Made by a program: the position numbers and the translations under genes
Assembly: GCF_029490015.1 (NCBI RefSeq)
Contig: NZ_CP120469.1
Location: 1-64,000, forward strand
Direction: 5' to 3'
Source of the DNA: Halobaculum limi
GTDB lineage: Archaea; Halobacteriota; Halobacteria; Halobacteriales; Haloferacaceae
DNA: 64,000 nt
Shown: piece after piece, positions 1 through 64,000 of the stretch
Layout: every line of letters begins with the position of its first letter
How positions within the stretch are numbered: position 1 is the first letter of the stretch
The notes under the pieces: model-generated
The model's database searches: none
The model's input: only the letters and a program-made list of their open reading frames with translations
Told to the model about the DNA's origin: nothing

Positions 1-21
1 GTCGCTCATCTCGCTATCGTG

Positions 22-123
22 CGGTCGCTGAGAGTCGTCAGGTCGCTGTAGTAGCAGGCTAATCTGATTCAGCTAAGGTAGCTATCGTAGGTATCTCAGG
101 TGGCTATTCTACCTTAGGTGGCT
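22..123. repeat. Six AGGTNNCT-type repeats upstream of parA
   Basis: Six copies of an octamer close to AGGTNNCT occur at about 22-29 (first base C), 40-47, 76-83, 89-96, 98-105 and 116-123. Start-to-start spacings are 18, 36, 13, 9 and 18. The copy at 76-83 lies in a perfect palindrome (arms AGCTA and TAGCT around AGG, 71-83), and 111-119 reads ACCT-T-AGGT. Position just ahead of a partition ATPase suggests an operator or centromere-like site; this is inference. Confidence 0.55.
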
Positions 124-327
124 TAGCAAAGGCAACTGTGCACGGTGAGACAGATGTCTTGCGTACCTTCTTTGCAGATGGCGCAAAAGCAGCGACCGAA
201 CGGCGGGCCGAAACGCGTTCCGTGGTTAACGGCGACGGGCCGGGGGAGCCAAGGAACCGACTCGAACGACGAGGCCACTGCCGGCCTCCGCGTTCAGTTC
301 CGGCGGTGGGCCGCCGACGGTGACACC

Positions 328-1224
328 ATGACCGAACACGAACCCGAACCTCGCGCGGTCGCGGTTGGCGTCCTGAAAGGGGGATTCGCCAAGACGACGA
401 CTGCGATCAATCTCGCACGCGAACTAGCATACAGAAACGAGTCTGCACTCGTCGTCGACCTCGACGACAACGGCCATATGACGCAGAACCTCGGATTCAC
501 CGAGGCGTACGAGGCCGAGACCAACCACGTCCACGAGGTCCTCCTCGACGAGGGCGACCCGCGGGAGGCTATCGTCGACGTCGTCGACGGACTCGACTTA
601 CTCCCCGCACACCAAGACCTGGAGGACGTCCAAACCCAGTTGAAGAACGCGATGGGCGGGTCGACGAGACTGAACACGCGCGTGGTCGAACCACTTCTCG
701 GCGAGGAGTACGACTACATCGTCGTCGACTGTCCGGCGAACCAGGGGAAACTCAACGAGAACGCGCTGTACGCGACGAACAACCTCATCATCCCGGTTCG
801 CCCCGAGACGGGCTACGACTCGGGTATCCACAACACGGTGAACCGACTGGTGAAGGAGGCGCGCCAGTACTTCGAGTTGGACATCCTCGCGGTCGTCCCC
901 TCCGGACTTTCACAGCGACTCGACCAGGACCGCAGGGACCGTGCGCTGTTGGAGGAGATCAACTCGATGGGCATCGCCGACTCCGTCGTGCCGAACTTCT
1001 GCCGACTCAGCGACGAGGACTGGGCGGCCATCGACGACGGCTCGTACGACGGTCCCCTGCCGGGAATCCGCTACCGCTCGGCCATCGACGACGCGAACGA
1101 CGCGGGACTCCCCCTTCGCGACTACGACGCGACGTGTGACCAACTCTCCTGTTACGACGAACTCGCGGGGATCGTCGAACGCGGCGGCGTCGTCCGCGAG
1201 ACGCCCGAGGAGGTGACGCACTGA
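328..1224 (+). CDS. parA: ParA/Soj family partition ATPase
   Basis: This 298-residue protein is a ParA/MinD-superfamily P-loop ATPase, expected to act in the cytoplasm in segregation of a replicon or other cargo. The deviant Walker A is visible as KGGFAKTT (residues 17-24). It is followed by VVDLDDNGHMTQNLG and a Walker B-like YIVVDCPAN near residue 130. I chose ATG 328 because the open frame upstream (from 145) is arginine- and proline-rich, unlike the acidic protein that begins at 328. The stop overlaps the next start by one base (TGATG), so the two genes are probably co-transcribed. The upstream repeats at 22-123 may be its operator. The family is clear; the cargo is unknown. Confidence 0.9.
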   Translation: MTEHEPEPRAVAVGVLKGGFAKTTTAINLARELAYRNESALVVDLDDNGHMTQNLGFTEAYEAETNHVHEVLLDEGDPREAIVDVVDGLDLLPAHQDLEDVQTQLKNAMGGSTRLNTRVVEPLLGEEYDYIVVDCPANQGKLNENALYATNNLIIPVRPETGYDSGIHNTVNRLVKEARQYFELDILAVVPSGLSQRLDQDRRDRALLEEINSMGIADSVVPNFCRLSDEDWAAIDDGSYDGPLPGIRYRSAIDDANDAGLPLRDYDATCDQLSCYDELAGIVERGGVVRETPEEVTH

Positions 1225-1670
1225 TGGCGTTCGACGACCTCGATCAGGCCGAACAGGAGGAAGCACAACAGGACGCGACCGATATGGACGCGTCCGCGGG
1301 GTCCACCACGGAACCGGACGAGATGCCCCACGAACCGGACGCGGAACGCGACACAGACCGGCTAGACCGGGCGCAGACTGGTGGGTCGACCGTCGACGAC
1401 ACCCGTTCAGCGAGTGGATCGGTATCGGCAGACGCAAACGCACCGGCGTTTGGCTTCGAGGAGGCGAAACAGCGACCGCTGTATGCCAGGCAGTCCGCCT
1501 GGGACGAGTTCGAGGACGCCCTCGCCATCGATGTCGAGACGACGCTCCGTCGCAACGACGTGCGCGATGCACCCAAACGGGAACTCCACGACGCCGCACT
1601 TCGCGTCCTCGCGGACCACGCGGACGAGGTGGCCGACCGCGTCCTGCAAGAACGAGGCGTCGACCGGTAA
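1224..1670 (+). CDS. Acidic partner protein of ParA, unknown function
   Basis: A 148-residue, very acidic protein whose ATG overlaps the parA stop. Residues 1-70 are rich in Asp, Glu, Ser and Thr and look disordered. Residues 75-148 contain a compact, probably helical part with several tryptophan, arginine and leucine positions (for example FEEAKQRPLYARQSAWDEFE). There is no recognisable ParB nuclease-like or helix-turn-helix motif. By position it could be the adaptor or DNA-binding partner of the ATPase, replacing a classical ParB. This rests only on gene order and translational overlap. Confidence 0.75.
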   Translation: MAFDDLDQAEQEEAQQDATDMDASAGSTTEPDEMPHEPDAERDTDRLDRAQTGGSTVDDTRSASGSVSADANAPAFGFEEAKQRPLYARQSAWDEFEDALAIDVETTLRRNDVRDAPKRELHDAALRVLADHADEVADRVLQERGVDR

Positions 1671-1901
1671 CTATCCAGACGGCACGCTGAAGATATATCG
1701 CATTTCGGTTTATAATCTGAACGCCCCGACGTGGCATCGCTGTCCAACGAGATACCTCACTCCAGAAACCGGCAGTCGAAGGTCTCGTGTACCCCGTTAG
1801 CCCGTTGCAGGCGGTGTGGTACTTCTGCGAGGTATTCGACGCGACCCAAGCCCCCGCGACACGATGGACACGGGCGGCCTGAAACGCGGTCCGGTGCGAC
1901 G

Positions 1902-2138
1902 TTAGTTGTGACCGCCGCTCAGACTGGTCATCGGGGTCGCACCGGCGACGATCGCTCCGGTGGCCAAGACTGCGGCCGAGAGGACGACGAAGTCGCCACT
2001 CGGTGAGTACCCAGCAAGGCCTGCACCGACTTGCACGATGAAGACGGTGAGGAAGAAACTGGCAATCGCGAACAATAGCAAGACGATCGACGCGATAATA
2101 CTACTGACTAATGCACCAAACGAATCAAGCAATCCCAT
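1902..2138 (-). CDS. Small two-helix membrane protein
   Basis: A 78-residue protein with two hydrophobic segments, about residues 9-38 and 48-70, separated by a short glycine-rich loop (GAGLAGYSPSG). No catalytic motif is visible. It starts at a clear ATG (2136-2138), and an AT-rich promoter-like stretch lies upstream on the minus strand around 2185-2200. Small membrane proteins of this kind are common in haloarchaea. Function is not recognised. Confidence 0.7.
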   Translation of the reverse strand: MGLLDSFGALVSSIIASIVLLLFAIASFFLTVFIVQVGAGLAGYSPSGDFVVLSAAVLATGAIVAGATPMTSLSGGHN

Positions 2139-2445
2139 TTGTTGATACCCTCCCGAATGTCGAGTGCCTGCGCCTGTTTATCACTTGGTTATTAACGCGG
2201 AGTATCCGTGTCAGTGTCATTTCGTCCGATGATCGATCAACTGTCGAAGGAGGTCGGTGTCGACTCCGGCTGCCGTCGACGTTCTGACACCTGTCTGTGA
2301 TCACCGAGCGCGTCAGCGTGAACGACTGCGTGGCGGCGATCCGGTCGCTATGGGCATTGTCGGTCCTCGTGACGCAGGAAACGCCGTCCGCAAAATCTGA
2401 TTCGCCACCCACCCTCTACAAGTATCCCCACGTCAGTCGTTGCGT
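2139..2445. other. Divergent intergenic region, no gene seen
   Basis: About 307 bases between a minus-strand gene and a plus-strand gene. It should hold both promoters. AT-rich patches lie near 2178-2200. I see no convincing ORF with haloarchaeal amino-acid composition and no repeat. Confidence 0.5.
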
Positions 2446-3786
2446 ATGGTCGATCTGATTTCTGTCGGCGGACTGATCCTCGCGTTCTTTCTCGTCTTTA
2501 TGAACGGGGTCTTCGTCGCCGCGGAGTTCGCGTTCGTCAAGGTTCGACCGACCCACGTGGCGACGCTCGTCGACCGTGGCAAACCGGGAGCGGCGCTCGT
2601 GCAGGACGTCATCCGGAACCTCGACGGCTATCTGGCGGTCAGCCAACTCGGGATCACGCTCTCGTCGCTCGGCCTCGGGTGGATCGGCGAACCGGCGGTG
2701 GCGGCGCTCATCGACCCGGTCCTGGGGCAGTTTCTCCCGTCGGGGACGGTCCACCTCGTCGCCTTCGTCCTCGGATTCGGGTTCATCACGTTTCTCCACG
2801 TGGTGTTCGGCGAACTCGCGCCGAAGACGTTCGCGATTCAGGAGGCCACACGGATCGCACTCCTCGTCGCCCCACTGATGAAGTTCTTCTACTACGTGTT
2901 TATGCCCGGCATCATCGTCTTCAACGGGACGGCGAACTACTTCACCCGTCTCGCCGGCGTCTCCCCGGCGTCCGAGAGTGAGGAGAGTCACACCGAATCC
3001 GAGATTCGGATGATCCTCACCCGGTCGGAGGAGACGGGACACATCGACCTGGACGAGGTCGAGATGATCGAGAGCGTCTTCGAACTCGGGGATACGATCG
3101 CTCGTGAGGTGATGGTTCCGCGGCCAGACGTGGAAACCGTGACCGCCTCGCTGTCGCTCTCGGAACTCCGGTCCGTCGTCGCGACGGGGGCGTACACGCG
3201 CTACCTCGTCTTGGACGAGGACGGGAATCAGCCGCTCGGGTTCGTCCACGCGAAGGACATCCTCCGAGCGAGCGAGGCGGCGGACGAACAGGACGGTACG
3301 GACACGGCGGGCGATCTCGCACGACCCGTCCTCACGGTCCCGGAGACACGCCGGATCGACGCGATTCTCGCCGATTTCCAGACGCAAGGGGAGGGTCAGA
3401 TGGCCGTCGTCGTCGACGAGTGGGGCGTCTTCGAGGGCATCGTGACTATCGAAGATATCCTTGAGGAGATCGTGGGCGACATCCAAGACGAGTTCGACAC
3501 CGGGACCGAGGAGCCGTCGATCGAACGGAGAGACGACGGCGCGTACGTCGTCGACGGCGGCGTCACGATCCAGGATGTGAACGAGACGCTCGACGCTCGC
3601 TTCGAGAGCGACGACGTCGAGACGATCGGTGGGTTGGTCTTCAGTCGTCTTGGCAGAGTTCCCGAAGTGGGCGACACGGTCGAGGTGGCTGGGTACGTCC
3701 TCCAGGTCGAGGCCGTCGGCGACTCACGAATCGAACGGCTCGTGATCCAAGCGACACAGGCCGGTCCGGAGTCGGACGAGGAGTAG
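2446..3786 (+). CDS. CNNM/CorC (HlyC-type) membrane transporter with CBS domains
   Basis: A 446-residue membrane protein of the CNNM/CorC family, which is linked to Mg2+ or related cation efflux. Order of parts: an N-terminal CNNM (DUF21) domain of about four membrane segments (residues 1-175) with the conserved FGELAPKTFA motif; a CBS pair (about 200-330) beginning after the IREVMVPRPDV-like stretch and containing VDEWGVFEGIVTIEDILEEIVGDI; and a C-terminal CorC/HlyC domain (about 355-440) ending in an Arg/Leu-rich strand. Length is normal for the family. ATG 2446 is preferred over a TTG two codons upstream. The gene appears monocistronic. Confidence 0.92.
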   Translation: MVDLISVGGLILAFFLVFMNGVFVAAEFAFVKVRPTHVATLVDRGKPGAALVQDVIRNLDGYLAVSQLGITLSSLGLGWIGEPAVAALIDPVLGQFLPSGTVHLVAFVLGFGFITFLHVVFGELAPKTFAIQEATRIALLVAPLMKFFYYVFMPGIIVFNGTANYFTRLAGVSPASESEESHTESEIRMILTRSEETGHIDLDEVEMIESVFELGDTIAREVMVPRPDVETVTASLSLSELRSVVATGAYTRYLVLDEDGNQPLGFVHAKDILRASEAADEQDGTDTAGDLARPVLTVPETRRIDAILADFQTQGEGQMAVVVDEWGVFEGIVTIEDILEEIVGDIQDEFDTGTEEPSIERRDDGAYVVDGGVTIQDVNETLDARFESDDVETIGGLVFSRLGRVPEVGDTVEVAGYVLQVEAVGDSRIERLVIQATQAGPESDEE

Positions 3787-3892
3787 CGTCCGTGGCGGGG
3801 TCCGATGGACGTGAACCGCCCGGCCTGAGCCAGTTCCCGTCGCCATCGCCGCGGCCGCGCAATTGATACCCGAGACGCCCCGACCAGGCGCT

Positions 3893-4597
3893 ATGTCGAG
3901 TCAGGACGCGGAGTGGGACGCCGATGCGGTGCGTCGTCTGCACGCTGACCTCGTCGAGTTGTACGGTCCTGTCGAATCGACCGACGCGCACGGCGCCGAC
4001 GCTGACGCCGACCCCGCGGAGGGCGTCCGACAACTACTCACCACCATCCTCTCGCAGAACGTCGCCGACGCGAACACCGCCCGAGCCTCGGAGAGCCTCT
4101 TCTCCACCTACGACGACTTCGCCGACATCGAGGACGCCCCGCTGGAGGAACTGGCAGAGACCATCCGCGTCGCGGGCCTCGCCGAGACCAAAGCGACCCG
4201 CATCCAGCGTTCGCTCGCGGCGATCCGCGAGGAGACTGGTGGCGCGTACTCGCTGGCGTTCCTCGACGCGATGCCGACCGACGAGGCGAAGGCGTGGCTC
4301 ACCGACATCAAAGGCATCGGTCCGAAGACAGCCAGCGTCGTCCTCAACTTCCACTTCGGGAAGCCGACGATGGCCGTCGATACGCACGTCGAACGCGTCT
4401 CCAAGCGGTTTGGACTCGTCCCCGACGCCGCGTCGAACGCTCGCGCACACGACGTGTTAGACGCGCTCGTTCCCGACGAGTTGATCTACCCGCTGCACGT
4501 CCTCCTCATCGAACACGGCCGCACGTACTGCAGCGCTCGCTCGCCTGACTGCGACAACCCGGTCTGCGAGCGGTACTGTGACTGCGAAGGCTGTTGA
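3893..4597 (+). CDS. nth: Endonuclease III, DNA glycosylase/AP lyase
   Basis: A 234-residue base-excision repair enzyme that removes oxidised pyrimidines and cleaves the abasic site. The helix-hairpin-helix is LTDIKGIGPKTASVVL, with the catalytic lysine expected in GIGPKTA. It is followed by the GPD-like aspartate region MAVDTHVERVSKRFGL. The C-terminus carries a cysteine-rich Fe-S loop, with the first pair spaced C-X6-C. Later cysteine spacing (X4, X3) differs from the textbook C-X6-C-X2-C-X5-C, and two further cysteines follow. ATG 3893 is chosen over a TTG ten codons upstream that would add an unlikely proline-rich leader. Confidence 0.92.
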   Translation: MSSQDAEWDADAVRRLHADLVELYGPVESTDAHGADADADPAEGVRQLLTTILSQNVADANTARASESLFSTYDDFADIEDAPLEELAETIRVAGLAETKATRIQRSLAAIREETGGAYSLAFLDAMPTDEAKAWLTDIKGIGPKTASVVLNFHFGKPTMAVDTHVERVSKRFGLVPDAASNARAHDVLDALVPDELIYPLHVLLIEHGRTYCSARSPDCDNPVCERYCDCEGC

Positions 4598-4634
4598 CCA
4601 GACTTCCGAACGAATCCCGTCGCTACTCCGCCAC

Positions 4635-5600
4635 TCAGCCGAGGAATCCGAGCGCCCACCTGACTACTTCTGACCCCGCGAACAGCGTCCCTTCGAGCCG
4701 AGAGAGCACCCGTCCGGTCCACAGCGCGGCCACCATCCCCACCGAGATGACCGCGAGCCACCCTACCGCCGTGAACGCGCTCTGACTGACCGATAGCGGG
4801 GAAACTATGGCGGCGATGCCGACGATGCCAGTCGCGTTGAACACGTTGCTCCCGACGACGTTGCCGACGGAGACGCCGAGACTGCCGCGACGTAGCGCCA
4901 CAAGCGAGACGGCGAACTCCGGGGTCGAGGTGCCAGCGGCGACGATGGTCCCGCCGATCACCCACTCGGAGACGCCCGCGCCGCGGGCGAGCGCCGACGC
5001 CGCGAGCACGAGGCGGTCGCCGCTGACCAGGACGAGCGCCAACCCGACGACGAGCAACACGGCGTCGCGGCCGCGAGCGGGAATCCGCTCGGTGACGGCG
5101 GTCGTCGCCGCCTCGCCGGGCGAGTCGTCCGGCGACTCCGCCCCCCGACCCGTCCACAGCAAGAGCCCAGTGTAGGCGACGAACGCGGCGAGGAGCACCA
5201 CCCCCTCGACGCGTGTGACGACCAGATCGGCGAGGACGGCGGCGACGGCGACGACACTCGCGAGGAGGACGACACCATCGCGACGGACGAGCGACTCCGA
5301 GATTGGGATCACTCGGAAGATGGCCACAACGCCGAGGATGAACGCGAGATTGTACACGTTCGACCCGAGGACGTTCGCCACTGCGATGTCGCCGAGCCCC
5401 TTCGCCGCGGCGTCGACGGAGACAGCCAACTCAGGGGTCGAGGTGCCGGCAGCGACGATGGTCAGTCCGATGACCAACTCCGAGAGTCCTACCCGGCGGG
5501 CCAGTCTGACGACGGCGTCGACCAACAGCCGTGCCCCGATCCAGAGGCCGACGACGCTCACACAGACGATGGCGATCTGAACTGCCGTGCCTCGGACCAT
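4635..5600 (-). CDS. Sodium/calcium exchanger family (CaCA, YrbG-like) protein
   Basis: A 321-residue integral membrane protein with about ten hydrophobic segments. It contains the two signature alpha-repeats of the cation/Ca2+ exchanger superfamily: AAGTSTPELAVSVDAA with GSNVYNLAFILG in the first half, and AAGTSTPEFAVSLVAL with GSNVFNATGIVG in the second. The acidic residue of each TPE motif is the expected ion-binding position. Length and repeat order match bacterial YrbG-type exchangers. ATG 5600 is used; a TTG three codons upstream is less likely. It converges on nth with a 37-base gap. Confidence 0.92.
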   Translation of the reverse strand: MVRGTAVQIAIVCVSVVGLWIGARLLVDAVVRLARRVGLSELVIGLTIVAAGTSTPELAVSVDAAAKGLGDIAVANVLGSNVYNLAFILGVVAIFRVIPISESLVRRDGVVLLASVVAVAAVLADLVVTRVEGVVLLAAFVAYTGLLLWTGRGAESPDDSPGEAATTAVTERIPARGRDAVLLVVGLALVLVSGDRLVLAASALARGAGVSEWVIGGTIVAAGTSTPEFAVSLVALRRGSLGVSVGNVVGSNVFNATGIVGIAAIVSPLSVSQSAFTAVGWLAVISVGMVAALWTGRVLSRLEGTLFAGSEVVRWALGFLG

Positions 5601-5690
5601 ACGCTCCAAATGCTCGGGCAGGAGTGACTTAGTTTCTCGTCCGCATATTGCGGCCGAGTCGCCGACTCCCTCCGAGCAGCGACGGATCGC

Positions 5691-6134
5691 TCAGTCGTCT
5701 GCGTCCCGTCCCGACACGGTGAGCACCGGTACGGGCGAGGAGCGAACGACCTTCTCGGTGACGCTGCCCATCAGATACCGGTCCAGGCCGCTTCGGCCGT
5801 GGGTGGCCATCACGACCGCGTCGGCGCCCGCCTCGTCGACGTAGTCGAGAATCTCGTCGACAGGCGTCCCCTCCCGGACCGCAGTGATGGCGTCGACGTC
5901 GTCGGGAAGCGTCGAACGCACGCGCTCGACGGACTCCTCGGCACGCTCTCGCTCGGCGTCCAGCCACGCCTCGGCGGCGATGCCCGAGGAGGGACTCTCG
6001 AAGCGATTGCGACTGTCGGCGACCGAGACGACGTGTACGGTCGCGTCGAAGGCCCGAGCCAGTTCGACAGCGTGGTCGACGGCGGCGTCCGTTCGCTCGC
6101 TTCCGTCCGTCGGCACCAACAGGTCCTCGTACAT
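5691..6134 (-). CDS. Universal stress protein (UspA family)
   Basis: A 147-residue single-domain Usp protein, expected to be a cytoplasmic dimer. It begins with the family-typical strand MYEDLLVPTDGS. The nucleotide-loop motif near the C-terminus reads ATHGRSGLDRYLMGSV, fitting the pattern G-X9-G-S with alanine replacing the first glycine of the usual G-X2-G-X9-G-S, so ATP binding is plausible but not certain. ATG 6134 is chosen over an in-frame start five codons upstream because the Usp fold starts directly there. No operon partner is evident. Confidence 0.92.
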   Translation of the reverse strand: MYEDLLVPTDGSERTDAAVDHAVELARAFDATVHVVSVADSRNRFESPSSGIAAEAWLDAERERAEESVERVRSTLPDDVDAITAVREGTPVDEILDYVDEAGADAVVMATHGRSGLDRYLMGSVTEKVVRSSPVPVLTVSGRDADD

Positions 6135-6238
6135 CGCGTCGGTGTTCACCCGCGAGCCTGAAAACGTCGGTGACTGCGACCTGCGGTGGCTCGCTGTCGC
6201 TGTGAACCGACTGCCGAGGGGGGCAGGCAGGCTTACGT

Positions 6239-7513
6239 ATGGCGAATCAGGTCGTCACCCGCACCTACACTGCTTCCATCGGGAACCAGCAACAGGTGTC
6301 CGACGATCTTGATTCGCTCGGGTTCTCAGCCTCGAAACTCTGGAACGTCGGACGATGGGTCTGCGACCGAGTATGGTCTGAGATAGGCCACATTCCCGGT
6401 CACAACGAACTCACCGCCTACCTCAAGAGCCACGAACGCTATGATGACCTGCATTCTCAGTCAAGTCAGCGAGTTCTTGAAGAACTCGCTGAGGCGTTCA
6501 ACGGCTGGTACGGCAAACGACACAACGGGGGCACGCGAGCGAACCCGCCCGGCTACCGCAAACACGGCGACGAACACCCGCGAAGCACGGTCACGTTCAA
6601 GAACAAGGGCTTCAAACTCGACACCGAATACGAGCGAGTACGACTCTCGAAGGGGTCAAACCTCAAAGAATACTGGTCTGACTTCATCCTCTGCGAGTAC
6701 CAGACTCGACCCAACGTTGACCTCTCCACCGTGGAGAGCGTCCAACAGGTTCGGGCGGTCTGGACAGGTGATGGATGGGAACTTCACTTCGTCTGCAAAG
6801 TCGAAATCGAAGTGTCTGAGTCGCCCGGTGAGAAGACGGTGGGTGTTGACCTCGGCATCAACAACTTCGCCGCACTCGCCTACGAGGACGGCCACAGCGA
6901 ACTGTACCCGCTCAATTGCCTGAAGCAGGACGACTACTACTTCAGCAAGCGAATCGCTCGCTGTGACGACTCGAACTCCGAGCAAGCGAATCGCTTGAAC
7001 CAAAAGAAGTCGGCTCGTCGCACCCACTACTTCCATACACTCTCCAAGCACATCGTTCGGCGATGTGTTGACGAAGAAGTTGGAACGATTGTGGTGGGTG
7101 ACCTCGCCGGTATTCGCGAGGATGAGGAGAACGGTGAGTCGAAGAACTGGGGTAAGCACGGCAACCTCGACTTGCACTCGTGGGCGTTCGATCGATTCAT
7201 CTCGATGCTTGCGTATAAATCCGAGATGGAAGGCGTCACGGTTGAGCGAGTGTCTGAGCGAGATACGTCGAAGTCGTGTTCGTGCTGTGGTCGTACACGG
7301 AAAGCGAACCGTGTTGAACGTGGGTTGTACGTGTGCGACGAGTATGGTACGGTGGCGAATGCGGACGTGAACGGTGCTGAGAACATTCGGCAGAAAGTAT
7401 CTCCGAATCCTCACGGAGAGGATAGGAGTAACGGCTGGTTGGCACAGCCATCGACGTTCTTGTTTGACAAGGAAACTGGTGCGTTCGCACCTCAAGAACA
7501 GGTCACGTCGTAA
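6239..7513 (+). CDS. tnpB: TnpB-type protein (IS200/IS605 OrfB) with degenerate active site
   Basis: A 424-residue TnpB family protein, the class of RNA-guided nucleases carried by IS200/IS605 and IS1341-type elements. The RuvC-like first aspartate is present in VGVDLGIN (D204) and the last in NADVNGAENI (D376). At the position of the catalytic glutamate the protein reads TIVVGDLAGIRE: glycine 287 sits where the second copy in this window has glutamate in VIVMEDLAYIRE. The zinc ribbon keeps C347/C350, but the second pair is C366 with tyrosine at 369. It may therefore be catalytically inactive, perhaps a regulatory or decaying copy. The same substitution could also be a lineage feature. No tnpA is nearby. 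Confidence 0.9.
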   Translation: MANQVVTRTYTASIGNQQQVSDDLDSLGFSASKLWNVGRWVCDRVWSEIGHIPGHNELTAYLKSHERYDDLHSQSSQRVLEELAEAFNGWYGKRHNGGTRANPPGYRKHGDEHPRSTVTFKNKGFKLDTEYERVRLSKGSNLKEYWSDFILCEYQTRPNVDLSTVESVQQVRAVWTGDGWELHFVCKVEIEVSESPGEKTVGVDLGINNFAALAYEDGHSELYPLNCLKQDDYYFSKRIARCDDSNSEQANRLNQKKSARRTHYFHTLSKHIVRRCVDEEVGTIVVGDLAGIREDEENGESKNWGKHGNLDLHSWAFDRFISMLAYKSEMEGVTVERVSERDTSKSCSCCGRTRKANRVERGLYVCDEYGTVANADVNGAENIRQKVSPNPHGEDRSNGWLAQPSTFLFDKETGAFAPQEQVTS

Positions 7514-7571
7514 ACCACAATCTCCCAACGGCGGTCGGGAATCCTCGCCCTTCAGGGCGGGGAGGATGTCA
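6239..7571 (+). mobile_element. IS1341-type element, tnpB only; right end defined, left end not
   Basis: The element consists of tnpB plus a right end with a structured 3' region at 7530-7571: a TCCC/GGGA stem, then CCTCGCCC-TTCA-GGGCGGGG (7543-7562), ending GGAGGATGTCA. The second tnpB element ends the same way (23910-23939), which fixes this end. In related elements this 3' region is transcribed as guide-scaffold RNA overlapping the tnpB end. The left end is not clear; it should lie between 6135 and 6239. Confidence 0.7.
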
Positions 7572-8657
7572 AGCGATGCCGGCGGCCATCCCGAACAGCG
7601 CCACTGCGATGATCGCGAACAGGACGCCGACGCCGGACTTGATCGTCGAGGTGTCGACGGCGGTGGAGACGTACGGTGCGATCTGACCGCCGATGACAGT
7701 CGCGGGGACGGTGAACACGACCATGTTCCACGGGATGTTCTGCAGCGACAGCGCGTGTCCGAAGTCGACGAACGCGCCGCCGAACACGTGGACGAGCGAC
7801 GCGATGACGGCTGTGACGGCGACGACGATGTGGTTCGTCCCGATGGCGATGCGGACCGGCACGTCAGTCCGCAGCATCGAGATGATGCCGAGTTCGCCGA
7901 TGCCGAAGCCCGCCAGCCCTTGGAACGCGCCGCCGACACTGTAGTTGCCGAACCGTTCGAGGTAGCCCGAGCGCTCGTAGGTGTACTCGTTGCCGTCGTT
8001 GTCGACGCGGGTGACGACGCCGTCGGCGTCTGTCTCGACGCCCGCGGGACCAGGTTTGGCGGCGTCGTTCGGGAGGTCGGCGTTGCCGCCGTCGGCGGCC
8101 GTCCCATCGGCGTCGGCGCTGTCGTCGTCGGCGTGGTCGCCGTGGCCGAGGTCGGCGGAGAACAGCAGGTACGACGCCGCCAACAGCGCCAGTCCGAGCA
8201 GGGCGTAGAACACCGTCTCGGGGATGACGAACGACGCCAGCGCACCCCCGACGACGAACGGCAGGCCGCCGCCGACGAGCGTGAGCGCGAGTTTCCGGTC
8301 GACGAGGCCGTACCGGACGAACGCCAGCGCGGAACTCGACAGGCCGAACGACTCGCTGACGAGGCCAACGAGTACGATCTCAGATGGTGATAGTGGCTGT
8401 GCGACTAACGGGAACAGGAAGATCAGGAATGGGACGAACAGCGCGGACCCACTGATCCCGACCGTGTTGACAATGGTCGCTCCGAGCATGAACACCGGGA
8501 GCAGCCACCAGTATTCGAGCCAGTATCCCGCTGCGGCGTCGGCGGGTGTCGGCGCGGCGAGGAAGACGCCGGCCACGAACACCACCGGTGCCGTCAGTAC
8601 GAACAGGAGTTGATACCGTAGGAACGTCTCGACGAGTTCGTCGGTCGTGGATGCCAT
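7569..8657 (-). CDS. TauE/SafE family permease
   Basis: A 362-residue membrane protein of the sulfite exporter TauE/SafE family, proposed to move sulfonates, sulfite or other organic anions. Hydrophobic segments occupy about residues 17-150. An acidic, probably cytoplasmic loop follows (residues about 150-235, rich in Asp and Ala). A second membrane half contains GAFQGLAGFGIGELGIISML and ends MAAGIA. The TGA stop (7569-7571) lies inside the GATGTCA right end of the neighbouring tnpB element, so the element may have trimmed or replaced the original C-terminus. ATG 8657 starts the protein with a short hydrophilic segment. Confidence 0.88.
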   Translation of the reverse strand: MASTTDELVETFLRYQLLFVLTAPVVFVAGVFLAAPTPADAAAGYWLEYWWLLPVFMLGATIVNTVGISGSALFVPFLIFLFPLVAQPLSPSEIVLVGLVSESFGLSSSALAFVRYGLVDRKLALTLVGGGLPFVVGGALASFVIPETVFYALLGLALLAASYLLFSADLGHGDHADDDSADADGTAADGGNADLPNDAAKPGPAGVETDADGVVTRVDNDGNEYTYERSGYLERFGNYSVGGAFQGLAGFGIGELGIISMLRTDVPVRIAIGTNHIVVAVTAVIASLVHVFGGAFVDFGHALSLQNIPWNMVVFTVPATVIGGQIAPYVSTAVDTSTIKSGVGVLFAIIAVALFGMAAGIA

Positions 8658-8984
8658 TGTACGATCTGGTAGGATGAGACCCGGACGGGACGGTGCGTGT
8701 CCGGTACGGGTAGTGTCGGTACCCGCTACTGCAGATGGTTGGCCACTTAACCCGTGGGATTTTGACGCGTTGCGGTTAATGTGACCGAGTCGCACAGATC
8801 CTGTCAGCGACCGTTCGTCTCACGGCCCTCAGCGACTCGGAACTGTCGAGAGGTTCTTGTGAGGGCCGGACGAACCGCCGGACGGAACGATGCTCCAAAG
8901 ACGTGTACTGGACCGTAGTAACGGGCCGTCCGGCGGGGCTCGCTGTCGGACGCCCGCAGGCGGTCCACGCCGGAGGTGGTGCCG
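8658..8984. other. Divergent intergenic region, no gene seen
   Basis: About 327 bases between the TauE-like gene (minus) and the acyl-CoA synthetase (plus). AT-rich promoter-like stretches occur near 8750-8785. A Shine-Dalgarno-like GGAGG (8972-8976) lies nine bases before ATG 8985. Open frames here are arginine-rich shadows and I reject them. Confidence 0.5.
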
Positions 8985-11135
8985 ATGACACCCGGTACCG
9001 ACGCCGAGGTCGACGTGGAGCGAGGGGCCGACGTGTCGACGCTCGCTGGCCTGTTCGCGCCCGACCGCGTCGCCGTCGTCGGCGCGACAGAACGGGAGGG
9101 GTCGGTGGGGCGCGCCGTCACCGAGAACCTCCTCGATAGATTCGACGGGGCGGTCATCCCGGTGAACCCCAAACGCGAGACGGTGCTCGGGACGCCGTGC
9201 GTCGCGTCCGTCGCCGAGGCGGACCCGGATATGGCGGTCGTCGCCGTCCCGCCTGGTGCGGTGCTCGACGTCGTTCGTGAGTGCGGGGAAGCCGGCGTGC
9301 AGAACGTCGTCGTTCTTACCGCTGGCTTCGGCGAGACGGGCGCGGAGGGGGCCGACCGTGAGCGCCAACTGCGCGGGGTCGCCGCCGAGTACGACCTCAA
9401 CGTGGTCGGGCCGAACAGCCTCGGCGTGATGTCGAGTCCGGTCGGTCTCAACGCGACGTTCGGGCCCGATGCGCCGCCGGAGGGCGGCGTCTCCTTCATG
9501 AGTCAGTCGGGCGCGTTCGTCACTGCCGTCGTCGACTGGGCGGCCGACGCCGGACTCGGCTTCAAAGACGTCGTCTCGCTGGGCAACAAGGCCGTCCTCG
9601 ACGAGACCGACTTCGTGCGAGCGTGGGGGAACGACCCGGACACGGACGTGGTCGTCGGCTACCTCGAGAGCATCGTCGACGGCCGCGCGTTCGTCGACGC
9701 CGCCCGCGAGACCACCGACGACACGCCCGTCGTCGTCGTGAAGTCCGGGCGCACCGACGCCGGCGCACAGGCCGCGTCCAGTCACACGGGCGCCATTGCC
9801 GGCTCAGACCGCGCGTACGAGGCGGGACTGGACGCCGCGGGCGTCCTCCGCGCCGAGTCCGTGCAGGAACTGTTCGACGCCGCGCGTGCGCTCGCGGGCG
9901 GTGACGTGCCCGAATCCAACGGCGTCGCGGTCGTCACCAACGCCGGCGGTCCGGGCGTGATGGCGACCGACGCCGTCGGCGACGCCGAGCGCCTCTCGCT
10001 GGCGAGTTTCACCGACGAGACGGTCGACCGTCTCGCCGAGGAACTGCCCGACGAGGCGAACGTGTACAACCCCGTCGACGTCATCGGCGACGCACCAGTC
10101 GAGCGGTTCCGCACGGCCATCGACATCGCACTCGAAGACCCGAACGTCGGCGCGGCGGTCGTCATCACTGCACCGACGGCGACGCTCGACTTCGGCGAAC
10201 TCGGCGAGGCAATCGCCGAGTCGACCGACGACCACGGCGTCCCGACCGCCGCCTGTCTGATGGGCGGCGGTCGCCTCGAAGACGCCCGTCAGGTGCTCCG
10301 GGAACGAGGCATTCCGTCGTACTTCGACCCAGCGCGCGCCGTGGGTGGCCTGGAGTCACTGGCGGAGTACCGCGAGGTTCGGGGCCGGTCGTACCCCGAC
10401 CCGGAGCCAGTCGACGCCGACCGCGAGCGGGTGCGTGAGATCCTCGAGACCGTCGAGGATCGGTCTGACAACCGCCTGGGCGTCGAAGCGATGGAGATCC
10501 TCGACGCCTACGGTGTGCCGACGCCCGAAGGCGCAGTCGTCGACGACCCCGCCGAGGCGCAGGCGGTCGCCGAGGATATCGGCGAGGAGGTGGTGATGAA
10601 GATCGTCAGCCCGGACATCCTCCACAAGTCCGACATCGGCGGCGTGAAGGTTGGCGTCCCGGTCGACGAGGTCGACGACGCCTACGAGGACCTGATCGCT
10701 CGCGCACGCAACTACCAGCCTGACGCGACGATCCTTGGCGTACAGGTGCAGGAGATGCTGGATCTGGACGCTGGCGTCGAGACCATCGTCGGGAGCCACC
10801 GCGACCCGCAGTTCGGCCCGCTCGTGATGTTCGGGCTGGGCGGCGTGTTCGTGGAGATTATGGAAGACACCACCTTCCGGCTGGCGCCCGTGGGGAGCGA
10901 CGCGGCCAAAGAGATGACCGAAGATATCGACGCTGCGCCGCTGTTGCGCGGCGCTCGCGGTCGCGACCCGGTCGACATCGACGGCGTCACCGACGCGGTC
11001 CGTCGCGTCTCGCAGTTGGTCGCAGACTTCCCGAGTATCGTCGAACTGGACGTGAACCCACTGGTCGCGACGCCCGACGGGGTCCGGGCCGTCGACCTCA
11101 GACTCACCGTCGACCCCGAGGAGTTGGAGCAATGA
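8985..11135 (+). CDS. acd: Acyl-CoA synthetase (ADP-forming), fused alpha-beta
   Basis: A 716-residue cytoplasmic enzyme that makes ATP and an acid (acetate or another short acid) from an acyl-CoA, ADP and phosphate, or runs in reverse. The N-terminal alpha part has a CoA-binding domain (about 15-145) and ligase domains. The phospho-histidine is expected in AASSHTGAIAGSD. The C-terminal beta part (about 495-716) is an ATP-grasp domain with VMKIVSPDILHKSDIGGV. ATG 8985 is preferred over two GTG codons just upstream because GGAGG sits at a good distance. The stop overlaps the next gene by four bases (ATGA). The acyl substrate range cannot be read from the sequence. Confidence 0.93.
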   Translation: MTPGTDAEVDVERGADVSTLAGLFAPDRVAVVGATEREGSVGRAVTENLLDRFDGAVIPVNPKRETVLGTPCVASVAEADPDMAVVAVPPGAVLDVVRECGEAGVQNVVVLTAGFGETGAEGADRERQLRGVAAEYDLNVVGPNSLGVMSSPVGLNATFGPDAPPEGGVSFMSQSGAFVTAVVDWAADAGLGFKDVVSLGNKAVLDETDFVRAWGNDPDTDVVVGYLESIVDGRAFVDAARETTDDTPVVVVKSGRTDAGAQAASSHTGAIAGSDRAYEAGLDAAGVLRAESVQELFDAARALAGGDVPESNGVAVVTNAGGPGVMATDAVGDAERLSLASFTDETVDRLAEELPDEANVYNPVDVIGDAPVERFRTAIDIALEDPNVGAAVVITAPTATLDFGELGEAIAESTDDHGVPTAACLMGGGRLEDARQVLRERGIPSYFDPARAVGGLESLAEYREVRGRSYPDPEPVDADRERVREILETVEDRSDNRLGVEAMEILDAYGVPTPEGAVVDDPAEAQAVAEDIGEEVVMKIVSPDILHKSDIGGVKVGVPVDEVDDAYEDLIARARNYQPDATILGVQVQEMLDLDAGVETIVGSHRDPQFGPLVMFGLGGVFVEIMEDTTFRLAPVGSDAAKEMTEDIDAAPLLRGARGRDPVDIDGVTDAVRRVSQLVADFPSIVELDVNPLVATPDGVRAVDLRLTVDPEELEQ

Positions 11136-12202
11136 ACCCGCTACTCGTCACATCGACCGCAGAGAGCACCGGCAAGACGGCCATCACCCTCGCGCTCGCA
11201 CGCATCGCCGCCGACCGCGGACAGTCCGTCGGCTATATGAAACCGAAGGGCACGCGCCTCCAGAGCGTCGTCGGCAAGACGCTCGACGAGGACCCGATGC
11301 TCGCTCGGGAACTGCTCGGCACCGACGCCGAGATGCACGAGATGGAACCCGTCGTCTACTCGCCCACCTTCATCGAGGGGGCAATCCGTGGTCGGGAGGA
11401 CCCCGAGGAACTCCACGAGCGGATCAAACAGGCGTACGACGACCTCGCGACCGACCGCGACGCGATGTTCGTCGAGGGCGGCGGCGACGTGCGCACCGGC
11501 GGCGTCGTCGACCTGACCGACCCCGACGTGGCCGACCTGCTCGACGCACAGGTACTGCTCGTCGCCGAGTACGACGAACCTGGCGACGTGGACGACGTGC
11601 TCGCGGCGGTCGACGACATCGGACCGGACCGACTCGCTGGCGTCCTGTTCAACCGTGTCGGCGACGCCGTCCACGACGACGTCGAGAAAGACGTCGCGCC
11701 GTTCCTGCACGCTCGCGGCGTCGATACGATCGGCGTCCTGCCGGCGGAGCCCGAACTGTCGGGCGTCTCCGTGTCGACGCTGGCGAACGAACTCGGCGCA
11801 GAGGTACTCGTCGAAGGCGACGACGACGCACTCGTCCAGCGGTTTATGGTCGGCGCGATGGGCGCCGAGGAGGCGCTTCGGCACTTCCGCCGGGCCCGCG
11901 ACGCCGCGGTCATCACCGGCGGCGACCGCGCGGACATCGCCACCGCCGCCGTCGAGGCCAACAGCGTCACCTGTCTCGTCCTCACGGGCGGTCACCGCCC
12001 CCCGGGGTCGGTGCTCGGAAAGGCGAAGGAGGCCGGTGTCCCGGTGCTGTCCGTGCCCGGTGACACGCTCACGACCGTCGACCGCGCCGAAGACGTCATC
12101 CGCAGCGGCCGGACCCGTGACGCACGGACGGTCGAGGTGATGGGCGACCTGCTCACGAAGAACGCCGACGTGGACGCGCTGATCGGAAGCGACCCGGAGT
12201 AA
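11132..12202 (+). CDS. Phosphotransacetylase N-domain-like (BioD-like plus DRTGG) protein
   Basis: A 356-residue protein with a BioD-like P-loop domain (STAESTGKTAI near the start, VEGGGD further on) followed by a DRTGG-type domain (about 210-320; ITGGDRADI is visible). This architecture matches the N-terminal part of bacterial phosphotransacetylases but lacks the catalytic PTA domain. Such proteins are probably nucleotide- or acyl-CoA-responsive regulators. The four-base overlap with the ADP-forming acyl-CoA synthetase suggests that it senses energy or CoA status for that enzyme. Function is inferred from fold and context. Confidence 0.88.
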   Translation: MNPLLVTSTAESTGKTAITLALARIAADRGQSVGYMKPKGTRLQSVVGKTLDEDPMLARELLGTDAEMHEMEPVVYSPTFIEGAIRGREDPEELHERIKQAYDDLATDRDAMFVEGGGDVRTGGVVDLTDPDVADLLDAQVLLVAEYDEPGDVDDVLAAVDDIGPDRLAGVLFNRVGDAVHDDVEKDVAPFLHARGVDTIGVLPAEPELSGVSVSTLANELGAEVLVEGDDDALVQRFMVGAMGAEEALRHFRRARDAAVITGGDRADIATAAVEANSVTCLVLTGGHRPPGSVLGKAKEAGVPVLSVPGDTLTTVDRAEDVIRSGRTRDARTVEVMGDLLTKNADVDALIGSDPE

Positions 12203-12291
12203 TCACGGCCGGCGGCTGAACGCGGGATCGGTGTCGGACCGCTTCCGCTGTGACGACGGTCGTAGTCGTCGCTCTCCCGCCGCTGCTGTTC

Positions 12292-12966
12292 TCACTTGAT
12301 AGTCGGCCGAACGGTCAACACCGCCACGGAAAGGACGTACGCGACTGTCGCGAGCAGGTAGGTGTCGCCGCCAGCGACGGGTACGCTCCCGAGTCCGAGT
12401 CCGACGCCGCCGAGCGCACTCCCGACCGCGGCGACGACCGGCAGCGCACAACTCGCACACGACCCGAGCGCGATGAGTCCGGCAGCGCCCGCGGACGTCC
12501 CGTACTCGGCCACGTCGCGGACGGCCAGCGAGACGAGATACGCCAGTGCCGCGTAGCCGACCGCCTGATACGGGAACAGAAACAGCGAGACGAAACTCCC
12601 CTGATAGCGGAGCATCGGCCCCCACCACGGCGGGAGCGTCAGTACGTCGACCCCGGCGGCCGCGCCCGACGTGACGCCGATAGCGCCGGTGAACCACCCG
12701 AGTACGAGGCCGTAGCCGATACCGACGAGAGCGGCGATCAAACGGACGCGCGGCCCGGAACTCGGTCGCTCGGCGTGGCGAACCCCGATGACGGCGGCGG
12801 TGACCCAGACGAACGGAATCGCGAGCGTCCGCGGCGACGCTAGGCCTGCGTCCGTCGCCACCAGGTACGCAAGCGCCAGCGCCGACTGGGCTCCGAGCGC
12901 GAACACCGCGGTCCTGAGGTACGCCGACGGCGACCCGACCGAGAACTGTGCGGCCAGTCGGTTCAC
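12292..12966 (-). CDS. Membrane protein downstream of the copper ATPase
   Basis: A 224-residue protein with about six hydrophobic segments. The loop LIALGSCASCALPVVAAVGS has a CASC pair in a membrane context. It overlaps the end of the CopA-type ATPase gene by four bases and is therefore probably translated from the same transcript. The cysteine pair and the neighbours suggest a part in copper handling or oxidase assembly, but no family with known activity is recognised. Confidence 0.8.
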   Translation of the reverse strand: MNRLAAQFSVGSPSAYLRTAVFALGAQSALALAYLVATDAGLASPRTLAIPFVWVTAAVIGVRHAERPSSGPRVRLIAALVGIGYGLVLGWFTGAIGVTSGAAAGVDVLTLPPWWGPMLRYQGSFVSLFLFPYQAVGYAALAYLVSLAVRDVAEYGTSAGAAGLIALGSCASCALPVVAAVGSALGGVGLGLGSVPVAGGDTYLLATVAYVLSVAVLTVRPTIK

Positions 12967-15503
12967 GCCGGCTCACCTCCGTCCACGGCGTCAGCCGAGT
13001 CCTCGCCGTCGCCGACGGTCGGGCCGAGCGTTCGTGCGGAGTTGCCGACGACGAGCAGACTCGACGCGGCCATCGCCACGGCCGCGAGCAACGGTGTCAC
13101 GACGCCCAGCACGGCCGCGGGGAGGGCGATCAGGTTGTAGAGGAACGCCCACGCGAGATTCTCGCGGACGCGCCGCCGGGTCGCCGCCAGCGTGTCGAGC
13201 GCCCGGTCGACCGACCTGAGGTCGCGGCCAACGAGGACGGCGTCTGCGGCGTCGGCGGCCAACTCCGTCCCCGACGCGACTGCGATGCCGAGGTCCGCCG
13301 CCGCGAGTGCGGGGGCGTCGTTACTCCCGTCGCCGACCATCGCGACCGTGCCGGACTCGCGGAGGCGGCGAACCGTCTCCGTCTTCGCCTCCGGCGGGAG
13401 GCCGGCGTACACCTCGTCGACGCCGTCGTCGTCGCGGAAGCGGTCGGCCGCCGGCCCCTCGTCGCCGGTGAGGACGACCACACGCCGGTCTTCACTGAGC
13501 GCCGAGACCGCCTCACGCCAGCCAGGGCGGGGGTCGTCGCCCGCGACGAGGACGCCGCGAACCGCGCCCGCCCAGCCGACGTACGCGGCGAGGTGGCCGT
13601 CGGCCTCGGCGGCGTCGTAGCGGTCCCGGAGGTTGCTCGGAACGTCGACATCCGCGGCGTCGAACAGCGACTCGCCGCCGACCGTGACCTGCGGGCCGCC
13701 GTCGACGACGGCGGAGACGCCGCGACCGGGGTGGGTCTCGAAGTCCGTGACGGTCGAACTGGGGCCGAACGCCGACGGCGCGTCGGCCGCGGCGTCGACG
13801 ACGGCAGCGGCAACGGGGTGGTCCGAGCGTGCCTCGACGGCCGCGGCGCGCCCGAGCAGTTCTCCGCGCGCTATCCCGTCGGCGGGTGCGACGTCTCGGA
13901 TCGCCATCTCGCCGGTCGTGAGCGTCCCCGTCTTGTCGAGTGCGACCACGTCGACGGCGGTGGCCTTCTCGACGGCGCTCCCGTCGGTCAACACGACGCC
14001 GTCCGCGAGCAACGAGCGCGTTCCGGCGGCGATGGCGAGCGGCGTCGCCAGGCCCAGCGCACACGGACACGAGACGACCAGCACCGCGAGGCCAGTGAGT
14101 AGCGCGGCCGTCGGCGGCGACCCCAGCAGGAGGTGAACGGCGAACGCGAGCAGTCCGAGGACGAGCACTACGGGGACGAATATCGTCGCCAACGCGTCGG
14201 CCAACTGCTGGGGCGCGCCCTCGCCGCGAACGTCCCACAGCAGCGAGACGACGCGGTCGAGCGTACGCTCGGCCCCGTCGTCGGCCTCGACGACCAGTCG
14301 CCCGTCGGAGACGACGGTCCCACCGCGAACGGTCGCGCCGGGAGCCTTCCGCACCGGCAGCGACTCGCCCGTGACGAGCGATTCGTCGACGGCGGCGGTC
14401 CCCTCGCGAATCGTTCCGTCAACGGGGACGCGTTCGCCCGACCGGACGACGACGCGGTCACCACCGGCTATCGCGTCGACCGAAACTGTCTCCGTGCCGT
14501 CGTCGGTGACGAGGCGGGCCTCGTCGACGCGGTCGCGCGTAAGATTGGTCAACTCACCGACGGCGCGGCGTTTGATCCGCTCTTCGTAGTACGTACCGAC
14601 AGTGACGGCCATAATCACGACGACGGTTACGTCGAAGTACACCTCGATCCGACCGACCAGTATCGCGAGCGTGCTGTAGAGGTACGCGGTGGTCGCCGCG
14701 AGGGTGACGAGCAAGTCCATGTTCGGCTGACGGGTCCGGACGGCGACGTACGCGCCGCGGAGCAACGGCGCGCCCGTGTAGCCGAGGACGACGGTCGCAG
14801 ACACCCAGACGTTCGCGAGCAGGAACGCTCCCGCGCTGCCGCCCAAGTCGAACAACAGCGCTTCCGGTGGCAGTCCGAAGTACGTCGGGTACAAGAACAG
14901 GACGTACCACAGCATTGCCATCATCCCGAAGAAGCCGCCGACGAGGAGACGGCCAATGGTGTCGTCGTCGTCGCGTACGCCGTCTGCGTCGGTCGTCGGT
15001 GTCGCCGCGTAGCCGACGCCCGCGACGCTGTCGGCGACCACGTTCGGGTCGGTCCGTTCGGGGTCGTAGTGGACCCGCATTGCGTCGGCAGGGAAGTTGG
15101 CGTCCGCCGCGGCGACGCCGTCGACGCCGTCCGCTCTGCCCTCTAGGAACGCCTCACAACTAGCGCAGTGCATCCCGTCGACGCGGAGGTACGCCGTCTC
15201 TGCGTCCTCGGGCACGGTCTGTGCGGTCGCCTCGTCGGCGTCCCTGCCACGAACCGTCGTCCGGGCTTCCTCGGCGTCGACGGCGGCCGGGTCGTCGAGC
15301 GTTCGCGCGACCTCCAGACAGCCGCGACAGCAGAACTCACCGGCTACGTCGCCGTCGGCGACGGGCGATTTGGGGGTCGAAAGCCCACACAGCGTACACC
15401 CGTCGTCAGCAGTGTCACCGTCTCGGACGTCGTCGCGGGTGGTGTCGCCGCTGTCGGTGTCGTCGTAGGTATCGTCGCCGACGCCGTCGACTGCACCGCT
15501 CAC
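12963..15503 (-). CDS. copA: Copper-translocating P1B-type ATPase
   Basis: An 846-residue heavy-metal P-type ATPase. The N-terminus has a cysteine-rich metal-binding segment (C36, C39, C58, C59, C62), then an HMA domain with GMHCASC (C113, C116). The membrane part carries VVSCPCALGLATP (the CPC metal site). The catalytic loop has DKTGT, the SDHP nucleotide motif, and GDGSNDAPALAAAD. This organisation resembles CtpA/FixI-type ATPases that supply copper to heme-copper oxidases, and oxidase genes lie about 2.3 kb away. The start is GTG 15503, overlapping the upstream stop (GTGA); the longer open frame is arginine-rich and not coding. Confidence 0.94.
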   Translation of the reverse strand: MSGAVDGVGDDTYDDTDSGDTTRDDVRDGDTADDGCTLCGLSTPKSPVADGDVAGEFCCRGCLEVARTLDDPAAVDAEEARTTVRGRDADEATAQTVPEDAETAYLRVDGMHCASCEAFLEGRADGVDGVAAADANFPADAMRVHYDPERTDPNVVADSVAGVGYAATPTTDADGVRDDDDTIGRLLVGGFFGMMAMLWYVLFLYPTYFGLPPEALLFDLGGSAGAFLLANVWVSATVVLGYTGAPLLRGAYVAVRTRQPNMDLLVTLAATTAYLYSTLAILVGRIEVYFDVTVVVIMAVTVGTYYEERIKRRAVGELTNLTRDRVDEARLVTDDGTETVSVDAIAGGDRVVVRSGERVPVDGTIREGTAAVDESLVTGESLPVRKAPGATVRGGTVVSDGRLVVEADDGAERTLDRVVSLLWDVRGEGAPQQLADALATIFVPVVLVLGLLAFAVHLLLGSPPTAALLTGLAVLVVSCPCALGLATPLAIAAGTRSLLADGVVLTDGSAVEKATAVDVVALDKTGTLTTGEMAIRDVAPADGIARGELLGRAAAVEARSDHPVAAAVVDAAADAPSAFGPSSTVTDFETHPGRGVSAVVDGGPQVTVGGESLFDAADVDVPSNLRDRYDAAEADGHLAAYVGWAGAVRGVLVAGDDPRPGWREAVSALSEDRRVVVLTGDEGPAADRFRDDDGVDEVYAGLPPEAKTETVRRLRESGTVAMVGDGSNDAPALAAADLGIAVASGTELAADAADAVLVGRDLRSVDRALDTLAATRRRVRENLAWAFLYNLIALPAAVLGVVTPLLAAVAMAASSLLVVGNSARTLGPTVGDGEDSADAVDGGEPA

Positions 15504-16273
15504 GGCGTGGGCACCTCGGCGTAGTGCGGCAGGTGGACCATCGGGACGGGGACGCCGAGGAGGCCGAGGCCGTGCAACAGCGGTAACAGTCCCAACAGCA
15601 GGAACGCGCCACCGAGCGCCCGGTGGACGTGGTCGCGCGTTGAGGCCGGGATGGCAGTGAGGACGGTCGCGTACCCGACCATCGCGGGCGCGGTGCCGAC
15701 GCCTAGCGCACCGAGTGCGAGTGCGCCCGCCGTCGGCGACCCGCGTGCGAGCGCGTACAAGTACGCCGGATACAGTAACGGACACGGGAGTAGCGCGTGG
15801 ACGGACCCGAGAAGCGCGATTTTGGGACCGTCGGCCCACGCGTCGGCCCGGTCGGCAGCGGTGCGCGAGATGCGTGCGAACACCGTCGAGACACCGGGAA
15901 TCGGGAGCCGTCCGGGATCGAGCGGTCGCCCGCGGAGATAGCCCGCACCGACGACGAGGACGACGCCACCGGCGACGACGCCCGCGACGCCGCGGACGAT
16001 GTCTGCGCCCGCGAGCAGGCTCCCACCGGAGATGGCGGCTCCACCGACCGCACCGAGCACAGCGCCGATGAGCGCGTACGTCCCGACGCGACCGAGCGTG
16101 AGCAGCCCCTGCTGTCGCACGTCGTGGAGCGTCACTCGGCCGTCGCTATCGGCGGGCTGACCGGCGTACGCGGTCACGAGCGGCCCGCACATCCCTAGGC
16201 AGTGTGCACCGCCGAGGAGTCCGACGAGGAAGAACGCACCTAGCTCGACTGCTCCGGCAAAGCCAGCGACCAT
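15500..16273 (-). CDS. SafE2/cytochrome biogenesis-type membrane protein (COG2836-like)
   Basis: A 257-residue membrane protein with about six to seven segments, starting with the family-typical LVGLLGGAHCLGMCGPLV. The paired HC...C residues in that stretch and LPCPLLYPAY later are candidate copper or redox ligands. Proteins of this family often sit next to FixI/CopA-type ATPases and cytochrome oxidases and are thought to help copper delivery or maturation. The stop overlaps the GTG start of copA, and a small membrane gene lies immediately upstream, which gives a four-gene minus-strand operon. Confidence 0.87.
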   Translation of the reverse strand: MVAGFAGAVELGAFFLVGLLGGAHCLGMCGPLVTAYAGQPADSDGRVTLHDVRQQGLLTLGRVGTYALIGAVLGAVGGAAISGGSLLAGADIVRGVAGVVAGGVVLVVGAGYLRGRPLDPGRLPIPGVSTVFARISRTAADRADAWADGPKIALLGSVHALLPCPLLYPAYLYALARGSPTAGALALGALGVGTAPAMVGYATVLTAIPASTRDHVHRALGGAFLLLGLLPLLHGLGLLGVPVPMVHLPHYAEVPTP

Positions 16274-16277
16274 TCCC

Positions 16278-16475
16278 TCAGTAGGCGTCTGCAGCCGAGT
16301 GGTCGTCGCTCGCCTCCTCGTGTGGACTGAACGCGATGTACAGGGCGGCGACGGTGATGGCGACCGAGACGGTGGACACCACCGCCTCGTAGAGCGCACC
16401 GGCGCCGAAGAGTGTGTACGCCCACAGCGGAACGAGAACAGTGAGTGCGAGCGCGAGTAGCGTTCGAGGTGTCAT
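16278..16475 (-). CDS. Small two-helix membrane protein, first gene of copper operon
   Basis: A 65-residue protein with two hydrophobic segments (about residues 5-25 and 29-50) and a short acidic, histidine-containing tail (HEEASDDHSAADAY). It lies four bases before the SafE-like gene and is probably the first gene of the minus-strand copper operon. It starts divergently from the halocyanin/oxidase operon, sharing a roughly 107-base promoter region. The function is not recognised; it could be a small oxidase-associated subunit. Confidence 0.72.
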   Translation of the reverse strand: MTPRTLLALALTVLVPLWAYTLFGAGALYEAVVSTVSVAITVAALYIAFSPHEEASDDHSAADAY

Positions 16476-16582
16476 ATTCTCACACCGAGATACGAAGTGG
16501 GAAATAAATTCGGGTCCGTTGGTTCTCAGTTACTGGGAAGGGAGTGGGTTTTATTTGCGATTCGAAAAGACGACCGAAAGTA

Positions 16583-17803
16583 ATGGCACAGCAGTCAACT
16601 GATTCCTCAGGACCGACTCGCCGTCGCGTGTTGGCGACCGGGGTCGCAGCCGCGAGCGGAGCGCTTCTCGGGAGCGCCGCGCCGGCGGCGGCCCAGTCCG
16701 GCACCGACTTCGATGGCTGGTTCGACGGCGTCGCCAACTACGACGGCGTCGTCGACCGGACGGGTCAGTCCGAGGTGACCGTCGAGGTCGGCGTCGAGAA
16801 CGGCGACGGCCCGTACGGCTTCGGCCCGGCGGCAGTTCGGGTTGACCCGGGGACAACCGTCACCTGGGAGTGGAACGGCCAGGGTGGATCGCACAACGTC
16901 GTCGCGGACGACGGCTCCTTCCAGTCGGAGTTGGTGTCGGAGGCCGGTCACACCTTCAGCCAAACATTCGACTCCGAGGGCGTCTACAAGTATCTCTGTC
17001 AGCCACACGAGGCGCTCGGAATGAAGGGTGCCGTCGTCGTCGGCGGTGGCGGCGGCAGTTCGTCGGTGTCGGAACCGGACTTCGGTGGCTGGTTCAGCGA
17101 CGTCGCGAACTACTCGAGTACGGTCGACAGGCGGGGCGAGTCCGAGGTGTCCGTCGAAGTCGGCGTCGAGAACGGCGGCGGCCCGTACGGCTTCGGGCCC
17201 GCGTCGGTCCGGGTCGACCCGGGGACGACCGTCACCTGGGAGTGGAACGGCCAGGGCGGGTCACACAACGTCGTCGCCGAGAACGGCTCCTTCGAGTCCG
17301 AACTGGTCGCGGAGGCGGGGCACACGTTCAGCCACACCTTCGAGAGCGAGGGTGTGTACACGTACTACTGCCAGCCACACGAGGCGCTCGGGATGAAGGG
17401 TGCCGTCGTCGTCGGCAATGTCGGCGGTGGTGGCGGTGGGTCCACGGGCGGTGACGGCGGCGAGGCGTCGGGTGAGTCCGGCGGTCTCCTGTCGTTGTTC
17501 GTTCCCGACGAGTTCATCGGGTGGCTCGTCCTCCTCGTCGGCGGTTCGACGGGCATTGCCATCGCGAGCGTCCTCGGCGGCGAGGCGTACACCGCCTATC
17601 AACACCACGCGGACGCAGAGGAGGCCTACGTCCGAGAGCAGTCGGTCGAGGCCACTGCGGAGGAAGCGGAGGTCGAACTCGACGAGGGGTACGACCCGGT
17701 CGGGACGGCCGCGCTCGTCGTGGGCTACTTCGTGTTGATCGCCGCGCTCTGGGCGTTCATGTACTTCGTCGAATTCATCGGCGGTCCGACTATCACTGGG
17801 TAA
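16583..17803 (+). CDS. Membrane-anchored halocyanin with two blue-copper domains
   Basis: A 406-residue exported copper protein. A twin-arginine signal (RRRVLATGVAAASG) covers residues 7-36. Two halocyanin (plastocyanin-like) domains follow at about 42-160 and 168-285. Each has a full ligand set: histidine in GGSHNVV, then C-Q-P-H-E-A-L-G-M. A glycine-rich linker leads to two C-terminal membrane segments (about 320-345 and 380-400) with a charged cytoplasmic loop. The two copper domains are highly alike and probably arose by internal duplication. Position just upstream of oxidase subunits II and I suggests that it is the electron donor of the oxidase. A TTTTATTT promoter-like stretch lies about 30 bases upstream. 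Confidence 0.92.
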   Translation: MAQQSTDSSGPTRRRVLATGVAAASGALLGSAAPAAAQSGTDFDGWFDGVANYDGVVDRTGQSEVTVEVGVENGDGPYGFGPAAVRVDPGTTVTWEWNGQGGSHNVVADDGSFQSELVSEAGHTFSQTFDSEGVYKYLCQPHEALGMKGAVVVGGGGGSSSVSEPDFGGWFSDVANYSSTVDRRGESEVSVEVGVENGGGPYGFGPASVRVDPGTTVTWEWNGQGGSHNVVAENGSFESELVAEAGHTFSHTFESEGVYTYYCQPHEALGMKGAVVVGNVGGGGGGSTGGDGGEASGESGGLLSLFVPDEFIGWLVLLVGGSTGIAIASVLGGEAYTAYQHHADAEEAYVREQSVEATAEEAEVELDEGYDPVGTAALVVGYFVLIAALWAFMYFVEFIGGPTITG

Positions 17804-17806
17804 TCT

Positions 17807-18361
17807 ATGCACGTCCACAGATTCGAGAAACTCTGGTTCGGCGCATCGCTCGTCCTGATCGTGGCGTTCATCGGGACCATCGTCTACGGCGCAATCGGTC
17901 CCGGCGTCGCGATGGTCGGCGACGATGGCGGGACGATAGACGCCGACGTCGTCGCCAACGGGAACTTCGAGCAGGCCGACAACTTCCGGGAACCTGGCGT
18001 CTACGAGTCGAGTGACGGCGACGGCGTCGATGTGTACATCGTTGCCCGGCAGTATCTGTTCAACCCCGGGACTGCGCAACCAATTGAGGTGCCCGCAGGT
18101 GAAGAGGTGACGTTCCACGTCACCTCCGCCGACGTGACGCACGGGTTCAACCTCGCCGGAACGAACGTCAACACGATGGTCATTCCCGGGCAGGTCGCTC
18201 GATTCGATGTGACCTTCGATGAGACTGGCGAGTACGGTATCGTCTGTCACGAGTACTGCGGGAGCGGTCACCACACGATGGCGGGGCAACTCCACGTCGT
18301 TCCGCAGTCGCAGTTCGACGTGAGTGCGAACGCAGACGCGAGCGTGGAGGGTGAGAACTGA
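17807..18361 (+). CDS. cbaB: Heme-copper (ba3-type) oxidase subunit II
   Basis: A 184-residue membrane-anchored subunit that carries the dinuclear CuA site. One N-terminal membrane segment (about 10-30) precedes an outer cupredoxin domain. The CuA ligands are visible: H112, then C147, C151, H155 and M158 in CHEYCGSGHHTM. Only one membrane helix and the short length fit ba3-type (B-family) oxidases. It starts four bases after the halocyanin stop and overlaps the subunit I start by one base. Confidence 0.94.
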   Translation: MHVHRFEKLWFGASLVLIVAFIGTIVYGAIGPGVAMVGDDGGTIDADVVANGNFEQADNFREPGVYESSDGDGVDVYIVARQYLFNPGTAQPIEVPAGEEVTFHVTSADVTHGFNLAGTNVNTMVIPGQVARFDVTFDETGEYGIVCHEYCGSGHHTMAGQLHVVPQSQFDVSANADASVEGEN

Positions 18362-20118
18362 TGGCAACTGGACATCCAACCGACACTGGCACGCGGAACG
18401 AGGAGGAGTACGTCGAGACCGAAGACGGCACACGACGCCGCCGGGCGTTCGTCGACCGCTACCCGGACGCCGCGCAGATCGTACGGATCTGTCTGGGGGT
18501 CTCGTTTTTGGCGTTCGCTGGCGGTGCGCTGTTCGGCCTCATTCAGGCGCTCCACCGGACGAACGTGCTTCGGATCATCCCGTCGTCGGACTACTACACG
18601 ATCCTGACGGGCCACGGCGTGTTGTTGGCGCTCGTGTTCACGACGTTCGGCATCGCCGGCCTGTTCCAGTGGGCGAACACGAGGAGCCTCGGCGTCTCGC
18701 CGCCGAGTTCGAGGCTGACCGCGTCGTGGCTCGGACTTATGATCTTGGGTACGCTCCTCGCCGGGGGGACGATCATCGCCGGCCTGTTCGACTCGATTCC
18801 GGCGAGTGCGGACGTACTGTTCACGTTCTACGCGCCGCTGCAGGCGCACCCGCTGTTCTACGTGGGCGCGGCGCTGCTCATCGTCGGGTCGTGGCTCGCC
18901 GGCGCGAGTTACTTCCTGCAGTTCCGTGAGTGGCGGTCGGAAAACCCCGACTCGCGCATCCCACTGCAGGCGTTTATGGTGTTGACGACGATGCTGATGT
19001 GGTACATCTCCACCATCGGCGTCGCCGTCGAGGTTGTCGTCTTCCTCATCCCGTGGTCGCTAGGGCTCATCCAGCAGGTCGATCCGCTGCTGACGCGGAC
19101 GATGTTCTGGTACTTCGGCCACCCGGTTGTGTACTTCTGGTTGCTGCCGGCGTACCTCATCTGGTACACCGTCTTGCCCAAACTGTCGGGCGGGCGGCTG
19201 TTCAGCGACCCGCTGGCTCGAGTGGTGTTCGTCCTGTTCCTCATCCTCTCGACGCCCGTCGGGTTCCACCACCAGTACACCGACCCCGGTATCGCATCGG
19301 GCTACAAGTTCGTCGCGATGACGAACACGATGTTCCTGCTGTTGCCGTCGCTGTTGACGCTGTTCACCGTCGTCGCCAGTATGGAGCACGGCGCTCGCCA
19401 GCGCGGCGGCACGGGCTACCTCGGCTGGCTGAAGGCACTGCCGTGGGAGCGGCCGGCGTTCTCGGGCATCGCCCTCTCGGGCATCATGTTCGCCGCAGGC
19501 GGCTTCTCCGGGATGATCAATGCCGGGATGAACATCAACTACCTCATCCACAACACGCTGTGGGTTCCGGGCCACTTCCACCTCACCGTCGGCACGGCGT
19601 TCGCGCTGACGCTGATGGCGGTGTCCTACTGGCTGGTCCCGCAGGTGACCGGCAAGCGGTTGCAGTGGCGGGGGATGGCCGCGCTCCAGCCGTACGTGTG
19701 GTTCGTCGGAATGGTGCTGATGTCTAACGCGATGCACCGCGGCGGCCTCGCGGGCATCCCGCGCCGGACCGCTGAGCCACAGTACGACCAGTTCAGCTTC
19801 CAAGCGGTCGTCGGGAGCGTCGCCGAGATGCGCATCCAGATCGCCATCGGCGGCACGTTGCTGTTCGTCGGTGCCGTAATGTTCCTCGGCGTGATGTTGG
19901 CGACGTGGACGCTCGGCAAGCCGAACAGCCAACTCCGTGTCAACGGCTTCCTCCCCGAACCGATGTCCGGGGCCGAGGACTCGCCGCGGGTGCTCGACAA
20001 CCTGAAACTGTGGGTCGCGATCGCGATCGTACTCGTCGCACTCGCGTACGGCCTGCCGCTGTACGATATGGTTGCCGACGGTCTGTTCGCTCCGGGGTCG
20101 CCACCGATTCCGGCGTAA
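18361..20118 (+). CDS. cbaA: Heme-copper (ba3-type) oxidase subunit I
   Basis: A 585-residue terminal oxidase core with about 13-14 membrane segments; it reduces oxygen to water and pumps protons. The ligand motifs are present. TGHGV holds the low-spin heme histidine, and GHPVVYFWLLPAY holds the CuB histidine with the tyrosine that is cross-linked in this family. VGFHHQYTDPG holds the other CuB histidines, and VPGHFHLTVG holds the axial heme histidines. Sequence style and neighbours match the haloarchaeal cba oxidase. It is translationally coupled to subunit II through TGATG. Confidence 0.95.
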   Translation: MATGHPTDTGTRNEEEYVETEDGTRRRRAFVDRYPDAAQIVRICLGVSFLAFAGGALFGLIQALHRTNVLRIIPSSDYYTILTGHGVLLALVFTTFGIAGLFQWANTRSLGVSPPSSRLTASWLGLMILGTLLAGGTIIAGLFDSIPASADVLFTFYAPLQAHPLFYVGAALLIVGSWLAGASYFLQFREWRSENPDSRIPLQAFMVLTTMLMWYISTIGVAVEVVVFLIPWSLGLIQQVDPLLTRTMFWYFGHPVVYFWLLPAYLIWYTVLPKLSGGRLFSDPLARVVFVLFLILSTPVGFHHQYTDPGIASGYKFVAMTNTMFLLLPSLLTLFTVVASMEHGARQRGGTGYLGWLKALPWERPAFSGIALSGIMFAAGGFSGMINAGMNINYLIHNTLWVPGHFHLTVGTAFALTLMAVSYWLVPQVTGKRLQWRGMAALQPYVWFVGMVLMSNAMHRGGLAGIPRRTAEPQYDQFSFQAVVGSVAEMRIQIAIGGTLLFVGAVMFLGVMLATWTLGKPNSQLRVNGFLPEPMSGAEDSPRVLDNLKLWVAIAIVLVALAYGLPLYDMVADGLFAPGSPPIPA

Positions 20119-20163
20119 CGCCTCGGCGACCGTCACACCTTCCGTACGGATTTACTTGATTTG

Positions 20164-20784
20164 ATGACCGACAACACCACAGATACGGACGAACCGTCGA
20201 CGGCCGAGGAGCCACGCGAGGGTGACGACGACCCGAGCCGTCGACGGCTGATCCGCTGGATAGCCGTGCTCGCGTTCGCCGTGCCCGTCGTTGTCGAGGT
20301 GCTCACCTTCGGCGGACTCCTCAGCAACGAACTGCTCCCCGGCGGGGACGGGGAGGAGTCGGGCGACGGGACGGCCACCAGCGACGACTCACCGACTGCG
20401 ACCGCGACGGCGACGCCGAGGGAGGGGGCCGTCGGCGTCGGCGACGAACTCCTCGCGGACACCCAAGCGGTGGAGACGGTCGAAGTCTCCGAAGTCAGGG
20501 GAGAGCCTGGGTCGCGAACGTACATCCTCCGGGTCACCGTGGAGAACACGACCGACGCCGCCGTCGAGCTCCGACTCACGGGCGTTACCCTTCACGATGG
20601 GACAGCGCTCGACAGTGTCTCCTCGACTGGTGCGATCCTAGCCGGCGAGCGTGGTGAGGTGACCGGCGCGTGGCAGTTGCCGATGGACTCGATGCCCGCG
20701 TCCGTCGACGCCGTCCTCGTCCGCGACGGCGAGGTACACACCGAGCGGTCGGTCCCGCTGAAACGACCGCCCATTCGCGGCTGA
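20164..20784 (+). CDS. Membrane-anchored outer protein next to the oxidase
   Basis: A 206-residue protein: an acidic N-tail, an arginine cluster (SRRRLIRW), one hydrophobic segment (about 30-52), a Ser/Thr/Asp linker, and a C-terminal beta-rich domain (about 95-200) likely to face outside. Proteins of this shape often bind or stabilise membrane complexes. It is 45 bases downstream of subunit I on the same strand and may be an accessory subunit of the oxidase. No known enzyme motif is visible. Confidence 0.75.
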   Translation: MTDNTTDTDEPSTAEEPREGDDDPSRRRLIRWIAVLAFAVPVVVEVLTFGGLLSNELLPGGDGEESGDGTATSDDSPTATATATPREGAVGVGDELLADTQAVETVEVSEVRGEPGSRTYILRVTVENTTDAAVELRLTGVTLHDGTALDSVSSTGAILAGERGEVTGAWQLPMDSMPASVDAVLVRDGEVHTERSVPLKRPPIRG

Positions 20785-20807
20785 GATCGTCGACGGGGAC
20801 GGACGCG

Positions 20808-21086
20808 TCAGGGATCGACGTCTAACGACCCCTCATCGGCGGTCGTGGCGTCGCGCCACCATACCAGTTCGAACTCGATGCTCTGTTTCGCCTCCGTGTC
20901 GCCCTCTGACCAATCTGACTCGCCCTCGAGTTTGAACGTCACTGGCTCGGTTGGGTTCAGTCGTACCCCGGTACCGCCGAGATCGAGTGTCACGGCTCCG
21001 TCGCCGTCGAGTTGGTCGGCCAGGTCTCGAAGGAACGTCGCGACCTCCGCTCGCGACCGCTGCTCCTCGGTTTCGAGTTCTCCCAT
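20808..21086 (-). CDS. Amphi-Trp domain protein
   Basis: A 92-residue single-domain protein of the amphi-Trp family, named for conserved tryptophans near the C-terminus (here FELVWW). It has a helix (residues 6-28, AEVATFLRDLADQL) followed by beta strands with GGTGVRLNP. The family is widespread in haloarchaea and has no established biochemical role. The gene stands alone and converges on the oxidase-associated gene. Confidence 0.88.
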   Translation of the reverse strand: MGELETEEQRSRAEVATFLRDLADQLDGDGAVTLDLGGTGVRLNPTEPVTFKLEGESDWSEGDTEAKQSIEFELVWWRDATTADEGSLDVDP

Positions 21087-21512
21087 AGTGTCCGATACGA
21101 CAGAATCCCAGATAATCGCGCGGGAGGTTCCAACGGCCTTAGAGCGTGTCCGACGGTCGCGGTCGAACGGTCGTCGGCGTCTCCCGCACATCGGCGTTGG
21201 AGGGACCGATGTCACCATCTCTCTGCCCGGTCTGAGACAGTTCCCTCGGACCGATTTCCGTACCGCTGGACGGTGAGGGAGACCTATGGGCGCACGCAGA
21301 CAACGTACGGCGTCGACCGGCGGCCGAATCACACCCAGGGTACCTGCGACAGACATGAATACTGACACGCACACAACTCGGCCAACACCTCGCCGAGCAG
21401 CCGCGACCCGCAGTGTGTCATCTGCGAACGGGATTGACGGATTCGACGAGGCGTTCCCCCACGACTCGATGGTGAATCCGATAGCCACTGTCGACGGGGG
21501 ACGGGAGGACAG
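21087..21512. other. Divergent intergenic region, no convincing gene
   Basis: About 426 bases between the amphi-Trp gene (minus) and a membrane protein gene (plus). Open frames exist on both strands but are arginine-rich or lack a coherent start, and no motif stands out. It should contain both promoters. I cannot exclude a short decayed gene. Confidence 0.4.
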
Positions 21513-22262
21513 ATGATCGCAGTCGAGGTGTCGACGAACCCGACGCGGGCCCTCACCATCGCGTCTATCCTGCTCACCGTCGCACTCGCGCTGGTTCACC
21601 TGTCCACGAGTCGGTGGGATGCTGCCAGGTTCGAACGGAAGCGGGACCTCCTCTCGGCCGCGGGCGGCGCGACCGTCGCGTACGTGTTCGTCCTCCTGCT
21701 CCCCGAGGTGAGTGAGGCGGCGCTGGTCGTGGGCACACTCCGTGGCGACGCGCTGATCGCCGAACAGTACGTCTACCTGATGGCGCTACTCGGGTTCGTG
21801 CTCTTCTACGGAGTCGAAGTCGCCGTCGTGCACCGCACCGGCGACGATCTGACTGAATCACCGACCGCTTTCTGGGCGCACGTCGCCATCTTCGCTCTCT
21901 ACAGCGGACTCATCGGCTACCTCCTCTTCCACCAGGAAGCGCCGGGCGTGGTGAACCTGTTCTTTTACGCGTTGGCGATGGGACTTCACTTCCGGATTAC
22001 GGACTACGGACTCCGCCGCCACCACGGCGACGCGTTCGACCAGAAGGCTCGCTGGATACTCGCCGGCGCGACGCTGCTTGGCGGCGGAATCGGGATCGTA
22101 CTCGAACTTGGAGCCCTCCTGCTGTCCACGCTGTTCGGGTTCGTCGCGGGGGCGGTCGTGTTCAACGTGATCAAAGAGGAGCTCCCAGAGTTGCACGAGA
22201 GCCGGTTCATCGCGTTCGCTTGCGGTGCACTCGTGTACACGATCGTCATCCTATTCGCGTGA
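21513..22262 (+). CDS. Seven-helix membrane protein, possibly ZIP-like
   Basis: A 249-residue protein with seven to eight hydrophobic segments. Charged residues occur in several helices: RITDYGLRRHHGDAF after helix five, and KEELPELHESRFIAFACGALVY near the end. The glutamate-rich stretch before the last helix loosely recalls ZIP metal transporters, but the typical HNxxD motif is not seen, so this is only a possibility. ATG 21513 starts directly after a GGAGG-like stretch. It is probably monocistronic. Confidence 0.8.
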   Translation: MIAVEVSTNPTRALTIASILLTVALALVHLSTSRWDAARFERKRDLLSAAGGATVAYVFVLLLPEVSEAALVVGTLRGDALIAEQYVYLMALLGFVLFYGVEVAVVHRTGDDLTESPTAFWAHVAIFALYSGLIGYLLFHQEAPGVVNLFFYALAMGLHFRITDYGLRRHHGDAFDQKARWILAGATLLGGGIGIVLELGALLLSTLFGFVAGAVVFNVIKEELPELHESRFIAFACGALVYTIVILFA

Positions 22263-22345
22263 TCAGCGAGGGCTTGTCCACGAGTCGCCGATTTCGGAAT
22301 TGCCCGCAGTGCGTTCACGACGGCAGGCGGGCCCGGGCCGTCTTC

Positions 22346-22390
22346 CTGCAAGGAGGGAATCACGGCCTTCAGGCCGGGAGGGAATCCGAC
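22346..22390. mobile_element. Orphan element-end stem-loop (TTCA loop)
   Basis: A stem CGGCC-TTCA-GGCCG (22363-22376) is framed by TGCAAGGAGGGAAT on the left and GGGAGGGAATCCGAC on the right. The same frame surrounds the stem at 39594-39613. The TTCA loop equals the loop in the right ends of both tnpB elements. It lies about 85 bases upstream of the small ORF of the second tnpB element, so it may be the end of an older, overwritten insertion. Confidence 0.5.
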
Positions 22391-22474
22391 AACTGCTGAA
22401 CTAACCACGTTTTGACAGCCAGCCCGTATGCCGACCACCATCTTTAACTTACGCTACTTCTTACGTTTTCGTGG

Positions 22475-22636
22475 ATGAGAGCCGACTTCAATATGGAGCG
22501 AGGCGGGCCACTTCACGAAGCCGTGAAGGAATACGCCCGCGACCACGGGATACGCCACTCACGAGCATACCCCGAACTCCTCCGCAAAGCACTCGAATCC
22601 GAAGGCTACGATGTCAACGACCCAGACGGCGAATAA
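22475..22636 (+). CDS. 53-residue ORF overlapping the start of tnpB
   Basis: ATG 22475 opens a 53-residue reading frame whose product begins MRADFNMERGGPLHEAVKEY and ends DVNDPDGE. It is mostly charged and helical (HEAVKEYARD, PELLRKALESEG). It overlaps the tnpB start (22611) by 26 bases in another frame, so coupling is likely. Composition looks genuine. It has no transposase (TnpA, Y1) motif. It may be a small element-borne accessory or regulator; function is unknown. Confidence 0.6.
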   Translation: MRADFNMERGGPLHEAVKEYARDHGIRHSRAYPELLRKALESEGYDVNDPDGE

Positions 22637-23885
22637 GACGCTGGAAGCCACGCTCGCACCCCCAACACGGTGCAAAGAGCAACGCCTCCAGCAAACGCTG
22701 TCTGAGTACCGAGAGGCACTCCACGAGGCGTTCGAGCAAGACTGTACGACGATGAGTGCCACGAACGACGTGGTGACGCCGTACAACCTGCCGTACCAAG
22801 CGAAAGACGCCCTCAAATCCTACGTCCCCAAACTCCACAAGACGTACAACGCCAACGAGTTGGACGACGAACACCCGCTCCGATTCGTGAACCGGGCTGG
22901 GAAGTTCGACCGCGACTCTTCGCGTGAGTACGAAATCTGTTGGAACGTTCCGCAACCCGGTCGCGGAACCAACTTCTGGATACCACTCCGACTGAATCCC
23001 GAACAAGAGAGACTGTGGGACGACCTGTTCGATGACGAGTCGAGTACGAAAGTGGGCGAACTCCGCTTGCAGAAACACCGAAAAACGTGGACGCTCCACG
23101 CCACCGTTGAATACGAAATCGAGGACACCTCTGAACTCCCCGAGAACCCGACTCGGGTTGGCTTCGATATTGGTGAGTCGATGTTGGTTACGGGCTGTGC
23201 CCTCCAACACGACACGCCGACGAACCCGTTGCTCATCAACGGGAAAGAAGCCAAGCGACTCCGCAAGGAGATGTTCACGACCCTGAAACGCCTGCAGGAG
23301 CGAGACGCTTTTGAGTGGCGCGTCGAGGAACGCGTCTCGTACTACCAGAGCCGACTCACGGACATCATCGAGAAGGCATCTCGTGAGTCTGTGGAGTACG
23401 CCCGTCAGTTCGAGAAACCCGTCATCGTGATGGAAGACTTAGCGTACATCCGCGAGTCATTGGACTACGGGAAGTATATGAACCGACGCCTGCACTCGTG
23501 GGCATTCGCTCGATTGCAGGGGCGTATCGAAGACAAGGCGAAGGACGCAGGGATTCCAGTCCGGTACGTTCACCCTCAATACACGAGTCAGACGTGCCAT
23601 TCGTGCAAGCATATCGGGTATCGACCTCGGCAAGCCGAGTTCAAGTGTAAGAACCCAGAGTGTCACGTATCGACGTTTCAAGCAGATATTAACGCGAGTG
23701 CGAACATCGCACGTCGCGTCAACCCGTGGGGAGAGAGCCTACCAGTGAAACAGGTAGGCGATGACTCGCCACAGGATGGGCGCGGTTGTGACACCGCCAC
23801 GACTCAGTGTGAGCAGAGCGAGACACCCTCGCAGATGACACTCACATCGTTTCAAGAGTCGAAACCCACTGCCAGCGACGATTAA
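22611..23885 (+). CDS. tnpB: TnpB-type RNA-guided nuclease, catalytic residues intact
   Basis: A 424-residue TnpB family protein with all expected catalytic residues: D186 in VGFDIGES, E275 in VIVMEDL, and D359 in FQADINASANIA. The zinc ribbon is complete (C329/C332 and C346/C351). TnpB proteins cut DNA under the guidance of an RNA made from the right end of the element, preventing its loss. It is very diverged from the first tnpB in this window, although both encode 424 residues. The start at ATG 22611 lies inside the preceding small ORF. It is likely functional as a nuclease but not a transposase. Confidence 0.92.
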   Translation: MSTTQTANKTLEATLAPPTRCKEQRLQQTLSEYREALHEAFEQDCTTMSATNDVVTPYNLPYQAKDALKSYVPKLHKTYNANELDDEHPLRFVNRAGKFDRDSSREYEICWNVPQPGRGTNFWIPLRLNPEQERLWDDLFDDESSTKVGELRLQKHRKTWTLHATVEYEIEDTSELPENPTRVGFDIGESMLVTGCALQHDTPTNPLLINGKEAKRLRKEMFTTLKRLQERDAFEWRVEERVSYYQSRLTDIIEKASRESVEYARQFEKPVIVMEDLAYIRESLDYGKYMNRRLHSWAFARLQGRIEDKAKDAGIPVRYVHPQYTSQTCHSCKHIGYRPRQAEFKCKNPECHVSTFQADINASANIARRVNPWGESLPVKQVGDDSPQDGRGCDTATTQCEQSETPSQMTLTSFQESKPTASDD

Positions 23886-23891
23886 CTGGCA

Positions 23892-23939
23892 TTCCCACCG
23901 TGTGGGAAGCCCCGGCGTTCACGCCGGGGAGGATGTCAC
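23892..23939 (+). ncRNA. Structured right end, candidate guide-scaffold RNA 3' part
   Basis: Two adjacent stem-loops follow the tnpB stop by a few bases: a 7-bp perfect stem (23892-23908) and an 8-bp perfect stem with TTCA loop (23910-23929), then GAGGATGTCA. In TnpB systems the right end encodes the RNA that binds TnpB, and the flanking DNA acts as guide. Here the guide would start at about 23940. Transcription is not shown by the sequence. Confidence 0.5.
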
Positions 23940-24057
23940 AGTTGACCGTGTTGCCAGCACGTACGAACCCCTGTACCAGTTCGACGAGAGCCGGGCCTCG
24001 AACTTCATCGGATCGCTCTCGTTGGTGTCGCACGGCGCCGCGACGTGGGCCGATGTA

Positions 24058-24989
24058 TTATGCCGGTACGTTGTCGGTCGATTCGACCTCCTCGGAGAGT
24101 GGACGTCGACGCCAGTATCTGGCGACGAGCAGCGATACAATGAGCATCACGACGGCGAGTGTGGCGATGCTCTGGGCGACGCCAGACTCCGGGAACGCTC
24201 CCGTCGCGATGAACAACGCGACGTTGATGTTGCGGCCAGCCGTTCCGAGCGCGAGGATCCGCCGATCCCGCTGAGTCGGACCGCCCACCACCCAGCCGAC
24301 GAGGACGGACGCGAGGACGAACACCGTCATCACTGCGAGCGCCCCGGTTCCGAGCATCGCGGTGAACGTACGAATCGTCGTTCTGAGGTTGAGGAGGATG
24401 ACGAGCACGAGTGCGATACCGAGCGTCGCGTTCGCCACCAAGAGGAGCCCCCGCGCGAGGGGGACCGCGAGGTCCGGTCGATAATATCGGAGGGTGCTGC
24501 CGGCGAACATTGGGACTACGAGTAGGGCCACTAACGGCCAGAGGAATCACCACGGTGAGAACCGGATGTCCACGCCGAATAGAGTCAACAGCGTGGCGAC
24601 GATCAGCGGCACAGTCACCGTCGCGACGAGCGTCAGTGCGACGGTCAAGTGAACGGCCTCTTTGGAGTCCTCGCCTGCCATCGCGACGAGTTGTGGGATG
24701 AAGGGTGCACCGGGTGCGATGGCGACGAGCAGTAGTCCGAGGACGAACGGATCGGCTAAGTCGAACACGACCCCAGAAGCAACGCGAAAAGCGGGACGGC
24801 GAGGAGGTTCGCGAGGGCCCACCGGGAGATGAGGTTGTACTGACGGATCGTGCCGACGACGTCCCCCTGTGTTAATCTGGTCCCCAGGGCGGCCATCAAC
24901 GAGACGATCGAGACCGTCACGAACAGGCCTTGGAGTCTCGAGAGGACGAAGACGAGTGCGTCGACGAAGTCGATCACGTTCGGTTGCAC
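24058..24989 (-). pseudogene. Broken BASS-family transporter gene
   Basis: Three pieces of one membrane transporter can be read on the minus strand, in the order expected from the intact paralogue at 25655-26533. The N-terminal piece (24989 down to about 24775) ends in frame-shifted sequence at a run of four G/C bases. The middle piece contains APGAPFIPQLVAMAG, matching AAGAPFLPKLVEMAK of the paralogue. A TGA at 24547-24549 then interrupts the frame, after which the C-terminal piece continues in the same frame with VGWVVGGPTQRDRR, matching VGWLVGGPTTDTR. One frameshift plus one nonsense codon indicate inactivation. The intact copy next door and the tnpB element about 120 bases away fit a region of rearrangement and decay. 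Confidence 0.85.
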
Positions 24990-25018
24990 GGTGGAGATTG
25001 CGTGTGACGGTCGCGGCG

Positions 25019-25564
25019 TCAGATCGAATCGATCGCCGCGACGACGGCGAGCACGAACGCGTGGTCCTCGCCCGGCATCACCTCAACCCCGTAGGTGTCA
25101 CGCACACGGATCCACCGCTTGGAGACCGTCGCGACCGGAGCTCCGTTTCGGGTGATCCGATACTCGTGATCGAGGATGTTCCCCTGTACGTGGAGCGGGG
25201 GGCCGCCAACCACGTCCACATCGAAGCGATCTCTGAAGGGTGTCACGAGCGCCTTTTGTACGGTAGCGACGGTCTGGCCGTCCCGGTCGATGGCCATTGT
25301 CTGTTTCAGCCTGAGGACCCTCGCTTGCACGCGATAGAGGAGGCGGCCACGCTGGTCTAAGATCCGAATGGTGTTTCGCAGCCTGAGGGCCTTCCCGTCG
25401 ACGCGATACGCTGGGACGCCCCCCGCCGTCTTGATCACGTAGTCGTTCCCGAAGGCGACGAGTCGCTCACGCATCTGGTAGCGCGTTGGCCCGGTAGGCG
25501 TCTCTATACCCTGACGGGCGTCTCGTCGCTTCTGACGCCGTTGTCTCCCGCGTCGGGCGTTCAT
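25019..25564 (-). CDS. LURP-one-related (scramblase-like fold) protein
   Basis: A 181-residue soluble protein. After a basic N-terminal tail (many Arg and Gln, residues 1-25) comes a repeated beta-strand pattern typical of LURP-one-related proteins: YVIKTAGGVPAYRVDGKAL, DQRGRLLYRVQ, DRDGQTVATVQKA, DHEYRITRNG. The family fold resembles Tubby and scramblases, but its role in archaea is not established. It lies between a broken and an intact copy of a BASS-type transporter on the same strand. Confidence 0.85.
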   Translation of the reverse strand: MNARRGRQRRQKRRDARQGIETPTGPTRYQMRERLVAFGNDYVIKTAGGVPAYRVDGKALRLRNTIRILDQRGRLLYRVQARVLRLKQTMAIDRDGQTVATVQKALVTPFRDRFDVDVVGGPPLHVQGNILDHEYRITRNGAPVATVSKRWIRVRDTYGVEVMPGEDHAFVLAVVAAIDSI

Positions 25565-25654
25565 TGTGACTCCTCCATTGCGGTCGGATTGGTCGTCGAG
25601 GCGGTCAGCCGGCGGTCAGTTGTCATTGCATCCTCTCCGTGTCGTTGTGGAATG

Positions 25655-26533
25655 TCAGTCATTATTGGTTACTCCCACGGCCTGAGCCGGTTGTGACCGC
25701 TCGGTTCGCTTGCCCAACTCGCCAGCGAGGACGATGAGCAATCCCATCAACGTCGCACCGACGACCAGCATCACGACGACGTCCGGGTCCTCGAAGTTCG
25801 CCGCACCGACGACAAGTGCGGCGGAGACGTTGCGCTGAGCCGTTCCGAGGCCGAGTACCGCTCTGGTGTCGGTGGTCGGTCCACCGACCAACCACCCGAC
25901 ACCCAGCGACCCGACGATGAGTACCGCGAATGCGATGATCACACCCGTCCCGATCACACTGATCAGCGTCTGGACGTTGAGGACGAGCATGAGCACCACG
26001 AGGAACACCAGCGCAGTCGAGGAGGTCTGATTCACGGTCGGCTGCAGGCGCGCGGCCGTGTCGGCGTAGCGGGCTCTCACGAACAGACCGAGTCCCAGCG
26101 GCACGAGCATCAACACGACCAGCGACTGCGCGATCTCGACCGGATCGACCTGCACGCCCGGCAGGAGGAACGGGAGTACGATCGGCACGTACGCGACCGT
26201 CACCACCATCAACAGCACCATCAGGCCGACACCGAAGGCGACGTCCGCCTTCGCCATCTCGACGAGTTTGGGCAGGAAGGGTGCGCCGGCAGCCGTCGCC
26301 AACAGAATCAGCCCGATGGACTGCGCCTCGGTCAGCGGGATCACGAGCAGGATCGCGTACGCGAGGAGGGGCACGAGGACGAAGTTCGCGACCAGCGCCT
26401 TCGCGACCAACGCGAGGTCCCGAAGGGGGTCGAGTATCTGTCCGACGGTGAGGTTGAGCCCCATCGCCAGCATACTGGTCACGACGAACACCAGCACAGA
26501 CAGCGTAGCGAGCGATTCGAGGATGACGACCAT
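25655..26533 (-). CDS. Bile acid:sodium symporter (BASS) family transporter
   Basis: A 292-residue membrane protein with about nine to ten segments. Family features visible are the early MLAMGLNLTVGQI, the broken-helix region LLATAAGAPFLPKLVEMAK, and the second crossover LGLGTAQRNVSAALVVGA. Members import organic anions such as bile acids or keto acids with sodium. It starts seven bases after the stop of the aspartoacylase-like gene, suggesting joint transcription, so the hydrolase and transporter may share a substrate. The substrate cannot be read from sequence. Confidence 0.9.
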   Translation of the reverse strand: MVVILESLATLSVLVFVVTSMLAMGLNLTVGQILDPLRDLALVAKALVANFVLVPLLAYAILLVIPLTEAQSIGLILLATAAGAPFLPKLVEMAKADVAFGVGLMVLLMVVTVAYVPIVLPFLLPGVQVDPVEIAQSLVVLMLVPLGLGLFVRARYADTAARLQPTVNQTSSTALVFLVVLMLVLNVQTLISVIGTGVIIAFAVLIVGSLGVGWLVGGPTTDTRAVLGLGTAQRNVSAALVVGAANFEDPDVVVMLVVGATLMGLLIVLAGELGKRTERSQPAQAVGVTNND

Positions 26534-26539
26534 CGTCGC

Positions 26540-27646
26540 TCACTCCACTCGGGAGTCGTCGAGAAGTGGTTCGGCAATCTGCTCGCCCATCTTCCCCATC
26601 CAGTGGAAGGTCCCGTGTCTGGCGAATCCGACGTCTTCGTACGCGCTACGGATGTGCTCGCGATCCTGCTCGTCTATCTCGACGAGGTGGACGAGCGGGT
26701 GGCCTGGAAGCACTCGGGGGTTCGCCAGAATCCCTGCGAGGAAGCCGTCGAACGGGGCGGTGACGACGTGTTCCTCCGTTCTGAAGTGATCCGAGATGAC
26801 GCAGATGGTCTCGCCCTCGTCGACGACGGGTAACGGTCCCCACTTCATCTCGACAAGACCGCCGTGGTCGGCGCGGATCCACTTCTTCTGGTTCTCGCTC
26901 GTGAGGACCTTCTGGAAGTCAGATCGCCGCGGCGTCGCCTCAGGGTACATCTCGTAGGCTGCCAGGACGTTCTCGACCGTCTGGAGGCCTAGGTCGATGA
27001 GCATCGGTTGGAAGCGGTTCGCCTCCCCCATCTCCACGGTGACGATGGGCGTCCCTTGCTCAGTTGCCACCCGTCGGAGCATTCCTGAACTCCCCTCCCC
27101 CGACATCACGAGTGGAATCCCTGCAGCCTCGACGAGGCGCTGGATGCCCTCGTCTTCCATATCGGCGCGGCCGTGGAAGACGGTCATCCGGTTGCGCGTC
27201 GACGTGTGGAAGTCGAGTCCGATGTCGCACTTACTGACGAAGTGATCCCAGATGCTCCGGGCCATCCGCGAGGCCGTCGATCCCGCGCTGGTCCCCGGGA
27301 ACGACCGGTTGAGGTCTTGATCGTAGATGGGGAGGTAGCGTTGCTGGGCGATGTAGCCGGGGACGTTGACGACGTGTAGGCAGACGATAGCTCCGTGGAG
27401 GTTCGCCGGATCGTAGCGGTCGGCGACCTCTTGGAGCACTTTGACGCCGTTGACCTCGTCGCCGTGGATGGCCGCGCTCAGACACAGTCGGGGGCCGGGG
27501 TGTTCGCCGTTGATGATCGTCACCGGCAGTTCGACGGGCCGCCCGAGGTACGTCTCGCCGACTTCGTACTGGATGTGTCTGATCTCGCCGGGGTCGACCT
27601 CGGCGTCGTAGCGGAACGGTCGTGGTGTGTCGTATTTGTGGTTCAT
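26540..27646 (-). CDS. Succinylglutamate desuccinylase/aspartoacylase family zinc hydrolase
   Basis: A 368-residue zinc-dependent hydrolase of the M14-like AstE/ASPA family, which cleaves amide bonds of N-acyl amino acids. Zinc ligands are expected in AAIHGDEVNG (histidine and glutamate) and in GLDFHTST (histidine). A likely catalytic glutamate lies in VTVEMGEANRF. A C-terminal beta domain (about 250-340) follows, as in this family. It sits seven bases upstream of the BASS transporter gene and may process the transported compound. The exact N-acyl substrate is unknown. Confidence 0.9.
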   Translation of the reverse strand: MNHKYDTPRPFRYDAEVDPGEIRHIQYEVGETYLGRPVELPVTIINGEHPGPRLCLSAAIHGDEVNGVKVLQEVADRYDPANLHGAIVCLHVVNVPGYIAQQRYLPIYDQDLNRSFPGTSAGSTASRMARSIWDHFVSKCDIGLDFHTSTRNRMTVFHGRADMEDEGIQRLVEAAGIPLVMSGEGSSGMLRRVATEQGTPIVTVEMGEANRFQPMLIDLGLQTVENVLAAYEMYPEATPRRSDFQKVLTSENQKKWIRADHGGLVEMKWGPLPVVDEGETICVISDHFRTEEHVVTAPFDGFLAGILANPRVLPGHPLVHLVEIDEQDREHIRSAYEDVGFARHGTFHWMGKMGEQIAEPLLDDSRVE

Positions 27647-27819
27647 AATCTTCGGCGAGTGTTGACCGACTCGTCACTGTTCTCAGGCACCGATGGCCGT
27701 CGAGCGGCTTTGTTATACCCGCTGAACTGAACGTTCGCTCTCCTTTCCACAGTGGACGGTCCGCTTACCGCACGACTGCTCTGGCCCGAGGTTGACGACG
27801 CGAAGCCTGCCCTACTGCG

Positions 27820-28956
27820 TCACTCATCGTCCGAATCGGTCACGACCGTTGGAGCCGGGACTCGTTCGATCCGCTCTGTGCGCCGATACGATCTGTACGC
27901 CAGACGGGTGACGCCGCCGAGACCGAGGAGGAGAACGATCGACTCGACTACCGGGCCCACCACTGGGAGCAACACCAGGAGGCCGACGACGGCCGTGCCA
28001 ACGAGTAGCCCGGCCCATCGATTCTCGATTGGTCGGCTGTCTGCCCCGAGGGCGGCCAGTACCCGCGGGATGGCGCTGAGCACCCACATCCCGACGGTGA
28101 ACCGACCGTAGACAGCGCCGACCCACGAAAGCACGAGGTAGACGGCGGCTCCAGCGAGCGCAAGCGGAATCCCGAACAAGCTCAACCCGAGCAGCAGTAG
28201 CACGATGGGGACGATTAGTACGACAGCAAGGCCAGTCCCAGCGGTGCGCAACGGGTCACCAGTCCCGAGGTCGGCTACCCGGCGAGAGAAGTTCGGGAGG
28301 AGGCCGATCAACACGAGACCGAGGACGAGCGTCGCGAGTTGCCAATATGCGTCGAACAGCGAGATGCCGAGTCGCCGGAACGGATTGAGTTGAACCGGCG
28401 CGACCGAGGGCGTGGCTACCGAGTGCTGTTGGGCCACTTGATCGTCCGCGCTACTGATGTCCAGCGACTCGAGTTGAGTAGATCCAAAGCGCGAGTCGCC
28501 TGGAACGCCTGTCAGGGCACTGTGCCAACTCGGTCCAGCAGCACCAGCGGTCGGTGACAACGTGGTTGGTGGGGCTAGTGCCGCTGCTCCACCAAAGTCG
28601 CTAGCATCCCCTTCGAACGTGAGGAGTACGCGGCTCGCGTTGACGATGCCGACAACTTCGCCGCGGAACGCGAACTCACCGAACGGCTCGGCCAGGGCCA
28701 CGTCGTAGGTCCCTCCGAGGTCTGTCTCCTGGGTGCCCGTGTCCAACCGCCCCTCTGCCATCGCTGTAAGCTCGAACCATCCTGCGGTCACGACGAGTTC
28801 GCCAGTGAGGGACGCTTGGAGGTCTAGTTCCGTGACCTGTGGCTGCTGTTGTACTGGTGCAGTCGTCGCTGCTCCGCTGACTGGAACCGCGTTGCCCGCG
28901 AGTACGAGCACCACGAGGACTAGCGCGAAGACGGTTCGGGCGGGTGCTACAGTCAT
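27820..28956 (-). CDS. Exported-domain membrane protein, unknown function
   Basis: A 378-residue protein with a Sec-type signal (residues 5-30, FALVLVVLVLAGNAVPVSGA), an outer beta-rich N-terminal domain (about 35-190), and a C-terminal membrane region of four to five helices (about 205-355) with LLLGLSLFGIPLALAGAAVYLV. The layout resembles haloarchaeal proteins with a polymer-forming or adhesive outer part anchored by a C-terminal membrane block. No catalytic motif is visible. It lies between the sulfatases and the hydrolase/transporter pair on the same strand. Confidence 0.78.
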   Translation of the reverse strand: MTVAPARTVFALVLVVLVLAGNAVPVSGAATTAPVQQQPQVTELDLQASLTGELVVTAGWFELTAMAEGRLDTGTQETDLGGTYDVALAEPFGEFAFRGEVVGIVNASRVLLTFEGDASDFGGAAALAPPTTLSPTAGAAGPSWHSALTGVPGDSRFGSTQLESLDISSADDQVAQQHSVATPSVAPVQLNPFRRLGISLFDAYWQLATLVLGLVLIGLLPNFSRRVADLGTGDPLRTAGTGLAVVLIVPIVLLLLGLSLFGIPLALAGAAVYLVLSWVGAVYGRFTVGMWVLSAIPRVLAALGADSRPIENRWAGLLVGTAVVGLLVLLPVVGPVVESIVLLLGLGGVTRLAYRSYRRTERIERVPAPTVVTDSDDE

Positions 28957-28966
28957 CTTGTATCGG

Positions 28967-28993
28967 TCACCCCCGGCGTGGTCGCCGGGGTGA
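28967..28993 (-). terminator. Strong GC stem-loop between two minus-strand genes
   Basis: Arms TCACCCCCGGCG (28967-28978) and CGCCGGGGTGA (28983-28993) pair around a TGGT loop, with one bulged C. It lies 10 bases ahead of the membrane-protein start and about 130 bases after the sulfatase stop. It may act as a processing or termination structure. It also resembles the CCCCGGCG stem of the tnpB right end at 23910, but without the TTCA loop or GATGTCA ending. Confidence 0.4.
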
Positions 28994-29121
28994 CGTGGAC
29001 CGAGGAATCGGTCGGTCGGCCGATGTTCGTGCCGTTCGTCTCTGCGGCCGTGGTCGGCCGCTCACCGGTTCGGATCCAGCGGCGGACCGAACCGGATGCA
29101 CGCTCACGGTCCGTTCTGTCT

Positions 29122-31440
29122 CTATTCTCTGGCCATGATGCGGTCCATCTCCTTTTCGTCGTGGACGAATGGTTCGCCGCTCACGTCGACGGTCACTCGG
29201 GCGATATCGCCGGTGAACGCGAACGGCGCCCGGTCGCGGTACGCATCACTGATGGCGCTGACGGCGTCGCGTCCGCAACTTAGACCGCTGACAATTCCGA
29301 TGATGATCGGCACCGTCTTCGGGAGGTCGGCCTTGCCCACCTCTTGGTCGCCGTAGAAGAGGCGAACGGTCGCAGGGACGCCCTCGCCGTTGGCGATGTC
29401 TGGCTCGCCGGTCGCCTCGAACTCCATCCGGACCGATGTCTCACCTTCGGGCAGTGGCTCGTCCGCGGACACCCGGTACTCCTCGACGCCGACGTAGTTG
29501 TGGACGTAGTGCAGTCGGTTGTCCTTGACGAAGAGGCTGTAGCCTCCCGACCTACTCCCGTGGGCGAGCAAGACGCCCTCGGCACCACCCATCGGAACCG
29601 TCAGGTCGGCGGTGATGCTGTGATCGCGGTTCAAGACTTTCACGGCGGCGTTCTCGGGGATGTGCTGGCCCCCGGGGTAGTACACATACTGGTCGCGCAC
29701 TTTCCCGGGCTGTGGCCGCGGCTCTCCGAGTCGTTCGACGCCACGGCCGTCGAGCGGAAGCACGTCGTGTTTGCCGGCTTCCGACCACCACAACTGGGCA
29801 AGTTCGAGCACCTTCTCCGGGTGTTCGCTAGCGACGTCGTTCGCCTCGGCGAAGTCCTCCTCCAGGTTGTACAGTTCCCATCCCGCGTCTTCGAGGCTCG
29901 TCGCCGAGAGGTCTGCCGCCGTGATCCGTTTGCCGAATGGCCACGGGCGGACGGCACGCCAGCCGTCGTGGTAGATGGCGCGCGTGCCGATCATCTCGAA
30001 GTACTGGGTCGTGTGCTGTTCTGGGGCGTCCGATTCGTCGAAACTGTACGCGAAACTCGTCCCCTCGATGGGCGACTGCGAGTAGCCTTTCACCTCCTCG
30101 GGCGGGTCGATACCCACTGCCTCGTAGATGGTCGGGGCGACGTCGATGGCGTGGACGAACTGATCGCGGACCTCGCCTGCGGCCTCGATGCCGTTCGGCC
30201 ACGACACGATCAGCGGGTCGCTGGCGCCGCCGCGGTATGTCTCTCGCTTCCAGCGACGGAACGGCGTGTTCCCCGCCCAGGTCCACCCCCACGGGTAATG
30301 GTTGAAATACTCTGGCCCGCCGAGGTCGTCCATCGCCTCGAGGTTCTCCTCGAGGCTCTCGGGGACATTGTTGAAGAACCGATTCTCGTCGACCGAGCCG
30401 TTCGGCCCGCCCTCGGCGCTGGCGCCGTTGTCGGAGACGAGCATCACGAGCGTGTTCTCCAGTTCGCCGAGTTCTTCGAGGTAATCGAGAACCTTGCCGA
30501 TCTGGGCGTCGGTGTGTTCGAGGAAGCCAGCGTACACCTCCATCATCCGACTGTAGAGGCGCTGTTCGTCCTCCGAGAGCGAGTCCCAGCGGGCGACATC
30601 CTCGTTCTGCGGGGAGAGTTCGGTCCCCTCAGGGACGACGCCCATCTCGATTTGTCGTTCGAGGATGCGTTCGCGGGCCTCATCCCAGCCCATATCGAAC
30701 TCTCCCTCATACTTATCGGCCCATTCCTTCGGCACCTGGTGGGGCGCGTGGGCCGCGCCGGGACAGAAGTACGTGAAGAACGGTTTGTCGGGGTCGACCT
30801 GTTTGGCGTCGCCGATGAAATCGATGGCACGCTGAGCTAAGTCTTCAGTGAGGTGGTAGCCCTCCTCAGGCGTCGACGGGGGGTCGACCTGATGATTGTC
30901 GTGGATGAGTGTGGGCGTGTACTGGTCGGTGTCGCCGCCGAGGAACCCATAGTACCGCTCGAAGCCACGCTGTAACGGCCACTGGTCGTACGGGCCGGCA
31001 GCGCTGGTCGACTCGGCGGGTGTGAGGTGCCACTTGCCGAGGTGGTAGGTGCTGTAGCCCTCTTCGACGAGCGCCTCCGAGACCATCCCGTTCTCGTGGG
31101 GGATGTGGCCGTTGTATCCCGGGAAGCCAGTCGACGCTTCGGCGATGGCGGCCATCCCGTTCGAGTGGTGGTTCCGCCCGGTCATTAGACAGCTCCGCGT
31201 CGGCGAGCACAGCGCGGTCGTGTGGAAGTTGTTGTACCGGAGGCCGTTCTCTGCGAGGCGGTCGATGTTCGGGGTGTCGATGAGGCCGCCGTAGCAGCCG
31301 AGCTGTCCGAAGCCGACGTCGTCGAGCGTGATGAGGAGGACGTTTGGAGCGTCCTCGGGTGCTCGCGTCTGTTCTGGCCACCAGGGTTCTGATTCGTCGT
31401 ACGTACGGCCGATGTGGCCGTGGAATTCTTGATTTGACAT
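29122..31440 (-). CDS. Arylsulfatase (formylglycine type), copy 1
   Basis: A 772-residue alkaline-phosphatase-superfamily sulfatase that hydrolyses sulfate esters. The cysteine to be converted to formylglycine is C78 in CSPTRS. Metal ligands are expected in ITLDDVGFG and in the histidines of MTGRNHHSNG; the conserved lysine/histidine stretch GKWHLTP follows. Another active-site aspartate lies in LVSDNGASAEGG. The C-terminal part (about 600-772) is beta-rich. There is no Sec or Tat signal, so it should act in the cytoplasm. It lies 12 bases after a close paralogue of the same length. The FGE gene three genes upstream can mature both. Confidence 0.94.
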   Translation of the reverse strand: MSNQEFHGHIGRTYDESEPWWPEQTRAPEDAPNVLLITLDDVGFGQLGCYGGLIDTPNIDRLAENGLRYNNFHTTALCSPTRSCLMTGRNHHSNGMAAIAEASTGFPGYNGHIPHENGMVSEALVEEGYSTYHLGKWHLTPAESTSAAGPYDQWPLQRGFERYYGFLGGDTDQYTPTLIHDNHQVDPPSTPEEGYHLTEDLAQRAIDFIGDAKQVDPDKPFFTYFCPGAAHAPHQVPKEWADKYEGEFDMGWDEARERILERQIEMGVVPEGTELSPQNEDVARWDSLSEDEQRLYSRMMEVYAGFLEHTDAQIGKVLDYLEELGELENTLVMLVSDNGASAEGGPNGSVDENRFFNNVPESLEENLEAMDDLGGPEYFNHYPWGWTWAGNTPFRRWKRETYRGGASDPLIVSWPNGIEAAGEVRDQFVHAIDVAPTIYEAVGIDPPEEVKGYSQSPIEGTSFAYSFDESDAPEQHTTQYFEMIGTRAIYHDGWRAVRPWPFGKRITAADLSATSLEDAGWELYNLEEDFAEANDVASEHPEKVLELAQLWWSEAGKHDVLPLDGRGVERLGEPRPQPGKVRDQYVYYPGGQHIPENAAVKVLNRDHSITADLTVPMGGAEGVLLAHGSRSGGYSLFVKDNRLHYVHNYVGVEEYRVSADEPLPEGETSVRMEFEATGEPDIANGEGVPATVRLFYGDQEVGKADLPKTVPIIIGIVSGLSCGRDAVSAISDAYRDRAPFAFTGDIARVTVDVSGEPFVHDEKEMDRIMARE

Positions 31441-31452
31441 TGGGTTCTCCAG

Positions 31453-33771
31453 TTATTCTCTCGCCATAATGCGGTCCAGTTCGGCCTCCTCGTGAACGAC
31501 TGCCTCGCCGCTGACGTCGACGGTGACGCGGGCGATGTCGCCCGTGAATTCGAAGGGCGTCTGCTCGCGGTAGGCGTCGGTGACGGCGTTCACGCTGTCC
31601 TTGCCACAGCTCAAACCGGCGGTAAGTCCGGTGGTGATGGGGGTCGTGACGGGAATCTCGCCTTCTCCGACCTGCGTGTCGTCGTAGTACAGGCGGACGG
31701 TTCCGGGTGTGCCCTTTCCGTTTTCGAACTCGGGTTCGCCGGTCACTTCGAACTCCATACTGACGGTGACGTCGCCCTCGGGGAGCATCTCGTCAGCGAC
31801 AACCTCGTACTGGTCGACGCCGACGTAGTTGTGGACGAACTTGAGGCGGTTGTCCATCACGTACAACGAGTAGCCACCGGAGCGGGAGCCGTGAGCGAGC
31901 AAGACGCCCTCGGCGCCGCCTATCGGTACCGTCAGGTCGGCGGTGATGCTGTGGTCGCGGTTGAATACCTTCACAGCGGCGTTCTCGGGGACGTACTGGC
32001 CGCCCGGATGGTAGACGTACTTCTCGCGGGGTTTTCCGGGCTCTGGGCGCGCTTCGGCGAACCGCTGGACGCTGCGACCGTCCAGCGGAAGGACGTTGTG
32101 CTTGCCGGCTTCGGTCCACCAGAGCTGGGCGAGTTCGAGCACCTTCTCAGGATGCTCGCTCGCGACGTCGTGTGCTTCAGCGAAGTCCTCCTCGACGTGG
32201 TAGAGTTCCCACCCGGAGTCCTCCAGGGTGGTTGCTGAGAGATCCTCCGCAGTCATCGGCTTGCCGAACGGCCACGGGTGGACGGCGCGCCAGCCGTTGT
32301 GGTAGATTGCCCGGGTCCCGAGCATCTCGAAGTACTGGGTGGTGTGCTGTTCGGGCGCGTCCGCATTCTCGAACGTGTACGCGAAGCTCTGGCCTTCGAT
32401 TGGCGACTGCGAGTAGCCTTTCACCTCCTCGGGCGAGTCGATACCGACCGCCTCGTAGATAGTCGGCGCGACGTCGATGGCGTGGACGAACTGATCGCGC
32501 ACCTCGCCTTCCGCGTCGATACCGTTCGGCCACGACACGATCAGCGGGTCGCTGGCGCCGCCGCGGTATGTCTCTCGCTTCCAGCGACGGAACGGCGTGT
32601 TCCCCGCCCACGTCCAGCCCCACGGGTAATGGTTGAAGTGCTCGGGGCCGCCGAGGGTGTCCATCGCCTCGAGGTTCTCTTCGAGGTCCTCAGGAACGTT
32701 GTTGAAGAAGCGGTTCTCGTTCACGGATCCCGTCGGGCCGCCTTCGGCGCTGGCGCCGTTGTCAGAGACGAGCATCACGAGGGTGTCGTCGAGTTCGCCG
32801 ATCTCTTCCAGGTAATCGAGCACTTTGCCGATTTGGGCGTCGGTGTGCTCGAGGAAGCCCGCGAACACTTCCATCATTCGCGCGTACAGTTTCTGTTCAT
32901 CCTCGGAGAGCGAGTCCCAGCGACGGACGTCCTCGTTTTGCGGGGAGAGTTCGGTATCCTCGGGAACCACGCCTTCTGCCTTCTGTTGTTCGAGGATTCG
33001 TTCGCGGGCTTGGTCCCAGCCCATATCGAACTCCCCTTCGTACTTATCGGCCCACTCCTGGGGAACCTGGTGCGGTGCGTGGCACGCACCGGGCGCAAAG
33101 TACGAGAAGAACGGCTTGTCGGGGTCGACCTGTTTCGCGTCCCCGATGAACTCGATGGCGCGCTGTGCGAGGTCCTCCGTAAGGTGGTAGCCCTCTTCGG
33201 GCGTCGCCGGGGGGTCGACCTGATGATTGTCGTGGATGAGTGCGGGCGTGTACTGGTCGGTGTCACCGCCGAGGAACCCGTAGAAGCGCTCGAAGCCACG
33301 GTTGAGCGGCCACTGGTCGTATGGGCCGGCAGCACTCGTGGATTCGGCGGGTGTGAGATGCCACTTTCCGAGGTGGTACGTGCTGTACCCCTCCTCGACG
33401 AGTGCTTCGGGTATCATCCCGTTCTCGTGGGGGATGTGCCCGTTGTAGCCCGGGAAGCCGGTCGAGATCTCGGCTATGCCGGCCATACTGTTCGAGTGGT
33501 GGTTTCGCCCGGTCATCAGACACGAGCGGGTCGGCGAGCACAGCGCGGTCGTGTGGAAGTTGTTGTAGCGCAACCCGTCGTCGGCGAGGCGGTCGATATT
33601 CGGGGTGTCGACGAGGCCACCATAGCAGCCGAGCTGACCGAAGCCGACGTCGTCGAGCGTGATGAGGAGGACGTTCGGAGCGTTTTCAGGTGCTCGTGTC
33701 TGCTCGGGCCACCACGGCTCCGATTCATCGTACGTACGGCCGATGTGGCCGTGAAATTCTTGATCTGGCAT
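31453..33771 (-). CDS. Arylsulfatase (formylglycine type), copy 2
   Basis: A 772-residue sulfatase, a clear tandem duplicate of the next gene: the two agree over long stretches from EFHGHIGRTYDESEPWW to the final IMARE. The formylglycine motif CSPTRS, the LDD metal motif, GKWHLTP and SDNGASAEGG are all present. Differences are concentrated in the C-terminal third and in surface positions, which suggests a shift in substrate preference rather than decay. No export signal is visible. ATG 33771 aligns exactly with the start of the paralogue; the longer frame upstream is not coding-like. Confidence 0.94.
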   Translation of the reverse strand: MPDQEFHGHIGRTYDESEPWWPEQTRAPENAPNVLLITLDDVGFGQLGCYGGLVDTPNIDRLADDGLRYNNFHTTALCSPTRSCLMTGRNHHSNSMAGIAEISTGFPGYNGHIPHENGMIPEALVEEGYSTYHLGKWHLTPAESTSAAGPYDQWPLNRGFERFYGFLGGDTDQYTPALIHDNHQVDPPATPEEGYHLTEDLAQRAIEFIGDAKQVDPDKPFFSYFAPGACHAPHQVPQEWADKYEGEFDMGWDQARERILEQQKAEGVVPEDTELSPQNEDVRRWDSLSEDEQKLYARMMEVFAGFLEHTDAQIGKVLDYLEEIGELDDTLVMLVSDNGASAEGGPTGSVNENRFFNNVPEDLEENLEAMDTLGGPEHFNHYPWGWTWAGNTPFRRWKRETYRGGASDPLIVSWPNGIDAEGEVRDQFVHAIDVAPTIYEAVGIDSPEEVKGYSQSPIEGQSFAYTFENADAPEQHTTQYFEMLGTRAIYHNGWRAVHPWPFGKPMTAEDLSATTLEDSGWELYHVEEDFAEAHDVASEHPEKVLELAQLWWTEAGKHNVLPLDGRSVQRFAEARPEPGKPREKYVYHPGGQYVPENAAVKVFNRDHSITADLTVPIGGAEGVLLAHGSRSGGYSLYVMDNRLKFVHNYVGVDQYEVVADEMLPEGDVTVSMEFEVTGEPEFENGKGTPGTVRLYYDDTQVGEGEIPVTTPITTGLTAGLSCGKDSVNAVTDAYREQTPFEFTGDIARVTVDVSGEAVVHEEAELDRIMARE

Positions 33772-34042
33772 GTGTCTCAGTGGGTTCATCGGGCCGCGGT
33801 CAAGAGTGACAGAACACAGACACGAGGTCGGCGGGTTTCGTTCTGACTTCGAGACAATCGGCCGTCGCACCCGATGTGAACTGTCCCTCCTCCTGCGTTC
33901 TTTGTTATGTATTGACAGTTTGTTGATAAGCCGACCTTTGGGGCTGGTAACGAGTGATTTCGAGCAGGAGACGGACCGACTCCAAAATCAGCGGGGCCGT
34001 TCTTTCGGCACTTCCTACCGTCTCTCGTTCCCCGAGAGTCAG

Positions 34043-35011
34043 CTACTCCGCTTCCGGCACGATACAGCGGAATCCGACGTGACTCGTCGAGGTGTCGATC
34101 GGTTGTGGGTATCGGGCCGCTGGGCGGTAGCGGAAGCAGTAGTTCGGCGCACACAGGTGTGACCCACCTTTCAACACCCGTCTCGGGATCGCGGAGGGGT
34201 CACGCGGGTCGATACTCTGTTTCTCGTCGGCACTGTGCGGATTCGTCGGTGTGCAACACGCCGGGGAATCACCAGCCGTCGGGTCCGCGCTGAACCAGTC
34301 GCGGGTCCACTCCCAGACGTTCCCGGCCACGTCGTAGAGGCCGAACTCGTTGGACGGAAACGCCCCGACCGGGGAGGTGCGCTCGTATCCGTCGTGGACC
34401 GTGTTCTCCTGTGGGAACTGTCCCTGCCACGTGTTGGCCATCGGTGTTCCGTCCGGCGTGTGCTCGTTGCCCCAGACGAACCGCTTGTGTTCGAGTCCGC
34501 CGCGTGCGGCGCGTTCCCACTGCGCCTCGGTCGGCAGTCGCTTCCCGGTCCACTCGGCGTACGCTTGGGCGTCCTCGTAGGTGACGTGGACGACGGGGTG
34601 GTCGAGCAGGCCGTCGAGGGTACTGTCGGGTCCGAGAGGTTGGTGCCAGCACGCGTCCTCGACGTACTCCCACCACTGGTTCGGGTTTCTGGTGTCGACG
34701 GGGCCGTCTGGCGACATGAAGACGGCAGACCCCGGGACGAGGTCATCCGGGGCTGCACCCGGGTAGTCGTCGGGATCTGGGTCACGCTCGGCGACCGTCG
34801 TGTAGCCCGTCTCGTCGACGAACGTGGCGAACTCGGCGTTCGTCACCGGCGACTCGTCCATCCAGAACCCATCGACGGTCACTTCCCGGACGGGCGCTTC
34901 TTCGGGGTAGAACTCCTCAGACCCCATCGTGAACTGTCCACCGGGCACCCAGACCATCTCGTCGCTCGGCGATTCGTGCGGCGGTTCGACGTCGGTTGGT
35001 GCGTGTGTCAT
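34043..35011 (-). CDS. Formylglycine-generating enzyme (sulfatase-modifying factor)
   Basis: A 322-residue FGE-sulfatase domain protein that oxidises the sulfatase active-site cysteine to formylglycine. Family hallmarks are MVWVPGGQFTMGS at the start, PVTNAEFATFVDETGY, RLPTEAQWERAARGG, and NVWEWTRDWF. The two catalytic, copper-binding cysteines are present as C287 and C292 in LCAPNYCFRYRPAAR, followed by the typical HVGFRC ending. It lies upstream of two sulfatases with a CSPTR site on the same strand, a direct enzyme-substrate pairing. ATG 35011 is preferred over a start twelve codons upstream. It has no signal peptide, matching the cytoplasmic sulfatases. Confidence 0.94.
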   Translation of the reverse strand: MTHAPTDVEPPHESPSDEMVWVPGGQFTMGSEEFYPEEAPVREVTVDGFWMDESPVTNAEFATFVDETGYTTVAERDPDPDDYPGAAPDDLVPGSAVFMSPDGPVDTRNPNQWWEYVEDACWHQPLGPDSTLDGLLDHPVVHVTYEDAQAYAEWTGKRLPTEAQWERAARGGLEHKRFVWGNEHTPDGTPMANTWQGQFPQENTVHDGYERTSPVGAFPSNEFGLYDVAGNVWEWTRDWFSADPTAGDSPACCTPTNPHSADEKQSIDPRDPSAIPRRVLKGGSHLCAPNYCFRYRPAARYPQPIDTSTSHVGFRCIVPEAE

Positions 35012-35231
35012 CGGTGTGGTATCTCCTCGGTGTACTGCGCTCCTCACCGTCGCACGTCGGCATCGGTGCAGGTTACAGCGCCTTGCAAGCCGAACACGAG
35101 CGATTTGCCCTTTGTAACAGCGTCCGAAACGCTGGTGTGGCTGTGCTTACCAGCGGAAGATTCGCCTCATTCGGGCGGTGTCACCGACGTGTGGATCATC
35201 TTCAGGAGCCTCGTCGCCGAATCGAAGCGAT

Positions 35232-36284
35232 ATGAACACCCACCCGACGATCACTATCGACGGAACCGACGGCGGTGGCCAACTGCTCCGAACGGCGCTG
35301 GCGCTCTCGGCCGTCACCGAGACTCCGTTCCGAATCGAGAACGTCCGCGGCGCTCGTCCCGACCCCGGACTCAAGCCGCAACACTGCACCGCGGTCGAAC
35401 TCGTCGCGGAGTTGTGTGACGCCGACGTCGACGGCGCCGAGATCGGGTCCGATTCGTTGACCGTTCGGCCCGGGAGTGCGCGCCGGACGCCCCTGCAGGT
35501 CGGCGTCGGCACCGCAGGGAGCGTCACGCTCCTGTTCGACACTGTCTTGCCGATCGCGGCGACGTACGACGACCCGTTCAGCCTGACTGCGACGGGGGGA
35601 ACGAACGTGAAGTGGTCACCGACGGTCGAGTACCACGAGTTGGTGAAGGCACCGCTCTTGCAGAACTGGGGGCTGAAAACTACCGTCGACTGCGCGAAGA
35701 CCGGCTTCTACCCCGCTGGCGGCGGCGAGGCAACCATCGAGACGACGCCGTCAGCGCTCTCGTCGTTCGACCTCGACGCACGCGGCACGCTCGATACAGT
35801 GGAAATCTACTCGAAGGCGTCCGAAGAACTCAGCGAAGCCGAGGTCGCGGACCGACAGGCCGACCGCGCACGGGAAGCACTTCAGGAGGCGGGACTCCCA
35901 GCCGAGCGACGACGTGTCGAGTACGTCTCGACTCTATCGACGGGGTCGTCGCTCCTGCTTCGAGGGGTCTACGAACACTCAGTGGTCGGGTTCGACGCAC
36001 TCGGCGAACGAGGGCGCACGTCCGAGGCCGTCGCCGACAGCGCCGTCCAGCAGTTCACCGCGTTTCACGCCAACGACGCCCCGGTGGACGTGTATATGGC
36101 CGATCAGTTGATGACCGTCTTGGCGCTCGCGGGCGGGCGCGTTCGAATCCCGTCCGTCAGCGAACACGTCCGGACGAACCTGGAGGTGGTCACGGCGTTC
36201 GGGAGCGATATGACGCTCGGCCGAACGACAGACGGTGAGCCGGTGCTGGAGGCGTCGCCACTCTCGGCAGTACACTCCTCGTAG
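35232..36284 (+). CDS. rtcA: RNA 3'-terminal phosphate cyclase
   Basis: A 350-residue enzyme that converts RNA 3'-phosphate to a 2',3'-cyclic phosphate using ATP. It opens with IDGTDGGGQLLRTALALS, typical of the family, and has GFYPAGGGEA in the middle. The catalytic histidine, which becomes adenylated, is expected in SVSEHVRTNLEVV near the C-terminus. Length is normal. ATG 35232 is chosen because the fold starts right there; an upstream TTG would add a Ser-rich leader. It is divergent from FGE, with no evident operon partner. Confidence 0.94.
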   Translation: MNTHPTITIDGTDGGGQLLRTALALSAVTETPFRIENVRGARPDPGLKPQHCTAVELVAELCDADVDGAEIGSDSLTVRPGSARRTPLQVGVGTAGSVTLLFDTVLPIAATYDDPFSLTATGGTNVKWSPTVEYHELVKAPLLQNWGLKTTVDCAKTGFYPAGGGEATIETTPSALSSFDLDARGTLDTVEIYSKASEELSEAEVADRQADRAREALQEAGLPAERRRVEYVSTLSTGSSLLLRGVYEHSVVGFDALGERGRTSEAVADSAVQQFTAFHANDAPVDVYMADQLMTVLALAGGRVRIPSVSEHVRTNLEVVTAFGSDMTLGRTTDGEPVLEASPLSAVHSS

Positions 36285-36426
36285 TGGAACTTCCACTGTC
36301 CCCCTCCAGTTTCTCAACTTCCGGCGACGACCAACGAGTCCTTGTGAATTGGTAACGAATTTAAATGCGCCATCAGTGTGGCCGTAGCCTGATCGCACAT
36401 CGACCAACCGAAACACAGTCACAACA

Positions 36427-37641
36427 ATGGATATCGCCGATATCGTCTCAGAGGACTACGTAGAGTTCCCACCGGACACGCCCGTCTCGAAGCTCGTGGG
36501 CGCGTTCGAGGATCCAACCGTCAGGGGAGTCGTGGTACACGGCGACGAGTACGAGGGAGTGGTCACCCGGAGACAACTCGCAACCTCACACCACCAACCC
36601 ACCGAGAAGGTGGGATCGCTCGTCTGGCACGTCCCTCGCCTCGACCCCCACGAGGACGTTCGCAAGGTCGCGCAACTGATGATCGACAGCGACGCCCACA
36701 TACTCCCAGTCTTCGAGGGGCGCGCCCTCCGCGGCGTCGTCACCGACGACGACATCTTGGAGGCCGTCCAGCCGTTCCTCGACGCGGCGACCGTCGAGGA
36801 GGCGTACACCGCCGACCTCGTCACGCTCGACCCCGAATCGACCTTCGGCGAGGCCCTCCACATCCTCCGGGAGAATCGGATCAGTCACGTCCCGGTCGTC
36901 GAAGACGACGCGGCGGTCGGAATCTTCAGCCTCTACGACCTGACTGGGCTCACCGTCCGCGCCTCGACGCAGAGCCAGGGTGGGAACGCGGGTGGGACGG
37001 ACTCGTTCGGCGGCAACATCTCCACCAGTACCGGTCGGGCACACGGCGGGTTCGGTGCCAGAGAGGGAGAGACCAGCCGAATTCTGGACCTTCCGGTTCG
37101 GGACGTGATGATCACTCCGGTACACACGATCCAACCGGATCAGACGCTCGATCAGGCCGTCGAAGGGATGTTCGCGATAGACGCTTCCTCGCTCGTCGTC
37201 ACGGGAGACGGGCGACCGTTTGGAATCGTCACGAAGACCGATATCCTCGATTCGCTCACCTGGGAAGCGGGTGGCAATCGCTCCGTTCAACTCTACGGTT
37301 CCGAACTTCTGGACGATATCCAGTACGAGGATATCGTGTCGATGATCGAAAAGTTCGACGACAGAGATCACGGGATGGCCGTCCTAGACGCGAAGATCCA
37401 CCTCCACGAACACGACGAGAAATTCCGCGGGACGCCGCTGTTACTCGCTCGTATCCGCCTGTACACGGACCAAGGCCTGTATATGGCGTCCGGAGAGGGG
37501 TATGGTGCGAAGCACGCCATCAACGAGGCACGAGACGTACTCGAACGTCAGATCCGTGAGCGCAAGACGTACGCCAAGAGCAAGAAGCCGCCGAGCGAGG
37601 AGTTCTGGGAGAAACGGTTCGGCTGGCTACTCGAGGAGTGA
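36427..37641 (+). CDS. Protein with four CBS domains
   Basis: A 404-residue cytoplasmic protein built mostly of CBS domains, which bind adenosine nucleotides and sense energy state. Two pairs are visible: residues about 5-115 and 120-180 (FRENRISHVPVVEDD-like spacing), then a linker rich in Gly and Ser (180-215), then a third CBS-type region starting at VRDVMITPVHTIQPDQTL. The C-terminal part (about 290-390) has the helical stretch HEHDEKF and AKHAINEARDVLERQIRERK, which resembles a ribosome-hibernation or RNA-binding dimer fold. The partner is unknown. A TATA-like TTTAAAT lies about 60 bases upstream. Confidence 0.88.
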   Translation: MDIADIVSEDYVEFPPDTPVSKLVGAFEDPTVRGVVVHGDEYEGVVTRRQLATSHHQPTEKVGSLVWHVPRLDPHEDVRKVAQLMIDSDAHILPVFEGRALRGVVTDDDILEAVQPFLDAATVEEAYTADLVTLDPESTFGEALHILRENRISHVPVVEDDAAVGIFSLYDLTGLTVRASTQSQGGNAGGTDSFGGNISTSTGRAHGGFGAREGETSRILDLPVRDVMITPVHTIQPDQTLDQAVEGMFAIDASSLVVTGDGRPFGIVTKTDILDSLTWEAGGNRSVQLYGSELLDDIQYEDIVSMIEKFDDRDHGMAVLDAKIHLHEHDEKFRGTPLLLARIRLYTDQGLYMASGEGYGAKHAINEARDVLERQIRERKTYAKSKKPPSEEFWEKRFGWLLEE

Positions 37642-37642
37642 C

Positions 37643-38089
37643 TCACCGTACCGCCTCGTCGATTCCTCTGGCGAACTCCTCAGCGCGTTGTGAGCCGACG
37701 AGGACTGCACGCCCGTCCGTCCGCTCGATCCAGACGCCCTCGGTACCACTGACGTTGTACGCGATTTTCCCGGGTGCCCAGCGGAGACCCCAACCGCCGA
37801 AATCACGAAGCGGCCGGTACTCCGTGGCTTCGTATCGCTCGATCTCTGACCAGGGAATGTGACGGAACGATCGATGAAGCGGCCACATCTTCAGATAGAT
37901 TCCGTCTGCGCGAACTTCTGTCTGGAGACGAAGACTGTAGACGAATCCAGCGACCACGCTCAGGATAAGGAGTCCTCCCCACGAGACGGGTCCCAACGCG
38001 AGCACGAAAACTGCGACTCCGCCGAGTAGTGCCCAGACCCACGGCTGACGAAACCGTTGGACTTCACGAAATACTGCTTCTTGTTCCAT
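37643..38089 (-). CDS. Two-helix membrane protein with PH-like domain
   Basis: A 148-residue protein: two adjacent hydrophobic segments (about 18-55) followed by a small beta domain with IPWSEIERYEATEYRP and GVWIERTDGRAVLVGSQRAEEFARGI. This resembles the bacterial PH-like domains that sit at membranes. It starts at a clear ATG and ends one base after the stop of the convergent CBS gene. Function is unknown. Confidence 0.85.
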   Translation of the reverse strand: MEQEAVFREVQRFRQPWVWALLGGVAVFVLALGPVSWGGLLILSVVAGFVYSLRLQTEVRADGIYLKMWPLHRSFRHIPWSEIERYEATEYRPLRDFGGWGLRWAPGKIAYNVSGTEGVWIERTDGRAVLVGSQRAEEFARGIDEAVR

Positions 38090-38208
38090 ACCTGTGTCGT
38101 ATGGAGTTGGAAGTGCTGGGTAATGGACTCTCCGGCGTTCGAGGGCTACTTGTGGGACGACGCTCTCTCGGTACGATGTACCTGTGACGGCTGGCGTCAA
38201 CCGCAGGG

Positions 38209-39528
38209 TTGTTTGTCTCCGCGCTGCGACCGCCGACCGTGTTGGGCCGCGCCACGCTTTCGTCGGTGCCGTCCACCGCCCTCCTCTCCGGACTCGTCGT
38301 TCCGGTCGGTGTTCTCTACTTGGGCTGGCCGATAGCGGTCGTTCTCGGGGTGTTCGTCCTCGAAGTGTGGGCCGTCGTCTTCTGGGCCATCGTGAAAATC
38401 CCGTTCGCAGCCAAGCGCCCCCGGAATATGATCGACGGAGACGACCGCCTCCTCGGTCCACTGCAGACGAAACGGGGATCACTCACTCTGCCGGGACCTC
38501 TCCCTCCGGTCTACCTTCGGAACATCCCGACGCTGCTCGTGACAGCGGGTTTCCTCGCGCCCCTCGAAGTCGGTGTGACGGTTCTCGTGTTCGCGTTCAC
38601 CGATCCGACGATCACCACTCCGGTCGTCGAACAGTTGTTGCTCGGTGGCGCGGGCGTGTTCCTCGCTGAAGGGATCGAGACCGTACGCGAGTACTTCCTC
38701 CGTAGCGGATTTCGCGAACACTCGGCGCGGTCAGTCGTCCTCGTACCATTCAAACGGCTCTTCGGCGTCGGAGCGCTGCTGTTCGTCGCGGGGCCGCTTC
38801 AGGGCTCCGCAGTGAGCGGTGAGGCCGTCCTCGGACTCGTCGTCATCGGCAAGTTGTGCTACGACCTCCGGCGGTTCCAGGTAGCGCGCAATCCCGATGC
38901 TCGGGGGCTGTTCTATCGCCTCTACGGGAGCGCCGAGACCGAACCGAACCCGGTCCCTGTCGAGGTCCCCCCGGGTGAGCCACTCGTCCGCGAACGACCA
39001 CCCCGGGGCGCGGCACTGTTCGACGCGATATACCGTGGTGTGACGTACACGCTCACGAGCGGCGTCCTTGTCGTGTACCTCGCGGCTGTATTCTTCCTCG
39101 TGTTCGGCGCGACGGCTGTCGGCAGCATCGCTCTCGGAATCGCTGCCGTGTTCGCGTGCGTCAGAGCGGGTTCGCGGTACCTGCGGTACGGGACCGTCGA
39201 GTATCGGGGGTACGACGGCACGCTCGTCGTCTACGACCGACTGCTTGGGGAGCCACAAGCCAGGCTCGAACGGACCGCAGTGACCGACGTCGAGGTAACT
39301 GGGGACACCATCGACAGCGTGTTTGACACACAGACGGTTCGCTTAAGCGGGGCAGACGACGGCGACACGCCACCAGTCCGACTCACGATCCCCGACCCCG
39401 AAGAACTGGATGGCGACGACGCCAACGCGAACTCTTCGGTATCACTCGTCCACGTCCGCGCGCATCGGGCACTGGTCGACGCCCTCGGCGTCAGTTGGCA
39501 CTTGGACGAGTCGACCGGTTCGGCGTAG
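38209..39528 (+). CDS. Polytopic membrane protein (DUF6498-like)
   Basis: A roughly 439-residue protein with about eight membrane segments in two groups (residues 25-60, 105-220, 290-345), a central loop (225-290) and a soluble C-terminal domain (345-439) rich in beta strands and Asp. The pattern VFVLEVWAVVFWAIVKIPFA is typical of DUF6498 membrane proteins. The start is uncertain: TTG 38209 gives the frame used here, and GTG 38239 is an alternative. Transport or structural roles are both possible. No catalytic motif is visible. Confidence 0.8.
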   Translation: MFVSALRPPTVLGRATLSSVPSTALLSGLVVPVGVLYLGWPIAVVLGVFVLEVWAVVFWAIVKIPFAAKRPRNMIDGDDRLLGPLQTKRGSLTLPGPLPPVYLRNIPTLLVTAGFLAPLEVGVTVLVFAFTDPTITTPVVEQLLLGGAGVFLAEGIETVREYFLRSGFREHSARSVVLVPFKRLFGVGALLFVAGPLQGSAVSGEAVLGLVVIGKLCYDLRRFQVARNPDARGLFYRLYGSAETEPNPVPVEVPPGEPLVRERPPRGAALFDAIYRGVTYTLTSGVLVVYLAAVFFLVFGATAVGSIALGIAAVFACVRAGSRYLRYGTVEYRGYDGTLVVYDRLLGEPQARLERTAVTDVEVTGDTIDSVFDTQTVRLSGADDGDTPPVRLTIPDPEELDGDDANANSSVSLVHVRAHRALVDALGVSWHLDESTGSA

Positions 39529-39582
39529 CGAGAGTCGCCGTCGTCGTTGTGAGTGTGCTCACGCCACTCCGTCACACGAATG

Positions 39583-39624
39583 CAAGGAGGAAGCCCACGG
39601 CTTTAGCCGTGGGAGGAATCCGAC
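39583..39624. mobile_element. Orphan element-end stem-loop (TTTA loop)
   Basis: A perfect 8-bp stem, CCCACGGC (39594-39601) and GCCGTGGG (39606-39613), encloses a TTTA loop. The frame GCAAGGAGGAAG...GAGGAATCCGAC matches the orphan stem at 22363. There is no tnpB nearby. The TAA stop of the minus-strand gene ending at 39603 lies in the loop. Confidence 0.55.
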
Positions 39625-40067
39625 TCTCGCTTGGAGCGAAGCGATGCGAGGCCGTAGGCCCCGCCCGCCGAGACGAAGCCAGCGACGCCCGTGGCGGCGA
39701 GGTAGATGGTCGCTCTGAACCCAGGTTCGAAGACGGGGATCGCTACAAACGCACCGACCGCGACACAGAGACAGACGTACGCGAGGTATCGGTCGTACAC
39801 GGCGGGGTAGTCGAGTTCGCTCAGGGCTTCACTCGCTGATTCACCGGACCGCGCTCGCCGCCGGGTGAGCCCGCTGTCGGTTTCTTCGGCGATGAATCGG
39901 AGTCGGACTCGGGCCGCGAAGAGGCCCAGCGTGCCCCCACCGAGCAGCGCTTCACGGAAGTCGATGTGAACGACGATTGGGAGTACTGCCCCGAGAAGAA
40001 CGCAACAGACGGCGAGCGCGACCGCTTCAGCGAGGTCACGACCCAAGAGAGGACGAGACCCTACCAC
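39603..40067 (-). CDS. Membrane protein whose stop lies in an element end
   Basis: A 154-residue protein with four hydrophobic segments, in two pairs separated by a charged loop (RFIAEETDSGLTRRRARSGESASEALSEL is cytoplasmic-like). The GTG start at 40067 is the best candidate, because upstream sequence in the same frame is Ser/Arg-rich. The last residues, KRESDSSHG, are encoded partly by the orphan stem-loop at 39594-39613, and the TAA is in its loop. The original C-terminus may have been replaced. It probably forms an operon with the next PH-like membrane gene upstream. Confidence 0.72.
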   Translation of the reverse strand: MVGSRPLLGRDLAEAVALAVCCVLLGAVLPIVVHIDFREALLGGGTLGLFAARVRLRFIAEETDSGLTRRRARSGESASEALSELDYPAVYDRYLAYVCLCVAVGAFVAIPVFEPGFRATIYLAATGVAGFVSAGGAYGLASLRSKRESDSSHG

Positions 40068-40146
40068 GGGCCCACTCCGGAACGATGGGTGATACGCTCG
40101 CGTACGGGTGTGGAACCTGGGGATGAACGATAGTGCTGAAGAGTGG

Positions 40147-40941
40147 TCAATGGAGGTACTGTTGCTGCCGCGTCTGTTCGAACGTCTGTCCCAACGCTTG
40201 GGCCGCCGCAGCATCTGCACACGACACTCGATACTCACTGTGGACGAAGTACTGGCGTCGCAGTCGGACTGTATCGTCACGAATGGAGACGGAGAGCCGA
40301 TCCCACGGGACGTACGTAGCCCCGAGTGGTTGCTCCTCGTCGAAGACGACTCCAGAGTCAATGACGGTCAGGGAGCGGGTTTGTTCGCCAGAGAACTGCG
40401 CGGCGACGGCCATCACAATCGCCGCTCCTGCCGCACCGCCGATGTCGAGTTGTCCCAGTGCCGCCGTGATCACGAGGAACACCGGGATCGCGCCTACAGC
40501 AAGTGGGAGACCGTACCATCGAGTGACAAAAGTCGCCTCGGCGGTCGCGTGTGCCTGCTCTGTCCGCGCGCGTTGCTGACCGCGATGTGCCGTCCCCGCG
40601 ACTATCGGGACGATTCCGACACCGACAGCGACGATAGCCCGAACGACAGTCGCTCGTGTGAGTCCGAACTGGCCTGTCGCCGCCGCTACGACGACTGCGG
40701 TGGCCGGTGCAGCGATGGCGACGCCGAACGCGACGTCGGCTTTCCGAGTGACCGCAGTCTCGAGTCGCTCGGGAACTTGGCCGATACCGACCCACCCGAA
40801 CAGTGCGGCGAGGAGTCCGAGTGCGATACCACCTCCTGGGGCGGTTGGCCACAAAATGGGTTGAAATAACCCGACGATAGCACCGGTCGAGACCGCGAAT
40901 GCGACGGGGAGGGGTCCAGTAGCGGGGACGCGAGCGCGCAC
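40147..40941 (-). CDS. Membrane protein with C-terminal PH-like domain
   Basis: A roughly 264-residue protein with six hydrophobic segments in its first 185 residues and a soluble end domain. That domain starts near VIDSGVVFDEEQPLGATYVPWDRLSVSIRDD and contains repeated Tyr/Val strands, as in membrane-linked PH-like domains. The GTG start at 40941 is plausible but a longer frame cannot be excluded. Two other membrane proteins in this region (37643, 38209) have a similar C-terminal domain, so they may be related in function. Confidence 0.75.
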   Translation of the reverse strand: MRARVPATGPLPVAFAVSTGAIVGLFQPILWPTAPGGGIALGLLAALFGWVGIGQVPERLETAVTRKADVAFGVAIAAPATAVVVAAATGQFGLTRATVVRAIVAVGVGIVPIVAGTAHRGQQRARTEQAHATAEATFVTRWYGLPLAVGAIPVFLVITAALGQLDIGGAAGAAIVMAVAAQFSGEQTRSLTVIDSGVVFDEEQPLGATYVPWDRLSVSIRDDTVRLRRQYFVHSEYRVSCADAAAAQALGQTFEQTRQQQYLH

Positions 40942-41041
40942 AGTTTCGAGTGTATAACTGGCGACATAATACCGATGGGTTCGATCGCTGTCGTGCGACG
41001 GGCCAGTCGTACAGTCGGGTGCAATAGCTCAGTCGTACTGC

Positions 41042-41440
41042 CTACTCTCGCTCAGTCACGCCGACACCGACCGCGACGTGTTCCTGGCCCAAGCCACCGC
41101 GCACGGTGTCGAGGACGTCGTCGACGAACTCTGCAGCTATCTCGAAACCAGCGTCGGCACTGTCGCTCCACTACGTATCACCCAAGACTCCATTGCTACT
41201 CAAGGCGAACACGTACGTATGGTGTCAAAACGGTACCACCGCTGTAACCTCGACGGCAGGGATTTTGCGAGGGGTGACAGACTCGAAGGCCACGTCGAGC
41301 GTCGGAACCCGAACGAGGATCTCCACAGGTGGGTCGTCGCCGAATCTTCCGAGCGAGACCTCACGTTCGAGTGATCGTGCTCGTTCCTCGTCTCGAACCG
41401 CGACGGGGTGACGCGTCGGATATGCGAAGTCGATCTGCAC
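41042..41440 (-). pseudogene. Probable decayed gene with two in-frame stops
   Basis: One minus-strand frame reads as coherent protein in two parts. The first (41440 to 41228) contains EREVSLGRFGDDPP and an alternating hydrophobic strand pattern (VEILVRVPTLDVAF) and ends at TGA (41225-41227). The second, after a further TAG (41171-41173), contains ADAGFEIAAEFVDDVLDTVR and ends at TAG 41042. Composition is haloarchaeal in both parts. The plus strand of the same stretch is also open, so strand choice is not certain. I do not recognise the family. Confidence 0.4.
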
Positions 41441-41802
41441 CCGCTCCCTGGAAGCCGGCCGCCTACTCGACTGCCGTCTTGCTCCTCGCGTCCGTCGTGC
41501 CGTCACCGCTCGAACGACGGTCCGAGTGGGATCGCGTGGGTCCGGACAAGTTCCTGCACCTCGTCGGACACGCGGGGCACTCCGTGACGCTCGCGAACGC
41601 ACTCAGGGCCGAACGATACACCGACCGAGAGGCGGCGATTCTCGCGGTTGCGCTGTCGACGACGCTGAGCCTCGCGAGCGGTCGTCTCCAGCGGTGGGTT
41701 CCCGGGCGAGCCTTCGAGTACGAAGACGTCGTCGCTGGGCTGATCGGTTCGGCCCTCGGCGTGTCGTGGTGGTACGTGACCACCGACTCGGAGGGCGAAT
41801 AG
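41422..41802 (+). CDS. VanZ-like small membrane protein
   Basis: A 126-residue membrane protein with three to four hydrophobic segments and the VanZ-type motif DKFLHLVGHAGHSV after the first helix. A later motif, GRAFEYEDVVAGLIGSALG, matches the acidic stretch before the final helix of VanZ-like proteins. The family role is unclear outside teicoplanin resistance; in archaea it is a generic membrane protein. ATG 41422 follows GTCGGAT; upstream sequence in frame is Arg-rich and rejected. Confidence 0.8.
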   Translation: MRSRSAPAPWKPAAYSTAVLLLASVVPSPLERRSEWDRVGPDKFLHLVGHAGHSVTLANALRAERYTDREAAILAVALSTTLSLASGRLQRWVPGRAFEYEDVVAGLIGSALGVSWWYVTTDSEGE

Positions 41803-41887
41803 GGCACGACGGGTGAGAGTTCGACGCGGTAGTGTGGCCAACGACGACTAGATGGCGTGGACACCACGCCGGTCCACACGGTCGCGC

Positions 41888-42277
41888 TCAGTTCTGTGGC
41901 TCCTCGGGTGTCCGAGAGACCGCTCCCGAGAGCAACGAGTCCGCGAGGCGTTCGGCTACTTCGGGAGTGAGCGTCCCCGCTATCTCTAGCGCCTGCCGTT
42001 CGTAGTCGTCGAGGTCGAGAACGCCACGGAAGAACCACGAGAGCGCCACGTACGTCTCGTGGAGTTCGGCCGCCCGTTCGCGACCGGGTTCGGTCAGCGA
42101 CGCTCCCTTGTACGGTTCGTACTCGACGAGGCCGTCTTCGGCGAGCGCTTTCATCATCTCAGTTGCGGACGCCGGTGTCCGGTCGAGTCGGGCGGCGACC
42201 GTGCCCGTCTGTATCGGTGGCTCTCGTTGGTGTTCGCAGATGTACAGCGCGAGTAGGTATTGCGTCGAGTTACTCAT
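41888..42277 (-). CDS. DtxR/SirR-type transcription regulator
   Basis: A 129-residue protein with the N-terminal winged helix of the DtxR/MntR family: TGTVAARLDRTPASATEMMKAL, then LVEYEPYKGASLTEPGRERA. The dimerisation part follows, but there is no C-terminal SH3-like domain. The usual metal ligands near C-X2-E-H are replaced (ALEIAGTLTPEV where LEH-type residues are expected), so metal response is not assured. It is divergent from a NifU-like Fe-S gene, and the intergenic DNA holds three TTAGG/CCTAA-type boxes, one next to its own promoter. This suggests control of iron or Fe-S supply and autoregulation. Confidence 0.88.
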   Translation of the reverse strand: MSNSTQYLLALYICEHQREPPIQTGTVAARLDRTPASATEMMKALAEDGLVEYEPYKGASLTEPGRERAAELHETYVALSWFFRGVLDLDDYERQALEIAGTLTPEVAERLADSLLSGAVSRTPEEPQN

Positions 42278-42366
42278 CGCTCGCTCCCTCATCGGGTGTT
42301 CGCGGGGTCACTGCTCCCGCCGCGCGCTCCGCCGACGGGACCGTAGTCTGTCGAACGCGCATATTT

Positions 42367-42384
42367 TTCGGTTAGCCTAAAACA
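42367..42384. promoter_or_regulatory. DtxR-type box 1, near the regulator promoter
   Basis: The sequence TTCGGTTAGCCTAAAACA holds a TTAGCCTAA core and overlaps the AT-rich promoter-like stretch (AAAAATATG on the minus strand) of the dtxR-like gene. It lies about 90 bases upstream of that start, which would allow autoregulation. Confidence 0.55.
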
Positions 42385-42484
42385 TCAAAGGTCTGTCGGT
42401 GCGACGGGACCGCGGATGCGGCGCGTGCCGGCACGGGCCGACTGCTCGACTCGCAATCAGTCAAATTACAACACGAATGGGCTA

Positions 42485-42502
42485 TTTTAGGTTGCTCAAA
42501 AC
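42485..42502. promoter_or_regulatory. DtxR-type box 2
   Basis: TTTTAGGTTGCTCAAAAC: a TTAGG half-site with an imperfect mirrored half. It is spaced 28 bases from box 3 (start to start), placing them on almost the same DNA face nearly three turns apart. Confidence 0.5.
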
Positions 42503-42512
42503 CAATTTTTGT

Positions 42513-42530
42513 GGTTTAGGCTTCCCAAAC
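42513..42530. promoter_or_regulatory. DtxR-type box 3, upstream of NifU promoter
   Basis: GGTTTAGGCTTCCCAAAC: a TTAGG half-site with an imperfect mirrored half, directly upstream of the TATA-like element (ATATTATAAT, 42537-42546). A bound repressor would block TFB/TBP binding. Confidence 0.55.
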
Positions 42531-42536
42531 TGGACA

Positions 42537-42546
42537 ATATTATAAT
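42537..42546 (+). promoter_or_regulatory. TATA box of the NifU-like gene
   Basis: ATATTATAAT is centred about 29 bases before ATG 42571, the distance expected for a leaderless haloarchaeal transcript. Confidence 0.6.
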
Positions 42547-42570
42547 GTCTCGCCCCATTGGTCAACGTGT

Positions 42571-42897
42571 ATGAGTGCACAAGGGCTCGAACGGCGAACG
42601 GCGAACTACCTGAGCAACCACGTCCCGCAGATCCAGCAACACGGCGGCCACTTCGAGATCGAAGATGTGAACGAAGAGACCGGTGAGGTCACCGTGGCCA
42701 TCGGCGGCGCGTGTTCTGGTTGTGGCATCGCGCCGATGACGATCAAGGCCATCGAGCGTCGTCTTCCCGAAGACCTCGACGAGGTGACATCGGTAACGGT
42801 CCGCCGCGCGGGCGGCCCGCGAGCGGCGGTGATGCCGAACAAGACGGACGAGATGGAAGAGATGAACGAGTACGAGGACTACTCGCCGCCGTTCTAA
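42571..42897 (+). CDS. NifU C-terminal-domain Fe-S scaffold/carrier protein
   Basis: A 108-residue protein with a NifU-type C-terminal domain that binds an Fe-S cluster through the CSGC cysteine pair of GGACSGCGIAPMTIKAIE. It is thought to carry clusters to target proteins in the cytoplasm. The acidic tail (EEMNEYEDYSPPF) is typical of haloarchaea. It stands alone behind a strong TATA box and two DtxR-type boxes, so expression is likely tied to iron. The nearby Rieske protein is a possible cluster recipient, by position only. Confidence 0.92.
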   Translation: MSAQGLERRTANYLSNHVPQIQQHGGHFEIEDVNEETGEVTVAIGGACSGCGIAPMTIKAIERRLPEDLDEVTSVTVRRAGGPRAAVMPNKTDEMEEMNEYEDYSPPF

Positions 42898-42978
42898 TCG
42901 AAACCGGCGTCTAATCGTGCCCCGATCGACACGCCCGTGCCGGGTGGTCGTCTGGGCCGCCTTTCTGGGCTCCCGAAC

Positions 42979-43815
42979 TCACTCTTCGGGCCGGGGAAAC
43001 GCGACGAACGTCTGCTGTTCGATGGTGAACGGGTCGTACACCGACTGGTGACACGGACAGTACACGAGATCGCTCGCGCCAAACCGGGCGCTCTGTTCGG
43101 TCGTTTTGTACCCGGGGACACAACAGAAGTGCGTACATTTGTTGAGGAACGCGATGACGCCGTCTTGCGTGCTCGCCGCCAGCCACTCGTCGTCTGCGGC
43201 CAGTCGTTCGACGACCGGGCTTCGAATGATCTGCACTGGTAACGGCTGTTCGACATCCTGTGAGCGCCACTCTGCGACGGCGGGTTTACCGAGGCCTGCC
43301 TCCCCGATATTATTGCCCCACGTCTCGTAATCGTCGAAATCGGAGATATTGACTCGGTCTCCAGGGGTCACGTTGGTCTCTTGCCATTCGTACGGGGGGT
43401 TGTTCGTGTACCTGAGGAAGTCGTCTTGGTCGGCGTCCGGGACGACACCCTCGGCATTCTGCACACCGCAGTACTGGAACCACTCGCTAGAGTAGGTAAC
43501 ACCGCCGAGTTCCATCTCTGCGACCGCAACCGTGCGTCCACCCTGCTGAATCTCAGTGACCGTGGGCCAGATGCCGCGGATGAATCCCTCGTCGTCGATT
43601 CGGATCGGAACCTGTGGCATCCCGCGCGGGGCGGGGCCGTCGACCAACGTGTTGCCGAAATACTGCGTGATGCCGCCGCCAGCCCCCTGTGGACTGGTCG
43701 CCGAGTTGACGACGGCGCTGCCGGTGGCTCCGAACCCTACCAGTACCGCGCCGCCCAACACGCCCTTCACGAACCGTCGTCGCCCCGACTCACTGGGGTA
43801 CTTGTCTTCGTCCAT
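42979..43815 (-). CDS. Rieske [2Fe-2S] protein, Tat-exported
   Basis: A 278-residue electron-transfer protein. The N-terminal twin-arginine signal is GRRRFVKGVLGGAVLVGFGATG. The C-terminal Rieske domain has the cluster motifs CTHFCC and CPCHQSVYDPF. In the first box the usual glycine before the second cysteine is replaced by cysteine (CTHFCC versus CTHxGC). It would act outside the membrane with a cytochrome b-type complex, but no cytochrome b gene is seen next to it in this window. ATG 43815 is chosen because the Tat motif follows at a normal distance. Confidence 0.92.
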   Translation of the reverse strand: MDEDKYPSESGRRRFVKGVLGGAVLVGFGATGSAVVNSATSPQGAGGGITQYFGNTLVDGPAPRGMPQVPIRIDDEGFIRGIWPTVTEIQQGGRTVAVAEMELGGVTYSSEWFQYCGVQNAEGVVPDADQDDFLRYTNNPPYEWQETNVTPGDRVNISDFDDYETWGNNIGEAGLGKPAVAEWRSQDVEQPLPVQIIRSPVVERLAADDEWLAASTQDGVIAFLNKCTHFCCVPGYKTTEQSARFGASDLVYCPCHQSVYDPFTIEQQTFVAFPRPEE

Positions 43816-44012
43816 AGTCTCTCCCGAACGGGCCGAGGCCAGCGACGCCACTCCGATCACACGCGCCGCGAGCGACTTGGTCACGTTCGATTATTTCCAT
43901 ACGTTCTCTGACATCATAGCGGTTGCGCGGCGAGACGAGAGCGTCGCACTCGTCGTCGTCCATTCGTACGCGCGCCGTTCGAACCGGGGGCCTCGGTCGA
44001 TTTCCAGCGACG

Positions 44013-44438
44013 TCAATCGGCGTACGTCGACGCAGCGCGGGCGCCCTCTGAGCGGCAGCAGCCGTCGGTGTGACCGCCCTCCGCGTCGTTCACGGCGAGG
44101 TCGGTCATCTGGTCGAACGCCGACAGCGGATCGTTGTCGAACTTCCAGCGAAGCCGCGCACGGGCGAGTAAACTGAGTCGCCGCCGCATCGTCAGCGTTG
44201 GCCGAGTCGACAGCACGTCGTAGCCGTGGTCGCAGACGAGGCGCCGCAGCGTCGCCCGTTCGTCCGCCAGTCCGCCGACCGCGCCCGCCGATTGCTCGGG
44301 CTTCGTCGCTTCGAGGCGCGTGATTGGGGTGTCGCGACGGGCTGATTCCTCGGCGTCCTCGGTCACCTCGACGGGGCCGGCCGAGTCGAGGGCGTCGACG
44401 ACGAGCGTCACCACCACGCTCCCGCCGAACAGTCGCAC
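44013..44438 (-). CDS. Hypothetical protein
   Basis: A 141-residue protein starting at GTG 44438 with a short hydrophobic strand (VRLFGGSVVVTLVVDALDSAG). It ends with a cysteine-containing tail (HTDGCCRSEGARAASTYAD). The middle has TRPTLTMRRRLSLLARARLRWKFD followed by an acidic stretch. Codon use and composition fit a real haloarchaeal gene. No domain or motif is recognised, and the start is uncertain. It lies between the Rieske gene and the winged-helix regulator. Confidence 0.6.
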   Translation of the reverse strand: MRLFGGSVVVTLVVDALDSAGPVEVTEDAEESARRDTPITRLEATKPEQSAGAVGGLADERATLRRLVCDHGYDVLSTRPTLTMRRRLSLLARARLRWKFDNDPLSAFDQMTDLAVNDAEGGHTDGCCRSEGARAASTYAD

Positions 44439-44513
44439 ATCGGCGCGGTCCTGACGGTCAGATGTCGTCTCGCGAGGCCGCCTCGTCCACCCACTCGACC
44501 CGAACGACGGCGA

Positions 44514-44912
44514 CTACCACCCGTCGTCGAACTCGTCCATCCAGTCGCGCAGTTCGCGGAACACCCCGTCGAGTGCGCGTGCCCGTTCGGTGGCCTCGTA
44601 CTCGACCCGCGGGGGAATCTCCTCGTACTGCGTCCGGGTGATCAGCCCCGCTGCTTCGAACTCGTCGAGGCGGGCCGAGAGCGTGTTCGGCGAGATGTCG
44701 AGTTCTGCCTCCAACTCCGAGAAGCGCCACGGCGCTCCTCGCCGCTCGCCGCCGTGGACGACGGTGTACAGCGTTCGGATCGCGTGTGCCCGACCTAGCA
44801 ACTCCAGGAGGTCGGAGGCGGGGTGGTCGCCGTCTTCGGTCGTCGGGCACGCCGCCGGCGGGGCGTCCGTACGGCCCGCGGCCCCGTCCGCGTGAGTTCC
44901 TGTCTCGTCCAT
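44514..44912 (-). CDS. HxlR-type winged-helix transcription regulator
   Basis: A 132-residue regulator. After a short acidic N-tail, a winged helix of the HxlR kind is visible: LLELLGRAHAIRTLYTVVHG, RFSELEAELDISPNTLSARLDEFEAAGLITRTQYEEIPPRVEYEAT, ending with RELRDWMDEF. The pattern PPRVEYEAT is typical of HxlR proteins, which often sense aldehydes or redox stress. It is divergent from an NAD(P)-binding protein gene (gap about 130 bases), so it probably controls that pair. No sensing cysteine is present in the wing. Confidence 0.88.
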   Translation of the reverse strand: MDETGTHADGAAGRTDAPPAACPTTEDGDHPASDLLELLGRAHAIRTLYTVVHGGERRGAPWRFSELEAELDISPNTLSARLDEFEAAGLITRTQYEEIPPRVEYEATERARALDGVFRELRDWMDEFDDGW

Positions 44913-45042
44913 ATGTACTACAGATTCTATAGTGGCTTCAATACTCGTACTTTTTCGTTCCACTCCCTCACTACGGGGGATCGTAGTGACTCCGAGTGAC
45001 GGGACGTTGATGGTTATTGGCTCTCGCGACGTACTCGGTGCT

Positions 45043-45684
45043 GTGCGAATTACGATCCTCGGCTCGACTGGCAGAACCGGCCTCCCACTCGTCGACCGGG
45101 CGCTCGACGCCGGCCACGACGTGGTCGCGTTCGCCCGAACGCCCTCGAAACTCGGCGACCGCCGCGACCACGAGCGACTCACGGTGGTCGCGGGTGACGT
45201 CACCGATGCCGACGCCGTCGCGGAAGCGGTCGCGGGCGCGGACGCGGTCGTCTCCGTCCTCGGCCACGCCGAGGGGGCACCCGACGACCTGCTGACAGTC
45301 GCGGGCGACCACGCGATCGCGGCGATGCGTGACCACGGTGTCGACCGCTACGTCACGCTGGTCGGCGCAGGGGTCAGGACCACGCGCGACCCCGGCCAGT
45401 CGCTCGGCGGGCGGGTGATGAACGCGGCGTTGCGCCTGTTCGCTGGCACCGTTCTCGAAGATGCGAGACGCCACGTCGACCACGTCACCGACACCGACCT
45501 CGACTGGACCGTCGTTCGCCCCCCACGACTCACCGAGGGGCCGTACACTGGGGAGATAGAAGCCGGATACCTCCGTTTGGGCGTGGGGGATTCGCTCTCC
45601 CGCGAGAACCTCGCGGCGTTCGTCCTCTCGTGTGTCGAGGACGACGAGTGGGTCCGTGAACTCCCGATGGTTACCGAGCGATGA
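45043..45684 (+). CDS. NAD(P)H-binding atypical SDR protein
   Basis: A 213-residue NAD(P)-binding protein. The Rossmann loop is GSTGRTGLPLVDRAL near the start. VTLVGAGVRTT and VRPPRLTEGPYTG mark the core of atypical short-chain dehydrogenases (NmrA/BLVRB-like). It likely reduces small carbonyl or flavin substrates or senses the NADP ratio. The start is GTG 45043; the leader in front is not coding-like. The stop overlaps the next gene by four bases. Confidence 0.87.
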   Translation: MRITILGSTGRTGLPLVDRALDAGHDVVAFARTPSKLGDRRDHERLTVVAGDVTDADAVAEAVAGADAVVSVLGHAEGAPDDLLTVAGDHAIAAMRDHGVDRYVTLVGAGVRTTRDPGQSLGGRVMNAALRLFAGTVLEDARRHVDHVTDTDLDWTVVRPPRLTEGPYTGEIEAGYLRLGVGDSLSRENLAAFVLSCVEDDEWVRELPMVTER

Positions 45685-46592
45685 CGGCGTCCGACACCGA
45701 CACAGACAGCGTCGGCGACGCGGTACACACCACGCCGACAGTCGGCACGAGCGACGTCCTCGTGACGGCCGCCACGGGCACCGTCGGTCGCCACGTCGTC
45801 GAGTATCTCCTCGACGGCGGCGCGACCGTCCGCGCGGGCACACGGACCCCGGAGCGCGCGTCGCTCCCGGACGGCGCTCACCCGACGGCGTTCGACTACG
45901 AGCGACCGGAGACGTGGGGGGCAGCACTCTCCGAGACCGACGGCGTGTTCCTCGTCCTCCCGCCCGGCACGACCGGAGCAGACCGCGTCGCAGCGTTCGC
46001 AGAGGCGGCCGACCGCGTCGGCGTCGACCGAATCGTGTTCCTCTCGACGCTCGGCGCAGACCGCCTCCCGATACTCCCGCACCGTCGGGTCGAACGGCGA
46101 CTCGAACCGCTGTCGGCGACGACGACGTTCCTCCGGGCGTCGTTCTTTCTGCAGAACCTCACCGAAGTGCACGGCGAGGAGATTCGCGCGACGGGCGAGA
46201 TTCTCGTCCCCGCGGGCGACGGGCGCACGTCGTTCGTCGACGCCCGAGACGTCGCCGCCGTCGCGGCGGCGGCGCTGACCGACGAGACGCCGCCGCCGGG
46301 TGCACTCGACCTCACCGGGTCGGCGGCATTGACGTACCACGAGGTCGCTGCGGTCTGTTCGGAGGCGACGGGCCGCGACATCGACTACCGAGCGCCGTCG
46401 GCTCTGACGTTCCTCCGACAGAGCGTTCCGAAACGCGGACTCGGCTTCTCGCTGACGATGGTCGGCATCTATACCACCGCACGACTCGGACTGGCGGGGC
46501 GTGTGACCGACACGGTCGCAGAGATACTCGGTCGACCGCCCCGAACCGTTCGGGAGTTCGCCGCCGACAACGCCGACGCGTGGCAAGCGTAG
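45681..46592 (+). CDS. NmrA-like NAD(P)-binding protein
   Basis: A 303-residue atypical SDR with the Rossmann motif VTAATGTVGRHVVEYLL and a central IVFLSTLGADRL. A C-terminal region typical of NmrA/quinone-reductase-like proteins includes DARDVAAVAAAALTD and LDLTGSAALTYHEVAAVCSEA. It overlaps the preceding gene by four bases (ATGA), so the pair is probably made together under the divergent HxlR-type regulator. The reaction is unknown. Confidence 0.9.
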   Translation: MTASDTDTDSVGDAVHTTPTVGTSDVLVTAATGTVGRHVVEYLLDGGATVRAGTRTPERASLPDGAHPTAFDYERPETWGAALSETDGVFLVLPPGTTGADRVAAFAEAADRVGVDRIVFLSTLGADRLPILPHRRVERRLEPLSATTTFLRASFFLQNLTEVHGEEIRATGEILVPAGDGRTSFVDARDVAAVAAAALTDETPPPGALDLTGSAALTYHEVAAVCSEATGRDIDYRAPSALTFLRQSVPKRGLGFSLTMVGIYTTARLGLAGRVTDTVAEILGRPPRTVREFAADNADAWQA

Positions 46593-46778
46593 CCGACCGG
46601 TCGCCAGTTCACCCATCGGTACGCGCGGATTTCGACGCCGAAAGCCAAGCATACGCTGAGTGTGACCGCCACACTGCCGCCGGCAGGGCTCGCTCGGTAC
46701 ATCCCGAGAACCCCTCAGTAAGCCTTCAGACACCGTTATGTACTCTGGTCGCTGGAACGGTGGTAGGTACCGAGTAAC

Positions 46779-46949
46779 ATGCACAGGCCCTCACGATCCA
46801 CGACCGACGTGACGACGCGGATCGACTGCGAGAACACCGGCGGCTACTCCGTCAAGCCCGGGCTATTCGGCTACGAATACTGCCCGTTCTGCGGCCACGC
46901 CGTCGGAGACGCCGACACGCACCGCGTTACCCTCACGGCACCGCCCTGA
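46779..46949 (+). CDS. Small zinc-ribbon-like protein
   Basis: A 56-residue protein starting at ATG 46779. It carries C17, and a CPFCGHAVG knuckle at C35/C38 with histidines nearby (H40, H48). Such small zinc-finger proteins are frequent in haloarchaea and often serve in protein or nucleic-acid binding. The short size, correct codon use and the CxxC motif support coding. It stands alone behind a promoter-like region. Function is unknown. Confidence 0.65.
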   Translation: MHRPSRSTTDVTTRIDCENTGGYSVKPGLFGYEYCPFCGHAVGDADTHRVTLTAPP

Positions 46950-47066
46950 ACCTGGGCTGGCAGTTTGGACCGGACAGTTCCGGTGTACAGACGCGTCGCC
47001 ATCGCTGGATCCGCCGTCGCCGCGTGAGCGGCAGTCTGTGACCAGTTGTTCACCTCTCGACTGGGC

Positions 47067-48452
47067 TCAGTCGGCGCGCCCCGGGTCGCTCGCTTCTGGC
47101 GTCGACTCGGTCGGATCAGTCTCTGTCTGTTGCCATCCGTCGATAACAGTTCTTGCGGGAATCGGATCGTCGGGTGACGGCGTGAGCGTGAGTAGTCGCT
47201 CCAGCCAGGTGAGGTCGTGTGGCTGTTGCTTCTCGATCACCTCGTAGTCGACCGCGACGTCCCCGTCGACCTCGGCGATCCGGACGTAGTTGAGTTTGAA
47301 CGACGGGTAGTACACCCACGGGAGCAGTCCCAACACGACGGAGCGACGCTGGAAGCGCTTGAGCCACGTGCCAGTGTTGACGACCGCTCGGTCGTCGACC
47401 GGCGTGACGGCGGCGCGGTGGGTGTGCCCGTAGACGAACACGGCGACGTCGGGGTTGTTGGCGAACACCGTTCGCGCGGCGTCGACGTAGCGGTCAGCGA
47501 CTGTTTCGGGTTCTTCACTGCGGACGATACCGAAGCGCGCGAGCGTCCCCCTGACGTCGCGCGCGAGGACGTACAGCGGCACCGCCATCACGACCAACAA
47601 CAGCATCACGACGATGTTGACGACGATGATCAGATCGATGACGGCTCCGACGACGTTGAGCGACGCGAGCAGTTGCGAGAAGGCCGCGTAGGGTGCTCCC
47701 CACACACCGGTCGCTGACAACACGAACAGGAGGAACACTATCGAGCTGATGTTGAACAGCAACAAGAATGGCAGCGCGACGTACCGGAGGAATGGGCTCA
47801 TCTCGCGGTAGAAGTACATCGAGGTGACCCAGGACGGAATCTCGGTCATCGGCGTCACGGACTGGATGTCCTTGAGCCAGTTGTACTTCCCTCGCTTGGA
47901 GAGTTTCCCGGCCTTGCTCGTTACCTGTTGGTTGACGAAGTAGCCCGGTGGGTTCGCGTAGGGGTTGCCGAAGTCGGGGCTGGCGTTGTTCGGGTCGCGC
48001 TGTTGGCCGTGTTCGATCCAGATGGTCCGACCGGCGACCTCTCGGGTGATGACGACGTCTTGCTCGAGGGTGACGTTGTACTCCGCGAGGCGGTCGACGT
48101 ACTCCGGGTAGCACGCGAGTTCGTAGTCGTGGTTCCCGGGGATGATCGTGATGGGGACATGTTCGCCGGTCGCACGCAACTGCTCGAACAACTCGGGGTA
48201 CAACTCCACGAGTGCGTCGAACTTCTCCATCCCGTCTAACTCGGTGAACTCCCACAGGCCGAACAGGTCGCCGTTTACGATCAGTTCGGCGTCCTCCTCG
48301 CGGGCCGCGAGGTCACGCAAGAACGCGAGCAGTTCGGACTCGAACTCCATCTCCTGGAGCGCCTCGTCGCCGCCGATGTGGAGGTCGCTGATGAAGTAGT
48401 AGCGCGTCGCGTCTGTCGGCGTCGCGTCTGTCGAGGTGTCTGTGGGTGTCAT
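47067..48452 (-). CDS. Metallophosphoesterase with inserted membrane segments
   Basis: A 461-residue calcineurin-like phosphoesterase. Motifs in order: FISDLHIGG, VNGDLFGLWEF, IPGNHDYELA, IWIEHGQQRD, then YGHTHRAAV near the end. Between the fourth and fifth motifs, about residues 225-310, lie two to three hydrophobic segments, so the active domain is tethered to the membrane. The substrate is not known (possibly lipids such as UDP-lipid intermediates, or nucleotides). The C-terminal tail is Thr/Ser-rich. ATG 48452 is the first plausible start. Confidence 0.92.
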   Translation of the reverse strand: MTPTDTSTDATPTDATRYYFISDLHIGGDEALQEMEFESELLAFLRDLAAREEDAELIVNGDLFGLWEFTELDGMEKFDALVELYPELFEQLRATGEHVPITIIPGNHDYELACYPEYVDRLAEYNVTLEQDVVITREVAGRTIWIEHGQQRDPNNASPDFGNPYANPPGYFVNQQVTSKAGKLSKRGKYNWLKDIQSVTPMTEIPSWVTSMYFYREMSPFLRYVALPFLLLFNISSIVFLLFVLSATGVWGAPYAAFSQLLASLNVVGAVIDLIIVVNIVVMLLLVVMAVPLYVLARDVRGTLARFGIVRSEEPETVADRYVDAARTVFANNPDVAVFVYGHTHRAAVTPVDDRAVVNTGTWLKRFQRRSVVLGLLPWVYYPSFKLNYVRIAEVDGDVAVDYEVIEKQQPHDLTWLERLLTLTPSPDDPIPARTVIDGWQQTETDPTESTPEASDPGRAD

Positions 48453-48528
48453 CGATGCTCGTATGAAAAATCAGTTCGGACGAGGACTTCGGTGGTCGCT
48501 GTCCGGGTAGTACAGTGGTTGCGCGCGC

Positions 48529-48924
48529 TCAGGCCGCGGGGCGGCCCATCTCGACGTCGGTGTCGCCGTGGAGCAGTCCGCCGACTGCACCACCGACGAT
48601 GCCGGGAACGGCGGTAAATACGATCAGCGCCAGCGCGGCCAGTCCGATGCTGAGGCCGAGGAAGCCTGTGACGAGCGTTCCGAGGACCGTCAGGATGAGC
48701 GTCACGACGACTGCCCCGAACGTGGACCCGAGTGCGCCGTGGAACGCGTCGCTGACGAGCGACCTGTTGTTCATGTAGCCCGCCACACCACCGGCGATCA
48801 GGCCGGCCAGTCCCGCTCCGATGACCGGAAGGGTCGCGCTCGTGAACGGGAGACCAAGGCCGCTGATCAGTCCGATGAGGATCGACGCCAAAAACCCGCC
48901 CAGTACCGCTCTCCAGTTGACCAT
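48529..48924 (-). CDS. Four-helix small membrane protein (DUF5518-like)
   Basis: A 131-residue membrane protein with four hydrophobic segments rich in glycine and alanine, a short charged loop (GYMNNRSLVSDAFHGALGSTFG), and a tail ending HGDTDVEMGRPAA. Its layout matches the DUF5518 family that is common in haloarchaea. No function is known. It lies downstream of two other membrane protein genes on the same strand but is separated by about 110 bases. Confidence 0.85.
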   Translation of the reverse strand: MVNWRAVLGGFLASILIGLISGLGLPFTSATLPVIGAGLAGLIAGGVAGYMNNRSLVSDAFHGALGSTFGAVVVTLILTVLGTLVTGFLGLSIGLAALALIVFTAVPGIVGGAVGGLLHGDTDVEMGRPAA

Positions 48925-49037
48925 ACCACGATGACGACGTGTCAGGTATTAACGAAAGTTTCAATTTCCGGACCCCTGTTCGCCACCAACTGCCCCGTTG
49001 AAGCCGCATACGACAGGAACAGGCCTTCGTCATCCGA

Positions 49038-49709
49038 TTACCGCCCACGCTCGTTCGACCTGCCGTCCAGTCGGGCAGCGAGTTGGTCGGAGACGCCGGT
49101 CAGGTGCGCCGTCGCGAACACGGCGACGAGGATGCCACCGATGGAGTTGTACACCAAGTCGAGGATGGTGTCGTCGAGGCCGTACTGCGTGAGCACCTGT
49201 GTCATACCGAGTGCCGACGAGACGACGCCGATGTAGAACTCCACCAGTTCCCAGATGACGCCGAACGCCATCACGAACAGCAGGATGTACGCGAACATGA
49301 ACAGCGGCGGCAACTCGATGTGTTCGGAGTGGACTTGGAACGCCCGGATCACGGCATAAGCACTCCCAGCGACGAGTGACGACGACAGCGCGTGGGTCAT
49401 ATGATCCCACCATCCCAGCGCCTTGTAGGGGCTGAGAAACTCCAGTCCGGGGAGCGGCAGCGTCCCCAGGGCGTGCAGGAACATCGCGACCGTGATCCAC
49501 AACACGAGGCCGACGCTCATCGTCACGTCGAAGCGGCGGCGCAGGAGTGCGGGCAGGAACGTGACCAGTAGCCCGACGGCGGCGTTGACCGCGACGCCGG
49601 AGTTGCCAAACACCACGCCGATCACGACCATCACCGCCAGCAGCACCTGCATCAGTCGGACTGCGACTGACGGGAGTGAGCCAGGGATGGTCCGACGTTC
49701 GGTGATCAC
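49038..49709 (-). CDS. Polytopic membrane protein (YjdF/DUF2238-like)
   Basis: A 223-residue protein with six membrane segments. The conserved stretch LGWWDHMTHALSSSLVAGSAYAV and WELVEFYIG followed by TILDLVYNSIGG resemble the DUF2238/YjdF membrane family. The paired histidines and glutamates in the helices suggest a metal or proton role, which is not established. The start overlaps the stop of the upstream gene by four bases, so they form a pair. Confidence 0.85.
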   Translation of the reverse strand: MITERRTIPGSLPSVAVRLMQVLLAVMVVIGVVFGNSGVAVNAAVGLLVTFLPALLRRRFDVTMSVGLVLWITVAMFLHALGTLPLPGLEFLSPYKALGWWDHMTHALSSSLVAGSAYAVIRAFQVHSEHIELPPLFMFAYILLFVMAFGVIWELVEFYIGVVSSALGMTQVLTQYGLDDTILDLVYNSIGGILVAVFATAHLTGVSDQLAARLDGRSNERGR

Positions 49710-50305
49710 GCGACCACCTCCTCGGGCGGTTGCACGGCCTCACGCGAGAGCAGGCGCCGGAAGTACCACCGGAACACCAAGCCAGCGCCGACTCCGGCGA
49801 CGGCCGCGGCGGTGAAGACGTACATCAACTCGTCGTTCGTCTCGACGAAGGCGGTCCCGACCAACACCGCCGAGGCGGCCGACCCCACAGCCCAAAAGCC
49901 CGCTGTCGCCAGGGTCGCGATGACGACGAACGCGATAGCGAAGTTGGGCGTCATCCGCACCGTCGTCACCAACTGGAGTGCGACGACGACCAACAGCGCG
50001 AGCGTGGCGACGCTGAGGCCGATGATCACCTCACCGAAGAAGCCCGGCTGACCCGTGCCGACCACTAACGGAATCGCCGCAATCGCCAGCAGCGGCCACG
50101 AGATAGTACGCGTCCACACGCCGGCGACCAGCGGTGGGACGACGGCGACGAACGTCGCGACTGCCGCCACCGCCAGCACCGCCAACAGCCCCGCGAGGAA
50201 CGCGGCGACCGCGATGCCAGCGAGGACGACGGTGATCACCCACGAAATCGCGGCGTTGACGCGAGCGTCGCGAACGAACCACTCCTCCGGCAGTTGTCGA
50301 CTCAT
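49706..50305 (-). CDS. Hypothetical polytopic membrane protein
   Basis: A 199-residue protein with six hydrophobic segments and few charged residues outside the ends. It begins MSRQLPEEWFVRDARVN and ends with a charged tail FRRLLSREAVQPPEEVVA. It overlaps the next gene by four bases and is probably its operon partner. No family with known function is recognised. Confidence 0.8.
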   Translation of the reverse strand: MSRQLPEEWFVRDARVNAAISWVITVVLAGIAVAAFLAGLLAVLAVAAVATFVAVVPPLVAGVWTRTISWPLLAIAAIPLVVGTGQPGFFGEVIIGLSVATLALLVVVALQLVTTVRMTPNFAIAFVVIATLATAGFWAVGSAASAVLVGTAFVETNDELMYVFTAAAVAGVGAGLVFRWYFRRLLSREAVQPPEEVVA

Positions 50306-50506
50306 TATGTGCTCCGATCGGCGTGCACCGGCTACCGCTGCACGCCTGAACGGTTAGTATGGTCGACACGTACGCCCAAATACGAACGTTCACACTCGGG
50401 CCATCTCTGACCCCGACACGTTCCTCGAACTGTCACGACTACGTCTTATTCTCGACAAATGGGCGCACCTGACTCCTTTTTGTTGTCTGACGGTGACACT
50501 CGTGGT

Positions 50507-51181
50507 ATGGAGTACGACATCACGTCCAGACCCTCGTACGCGTTGCTCACTGTCTCGCTCGACGCCGAGGAGGCGATCCGCGCCGAATCCGGCGCGATGG
50601 TGAGCCACGACGCTGGCATCGACATCGAGACGAACGCGACTGGTGGCTTCCTCAAGTCCGTCCGGCGCGCCTTCGGCGGCGAGAGTTTCTTCCAGAATAC
50701 GTTCACCGCGCGCGAGGCGGGCGACGTGTCGTTCGCGCCACCGCTGCCCGGCGACGTTGAGCACGTCGCCCTCAGCGACGAGACGATGTTCGTGCAGTCG
50801 GGGTCGTACCTCGCGGGTGCGTCGACGCTCGACGTCGACACTGACTTCGGTGGCGCGAAGTCGTTCTTCGGCGGTGAGGGGCTGTTCCTCCTGCGGGTCA
50901 GCGGCACCGGACCGCTGTTCCTGTCGAGTTACGGTGCGATCGAAGCGGTCGACCTCGACGATCGCGACACGTTCGTCGTCGACACCGGCCACATCGTCGC
51001 GTTCGAGGAGTCGGCCGACTTCACCGTCCGGAAGGTGGGCGGCCTGCGCTCGACGCTGACCAGCGGTGAGGGCCTCGTCTGTGAGTTCTCCGGATCGGGG
51101 ACCGTCTACCTCCAGTCGCGCAGTCAAGACGCGTTCCTCTCGTGGCTCATCCCCCAGTTGCCGACGCAGTCGTCGGCGTAG
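50507..51181 (+). CDS. AIM24/TIGR00266-like beta-helix protein
   Basis: A 224-residue soluble protein of the AIM24 (TIGR00266) family. It begins MEYDITSRPSYALLTVSL and contains the repeated strand pattern GSYLAGASTLDVDTDF, GGEGLFLLRVSGTGPLFLSSYGAI, and the ending GLVCEFSGSGTVYLQSRS. The fold is a trimeric beta prism resembling tryptophan-RNA-binding attenuator proteins. The role is unknown in archaea. ATG 50507 is chosen because the fold begins there and GGT precedes it. Confidence 0.9.
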   Translation: MEYDITSRPSYALLTVSLDAEEAIRAESGAMVSHDAGIDIETNATGGFLKSVRRAFGGESFFQNTFTAREAGDVSFAPPLPGDVEHVALSDETMFVQSGSYLAGASTLDVDTDFGGAKSFFGGEGLFLLRVSGTGPLFLSSYGAIEAVDLDDRDTFVVDTGHIVAFEESADFTVRKVGGLRSTLTSGEGLVCEFSGSGTVYLQSRSQDAFLSWLIPQLPTQSSA

Positions 51182-51323
51182 TTGGAGAACCGACGTGCGC
51201 GGTCAGACGGAATCGCCCACGGTTCGGGCGGCGCACGGGTCACGACACACCGTTTGTCTCCAGTCGCAGGCCCGTGCAAATCGTCGCGCGAGATAACCGC
51301 CCGAACGACGAACCGTTCGCCCG

Positions 51324-52730
51324 ATGCGCCTCGTCCGGACGCTGGTCCCCGCCGACGCCGTCGCTGCCGTCGAGGAGGTACTCGACGGCTACGACATCGA
51401 CCACGTCGTCGTCAAAGAGACGGGCGGCGACGACGACCGAGTCCTCGTCGAGTTTCCAGTCCCGACCCAGGCGGTCGAGTCCGTCCTCGAAGCGGTTCGT
51501 GAAGCCGCCGGCGACGACGCCGGGCACGACCAGGAGGGGCGTGACGCGTACACGGTCGTCACGGCTGCCGAATCCGTGTTCGCGCCCCACGTCGACGAAC
51601 TGGAGGAGCGATTCGTCACCGGCGACGAGGAGGACGACAGCATCCCCACCGAGGAGGTCCGCTCGACCGCGTTGGATCTGACGCCCAGTCCCGTGACCTA
51701 CTACGCGATGACGGCGCTGAGCGCGGTGGTCGCGACGGCCGGACTACTGTTGGACTCGCCGGCTATCGTCGTCGGGTCGATGGTGATCGCACCCCTCGTT
51801 GGCTCTGCGCTCACCGCCAGCGTGGGGACCGTCCTCGACGAGCGTCCGATGCTCAAGACGGGACTGTCGACGCAACTGCTCGGCCTGGCGCTGGCGGTCG
51901 CGGTCGCCGCGGCGTTCAGTTTCGCGCTGAAATCTGCCGCGTTCCTCCCGCCGGCGCTCGACGTGACGACCACCCGGCAGATCGCGAGTCGTGTCTCGCC
52001 AGGCCTTCTGTCTGTCGTCGTCGGCGTCTGTGCGGGCGCGGCCGGAGCAGTCGGCCTGGCGACGGGGGTGTCGGTCGCACTCGTCGGCGTGATGGTCGCC
52101 GCGGCACTCGTCCCGGCGGCCGCGGCCGTTGGCATCGGTATCGCGTGGGGGCTTCCATCCGTCGCGTTCGGCGCGTTACTCCTCCTCGTGTTGAACGTCA
52201 TCGCCATCCACCTCGCGGCGGCGGGCGTCCTCTGGATCCTGGGCTACCGGCCGACTGACTGGACCGCAGGCGAGGACGACCGGATCTCGCCGTCGAAAGT
52301 TGCCTCGCTCGTGGCGGTCGCGTTCGTACTCGCGACGGCGTTCGTCGGCACCGCTGCCGTCGCTGGTGAGCAGGTCGCCTTCGAGCGACAGGCAAACGGC
52401 GTCGTCGCCGACGTTCTTGACCGGTCCGAGTACAGTCGGCTGGAACTCGTCTCGGTAGACACGTCGCTCCCAGTTCCTGCTCCCATCTCTGTCGGAGCGG
52501 ACCGAACAGTGTCGGTCGTCGTCGCTCGGCCCGCAGACACCGGGTATCCCGATCTAGCGCGAACGATCGCGGCGGGGATCGACCGCGAGACGGGGCACTC
52601 GGTGACTGTGACCGTCGAGTACGTTGACCGGCAGCGATACCCCGCTAAAACCTCCGCGATGTCGTCTAGTCGAGTCGGTACGCGCTGGTCGACTCCACTC
52701 CTGGAATTCCGTCTTCCGACCAACGACTAG
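51324..52730 (+). CDS. DUF389 (TIGR00341-like) membrane protein
   Basis: A 468-residue protein. The N-terminal part (1-110) is soluble and acidic. The DUF389 membrane core follows with six or more segments: SPAIVVGSMVIAPLVGSAL, LSVVVGVCAGAAGAVGLATG, and GVMVAAALVPAAAAVGIGIAWG. A C-terminal soluble domain (about 350-468) is rich in Asp and Val. The family is proposed to move small molecules, without a settled substrate. The haloarchaeal N-domain may be regulatory. It lies 142 bases after the AIM24-like gene. Confidence 0.9.
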   Translation: MRLVRTLVPADAVAAVEEVLDGYDIDHVVVKETGGDDDRVLVEFPVPTQAVESVLEAVREAAGDDAGHDQEGRDAYTVVTAAESVFAPHVDELEERFVTGDEEDDSIPTEEVRSTALDLTPSPVTYYAMTALSAVVATAGLLLDSPAIVVGSMVIAPLVGSALTASVGTVLDERPMLKTGLSTQLLGLALAVAVAAAFSFALKSAAFLPPALDVTTTRQIASRVSPGLLSVVVGVCAGAAGAVGLATGVSVALVGVMVAAALVPAAAAVGIGIAWGLPSVAFGALLLLVLNVIAIHLAAAGVLWILGYRPTDWTAGEDDRISPSKVASLVAVAFVLATAFVGTAAVAGEQVAFERQANGVVADVLDRSEYSRLELVSVDTSLPVPAPISVGADRTVSVVVARPADTGYPDLARTIAAGIDRETGHSVTVTVEYVDRQRYPAKTSAMSSSRVGTRWSTPLLEFRLPTND

Positions 52731-52954
52731 ATGGCTCGCTCCGCGCTCGCTCGCTTCGGTTAATGTAGCAAAAACCGTACGACAGCGTTGACTTCGTTGT
52801 GACGGCTCTCTCGACCGAACTTGGGGTGGCTACGAGTGTACTAACACGTCGGCACCCGCTCTATAACAAATGTAGCCTGGTAAGTATCTGGAGGTAACGT
52901 CGGCAACAAGTGAGTTGGAATCGGTCCGAGTCCGTTGGTAGCCGACGAAGACAG

Positions 52955-53416
52955 ATGAAACTCGCATCCCTCATCCAAGCCGCCCGTAACGAACACACGA
53001 ACTCAGACGACCGCGCTGTCTCGCCAGTCATCGGCGTCATCCTGATGGTCGCCGTCACGGTCATTCTCGCGGCCGTCGTGGGGTCGATGGCGCTCGGCCT
53101 CGGCGGCAGCCTCCAACAGATCGCCCCCAACGCGAACTTCCAGTTCGAGTACACTGCTGACGGGCCGGACAACTACGACGTCACTGCGACCCACATGGGT
53201 GGCGATGTCATTACGGCGCAGGAGACCTCCTCTCTCTCGCTGATCGCAGTCGGTGTTGCCACTCCCGAAGAATTCAACCTCTCTGTCAGCTCTGTCAGCG
53301 CGGGTAACTCTGTGACGCTCGAAGACGTCTCCAACAACACCGTTGTCCGCGTCGTCTGGACCTCCGCTGACGGCGGGTCCAGCCAGACGCTCGCCTCCGG
53401 TCGGACTCCCCAGTAA
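52955..53416 (+). CDS. Type IV pilin
   Basis: A 153-residue prepilin. The class III signal is seen as DDRAVSPVIGVILMVAVTVILAAVVGSMALGLG: charged end, then the cleavage site before the long hydrophobic helix that builds the pilus core. The rest is a Thr/Ser/Asp-rich beta domain typical of haloarchaeal surface pili, used for adhesion or biofilms. A TATA-like CTATAACAAA lies about 95 bases upstream. No other pilus gene is in the window, so assembly proteins must be elsewhere. Confidence 0.93.
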   Translation: MKLASLIQAARNEHTNSDDRAVSPVIGVILMVAVTVILAAVVGSMALGLGGSLQQIAPNANFQFEYTADGPDNYDVTATHMGGDVITAQETSSLSLIAVGVATPEEFNLSVSSVSAGNSVTLEDVSNNTVVRVVWTSADGGSSQTLASGRTPQ

Positions 53417-53619
53417 TACCACTGAACGACGGCAGCTACTCGGATCTACTTAACTGGTTACATCCGCTTCTCTGGATTTCTCTGGTCACGTTCTTCTACA
53501 GATACTATTGTTGCCCGCCCTGCATTCGATCCCACGTCACAATCCACCACGAGTGATTCGAACCGAAGGGCCACACTACACCCTAATGATTTATCACCCA
53601 GTATCTGTTTGATTGATGT

Positions 53620-53793
53620 ATGGGTGTACGTGACACACAAACTGGGGAACCAGAACGGTCACCGGAACCGGTGACGCCGACGACAGGCACGCGAGGAGTC
53701 ATCCAGACGCTCCGAGAGAAACTCGCTGCGTGGTCGCAGGTCCACGCGCAACAGCAGGTCGAACTCCTCGCCGGACAGCGACCCGAGCAGTAA
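53620..53793 (+). CDS. 57-residue hypothetical protein
   Basis: ATG 53620 opens a 57-residue frame. Residues 1-24 are Pro/Thr/Glu-rich; residues 26-57 form a likely amphipathic helix (VIQTLREKLAAWSQVHAQQQ) ending LLAGQRPEQ. Codon use looks haloarchaeal and the frame is uninterrupted. It ends three bases before the convergent photolyase gene. Function is unknown. Confidence 0.6.
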   Translation: MGVRDTQTGEPERSPEPVTPTTGTRGVIQTLREKLAAWSQVHAQQQVELLAGQRPEQ

Positions 53794-53796
53794 CGT

Positions 53797-55371
53797 TCAG
53801 TTCTTCTCGAAGGCGTCGAGGCTCGCCTGTCCCATTTCGTGACTCGACTTGTCGTCGGTGTTCGCTTCAGCATTCGTCCGGTCGCCACCTCGCTGTGACA
53901 GCGACAGTCGGCGCCGTATCTCTGGATCGTGTGCCGCCTCTTTCGCACGCTTAGCGAGTGCAGAGAACTGTTCGCGCGCCTCTCGACGCCGTCGGTCGAA
54001 GTCGACGACCGGGTGCGGGTAGTCCTCGCCGATACGGACGCCGAGTTCCGATTGCAGCGACAGCGGCATCTTCTCGGGGCGGTCGAGGTGGGTAGCTGGA
54101 ACGTCGGCCAACTCCGGCACCCAGCGATGGACGAACGTTCCCTCCGGGTCGTTCTCGCGGACCTGTTTCCGGGGGTTGTACACCCGGACGGCGGCGATGC
54201 CGGTGAGGCCGGTCTGATACTGCCACTGAGTGTAGTTGATCGCGGGGTCGGCGTCGATGAGGTGACGGTAGAACCAGTCGGCACCGATCCGCCACGGCTG
54301 TTCAAGGAGGTAGCCGAACACGGACGCACACATCGCCCGCATCCGGAAGTTCAGCCAGCCAGTCTCCTTGAGACACCGCATTGACGCGTCGACCAGCGGA
54401 AATCCGGTTCGGCCCTCCTTCCACCGGTCGACGCGTTCGGGGTCGTAGGTATCGCGGTTGAGACCTCGAAACACGGGGTTCACTGCGTGTTCCGTCCACC
54501 CGGGCCAGTCGAGGAACTTCTGTGTGTAGTGGCGGTTCCAGTAGAGGCGGTCGCGAAACATCTCTTTCCCGACGCCGTCGGGTGCGTCCGCCTCCACGCG
54601 GTGGAACACCTCACGGACGGACAGACAGCCGAACCGGAGGTACGGTGAGAGTCTGCTCGTCCCCGTCTCGGCGTCGGCGGGCGCGGAGATAGAACTGGGA
54701 TACTCGTGGATACAGTCGACGAAGCGGTCGAGTCGAGCCAGCGCCGGGTCGCGACCGCCGACGGGTACGGACTCCTTCTGGCCGTCGACGCCGTACGCGT
54801 CCTCGATGTCCGCGATGGAGACGGCCGAGTCGACGCCGTGGCTCTCGAACCCGCTCGAATCGGGCGTCGTAGGCGACGACTCGAAGTACGACTCCACCCG
54901 GTCGGCCCAACCGTCGCGGGGGTTCTCACGGTCACGGGTGAGGCCGTCGTCCGCGACGAACTGCACGCCCGCCCGCCCGGTGGCCCGGTCGTCGCGTCGT
55001 CGCCCGTGGCGACTCGTCGGCTCTGCGGCCGTGACCACGTCCCACCCTCGCTCCGCGAACGTCGACAACACCTCGACGGGATCACCGTGGGCCAACACGA
55101 GGCTCGTGTCGGCGTCGTCGTACTGGTCGGCCAAGTCCGCGAGTGACTCGTGGAGGAACTCCCGCCGGGCGTCGCACACCAGTGCGTCGCCCTGGTAGAA
55201 GTGCGGGTCGAACACAAACAGGGGGCACACTGTCGCGTACGCGCGAGTGGCGTGCGTCACCGCCGGCTGGTCGGGGATACGCAGGTGGCGACGGTGCCAA
55301 ATGACGCAGGCGTCGCCGTCAGCCGACGGTGGGTCGGGGAGTGTCGCCGTCGTGTCGCCCGGGCCGCTCAT
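53797..55371 (-). CDS. Photolyase/cryptochrome family flavoprotein
   Basis: A 524-residue FAD protein of the photolyase/cryptochrome family. The N-terminal alpha/beta domain begins near ACVIWHRRHLRIPDQP. The FAD domain has LYWNRHYTQKFLDWPG and GRTGFPLVDASMRCLKETGWLNFRMRAM. The motif INYTQWQYQTGLTG replaces the NNGxWQW region of classical CPD photolyases, as in haloarchaeal Phr1-like proteins of uncertain activity. It may repair UV lesions or act as a light sensor. The C-terminal tail (about 460-524) is acidic and variable. ATG 55371 is chosen; upstream sequence is not coding-like. Confidence 0.92.
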   Translation of the reverse strand: MSGPGDTTATLPDPPSADGDACVIWHRRHLRIPDQPAVTHATRAYATVCPLFVFDPHFYQGDALVCDARREFLHESLADLADQYDDADTSLVLAHGDPVEVLSTFAERGWDVVTAAEPTSRHGRRRDDRATGRAGVQFVADDGLTRDRENPRDGWADRVESYFESSPTTPDSSGFESHGVDSAVSIADIEDAYGVDGQKESVPVGGRDPALARLDRFVDCIHEYPSSISAPADAETGTSRLSPYLRFGCLSVREVFHRVEADAPDGVGKEMFRDRLYWNRHYTQKFLDWPGWTEHAVNPVFRGLNRDTYDPERVDRWKEGRTGFPLVDASMRCLKETGWLNFRMRAMCASVFGYLLEQPWRIGADWFYRHLIDADPAINYTQWQYQTGLTGIAAVRVYNPRKQVRENDPEGTFVHRWVPELADVPATHLDRPEKMPLSLQSELGVRIGEDYPHPVVDFDRRRREAREQFSALAKRAKEAAHDPEIRRRLSLSQRGGDRTNAEANTDDKSSHEMGQASLDAFEKN

Positions 55372-55462
55372 ACCCACGCCGACGAGTGGTGGCCGAATAA
55401 CGATTGGCGTCGTGTTCGCCGCCATACCGACCGTTATTAGCCGGGAGTCGGGAGGTGCTCGT

Positions 55463-56845
55463 ATGACTCAGACGCCGGAGCGGAGACTCGCCGCGTTTGT
55501 CGCCGAGACCGACTACGCCGGCCTTCCCGCGGGAGTTGCAGAGACGGTCACACGGGCGGTCGTCGACACGGTGGGTGTCACGCTCGCGGGCGCCGTTGAG
55601 GGTGCGGGCGAGACCACTGCGAGATCGGCGGGCATCGACCTCGAAGAGGCCGACGCGGCGACGTTGTTGGGGCTCACCTCAACCACCGTCGCCGCCGAGA
55701 CCGCGCTCCGCGTCGGCACCGCCGCCCACGCGCTCGACTATGACGACCTGTCGTGGGCACTCGATGGTCACCCGAGTGTGACGCTCGTGCCACCGTTATT
55801 CGCACTTGCTCGGGAAGCTAACGCCACGGGACGGGACCTGATCACGGCGTTCGCTGTAGGGTTCGAGGTCGAGTGTGCAATTGCAGAGCCGATTAGTCCG
55901 GCCCACTACGAGGCTGGCTGGCACGCAACTGCGACGTTCGGTGCCTTCGGTGCAACGGCTGCGGCGGCCTCGCTGCTCGGGCTTGACGCCGACGCGACCG
56001 AGCGTGCGCTTGCAGTGGCGGCGTCGACGCCCGCGGGGACGAAGCGCAACTTCGGGTCGATGACGAAGCCACTCCACGCGGGACTGTGCTCCCGTTCGGG
56101 CGTCACCGCGGCGACGCTCGCGCGTGATGGTCTCACGGCTACGCGGACGGCGGTCTCCGGCAACCAGGGGTTCTGGGACTTGTACGACCCCCGCCCGTCC
56201 GACGACCGCGACCCCAACGAGGACTTCACTTTCGACCCCGACGGCCCGTGGGCCATCGAGACGGAGGGCATCCACACGAAGGCGTACCCCTGCTGTTACT
56301 TCACGCACACGAGTATCGCTGCGACGGCGGATATCGTCGCAGACGAAGTTGACCCCACGGACATCGAGCGGATCGAGGTGCGTGCGGCCGGCGGTGCCGG
56401 CGACGCGCTCTCGTACTCGGATCCGGAGACGGGGCTGGAGGCGAAGTTCTCGATGGAACACGCCGTCGCGTGCGCCGCCGTTCGCGATCGGGTCGACCTC
56501 GAGGCGTTCGAGGTGGAAGCACTCGATGACCCAAAAATCGCGGCGCTTCGCGACCGCGTGGACTTCGTCGTCGACGACGACCTCGCGTACGACGCCCACG
56601 AGGCGACCGTCCGCGTCGTCGAGACAGACGGGACGGTCCACGAGCGCCGCCGCGTCGATCCACCGGGGGTCCACACCGACCCGCTCCCGCCAGAGACGCG
56701 CCACCGGAAGTTCGCGGAGTGCGCCGGACGGGCGCTCCGCGAGTCGGAAGTCGAGCGGCTGTACGAACGCCTGTGCGACCTCCCGAAACTCACAGACGTG
56801 GCGGCGACGGTCGCGGGTGAGCAGTCGGCGTCGGACCTGCCGTAA
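55463..56845 (+). CDS. MmgE/PrpD family dehydratase-like protein
   Basis: A 460-residue enzyme of the MmgE/PrpD family, which includes 2-methylcitrate dehydratase and cis-aconitate decarboxylase. The all-helical large domain has GTAAHALDYDDLSWALDGHP with the conserved aspartate pair. The family stretch FGSMTKPLHAGLCSRSGV and EGIHTKAYPCCYFTH are clear. A lid domain follows (about 290-420). It is first in a plus-strand cluster with an acyl-CoA dehydrogenase, a MaoC hydratase and a CoA-transferase, so it likely acts on a small dicarboxylic or tricarboxylic acid. The exact substrate is unknown. Confidence 0.9.
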   Translation: MTQTPERRLAAFVAETDYAGLPAGVAETVTRAVVDTVGVTLAGAVEGAGETTARSAGIDLEEADAATLLGLTSTTVAAETALRVGTAAHALDYDDLSWALDGHPSVTLVPPLFALAREANATGRDLITAFAVGFEVECAIAEPISPAHYEAGWHATATFGAFGATAAAASLLGLDADATERALAVAASTPAGTKRNFGSMTKPLHAGLCSRSGVTAATLARDGLTATRTAVSGNQGFWDLYDPRPSDDRDPNEDFTFDPDGPWAIETEGIHTKAYPCCYFTHTSIAATADIVADEVDPTDIERIEVRAAGGAGDALSYSDPETGLEAKFSMEHAVACAAVRDRVDLEAFEVEALDDPKIAALRDRVDFVVDDDLAYDAHEATVRVVETDGTVHERRRVDPPGVHTDPLPPETRHRKFAECAGRALRESEVERLYERLCDLPKLTDVAATVAGEQSASDLP

Positions 56846-56889
56846 CCCCACCGTTTATCGGCTCGCTATCTGCACTATCGAACACTAGA

Positions 56890-58089
56890 ATGGTGGCGAC
56901 TGACACGGTCGAGACGACCGAGCGACAGGCGCGCGTCCGTGAGTCGATCCGCGACATCTGTGCGGGATTCGACGCGGCGTACTGGCGCGAACACGACGCC
57001 GAGGGGACGTATCCGCACGAGTTCGTGAACGCCCTCGCCGACGAGGGGTGGCTGGGTGTCCTCCTCCCCGAGGAGTACGGCGGGAAGGGGTACGGCACCG
57101 AGGAGGCAGTGGCGATGATGTACGAGATCGCACGCAGCGGCGCCGGATTCAGCGGCGCACAGACTGTGCACGCGGCGATCTACAACTCCGCACCGCTCGT
57201 CAACTACGGGAGCGAGGAGATGAAACAGGACCTCCTCCCCCGCGTCGCCTCGGGCGAGGCGTGGATCCAGTGTTTCAGCCTCACCGAACCGGAAGCGGGG
57301 TCAGAGTCGACGGCGATCTCGACGCGCGCGGTGCGCGACGGCGACGAGTACGTGATCGACGGGCAGAAGGTGTGGACCTCGCGCATTGACGTGAGCGACT
57401 ACCTCGTGCTCGCCGCTCGGACGACACCCCGCGAAGACGTCGAGAAGAAGACCGAGGGCGTCTCACTGTTTCTCGTCGACATTGAACGCGGCCGCGAGGC
57501 CGGACAAATCGAGTTGGCAGAGATCGACAAGACCGTCAGCGGCGTCGTCAGTTCCTTCGAGGTCACCTACGACGGCCTGCGCGTCCCCGCCGACCAGTTG
57601 ATCGGCGTCGAGGACGAGGGATTCTACCAGGTGCTCGACGGCCTTAACGAGGAACGGCTGGTCATCGCCGCCGAGACGGTCGGCCTCGGTGAGTTGGCTA
57701 TCGAGGCGGGCGTTGACTACGCGAACGAGCGCGAGGTGTTCGACCGGCCGATCGGACAGAACCAGGCGATCCAGCACCCGCTGGCGGCCGCCCACGCCCG
57801 CCTGCGGGCGGCAAAGCAGTTCACCTTCGACGCCGCACGCCGGACGGGCGACGAAGACCGCAAGGCCGTGGGCGCGTGGGCCAACACCGCGAAGTACCTC
57901 GCGGCGGAGGCCGCCTTCGATGCCGCCGACGCCGCAGTGCAGACCCACGGCGGCCGTGGCGTCGACCGCGAGTACGACGTGGAGCGGTACCTCCGTGAGG
58001 CACGCCTCACACGACTCGTCCCTGTCACCCAGGAACTGGCGCTGAACTACCTCGGCGAGAACGTGCTGGGACTTCCGCGGTCGTACTGA
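56890..58089 (+). CDS. Acyl-CoA dehydrogenase lacking the usual glutamate
   Basis: A 399-residue FAD enzyme of the acyl-CoA dehydrogenase family, which makes an alpha-beta double bond in a CoA ester. Features are IQCFSLTEPEAGSEST for flavin contact, VVSSFEVTYDGLRVPADQLIG, and THGGRGVDREYDVERYLREAR. At the C-terminus, where most members have the base in EGT, this one has LVPVTQEL, with proline (378) at the glutamate position. The base may lie elsewhere, as in some subfamilies. It lies 44 bases after the PrpD-like gene. Confidence 0.92.
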   Translation: MVATDTVETTERQARVRESIRDICAGFDAAYWREHDAEGTYPHEFVNALADEGWLGVLLPEEYGGKGYGTEEAVAMMYEIARSGAGFSGAQTVHAAIYNSAPLVNYGSEEMKQDLLPRVASGEAWIQCFSLTEPEAGSESTAISTRAVRDGDEYVIDGQKVWTSRIDVSDYLVLAARTTPREDVEKKTEGVSLFLVDIERGREAGQIELAEIDKTVSGVVSSFEVTYDGLRVPADQLIGVEDEGFYQVLDGLNEERLVIAAETVGLGELAIEAGVDYANEREVFDRPIGQNQAIQHPLAAAHARLRAAKQFTFDAARRTGDEDRKAVGAWANTAKYLAAEAAFDAADAAVQTHGGRGVDREYDVERYLREARLTRLVPVTQELALNYLGENVLGLPRSY

Positions 58090-58159
58090 GGGCGGAGACA
58101 CGACTGGAATCACCCGACACGCACACACGACCACACGACGACACCACACATCCACATCA

Positions 58160-58747
58160 ATGACTGACACCGACACGGACGCGGACGACGGAACTGACGA
58201 CACCGAACGGCGACTGGTCGAGGGCTGGCAGGGACGCTACTACGAGGACTTCACGGTCGGCGACGTGTACAAACACCCGTACGGCCGGACGGTGACCGAG
58301 ACGGACAACGTCTGGTTCACCAACCTCACGATGAACCTCAATCCGATGCACTTCAACGAGGCGTACGCCGCCGAGACGGAGTTCGGCGAGCGGCTCGTCG
58401 ACGGCACGTTCGTCATCGCCCTCGTCGTCGGGATGAGCGTCATCGACGTGAGCGCGAACGCGACGGCGAACCTCGGCTACGACGACATCCGCCACCACGG
58501 CCCCGTCTACCACGGCGACACCATCTTCGCCGAGAGCGAGGTGCTCCACAAACGCGAGAGCGAGTCGCGCGACCACGTCGGAATGGTGACGACGGAACTG
58601 CGCGCGTACAACCAGCGCGACGAACTCGTCCTCACGCTCGAACGCACCCCGATGGTGCTCAAACGGGAGTATGCACAGCCGTCGGCCGCCGCACCTACCG
58701 GTTGGCCCGAGGGCATCGGCACGCAACCGGAGGACCTCGAGGAGTGA
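58160..58747 (+). CDS. MaoC-like enoyl-CoA hydratase
   Basis: A 195-residue hot-dog-fold hydratase that adds water to an unsaturated CoA ester. The MaoC hydratase 2 motif is seen as TMNLNPMHFNEAYA: the N/D and H residues of NPMHFN are the likely catalytic pair. The following AETEFGERLVDGTFVIALVVGMS matches the family. It resembles mesaconyl-CoA hydratases, which act on branched dicarboxyl-CoA. The stop overlaps the next gene start (GTGA). Together with the acyl-CoA dehydrogenase it forms a desaturation-hydration pair. Confidence 0.9.
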   Translation: MTDTDTDADDGTDDTERRLVEGWQGRYYEDFTVGDVYKHPYGRTVTETDNVWFTNLTMNLNPMHFNEAYAAETEFGERLVDGTFVIALVVGMSVIDVSANATANLGYDDIRHHGPVYHGDTIFAESEVLHKRESESRDHVGMVTTELRAYNQRDELVLTLERTPMVLKREYAQPSAAAPTGWPEGIGTQPEDLEE

Positions 58748-60285
58748 CCCGCGAGCGACCACGACCGGACGGCGGCACCGCTCCCGCCGACAGAATCCCG
58801 GACGATCGGATCACCGGCGACCTCCCAGTCGCCGACGCCGCGACAGCGGTCGACCACATCCCCGACGACGCGACGATGCTCGTCAGCGGCTTCGGGAGCG
58901 TCGGCTACCCAAAAGCCGTCCCGCGCGCACTCGCGGACGCGGCCGACGGTGGGGGCGCCGAGGATGGCGACGCCGGCCGCGACCTCTCCCTGACGGTCGT
59001 CAGCGGCGGGAGCGTCGGCGAAGAGCTAGACGTTGCCCTTGTTGAGGCCGACGCAATCGACCGCCGCTACCCGTTCCAAGCACGCGATGCGATCCGCGAA
59101 GCGATCAACGACGGGCGCGTCGCGTTCGCCGACCGCCACATCTCGACGCTTGGCGACGACGTGCGCTTCGGCGGGATGGTCGACACCGTGGACAGCGTCG
59201 CCGTCGTCGAGGCTGTCGCGGTCGGGCCAGACTGGCTGATCCCCTCTACCTCGCTCGGCCTCACCGACGCGTTCGTCGCGAGCGCCGATCGGCTGATCGT
59301 CGAGGTGAACCACGACCAACCGCTGTCGCTGGCGGCGTTCCACGACGTGTATCGTCGCGACCTCCCGCCGAACCGAGAGCCGGTCTCACTCACCGACCCC
59401 GGCGAGCGCATCGGTGGGCCGCGCGTCTCGTTCGCCCCCGAGCGACTGGCCGCCGTCGTTGAGACGACGGGCCGAGACGCCCCCTACGAGTTCCGCGATC
59501 CGACGGAGACAGACCTGACTATCGCCGACCGCCTCGGCGACTTTCTCGAACGCGAGGTGGAGCGCTCGCCGCTGTACGACGACTCCGTCCGCATCCAGTT
59601 CGGCGTCGGCAGCCTCGGCAACGCCCTGATGGGCGCACTCGGGGAGGCAGACCTGGGCGACCGCGACCTCGTCTACTACGGCGAGGTGCTCCAAGATGGC
59701 CTGCTCGACTTGCTCGACGACGGCGCACTCCGGTCGGCCAGCGCCACGTCGCTGGCGCTGTCGACTGAGGGGCAAGAACGACTGTTCGCAGACGCCGAAC
59801 GCTACGCCGAGGACGTCGTGTTGCGCACGGGCGACATCTCCAACGGCGCGGCGTTCATCGACCGCTTCGGCGTCGTCGCGGTCAACAGCGCCGTCGAGGT
59901 GGACCTGTACGGTCACGTCAACTCCACGAACCTCGGTGGCTCGCGGATGATCAGCGGCCTCGGCGGCAGCGGCGACTTCACCCGGAACGCGCCGCTGTCG
60001 GTCGTCACGCTCGGGTCGACGGCCGCCGGCGGCGACATATCGAAGATCGTTCCGAAGGCGACCCACGTCGACCACACCGAACACGACGTCGACGTGGTGA
60101 TCACCGAGCACGGCGTCGCCGACCTCCGGGGCACCTCACCGCGCGAGCGCGCACGCCTCCTCGTCGACGTGGCTCACCCCGACTATCGCGGTGACCTCCG
60201 TGCGTACCTCGACCGCGCGGGAGCGGGTGGCGGCCACGAACCCGTCGATCTGGAGACGGCGTTCGACTGGACCGACCGGCCGTAA
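58744..60285 (+). CDS. Acetyl-CoA hydrolase/transferase family protein
   Basis: A 513-residue CoA-transferase of the acetyl-CoA hydrolase/4-hydroxybutyrate CoA-transferase kind. It has two transferase domains. The CoA-binding and catalytic region reads IQFGVGSLGNALMGAL and YYGEVLQDGLLDLLDDG, with the acting glutamate probably in YYGEV. A later motif, VITEHGVADLRGTSPRERA, is typical. It uses GTG 58744, overlapping the stop of the MaoC gene. In this cluster it would activate the imported acid to its CoA ester. Substrate specificity is not known. Confidence 0.9.
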   Translation: MTRERPRPDGGTAPADRIPDDRITGDLPVADAATAVDHIPDDATMLVSGFGSVGYPKAVPRALADAADGGGAEDGDAGRDLSLTVVSGGSVGEELDVALVEADAIDRRYPFQARDAIREAINDGRVAFADRHISTLGDDVRFGGMVDTVDSVAVVEAVAVGPDWLIPSTSLGLTDAFVASADRLIVEVNHDQPLSLAAFHDVYRRDLPPNREPVSLTDPGERIGGPRVSFAPERLAAVVETTGRDAPYEFRDPTETDLTIADRLGDFLEREVERSPLYDDSVRIQFGVGSLGNALMGALGEADLGDRDLVYYGEVLQDGLLDLLDDGALRSASATSLALSTEGQERLFADAERYAEDVVLRTGDISNGAAFIDRFGVVAVNSAVEVDLYGHVNSTNLGGSRMISGLGGSGDFTRNAPLSVVTLGSTAAGGDISKIVPKATHVDHTEHDVDVVITEHGVADLRGTSPRERARLLVDVAHPDYRGDLRAYLDRAGAGGGHEPVDLETAFDWTDRP

Positions 60286-60349
60286 CGCGGTCCCTGGGAC
60301 CACGTTCTGCTCTTCTTCTGTGTCAGCTTCGTTCTCGGTTACGGGAAAT

Positions 60350-60392
60350 CGAGGAGAAAGCCCCGTGCTTTAGCGCGGGGATGAATCCGATA
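60350..60392. mobile_element. Orphan element-end stem-loop (TTTA loop)
   Basis: CCCCGTGC (60361-60368) and GCGCGGGG (60373-60380) pair around a TTTA loop, with one G-T wobble, framed by GAGGAGAAAG and ATGAATCCGA. It is like the frames at 22346 and 39583. It lies in the convergent gap between the CoA-transferase and the TRAP permease, with no transposase nearby. Confidence 0.5.
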
Positions 60393-60499
60393 TAATTCTC
60401 CACGAACAACGTTCAATGGCAGGCTGGATATTCCCAGTGAGCGCCGCCGCTGACGGACGGGGAAGCCAGCGCGAAAAAATCTCGAACCTCAGTCGGTCG

Positions 60500-62617
60500 C
60501 TACTCGCGGTCGGCCCGCTCGGTTCCGGGGACACCCCCACTCGACAGGCCGAGGTTCTTCTTGATGACGCCGACGGGGTCGGGCCGCCCGGCGTACGTTT
60601 GGATGACGTACATCGCGATGGCGACCAGCACCGCGGCGGTCTGCACGATCCGCGACGGGTACACCATCGCGAGAACGCCCGTGGTGAAGAACGCGATCCG
60701 CGAGCCAACCGTCACCACGTCGCCAAAGACGAACCGGTAGTTGATCCCGTGAATCATCGCGATTGCGCCGAACAGCGCGAACGCACCCGAGGTAAGCGTC
60801 TGCTGGTTGAACTCGGCAGAGACGACCTCGGGGTGGTAGACGAACGTGAACGGCAGGATGAACAGCGGCGCGGAGATCTTGATCGCCTCCCAGCAACTCC
60901 GCCAGAAGTTCGCGCCCGCGATCCCACAGGCGACCGCCACACACGTCGCGATGGGTGGCGTCAGTCCCGCGAGGATCGCCGCGTAGAACACGAAGAAGTG
61001 CCCTGCGAACTCCGGCAGGAAGAACTGGCTGATGAGCGTCGGCGCGACCAGCAGCGCGACGATCGTGTACGACGCAGTCGTCGGCATCCCCAGTCCGAGG
61101 ATGATGCAGATGATCATCGAGAGGATGGCCGCGACGAGTAAGACGCCACCGGAGAGGTCCAGTAGCGTGAGCGAGATAGCCGTCGGCACCCCAGTCGCGG
61201 TGAGAATGTCGACGACGCCGTTGATCGCCGCGAGGATGATCGTCACTGGCGCGAGCACGACCACACCCTCGCGAGCGCCGTCGAGCGTCTCCCACAGCGT
61301 GCGCTTGAGCGACTCGACGACCGTCTCCTCGGAGTCACCGGCGGCCGCGTGGATCACCGGGAACAAGATGCCCGTGAGCAGCATCGCACCGGTCGTCCAC
61401 AGCGCGGCGGTGCCGACGGTCACCTGCTCGACACCCAGCTTGTAGATGAGTACCGCCAGCGGGATGCCGTACTTCAGGCTCTCGGACGCGAACTCCGACC
61501 GCGGCATCTTGTCGTTCAACAGCGTCGACGGGTCGGTGTCGTCGAGTTGCGGTGCGGCTACGTAGTGGACCGCGACGAAGATAGTCAGCGAGAGAACGAT
61601 GGCGGGGATGATCCCAGCGATGATCACGTCGACGTAGGTGACACCCGTGATGAGCGACGCCATAATGAACGCGCCCGCGCCCATCACCGGCGGGAGCACC
61701 TGTCCAGCCGTGGATGCGACCGCCTCGATAGCACCCGCCGTCTCTGGCTTGACGCCGTTGCGTTTCATCAGCGGGATGGTGAACGAGCCAGTCATCCCGG
61801 CGTTGGCAGTCTGACTCCCGTTGACAGAACCGATGACTGCACTCGAGAGCACCGCCGTCTGGGCGATGCCCGAGTCGATGTACTTCGCCGAGCGGAACGC
61901 GATCCGCATAATCAGGTCGAACGCGCCGTACGCCTTCAAGAAGCCGGCGTACAGCAGGAACAACGCGATCCACGCGGCGACCAACTGCGTCAGGAAGCCG
62001 AAGAAGCCGTCGACGCTGACGACCACTGTCCGGAGGATGCGCTCGACGCCGAGCCCACCGTGTTGGAGCGGGCCGGGCGCGTACATCCCGAAGTAGCCGT
62101 ACGCGAACCCGGCGATGACGACCGCCAGGAACGTCCCACCGAACGACCGATACGTCAGGTAGATCATCACCAGCGAGAACACCGCCGCCATCACGTACTC
62201 GTGCGGCAGCGCGCGACCCGCACGTTCGACGTATAGCGCCTGGAAGTTCACCGCCATGTACACGGTGGTCGCCAACACGTCGACCGCGGCCAGGCTGAGC
62301 AGTGCCGCGTCGAGCCTATTCCCGGGTCCGTAGGCGCTCTTGAGGTCGGCGAGGAGGCCCCCGTTCCCGTCCCCGTCCGACATCGACATCAACTCCGTGA
62401 GGATGTACAGGATCAGGATGGAGCCGAGGAAGATGATCCCGTACTGGGCACGCGGCATCGGGTAGTACCGAGTGTAGAACATCACGATGGCCCAGAACAC
62501 CACCGAGAGGCCGATGAGGACGTTCCGCATCGACACCAGTTCGGCGTCCCACGGCTTTTCGCGGTCGAAGCTCACGTCGCCGGTTCCCGCTCGCGCTCCC
62601 GCCTCCGCGTCACTCAT
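60500..62617 (-). CDS. TRAP transporter permease, fused small and large subunits
   Basis: A 705-residue integral membrane protein, the fused DctQ-DctM-type permease of a TAXI TRAP transporter. The first part (about 1-180) holds the DctQ-like segment. The DctM part has FLLYAGFLKAYGAFDLIMRIAF, IGSVNGSQTANAGMTGSFTIPLMKR, and GQVLPPVMGAGAFIMASLITGVTY, where conserved polar loops bind the transported acid and sodium. The C-terminal part (about 530-690) adds more helices. It lies 131 bases downstream of its binding-protein gene and is convergent with the catabolic cluster. An AT-rich promoter-like stretch lies at about 62665-62680. Confidence 0.93.
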   Translation of the reverse strand: MSDAEAGARAGTGDVSFDREKPWDAELVSMRNVLIGLSVVFWAIVMFYTRYYPMPRAQYGIIFLGSILILYILTELMSMSDGDGNGGLLADLKSAYGPGNRLDAALLSLAAVDVLATTVYMAVNFQALYVERAGRALPHEYVMAAVFSLVMIYLTYRSFGGTFLAVVIAGFAYGYFGMYAPGPLQHGGLGVERILRTVVVSVDGFFGFLTQLVAAWIALFLLYAGFLKAYGAFDLIMRIAFRSAKYIDSGIAQTAVLSSAVIGSVNGSQTANAGMTGSFTIPLMKRNGVKPETAGAIEAVASTAGQVLPPVMGAGAFIMASLITGVTYVDVIIAGIIPAIVLSLTIFVAVHYVAAPQLDDTDPSTLLNDKMPRSEFASESLKYGIPLAVLIYKLGVEQVTVGTAALWTTGAMLLTGILFPVIHAAAGDSEETVVESLKRTLWETLDGAREGVVVLAPVTIILAAINGVVDILTATGVPTAISLTLLDLSGGVLLVAAILSMIICIILGLGMPTTASYTIVALLVAPTLISQFFLPEFAGHFFVFYAAILAGLTPPIATCVAVACGIAGANFWRSCWEAIKISAPLFILPFTFVYHPEVVSAEFNQQTLTSGAFALFGAIAMIHGINYRFVFGDVVTVGSRIAFFTTGVLAMVYPSRIVQTAAVLVAIAMYVIQTYAGRPDPVGVIKKNLGLSSGGVPGTERADRE

Positions 62618-62748
62618 AGGTTATCACTCCCGATACTTGTTGTCCCGGTGACCGCCGCTGTTGGATAATTGTGCGCATTTAATGATGTGGTAGTGGTGGT
62701 CGTACGTATAAATTGTCCCCACTCAGGGGACGCTGGTCGATGCTCGGT

Positions 62749-63885
62749 TTACGCGTTCTCGCCGTCCGTCCAGCTGTCGTCCCAGACATCGTTCGCCTGG
62801 AAGAAGTCGGCTACGCCGGCGTGAACCGGGAGGTCCTCGAGGACTGCCGTCGTCATCGTCTCGGGGTCGGAGTGGTCGAGCGTGGTCGGGTCGGCCTCGC
62901 GGATGGCCTCCCAGTGTTCGCTGGCGAGACGTGCGACCTCCTCGGTCGCGCCCGCGGGCACGTCCGGTCCGAACGCCCACTGGCCGGCGAGCACCCACGC
63001 GGTCGTCGTGTCTGTGATGCCGGTCACGTTCTGCTCCCAGCCGTACGGTTCGAGACCTTCCTTCTTGATCGCGCCGCCGACGTTGTCGATGGCCTGCGAG
63101 AAGTTGTCGTCGACCTCGATGATGTTCAGCCCGCCGCCGGAGCGAACGTCGACCTCCTGCACCCAGCTAGAGAGAGCGACGCCGTTTGCGCCGTAGATAC
63201 ACATCGCGTCCACGCGACCCTCCTCGACGGCGCCCGCGATGTCGCTGGTGCCGACGTTGAGGATGTCGTTGTTTTCCCACACGCCGGCCTCGCGGATGAC
63301 CTCCTCGGTCAGCAGGCGCGTCCCGAATCCAGGCTGGATCGGGTAGATGGTGTAGCCGCCGTCCTGGAGGTCGGCCGTCGAGGTGATCCCCGACTCCTCG
63401 GTGGCGACCCAATAGATCTCGAGGTTCGTGAACACGTAGCCCTGATGCGGGAGGCTGTCGACGGGTTCGTCCGCGAACGGCCCCTCCTCGTTGAGCGCCT
63501 TCGAGAGCGAGTTGTTGTCGACACCCATCGAGTCGATGTTGCCGCTGTCGTACTCGTAGAGGTTCGCTGTCCAGCCGTCGGTCACCTGGACGGAGATGTC
63601 CAGAATGTCGCTGTGTTGGCTCGCCGCACGGGCCAGCGCCTGCCCGGCCTGCTGCGTCGAACTGCCGGACGACGTCCCGGCGATCGTGAGCTGGTAACTC
63701 TCGCTCCCACCGTCACCGCCGGAGCCACCGTCACCGCCAGAGTCACCGTCGCCGCCGTCCCCGCCAGAGCCACCGTCGCCGCCGTCCCCGCCGTCACCGC
63801 CGCCAGTACAGCCAGCCAGCGTGATGACGCCCATCGTTCCTGCACCCGCCAGTACGTCGCGTCTGTTCATTCCGTCATCAGACAT
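62749..63885 (-). CDS. TAXI-type TRAP transporter binding lipoprotein
   Basis: A 378-residue extracytoplasmic solute-binding protein. A twin-arginine signal (NRRDVLAGAGTMGVI) is followed by the lipobox TLAGC, so it is lipid-anchored. Residues about 27-62 form a Gly/Asp/Ser repeat linker. The TAXI domain starts near YQLTIAGTSSGSSTQQAGQALARA and runs through GGYTIYPIQPGFGTR, ending FFQANDVWDDSWT. It captures a small organic acid such as glutamate, malate or a related dicarboxylate and hands it to the fused permease. The gene starts at ATG 63885. Confidence 0.94.
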   Translation of the reverse strand: MSDDGMNRRDVLAGAGTMGVITLAGCTGGGDGGDGGDGGSGGDGGDGDSGGDGGSGGDGGSESYQLTIAGTSSGSSTQQAGQALARAASQHSDILDISVQVTDGWTANLYEYDSGNIDSMGVDNNSLSKALNEEGPFADEPVDSLPHQGYVFTNLEIYWVATEESGITSTADLQDGGYTIYPIQPGFGTRLLTEEVIREAGVWENNDILNVGTSDIAGAVEEGRVDAMCIYGANGVALSSWVQEVDVRSGGGLNIIEVDDNFSQAIDNVGGAIKKEGLEPYGWEQNVTGITDTTTAWVLAGQWAFGPDVPAGATEEVARLASEHWEAIREADPTTLDHSDPETMTTAVLEDLPVHAGVADFFQANDVWDDSWTDGENA

Positions 63886-64000
63886 ACCTGGACCGAGTAA
63901 CTAAGTGATTGTTAACGATGTTGTTCCGGGTGATGTTGCCAAATAAACTCACACAGTTACGAGTAGTAATTACGCTCTCGTCTATCGATCTGTCTAATCG
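63886..64000. promoter_or_regulatory. Upstream region of the TAXI binding protein
   Basis: The last 115 bases are AT-rich by local standards (for example AAATAAACTCACACAG and GTAATTACGC) and should hold the promoter of the TAXI gene on the minus strand. I see no gene within it. Confidence 0.4.

Follow-up and report, generated by a model that had tools for sequence, protein, structure and literature searches.

What do the short repeats in front of a haloarchaeal ParA gene do, and which protein reads them? The window (the whole stretch of DNA analyzed, 64,000 nucleotides) corresponds to positions 1 to 64,000 of contig C2 (429,105 bases), one of the two contigs of a haloarchaeal genome. Near its start there is a cluster of AGGTNNCT-type octamers, followed by parA and by a second, small gene that we refer to as the partner (Table 1). 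An earlier note proposed that these elements form a partition system with its own centromere and a non-ParB adaptor. Comparison with related loci supports this proposal. We predict, with a probability of roughly 0.8 and from sequence evidence, that the final ~100 bases of C2 and window positions 1-1670 jointly form a two-gene, type Ib-like plasmid partition cassette.

Table 1. Predicted features of the candidate partition cassette, in window coordinates
Feature	Position	Strand	Basis
Right half of candidate centromere, with two blocks of AGGTNNCT-type sites in 9-bp phase	22-123	+	Octamer scan, shuffles
Inverted repeat AGCTA-AGG-TAGCT (AGCTAAGGTAGCT), inside the array	71-83		Read by eye
Inverted repeat ACCT-T-AGGT (ACCTTAGGT), inside the array	111-119		Read by eye
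Block CAGATGTCTTGCGTACCTTCTT between array and parA	151-172	+	Conserved in Halobaculum-type relatives
parA, ParA-type Walker ATPase, 298 aa	328-1224	+	AAA_31 (E 2.1e-31); ParA/Soj PDB profile matches
Partner, 148 aa, predicted centromere-binding adaptor	1224-1670	+	Start overlaps parA stop

A scan of the + strand that allowed at most one mismatch confirms the six octamers described before, five of them exact and one a near-match. The exact AGGTNNCT copies begin at 40, 76, 89, 98, and 116, and the site at 22 is CGGTCGCT, which has one mismatch to AGGTNNCT. Successive starts are separated by 18, 36, 13, 9, and 18 bases, as the earlier note had it. Four of these five spacings are multiples of 9, and the start positions modulo 9 (4, 4, 4, 8, 8, and 8) correspond to two blocks of a 9-bp lattice. 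The repeats do lie 205-306 bases before parA (its ATG is at 328), and both of the small palindromes that had been mentioned can be seen by eye (Table 1).

The array is unusual for its surroundings. Window positions 1-150 contain five exact AGGTNNCT copies, compared with a mean of 0.15 and a maximum of 3 in 5000 dinucleotide-preserving shuffles, and no other place in the 64-kb window has more than two exact copies per 102 bases. A pair of exact octamers with 18-bp spacing occurs once in the 3.48-Mb genome (at 98-123); the reversed control of this pair has 0 matches in the same genome. The lag-9 identity of positions 1-150 is 60/141 (z = 5.0), a value reached in none of the 5000 shuffles, and lag-9 identity is near background in positions 151-327 (z 1.4).

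The CAGATGTCTTGCGTACCTTCTT block, present in 7 upstream regions that were compared, is at a guess a promoter or an operator. This block is almost unchanged in 10 Halobaculum-type loci, where it is found at -172 to -218 from parA and the flanking DNA differs. The motif GTCTKRCR was considered as a general parA promoter element and rejected, as it occurs in only 13 of the 115 loci compared (10 of these 13 are Halobaculum-type).

The window contains only part of the array. The linearization point of C2 falls within it, and the rest of the array makes up the last ~100 bases of the contig (to 429105). These terminal bases contain CTATTTCGT-like units with CTAY every 9 bp, and lag-9 identity at the contig end is 54/96 (z 6.3). 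Of the six genomic matches to the pattern CTAY-N5-CTAY-N5-CTAY, four overlap one another at C2:429018-429066 and two are isolated. The reversed control of this pattern has 21 matches, so only the clustering of the pattern is telling; a genome-wide pattern scan found no second cluster. Gene order around the junction matches that of Halobaculum CBA1158, which supports a circular C2: in CBA1158 there is an oxidoreductase coding sequence with its end about 500 bp ahead of parA, and the matching oxidoreductase sequence ends at an equal distance (about 500 bp) across the C2 junction. Read across this junction, the complete array is >200 bp (a ~255-bp stretch, C2:429001-429105 plus window positions 1-150), approximately twice the length first described.

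An array directly upstream of parA could be mainly an operator, with the partner and/or ParA regulating the parA operon and partition using another site. Type Ib binding proteins are known to double as repressors, according to PMC5016525. However, a stretch of >200 bp with many phased sites exceeds the needs of an operator, and the genome has no second CTAY cluster with the 9-bp pattern. We consider a mainly regulatory role unlikely, and it is partly the same reading as a centromere, as the two roles often coincide in type Ib systems.

The window ParA has the Walker A motif KGGFAKTT, the first residue of which is residue 17. In the alignment, there is no region ahead of Walker A that could hold an N-terminal helix-turn-helix. 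Its family matches are AAA_31/ParA-type only, and the nearest solved relatives by profile are ParA/Soj-type structures in the PDB. The closest ParA relatives (88.6-92.8% identical) are encoded by six Halobaculum plasmids. The parA frame is open upstream (145-327) and has an in-frame GTG at 145, and an automatic annotation might therefore extend ParA to 359 aa; relatives are annotated with a start equivalent to ATG 328. A profile search of the contig collection with the ParA alignment was dominated by bacterial ParA genes and returned no haloarchaeal locus. Elsewhere in the window (6239-7513) there is an ORF whose translation resembles, by eye, an IS200/IS605-type TnpB protein.

The gene after parA does encode an acidic protein (39 D+E versus 16 K+R in 148 residues), as first noted. 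An N-terminal peptide with an FDDL motif is joined by a variable, acidic linker to a C-terminal domain that is conserved (about residues 74-146). The motif, in the form F[DEG]DL, is found in 88 of the 111 partners aligned. An arginine occurs within the first 30 residues in only 40 of the 111, and the longer acidic tail cannot be aligned. The protein had been described as lacking a ParB motif, and this holds: the window partner has no ParB family match in Pfam/NCBIfam at E up to 1, and the family matches of 105 partner members include no ParB/Spo0J domain. The scan of these 105 members gave no convincing Pfam/NCBIfam family for the partner. A profile built from them matched nothing among PDB sequences except, by chance, a proteasome sequence (E 0.056).

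By eye, the C-terminal domain looks like strand-helix-helix, with QxPLYAR followed by two helices, and a ribbon-helix-helix (RHH) fold is plausible. Profile and structure searches do not support RHH. The hhalign score of the partner against 30 haloarchaeal RHH_1 sequences (10.9) is within the shuffled range (up to 13.1). AlphaFold predicts a hairpin of two long helices and no strand for residues 68-148 (pLDDT 76.8); the model is a single-sequence monomer, from which a paired strand is not expected. With this model the best Foldseek match has an E of 3.4, and the best matches in a second structure comparison (Z 5-7) are within the noise range of the tool. Histone-fold matches to the model (Z about 4) were not accepted as evidence.

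Partner matches were found in 203 of 391 haloarchaeal genomes (55 of 86 genera) and in 112 plasmid records. We gathered 127 loci by partner or ParA similarity, and in all 127 a ParA ORF is immediately upstream of the partner on the same strand, a pairing that supports the proposed system. This set includes 80 extra loci hand-picked from the partner matches ranked after the first 30; the selection skipped some places (e.g., near contig starts or with in-frame stops). Removal of 1 partial ParA and 11 duplicates left 115 non-redundant loci, in which parA and the partner gene overlap by 4 nt (64 loci), 1 nt (28 loci), or 8 nt (10 loci). Four loci with implausible partner lengths were dropped from the protein alignments, leaving 111, and the partner family alignment has 105 members. 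In annotated relatives the cassette has two genes and is not of the three-gene AspA-ParB-ParA type. Scans of viral contigs gave two weak ParA-like matches (24-27% identity) and no partner. The cassettes of L278-L282 have nearly identical partners in genomes of several families, which suggests, from sequence identity, recent transfer between haloarchaea.

In the 350 bp before parA, lag 9 dominates the autocorrelation across loci (mean z 4.42), and lags 8 and 10 are below zero. Codon periodicity raises the lag-9 signal of coding DNA, and 40 of 177 window tiles passed z > 3 at lag 9 for this reason. We therefore rejected that threshold as the sole criterion and adopted a strict test (z9 or z18 > 3, plus z9 exceeding z6 and z12 by 2). 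Strict 9-bp phasing is present upstream of parA in 91 of the 115 non-redundant loci, versus 4 of the 177 control tiles of the window. A looser array test was positive for 83 of the 115. CTAY pairs in the same orientation have a spacing of 0 modulo 9 in 1716 of 3145 cases. CTAY sites in opposite orientation favor certain registers, so the units appear to be readable in either direction.

The repeat words differ by lineage. They include AGGTAGCT in Halobaculum, AATAGG/CAATAG in one large group, AGTAGA in loci with QFPFYVR partners, and GTACGA- and GTACAA-type words in other lineages. The earlier note held that absence of the repeats beside homologous parA genes would refute its proposal. The comparison with these loci does not refute it, as the phasing recurs upstream of parA, with words that vary. 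On the sequences compared, the conserved feature is the 9-bp period, not the octamer. Of the 115 loci, 24 failed the strict test. Many of these belong to a single branch in which the partner motif is degenerate, and this partner branch may use another site. The branch includes L196, L197, L202, L206, L207, L210, L211, L213, and L215-L217. Its strand motif is degenerate in most members (e.g., VHKALYVLE and QTTHHAR).

Repeats without function, arising by chance or from low complexity, are scarcely credible given the shuffle tests and the recurrence of the phasing in 91 loci, even though the array stretch is somewhat more A+T-rich than the genes. The same recurrence bears on the possibility that the repeats are replication iterons of an origin beside parA, bound by a Rep or Orc protein. 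Haloarchaeal parA can be located close to orc1/cdc6, and L016, L021, and L023 have an annotated orc gene in the vicinity. However, it is the parA-partner pair that the 9-bp period accompanies in 91 of 115 loci, and no Orc/Rep gene is annotated within the stretches shown for the six Halobaculum plasmids. We consider iterons very unlikely.

We used 20 other ParA loci as controls. In six of them we found arrays and a partner of the family described above. L284 and L285, in which the ParA gene has no small partner close by, give no lag-9 signal (z of 0.6 and 0.1, respectively), and L285 has a z of 3.2 at lag 18. Most of the remaining control loci represent a second ParA family; its ParA differs (motif KGGAGKTTD), and so does its small acidic partner (WNGRTIYIPDDVLDEME..., RTIYIPDDVLDEME-type), the gene for which overlaps the ParA gene. 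This second family is found in 121 of 242 genomes; its loci include L286, L288, L289, L292, and L294-L297, among L286-L297 and others. When the looser test was applied to 31 of its loci, 13 had 9-bp phasing upstream, most clearly with AAACGAAC-type words. The two partner families aligned end to end in hhalign, without significance. The 9-bp lattice is common to at least two unrelated-looking partner families, and since the second family has arrays with another partner, an array is not diagnostic of the first partner.

Covariation was used to ask which protein reads the repeats. By the looser array test, 80 of 91 loci with the partner motif QxxxYxR have arrays, and among loci that lack the motif the proportion is 9 of 20 (Fisher P 9e-5, uncorrected for phylogeny). 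In the 89 of 111 loci with arrays, the partial correlation of repeat-word distance with partner C-terminal distance, corrected for ParA, is 0.267; that with ParA distance, corrected for the partner, is 0.315. Since ParA distance is no worse than partner distance at tracking the words, the association could also stem from ParA or from shared descent. Within the partner, the strand-like segment 82-89 tracks the words best (0.381; null maximum 0.29 in 2000 permutations, 89 loci). After removal of nine loci that lack Q83, Y87, or R89, the best segment is at about 93-103 (0.303; null maximum 0.249). We rejected pinning DNA reading on Q83-R89, as the peak is not robust to this removal. Across the aligned sequences the partner and the repeats co-vary, with no residues singled out.

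ParA itself, and not the partner, might read the repeats, as the words follow ParA distance at least as well as partner distance and arrays are also found in the second ParA family. However, there is no room before Walker A for a helix-turn-helix domain in ParA, and the second-family arrays are also accompanied by a small partner. ParA seems quite improbable as the reader.

We favor the partner as the reader, and the cassette is predicted to function as follows. The 9-bp phased array would be the centromere, the small acidic partner its binding protein, and ParA the motor. Partner dimers may occupy successive 9-bp sites, in either orientation, forming a protein-DNA complex, and the filled lattice would present many N-terminal tails to ParA. 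On the host DNA, ATP-bound ParA may be touched by the N-terminal FDDL peptide and the acidic tail, which would stimulate hydrolysis, so that plasmid copies are moved apart or positioned. Because the array is upstream of parA, the partner-array complex probably also represses the parA operon. Whether two plasmids are able to coexist would be determined by differences in their repeat words. Four of six pairs of cassettes in the same genome could be compared, and the words are clearly different in 4/4 (79th-88th percentile of all pairs). In this very small sample, the differing words of coexisting cassettes fit compatibility groups.

The sequence features of the cassette include several of type Ib systems: a short ParA without a helix-turn-helix, a small gene directly downstream, and direct and inverted repeats upstream. 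Unlike canonical ParABS with a CTPase HTH-ParB, the partner has no ParB/Spo0J domain. The centromere repeat unit of pCXC100, a bacterial type Ib system, is reportedly 9 bp. PMC5016525 describes pCXC100 ParB/parS as an RHH ParB with a centromere made up of direct repeats only, and it characterizes type Ib proteins by their small size, a flexible tail, and DNA binding through a C-terminal domain, with the centromere located upstream of the operon. Unlike those of pCXC100, the haloarchaeal repeats occur in both orientations, and the proteins have no sequence match. The cassette resembles ParF-ParG (TP228; PMC5016525) in the flexible N-terminal tail and C-terminal domain (DNA-binding in ParG) of the small protein and in a centromere upstream of the operon. 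It differs from ParG in that the haloarchaeal tail is acidic with the FDDL motif, and an arginine finger could not be placed. By analogy, the cassette would work like a type Ib system, and we regard it as type Ib-like, not as a proven member.

The omega system (delta/omega/parS of pSM19035) is also similar, with a short ParA, a small binding protein, and contiguous short repeats in both orientations. PMC9499535 describes omega arrays as 7-10 repeats of a 7-bp unit with one dimer per unit, and at least 4 contiguous repeats as needed for full ParA activation. In contrast to omega, the haloarchaeal period is 9 bp and not 7 bp, the unit sequence is unrelated and lineage-variable, no sequence relation between the partner and RHH proteins is detectable, and parA is followed by an overlapping partner gene.

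Among archaeal systems, SegA-SegB of Sulfolobales likewise pairs a ParA-like gene with a small archaeal gene that comes after and overlaps it, and has DNA sites upstream (PMC5120986). The sites of SegB, 13-bp palindromes (TCTAGASTCTAGA), are dispersed along the chromosome (PMC12284271), unlike the 9-bp phased CTAY/RTAG arrays of haloarchaea. The cassette also differs from AspA-ParB-ParA of pNOB8 in having two genes and not three. A search of the open literature (subscription journals were mostly outside it) found no description of these repeats or of the partner, and text searches in papers on haloarchaeal replication origins gave no passage on partition. Archaeal plasmid and chromosome centromeres are named as an open question in a review of archaeal genome segregation (PMC5120986).

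It is possible, and we suggest it tentatively, that haloarchaea have a centromere and binding-protein class of their own, with a fixed 9-bp lattice, a partner-dependent word, lock-and-key compatibility groups, and perhaps a binding fold new to partition proteins. A candidate centromere, an unannotated candidate binding protein, and a motor are predicted in about half of the 391 haloarchaeal genomes. Haloarchaea are a group with working genetics. The cassette makes haloarchaeal plasmid segregation directly testable and may provide a basis for stable vectors, and plasmid incompatibility groups would be predictable from the repeat words.

What the first reader, a model, noticed from the sequence alone, without database searches (positions are those of the whole stretch)
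25655..35011. Self-contained cytoplasmic sulfatase system
Two near-identical sulfatases (each 772 residues, CSPTRS at residue 78), an FGE with both catalytic cysteines, an aspartoacylase-like hydrolase and a BASS organic-anion importer are on one strand. None of the enzymes has an export signal. A plausible route is import of a sulfated or N-acylated organic anion, then desulfation and deacylation inside the cell.
Basis: partly seen in the sequence, partly recalled or inferred. Interest (0 to 1): 0.7.

Follow-up and report, generated by a model that had tools for sequence, protein, structure and literature searches.

The report
Sulfatase, activator and carrier gene module
A salt-loving archaeon carries a compact gene set, borrowed from bacteria long ago, that looks built to bring small sulfate-bearing organic molecules into the cell and cut off the sulfate there; the enzymes are of known kinds, but their constant partnership with this unusual membrane carrier appears not to have been described.

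Summary
The genes are really there. Sulfatases A and B (84% identical, both 772 aa) keep every catalytic residue of Pseudomonas arylsulfatase PAS, have C78 for formylglycine and no export signal. The FGE is the genome's only one, and A and B are the only PF00884 proteins found with the CxPxR motif. Of 391 haloarchaeal genomes, 17 carry this sulfatase. The set recurs in cyanobacteria. Haloarchaeal sulfatases form one clade inside bacteria, so the module was acquired horizontally.

Corrections: the aspartoacylase-like gene is in all 80 haloarchaea tested, so the deacylation step is unsupported. The BASS protein has the ASBT fold but neither sodium-site motif, so sodium coupling and import are inferred. 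Many cyanobacterial relatives have exported sulfatases, so "cytoplasmic" is not module-wide. Most likely: organosulfate uptake with intracellular desulfation; substrate unknown.

The parts
34043..35011 (-). Formylglycine-generating enzyme (FGE), the only one in the genome
   Evidence: PF03781 283 bits; aligns over full length with solved FGE 6s07, both active-site Cys present; single copy
31453..33771 (-). Type I sulfatase B, 772 aa from the ATG, C78, no export signal
   Evidence: PF00884 225 bits; PAS catalytic residues conserved; stop 12 nt before the start of sulfatase A
29122..31440 (-). Type I sulfatase A, 772 aa, C78, no export signal; C-terminal jelly-roll domain (about residues 560-772)
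   Evidence: PF00884 226 bits; nearest solved PAS 1hdh/4cxk; C-terminal model pLDDT 84, resembles laminin-G/CBM40 domains, TM about 0.5
25655..26533 (-). BASS1: ASBT-fold membrane carrier, sodium-site motifs replaced
   Evidence: PF01758 52 bits; model pLDDT 83, TM 0.80 to ASBT_Yf; motifs AGAPFLP and GTAQRN; present in 13 of 17 sulfatase-positive and 0 of 374 negative haloarchaea
25019..25564 (-). LURP-one-related protein (PF04525), recurring module member of unknown role
   Evidence: PF04525 55.5 bits; 12 of 17 sulfatase-positive vs 0 of 63 negative haloarchaea; beside BASS/FGE in cyanobacteria too
24088..25001 (-). Decayed second carrier gene (BASS2 pseudogene)
   Evidence: 57.6% identical to the BASS2 next to a sulfatase in L106; reading-frame shift near 24770 and an in-frame TGA
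27820..28956 (-). Membrane protein with signal-peptide-like N terminus, several hydrophobic helices; no Pfam family; accessory, role unknown
   Evidence: related genes next to FGE or sulfatase in L009, L088, L090, L093, L099
26540..27646 (-). AstE/AspA-type hydrolase, 6 nt upstream of BASS; probably not specific to the module
   Evidence: PF24827 150 bits; homologs in 80 of 80 haloarchaea; linked only in the window, L009 and L107

Best explanation
A horizontally acquired organosulfate-utilisation module. Step 1 (inferred): the BASS1 carrier moves a small sulfated organic anion into the cytoplasm. Step 2 (strongly predicted): the dedicated FGE oxidises C78 of sulfatases A and B to formylglycine. 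Step 3 (predicted from conserved active-site residues): A and B hydrolyse the sulfate ester in the cytoplasm, giving sulfate and an alcohol or phenol for catabolism. The LURP-one protein is a regular accessory of unknown role; the aspartoacylase-like hydrolase is probably a neighbour, not a pathway step. A and B arose by a duplication shared with related loci and may differ in substrate.
For: Complete PAS-type active site in A and B: D40, D41, C78, R82, K136, H138, H231, D337, N338, K398. FGE with both cysteines, single copy; the other six PF00884 hits of the genome lack CxPxR. No convincing export signal in A, B or the other haloarchaeal copies. FGE ortholog 16/17 sulfatase-positive vs 0/63 negative haloarchaea, p 6e-16; BASS1 13/17 vs 0/374, p 4e-21; LURP-one 12/17 vs 0/63, p 1e-10. 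A BASS gene lies within 6 kb of the sulfatase in 13 of 17 genomes, often 22-110 nt away on the same strand. Cyanobacteria: 12 of 14 genomes with this BASS also have the sulfatase, p 4e-9, at least nine pairs within 2.5 kb. Vertebrate precedent for the logic: SLC10A6/SOAT imports steroid sulfates for intracellular sulfatase STS (PMC10298714).
Against: Four of 17 haloarchaea have the sulfatase without this BASS (G003, G025, G116, G310); two of these have a SulP permease nearby instead. Most BASS-linked cyanobacterial sulfatases have Sec-type signal peptides, so there the carrier cannot be feeding a cytoplasmic sulfatase. Both ASBT sodium-site motifs are lost, so transport direction and coupling are unknown. 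No substrate evidence. Brines are usually rich in sulfate, so sulfur scavenging is a weak motive; carbon use is assumed. Genomes are not independent (five of 17 belong to one genus), so the p-values overstate.
Confidence: 0.55

Rival explanations
1. The sulfatase-FGE pair is real, but the BASS carrier handles the desulfated organic anion, or moves a product out, rather than importing the sulfate ester; another transporter brings in the substrate.
For: BASS stays linked to sulfatases that carry signal peptides in cyanobacteria (L052, L060, L073, L109-L116), where desulfation precedes import; sodium-site motifs lost; some haloarchaea lack BASS.
Against: In haloarchaea and in the cyanobacterium with the closest full set (L108) the sulfatase has no export signal, so the ester itself must cross the membrane.
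Confidence: 0.25
2. One reading: import of a sulfated and N-acylated anion, then desulfation and deacylation by the aspartoacylase-like enzyme.
For: The hydrolase is 6 nt upstream of BASS in the window and within a few kb in L009 and L107.
Against: The family is in 80 of 80 haloarchaea, usually several copies, and is not near the sulfatase in most module loci; only weak scores to DoeB, aspartoacylase and AstE equivalogs, all far below their cut-offs.
Confidence: 0.07
3. The module remodels or recycles sulfated lipids or glycans of the cell itself; LURP-one, related by family to membrane lipid scramblases (established knowledge), would act at the membrane.
For: LURP-one co-occurs tightly; haloarchaea make sulfated glycolipids and glycans (established knowledge; sulfated N-glycans in PMC11980604, listed).
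Against: The module is in only 17 of 391 haloarchaea and is shared with cyanobacteria that lack archaeal lipids; a cytoplasmic enzyme would not reach outer-leaflet lipids.
Confidence: 0.08

Closest known systems
Pseudomonas aeruginosa arylsulfatase PAS (AtsA, SulfAtlas S1_4)
   Same: Closest solved structures (1hdh, 4cxk; E 1e-77); all catalytic residues kept; PAS too is a cytoplasmic sulfatase (established knowledge)
   Different: PAS is 536 aa; A and B have an extra C-terminal jelly-roll domain of about 210 residues; PAS is not known to pair with a BASS carrier
Aerobic formylglycine-generating enzyme (SUMF1/FGE)
   Same: Full-length match to bacterial FGE 6s07 and human SUMF1 with both active-site cysteines
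   Different: Acidic haloarchaeal protein with an insertion near residues 265-280 relative to 6s07
SLC10/BASS carriers (ASBT, NTCP, SOAT)
   Same: Predicted fold, TM 0.80 to ASBT_Yf; SOAT carries sulfated organics in vertebrates (PMC10298714)
   Different: SGTASN becomes AGAPFLP and ExxxQN becomes GxxxRN, so both sodium-site motifs are missing; TIGR00841 score 37 against a cut-off of 326
SOAT plus steroid sulfatase 'sulfatase pathway' of vertebrates
   Same: A carrier of the SLC10 family imports a sulfate ester that an intracellular FGly sulfatase hydrolyses (PMC10298714)
   Different: Different branches of both families, no operon, STS sits in the ER membrane; an analogy of logic, not homology of the pathway

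Membership tests
Type I (formylglycine) sulfatase, S1 | CxPxR signature | tested here: met
   CSPTR at residue 78 in A and B
Type I (formylglycine) sulfatase, S1 | Metal and catalytic residues of PAS | tested here: met
   D40, D41, R82, K136, H138, H231, D337, N338, K398 present in both
Type I (formylglycine) sulfatase, S1 | C78 converted to formylglycine | not testable with these tools
   needs mass spectrometry
SulfAtlas subfamily S1_4 | Groups with PAS by SulfAtlas's own models | not tested
   PAS is S1_4 (PMC5066984) and is the best PDB match, but SulfAtlas models were not available
Aerobic FGE | FGE-sulfatase domain and CxxxxC active-site pair | tested here: met
   PF03781 283 bits; C299/C304
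BASS/SLC10 | SBF domain and ASBT fold | tested here: met
   PF01758 52 bits over cut-off 24.3; TM 0.80 to ASBT_Yf
BASS/SLC10 (sodium-coupled) | Conserved sodium-site motifs | tested here: not met
   motifs replaced in every module member aligned; R-N invariant
TIGR00841 bile acid:sodium symporter subfamily | Score over curated cut-off | tested here: not met
   37 bits vs 326.3
Aspartoacylase / succinylglutamate desuccinylase / DoeB equivalogs | Score over curated cut-off | tested here: not met
   best DoeB 89.6 vs 402.7; only the broad catalytic domain PF24827 is met

The most novel reading that the evidence does not exclude
A previously undescribed, cross-domain organosulfate uptake and desulfation module whose carrier is a non-sodium branch of the BASS fold, with an arginine in place of a sodium ligand, tuned to sulfate esters, and with a LURP-one protein as a dedicated accessory.
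Probability: 0.35. Interest if true: 0.68.

Novelty: new variant of a known kind. Interest (0 to 1): 0.5.

Why it matters
How prokaryotes take up organic sulfate esters for intracellular sulfatases is poorly known. A carrier family that follows one sulfatase and its FGE across archaea and cyanobacteria gives a specific, testable candidate. It would also be a microbial counterpart of the vertebrate SOAT and steroid sulfatase pairing, and gives LURP-one proteins, whose role in microbes is unknown, a functional context.

Tried and rejected
Aspartoacylase as a pathway enzyme: rejected as specific because it is ubiquitous. Pairing of sulfatase A with BASS2 and B with BASS1: suggested by L106 and L107, but the sulfatase tree does not carry it outside the window/L009/G321 group, so dropped. 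Promoter and terminator scans gave nothing above shuffles. Literature searches found no paper on a sulfatase-BASS partnership in prokaryotes; the library holds open-licence papers only, so absence is weak evidence. The C-terminal domain's fold match is weak (TM about 0.5) and gives no ligand.

Full report
What is there. The interval holds, all on the minus strand, an FGE (34043-35011), two sulfatases (B 31453-33771; A 29122-31440), a signal-peptide membrane protein without a Pfam family (27820-28956), an AstE/AspA-type hydrolase (26540-27646) and a BASS carrier (25655-26533). Just outside lie a LURP-one-related protein (25019-25564) and the remains of a second BASS gene (24088-25001) with a frame shift and an in-frame TGA, next to a TnpB gene. 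The window is the first 64 kb of contig 2 of a two-contig, 3.48 Mb haloarchaeal genome.

The enzymes. A and B are both 772 aa and 84.2% identical, less so at the C terminus. Their best solved relatives are the Pseudomonas arylsulfatase PAS structures, and every PAS catalytic and metal residue is kept. Neither has a Sec- or Tat-like N terminus; the start of A lies 12 nt after the stop of B. The C-terminal 210 residues have no counterpart in PAS; a model (pLDDT 84) is a jelly roll loosely like laminin-G or CBM40 domains. The FGE matches solved FGEs over its whole length with both cysteines. It is the only FGE in the genome, and the other six PF00884 proteins of the genome lack the CxPxR motif by pattern scan, so A and B are its only evident clients. 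'Self-contained' is therefore a fair description of FGE plus sulfatases.

The carrier. BASS1 has the ASBT fold (AlphaFold model pLDDT 83; TM 0.80 to the Yersinia ASBT structure). But where ASBT has SGTASN in the crossover helix it has AGAPFLP, and where ASBT has ExxxQN it has GxxxRN. These are the motifs that hold the sodium ligands in ASBT (residue roles from established structural work on ASBT, not tested here). The R-N pair is invariant in all module carriers aligned, archaeal and cyanobacterial, and also in the close unlinked haloarchaeal relatives. [quoted passage not shown] Sodium coupling and direction should not be assumed.

Co-occurrence. They do. Of 391 haloarchaeal genomes, 17 have this sulfatase at 71% identity or more, scattered over five families. 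The FGE ortholog (62% or more) is in 16 of these 17 and in none of 63 sulfatase-negative genomes; the seventeenth (G110) has a more distant FGE, as do two of the negatives. A BASS1 ortholog (66% or more) is in 13 of the 17 and in none of the other 374. LURP-one is in 12 of 17 and 0 of 63. Fisher p-values are 6e-16, 4e-21 and 1e-10, overstated because genomes are related (five of the 17 are one genus). Linkage is tight: some BASS gene lies within 6 kb of the sulfatase in 13 of 17 genomes, at 22, 34, 70, 71 and 107 nt in five. FGE lies within 6 kb in 12 of 17.

Beyond archaea. In 194 genomes of the cyanobacterial class, 12 of the 14 with this BASS also have the sulfatase (p 4e-9), most within 2.5 kb. 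One (L108, G428) has FGE, LURP-one, BASS, SulP sulfate permease and sulfatase in a row. SulP is also near the sulfatase in two haloarchaea that lack BASS (L089, L105).

Origin. The haloarchaeal sulfatases form one clade (SH-aLRT 100) inside bacterial diversity, and the haloarchaeal BASS1 clade is sister to a cyanobacterial clade (trees rooted at the midpoint). This fits one bacterial acquisition and spread among haloarchaea. Bacterial origin of archaeal FGly sulfatases was already proposed in PMC5066984. The A/B duplication is shared with Halorarius halobius (L009) and G321.

What does not hold. The aspartoacylase-like family is in 80 of 80 haloarchaea tested and near the sulfatase only in the window, L009 and L107 (a 79% ortholog in G003 is about 18 kb away), so there is no support for a deacylation step. 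Cytoplasmic location is right for haloarchaea and most of the closest bacterial relatives, but the BASS-linked sulfatases of most cyanobacteria have Sec-type signal peptides. There BASS more likely carries a desulfated product, or something else.

Conclusion. The best-supported account is an acquired organosulfate module: carrier-mediated entry (inferred), FGE activation (strongly predicted), intracellular hydrolysis (predicted). The closest functional analogy is vertebrate SOAT plus steroid sulfatase (PMC10298714). The parts are known kinds; the conserved partnership, the non-sodium carrier branch and the LURP-one accessory appear undescribed in the literature I could search. Substrate and transport direction remain open.

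Noticed in passing
window 24088-25001 (-): Decayed second BASS gene with a frame shift and a TGA, beside a TnpB gene; relatives L009 and L107 have an intact tandem BASS2. An intact BASS2-type gene remains on contig 1 (C1:2305533-2306390).
   Followed up: yes
window 25019-25564 (-): LURP-one-related protein (PF04525), found in haloarchaea only together with this sulfatase in the sample tested.
   Followed up: yes
window 27820-28956 (-): Signal-peptide membrane protein with no Pfam family, recurring next to FGE in several Haloferax loci.
   Followed up: partly
L108:8220-9893, L089:5463-7184, L105:14151-16055: SulP sulfate permeases beside the sulfatase cluster, in two haloarchaea that lack the BASS gene and in one cyanobacterium that has both.
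   Followed up: partly
L098:15687-16639 and G338:C70:36936-37913: FGE reading frame interrupted in G285 (two overlapping frames) and G338 (in-frame TGA): decay or sequencing error.
   Followed up: no
L107:6172-7581: DUF1254/DUF1214 protein between the aspartoacylase-like gene and BASS; also near the sulfatase in L105 and L099.
   Followed up: partly
window 22611-23885 (+) and 6239-7513 (+): Two TnpB-family genes in the window, one directly beside the decayed BASS2.
   Followed up: no
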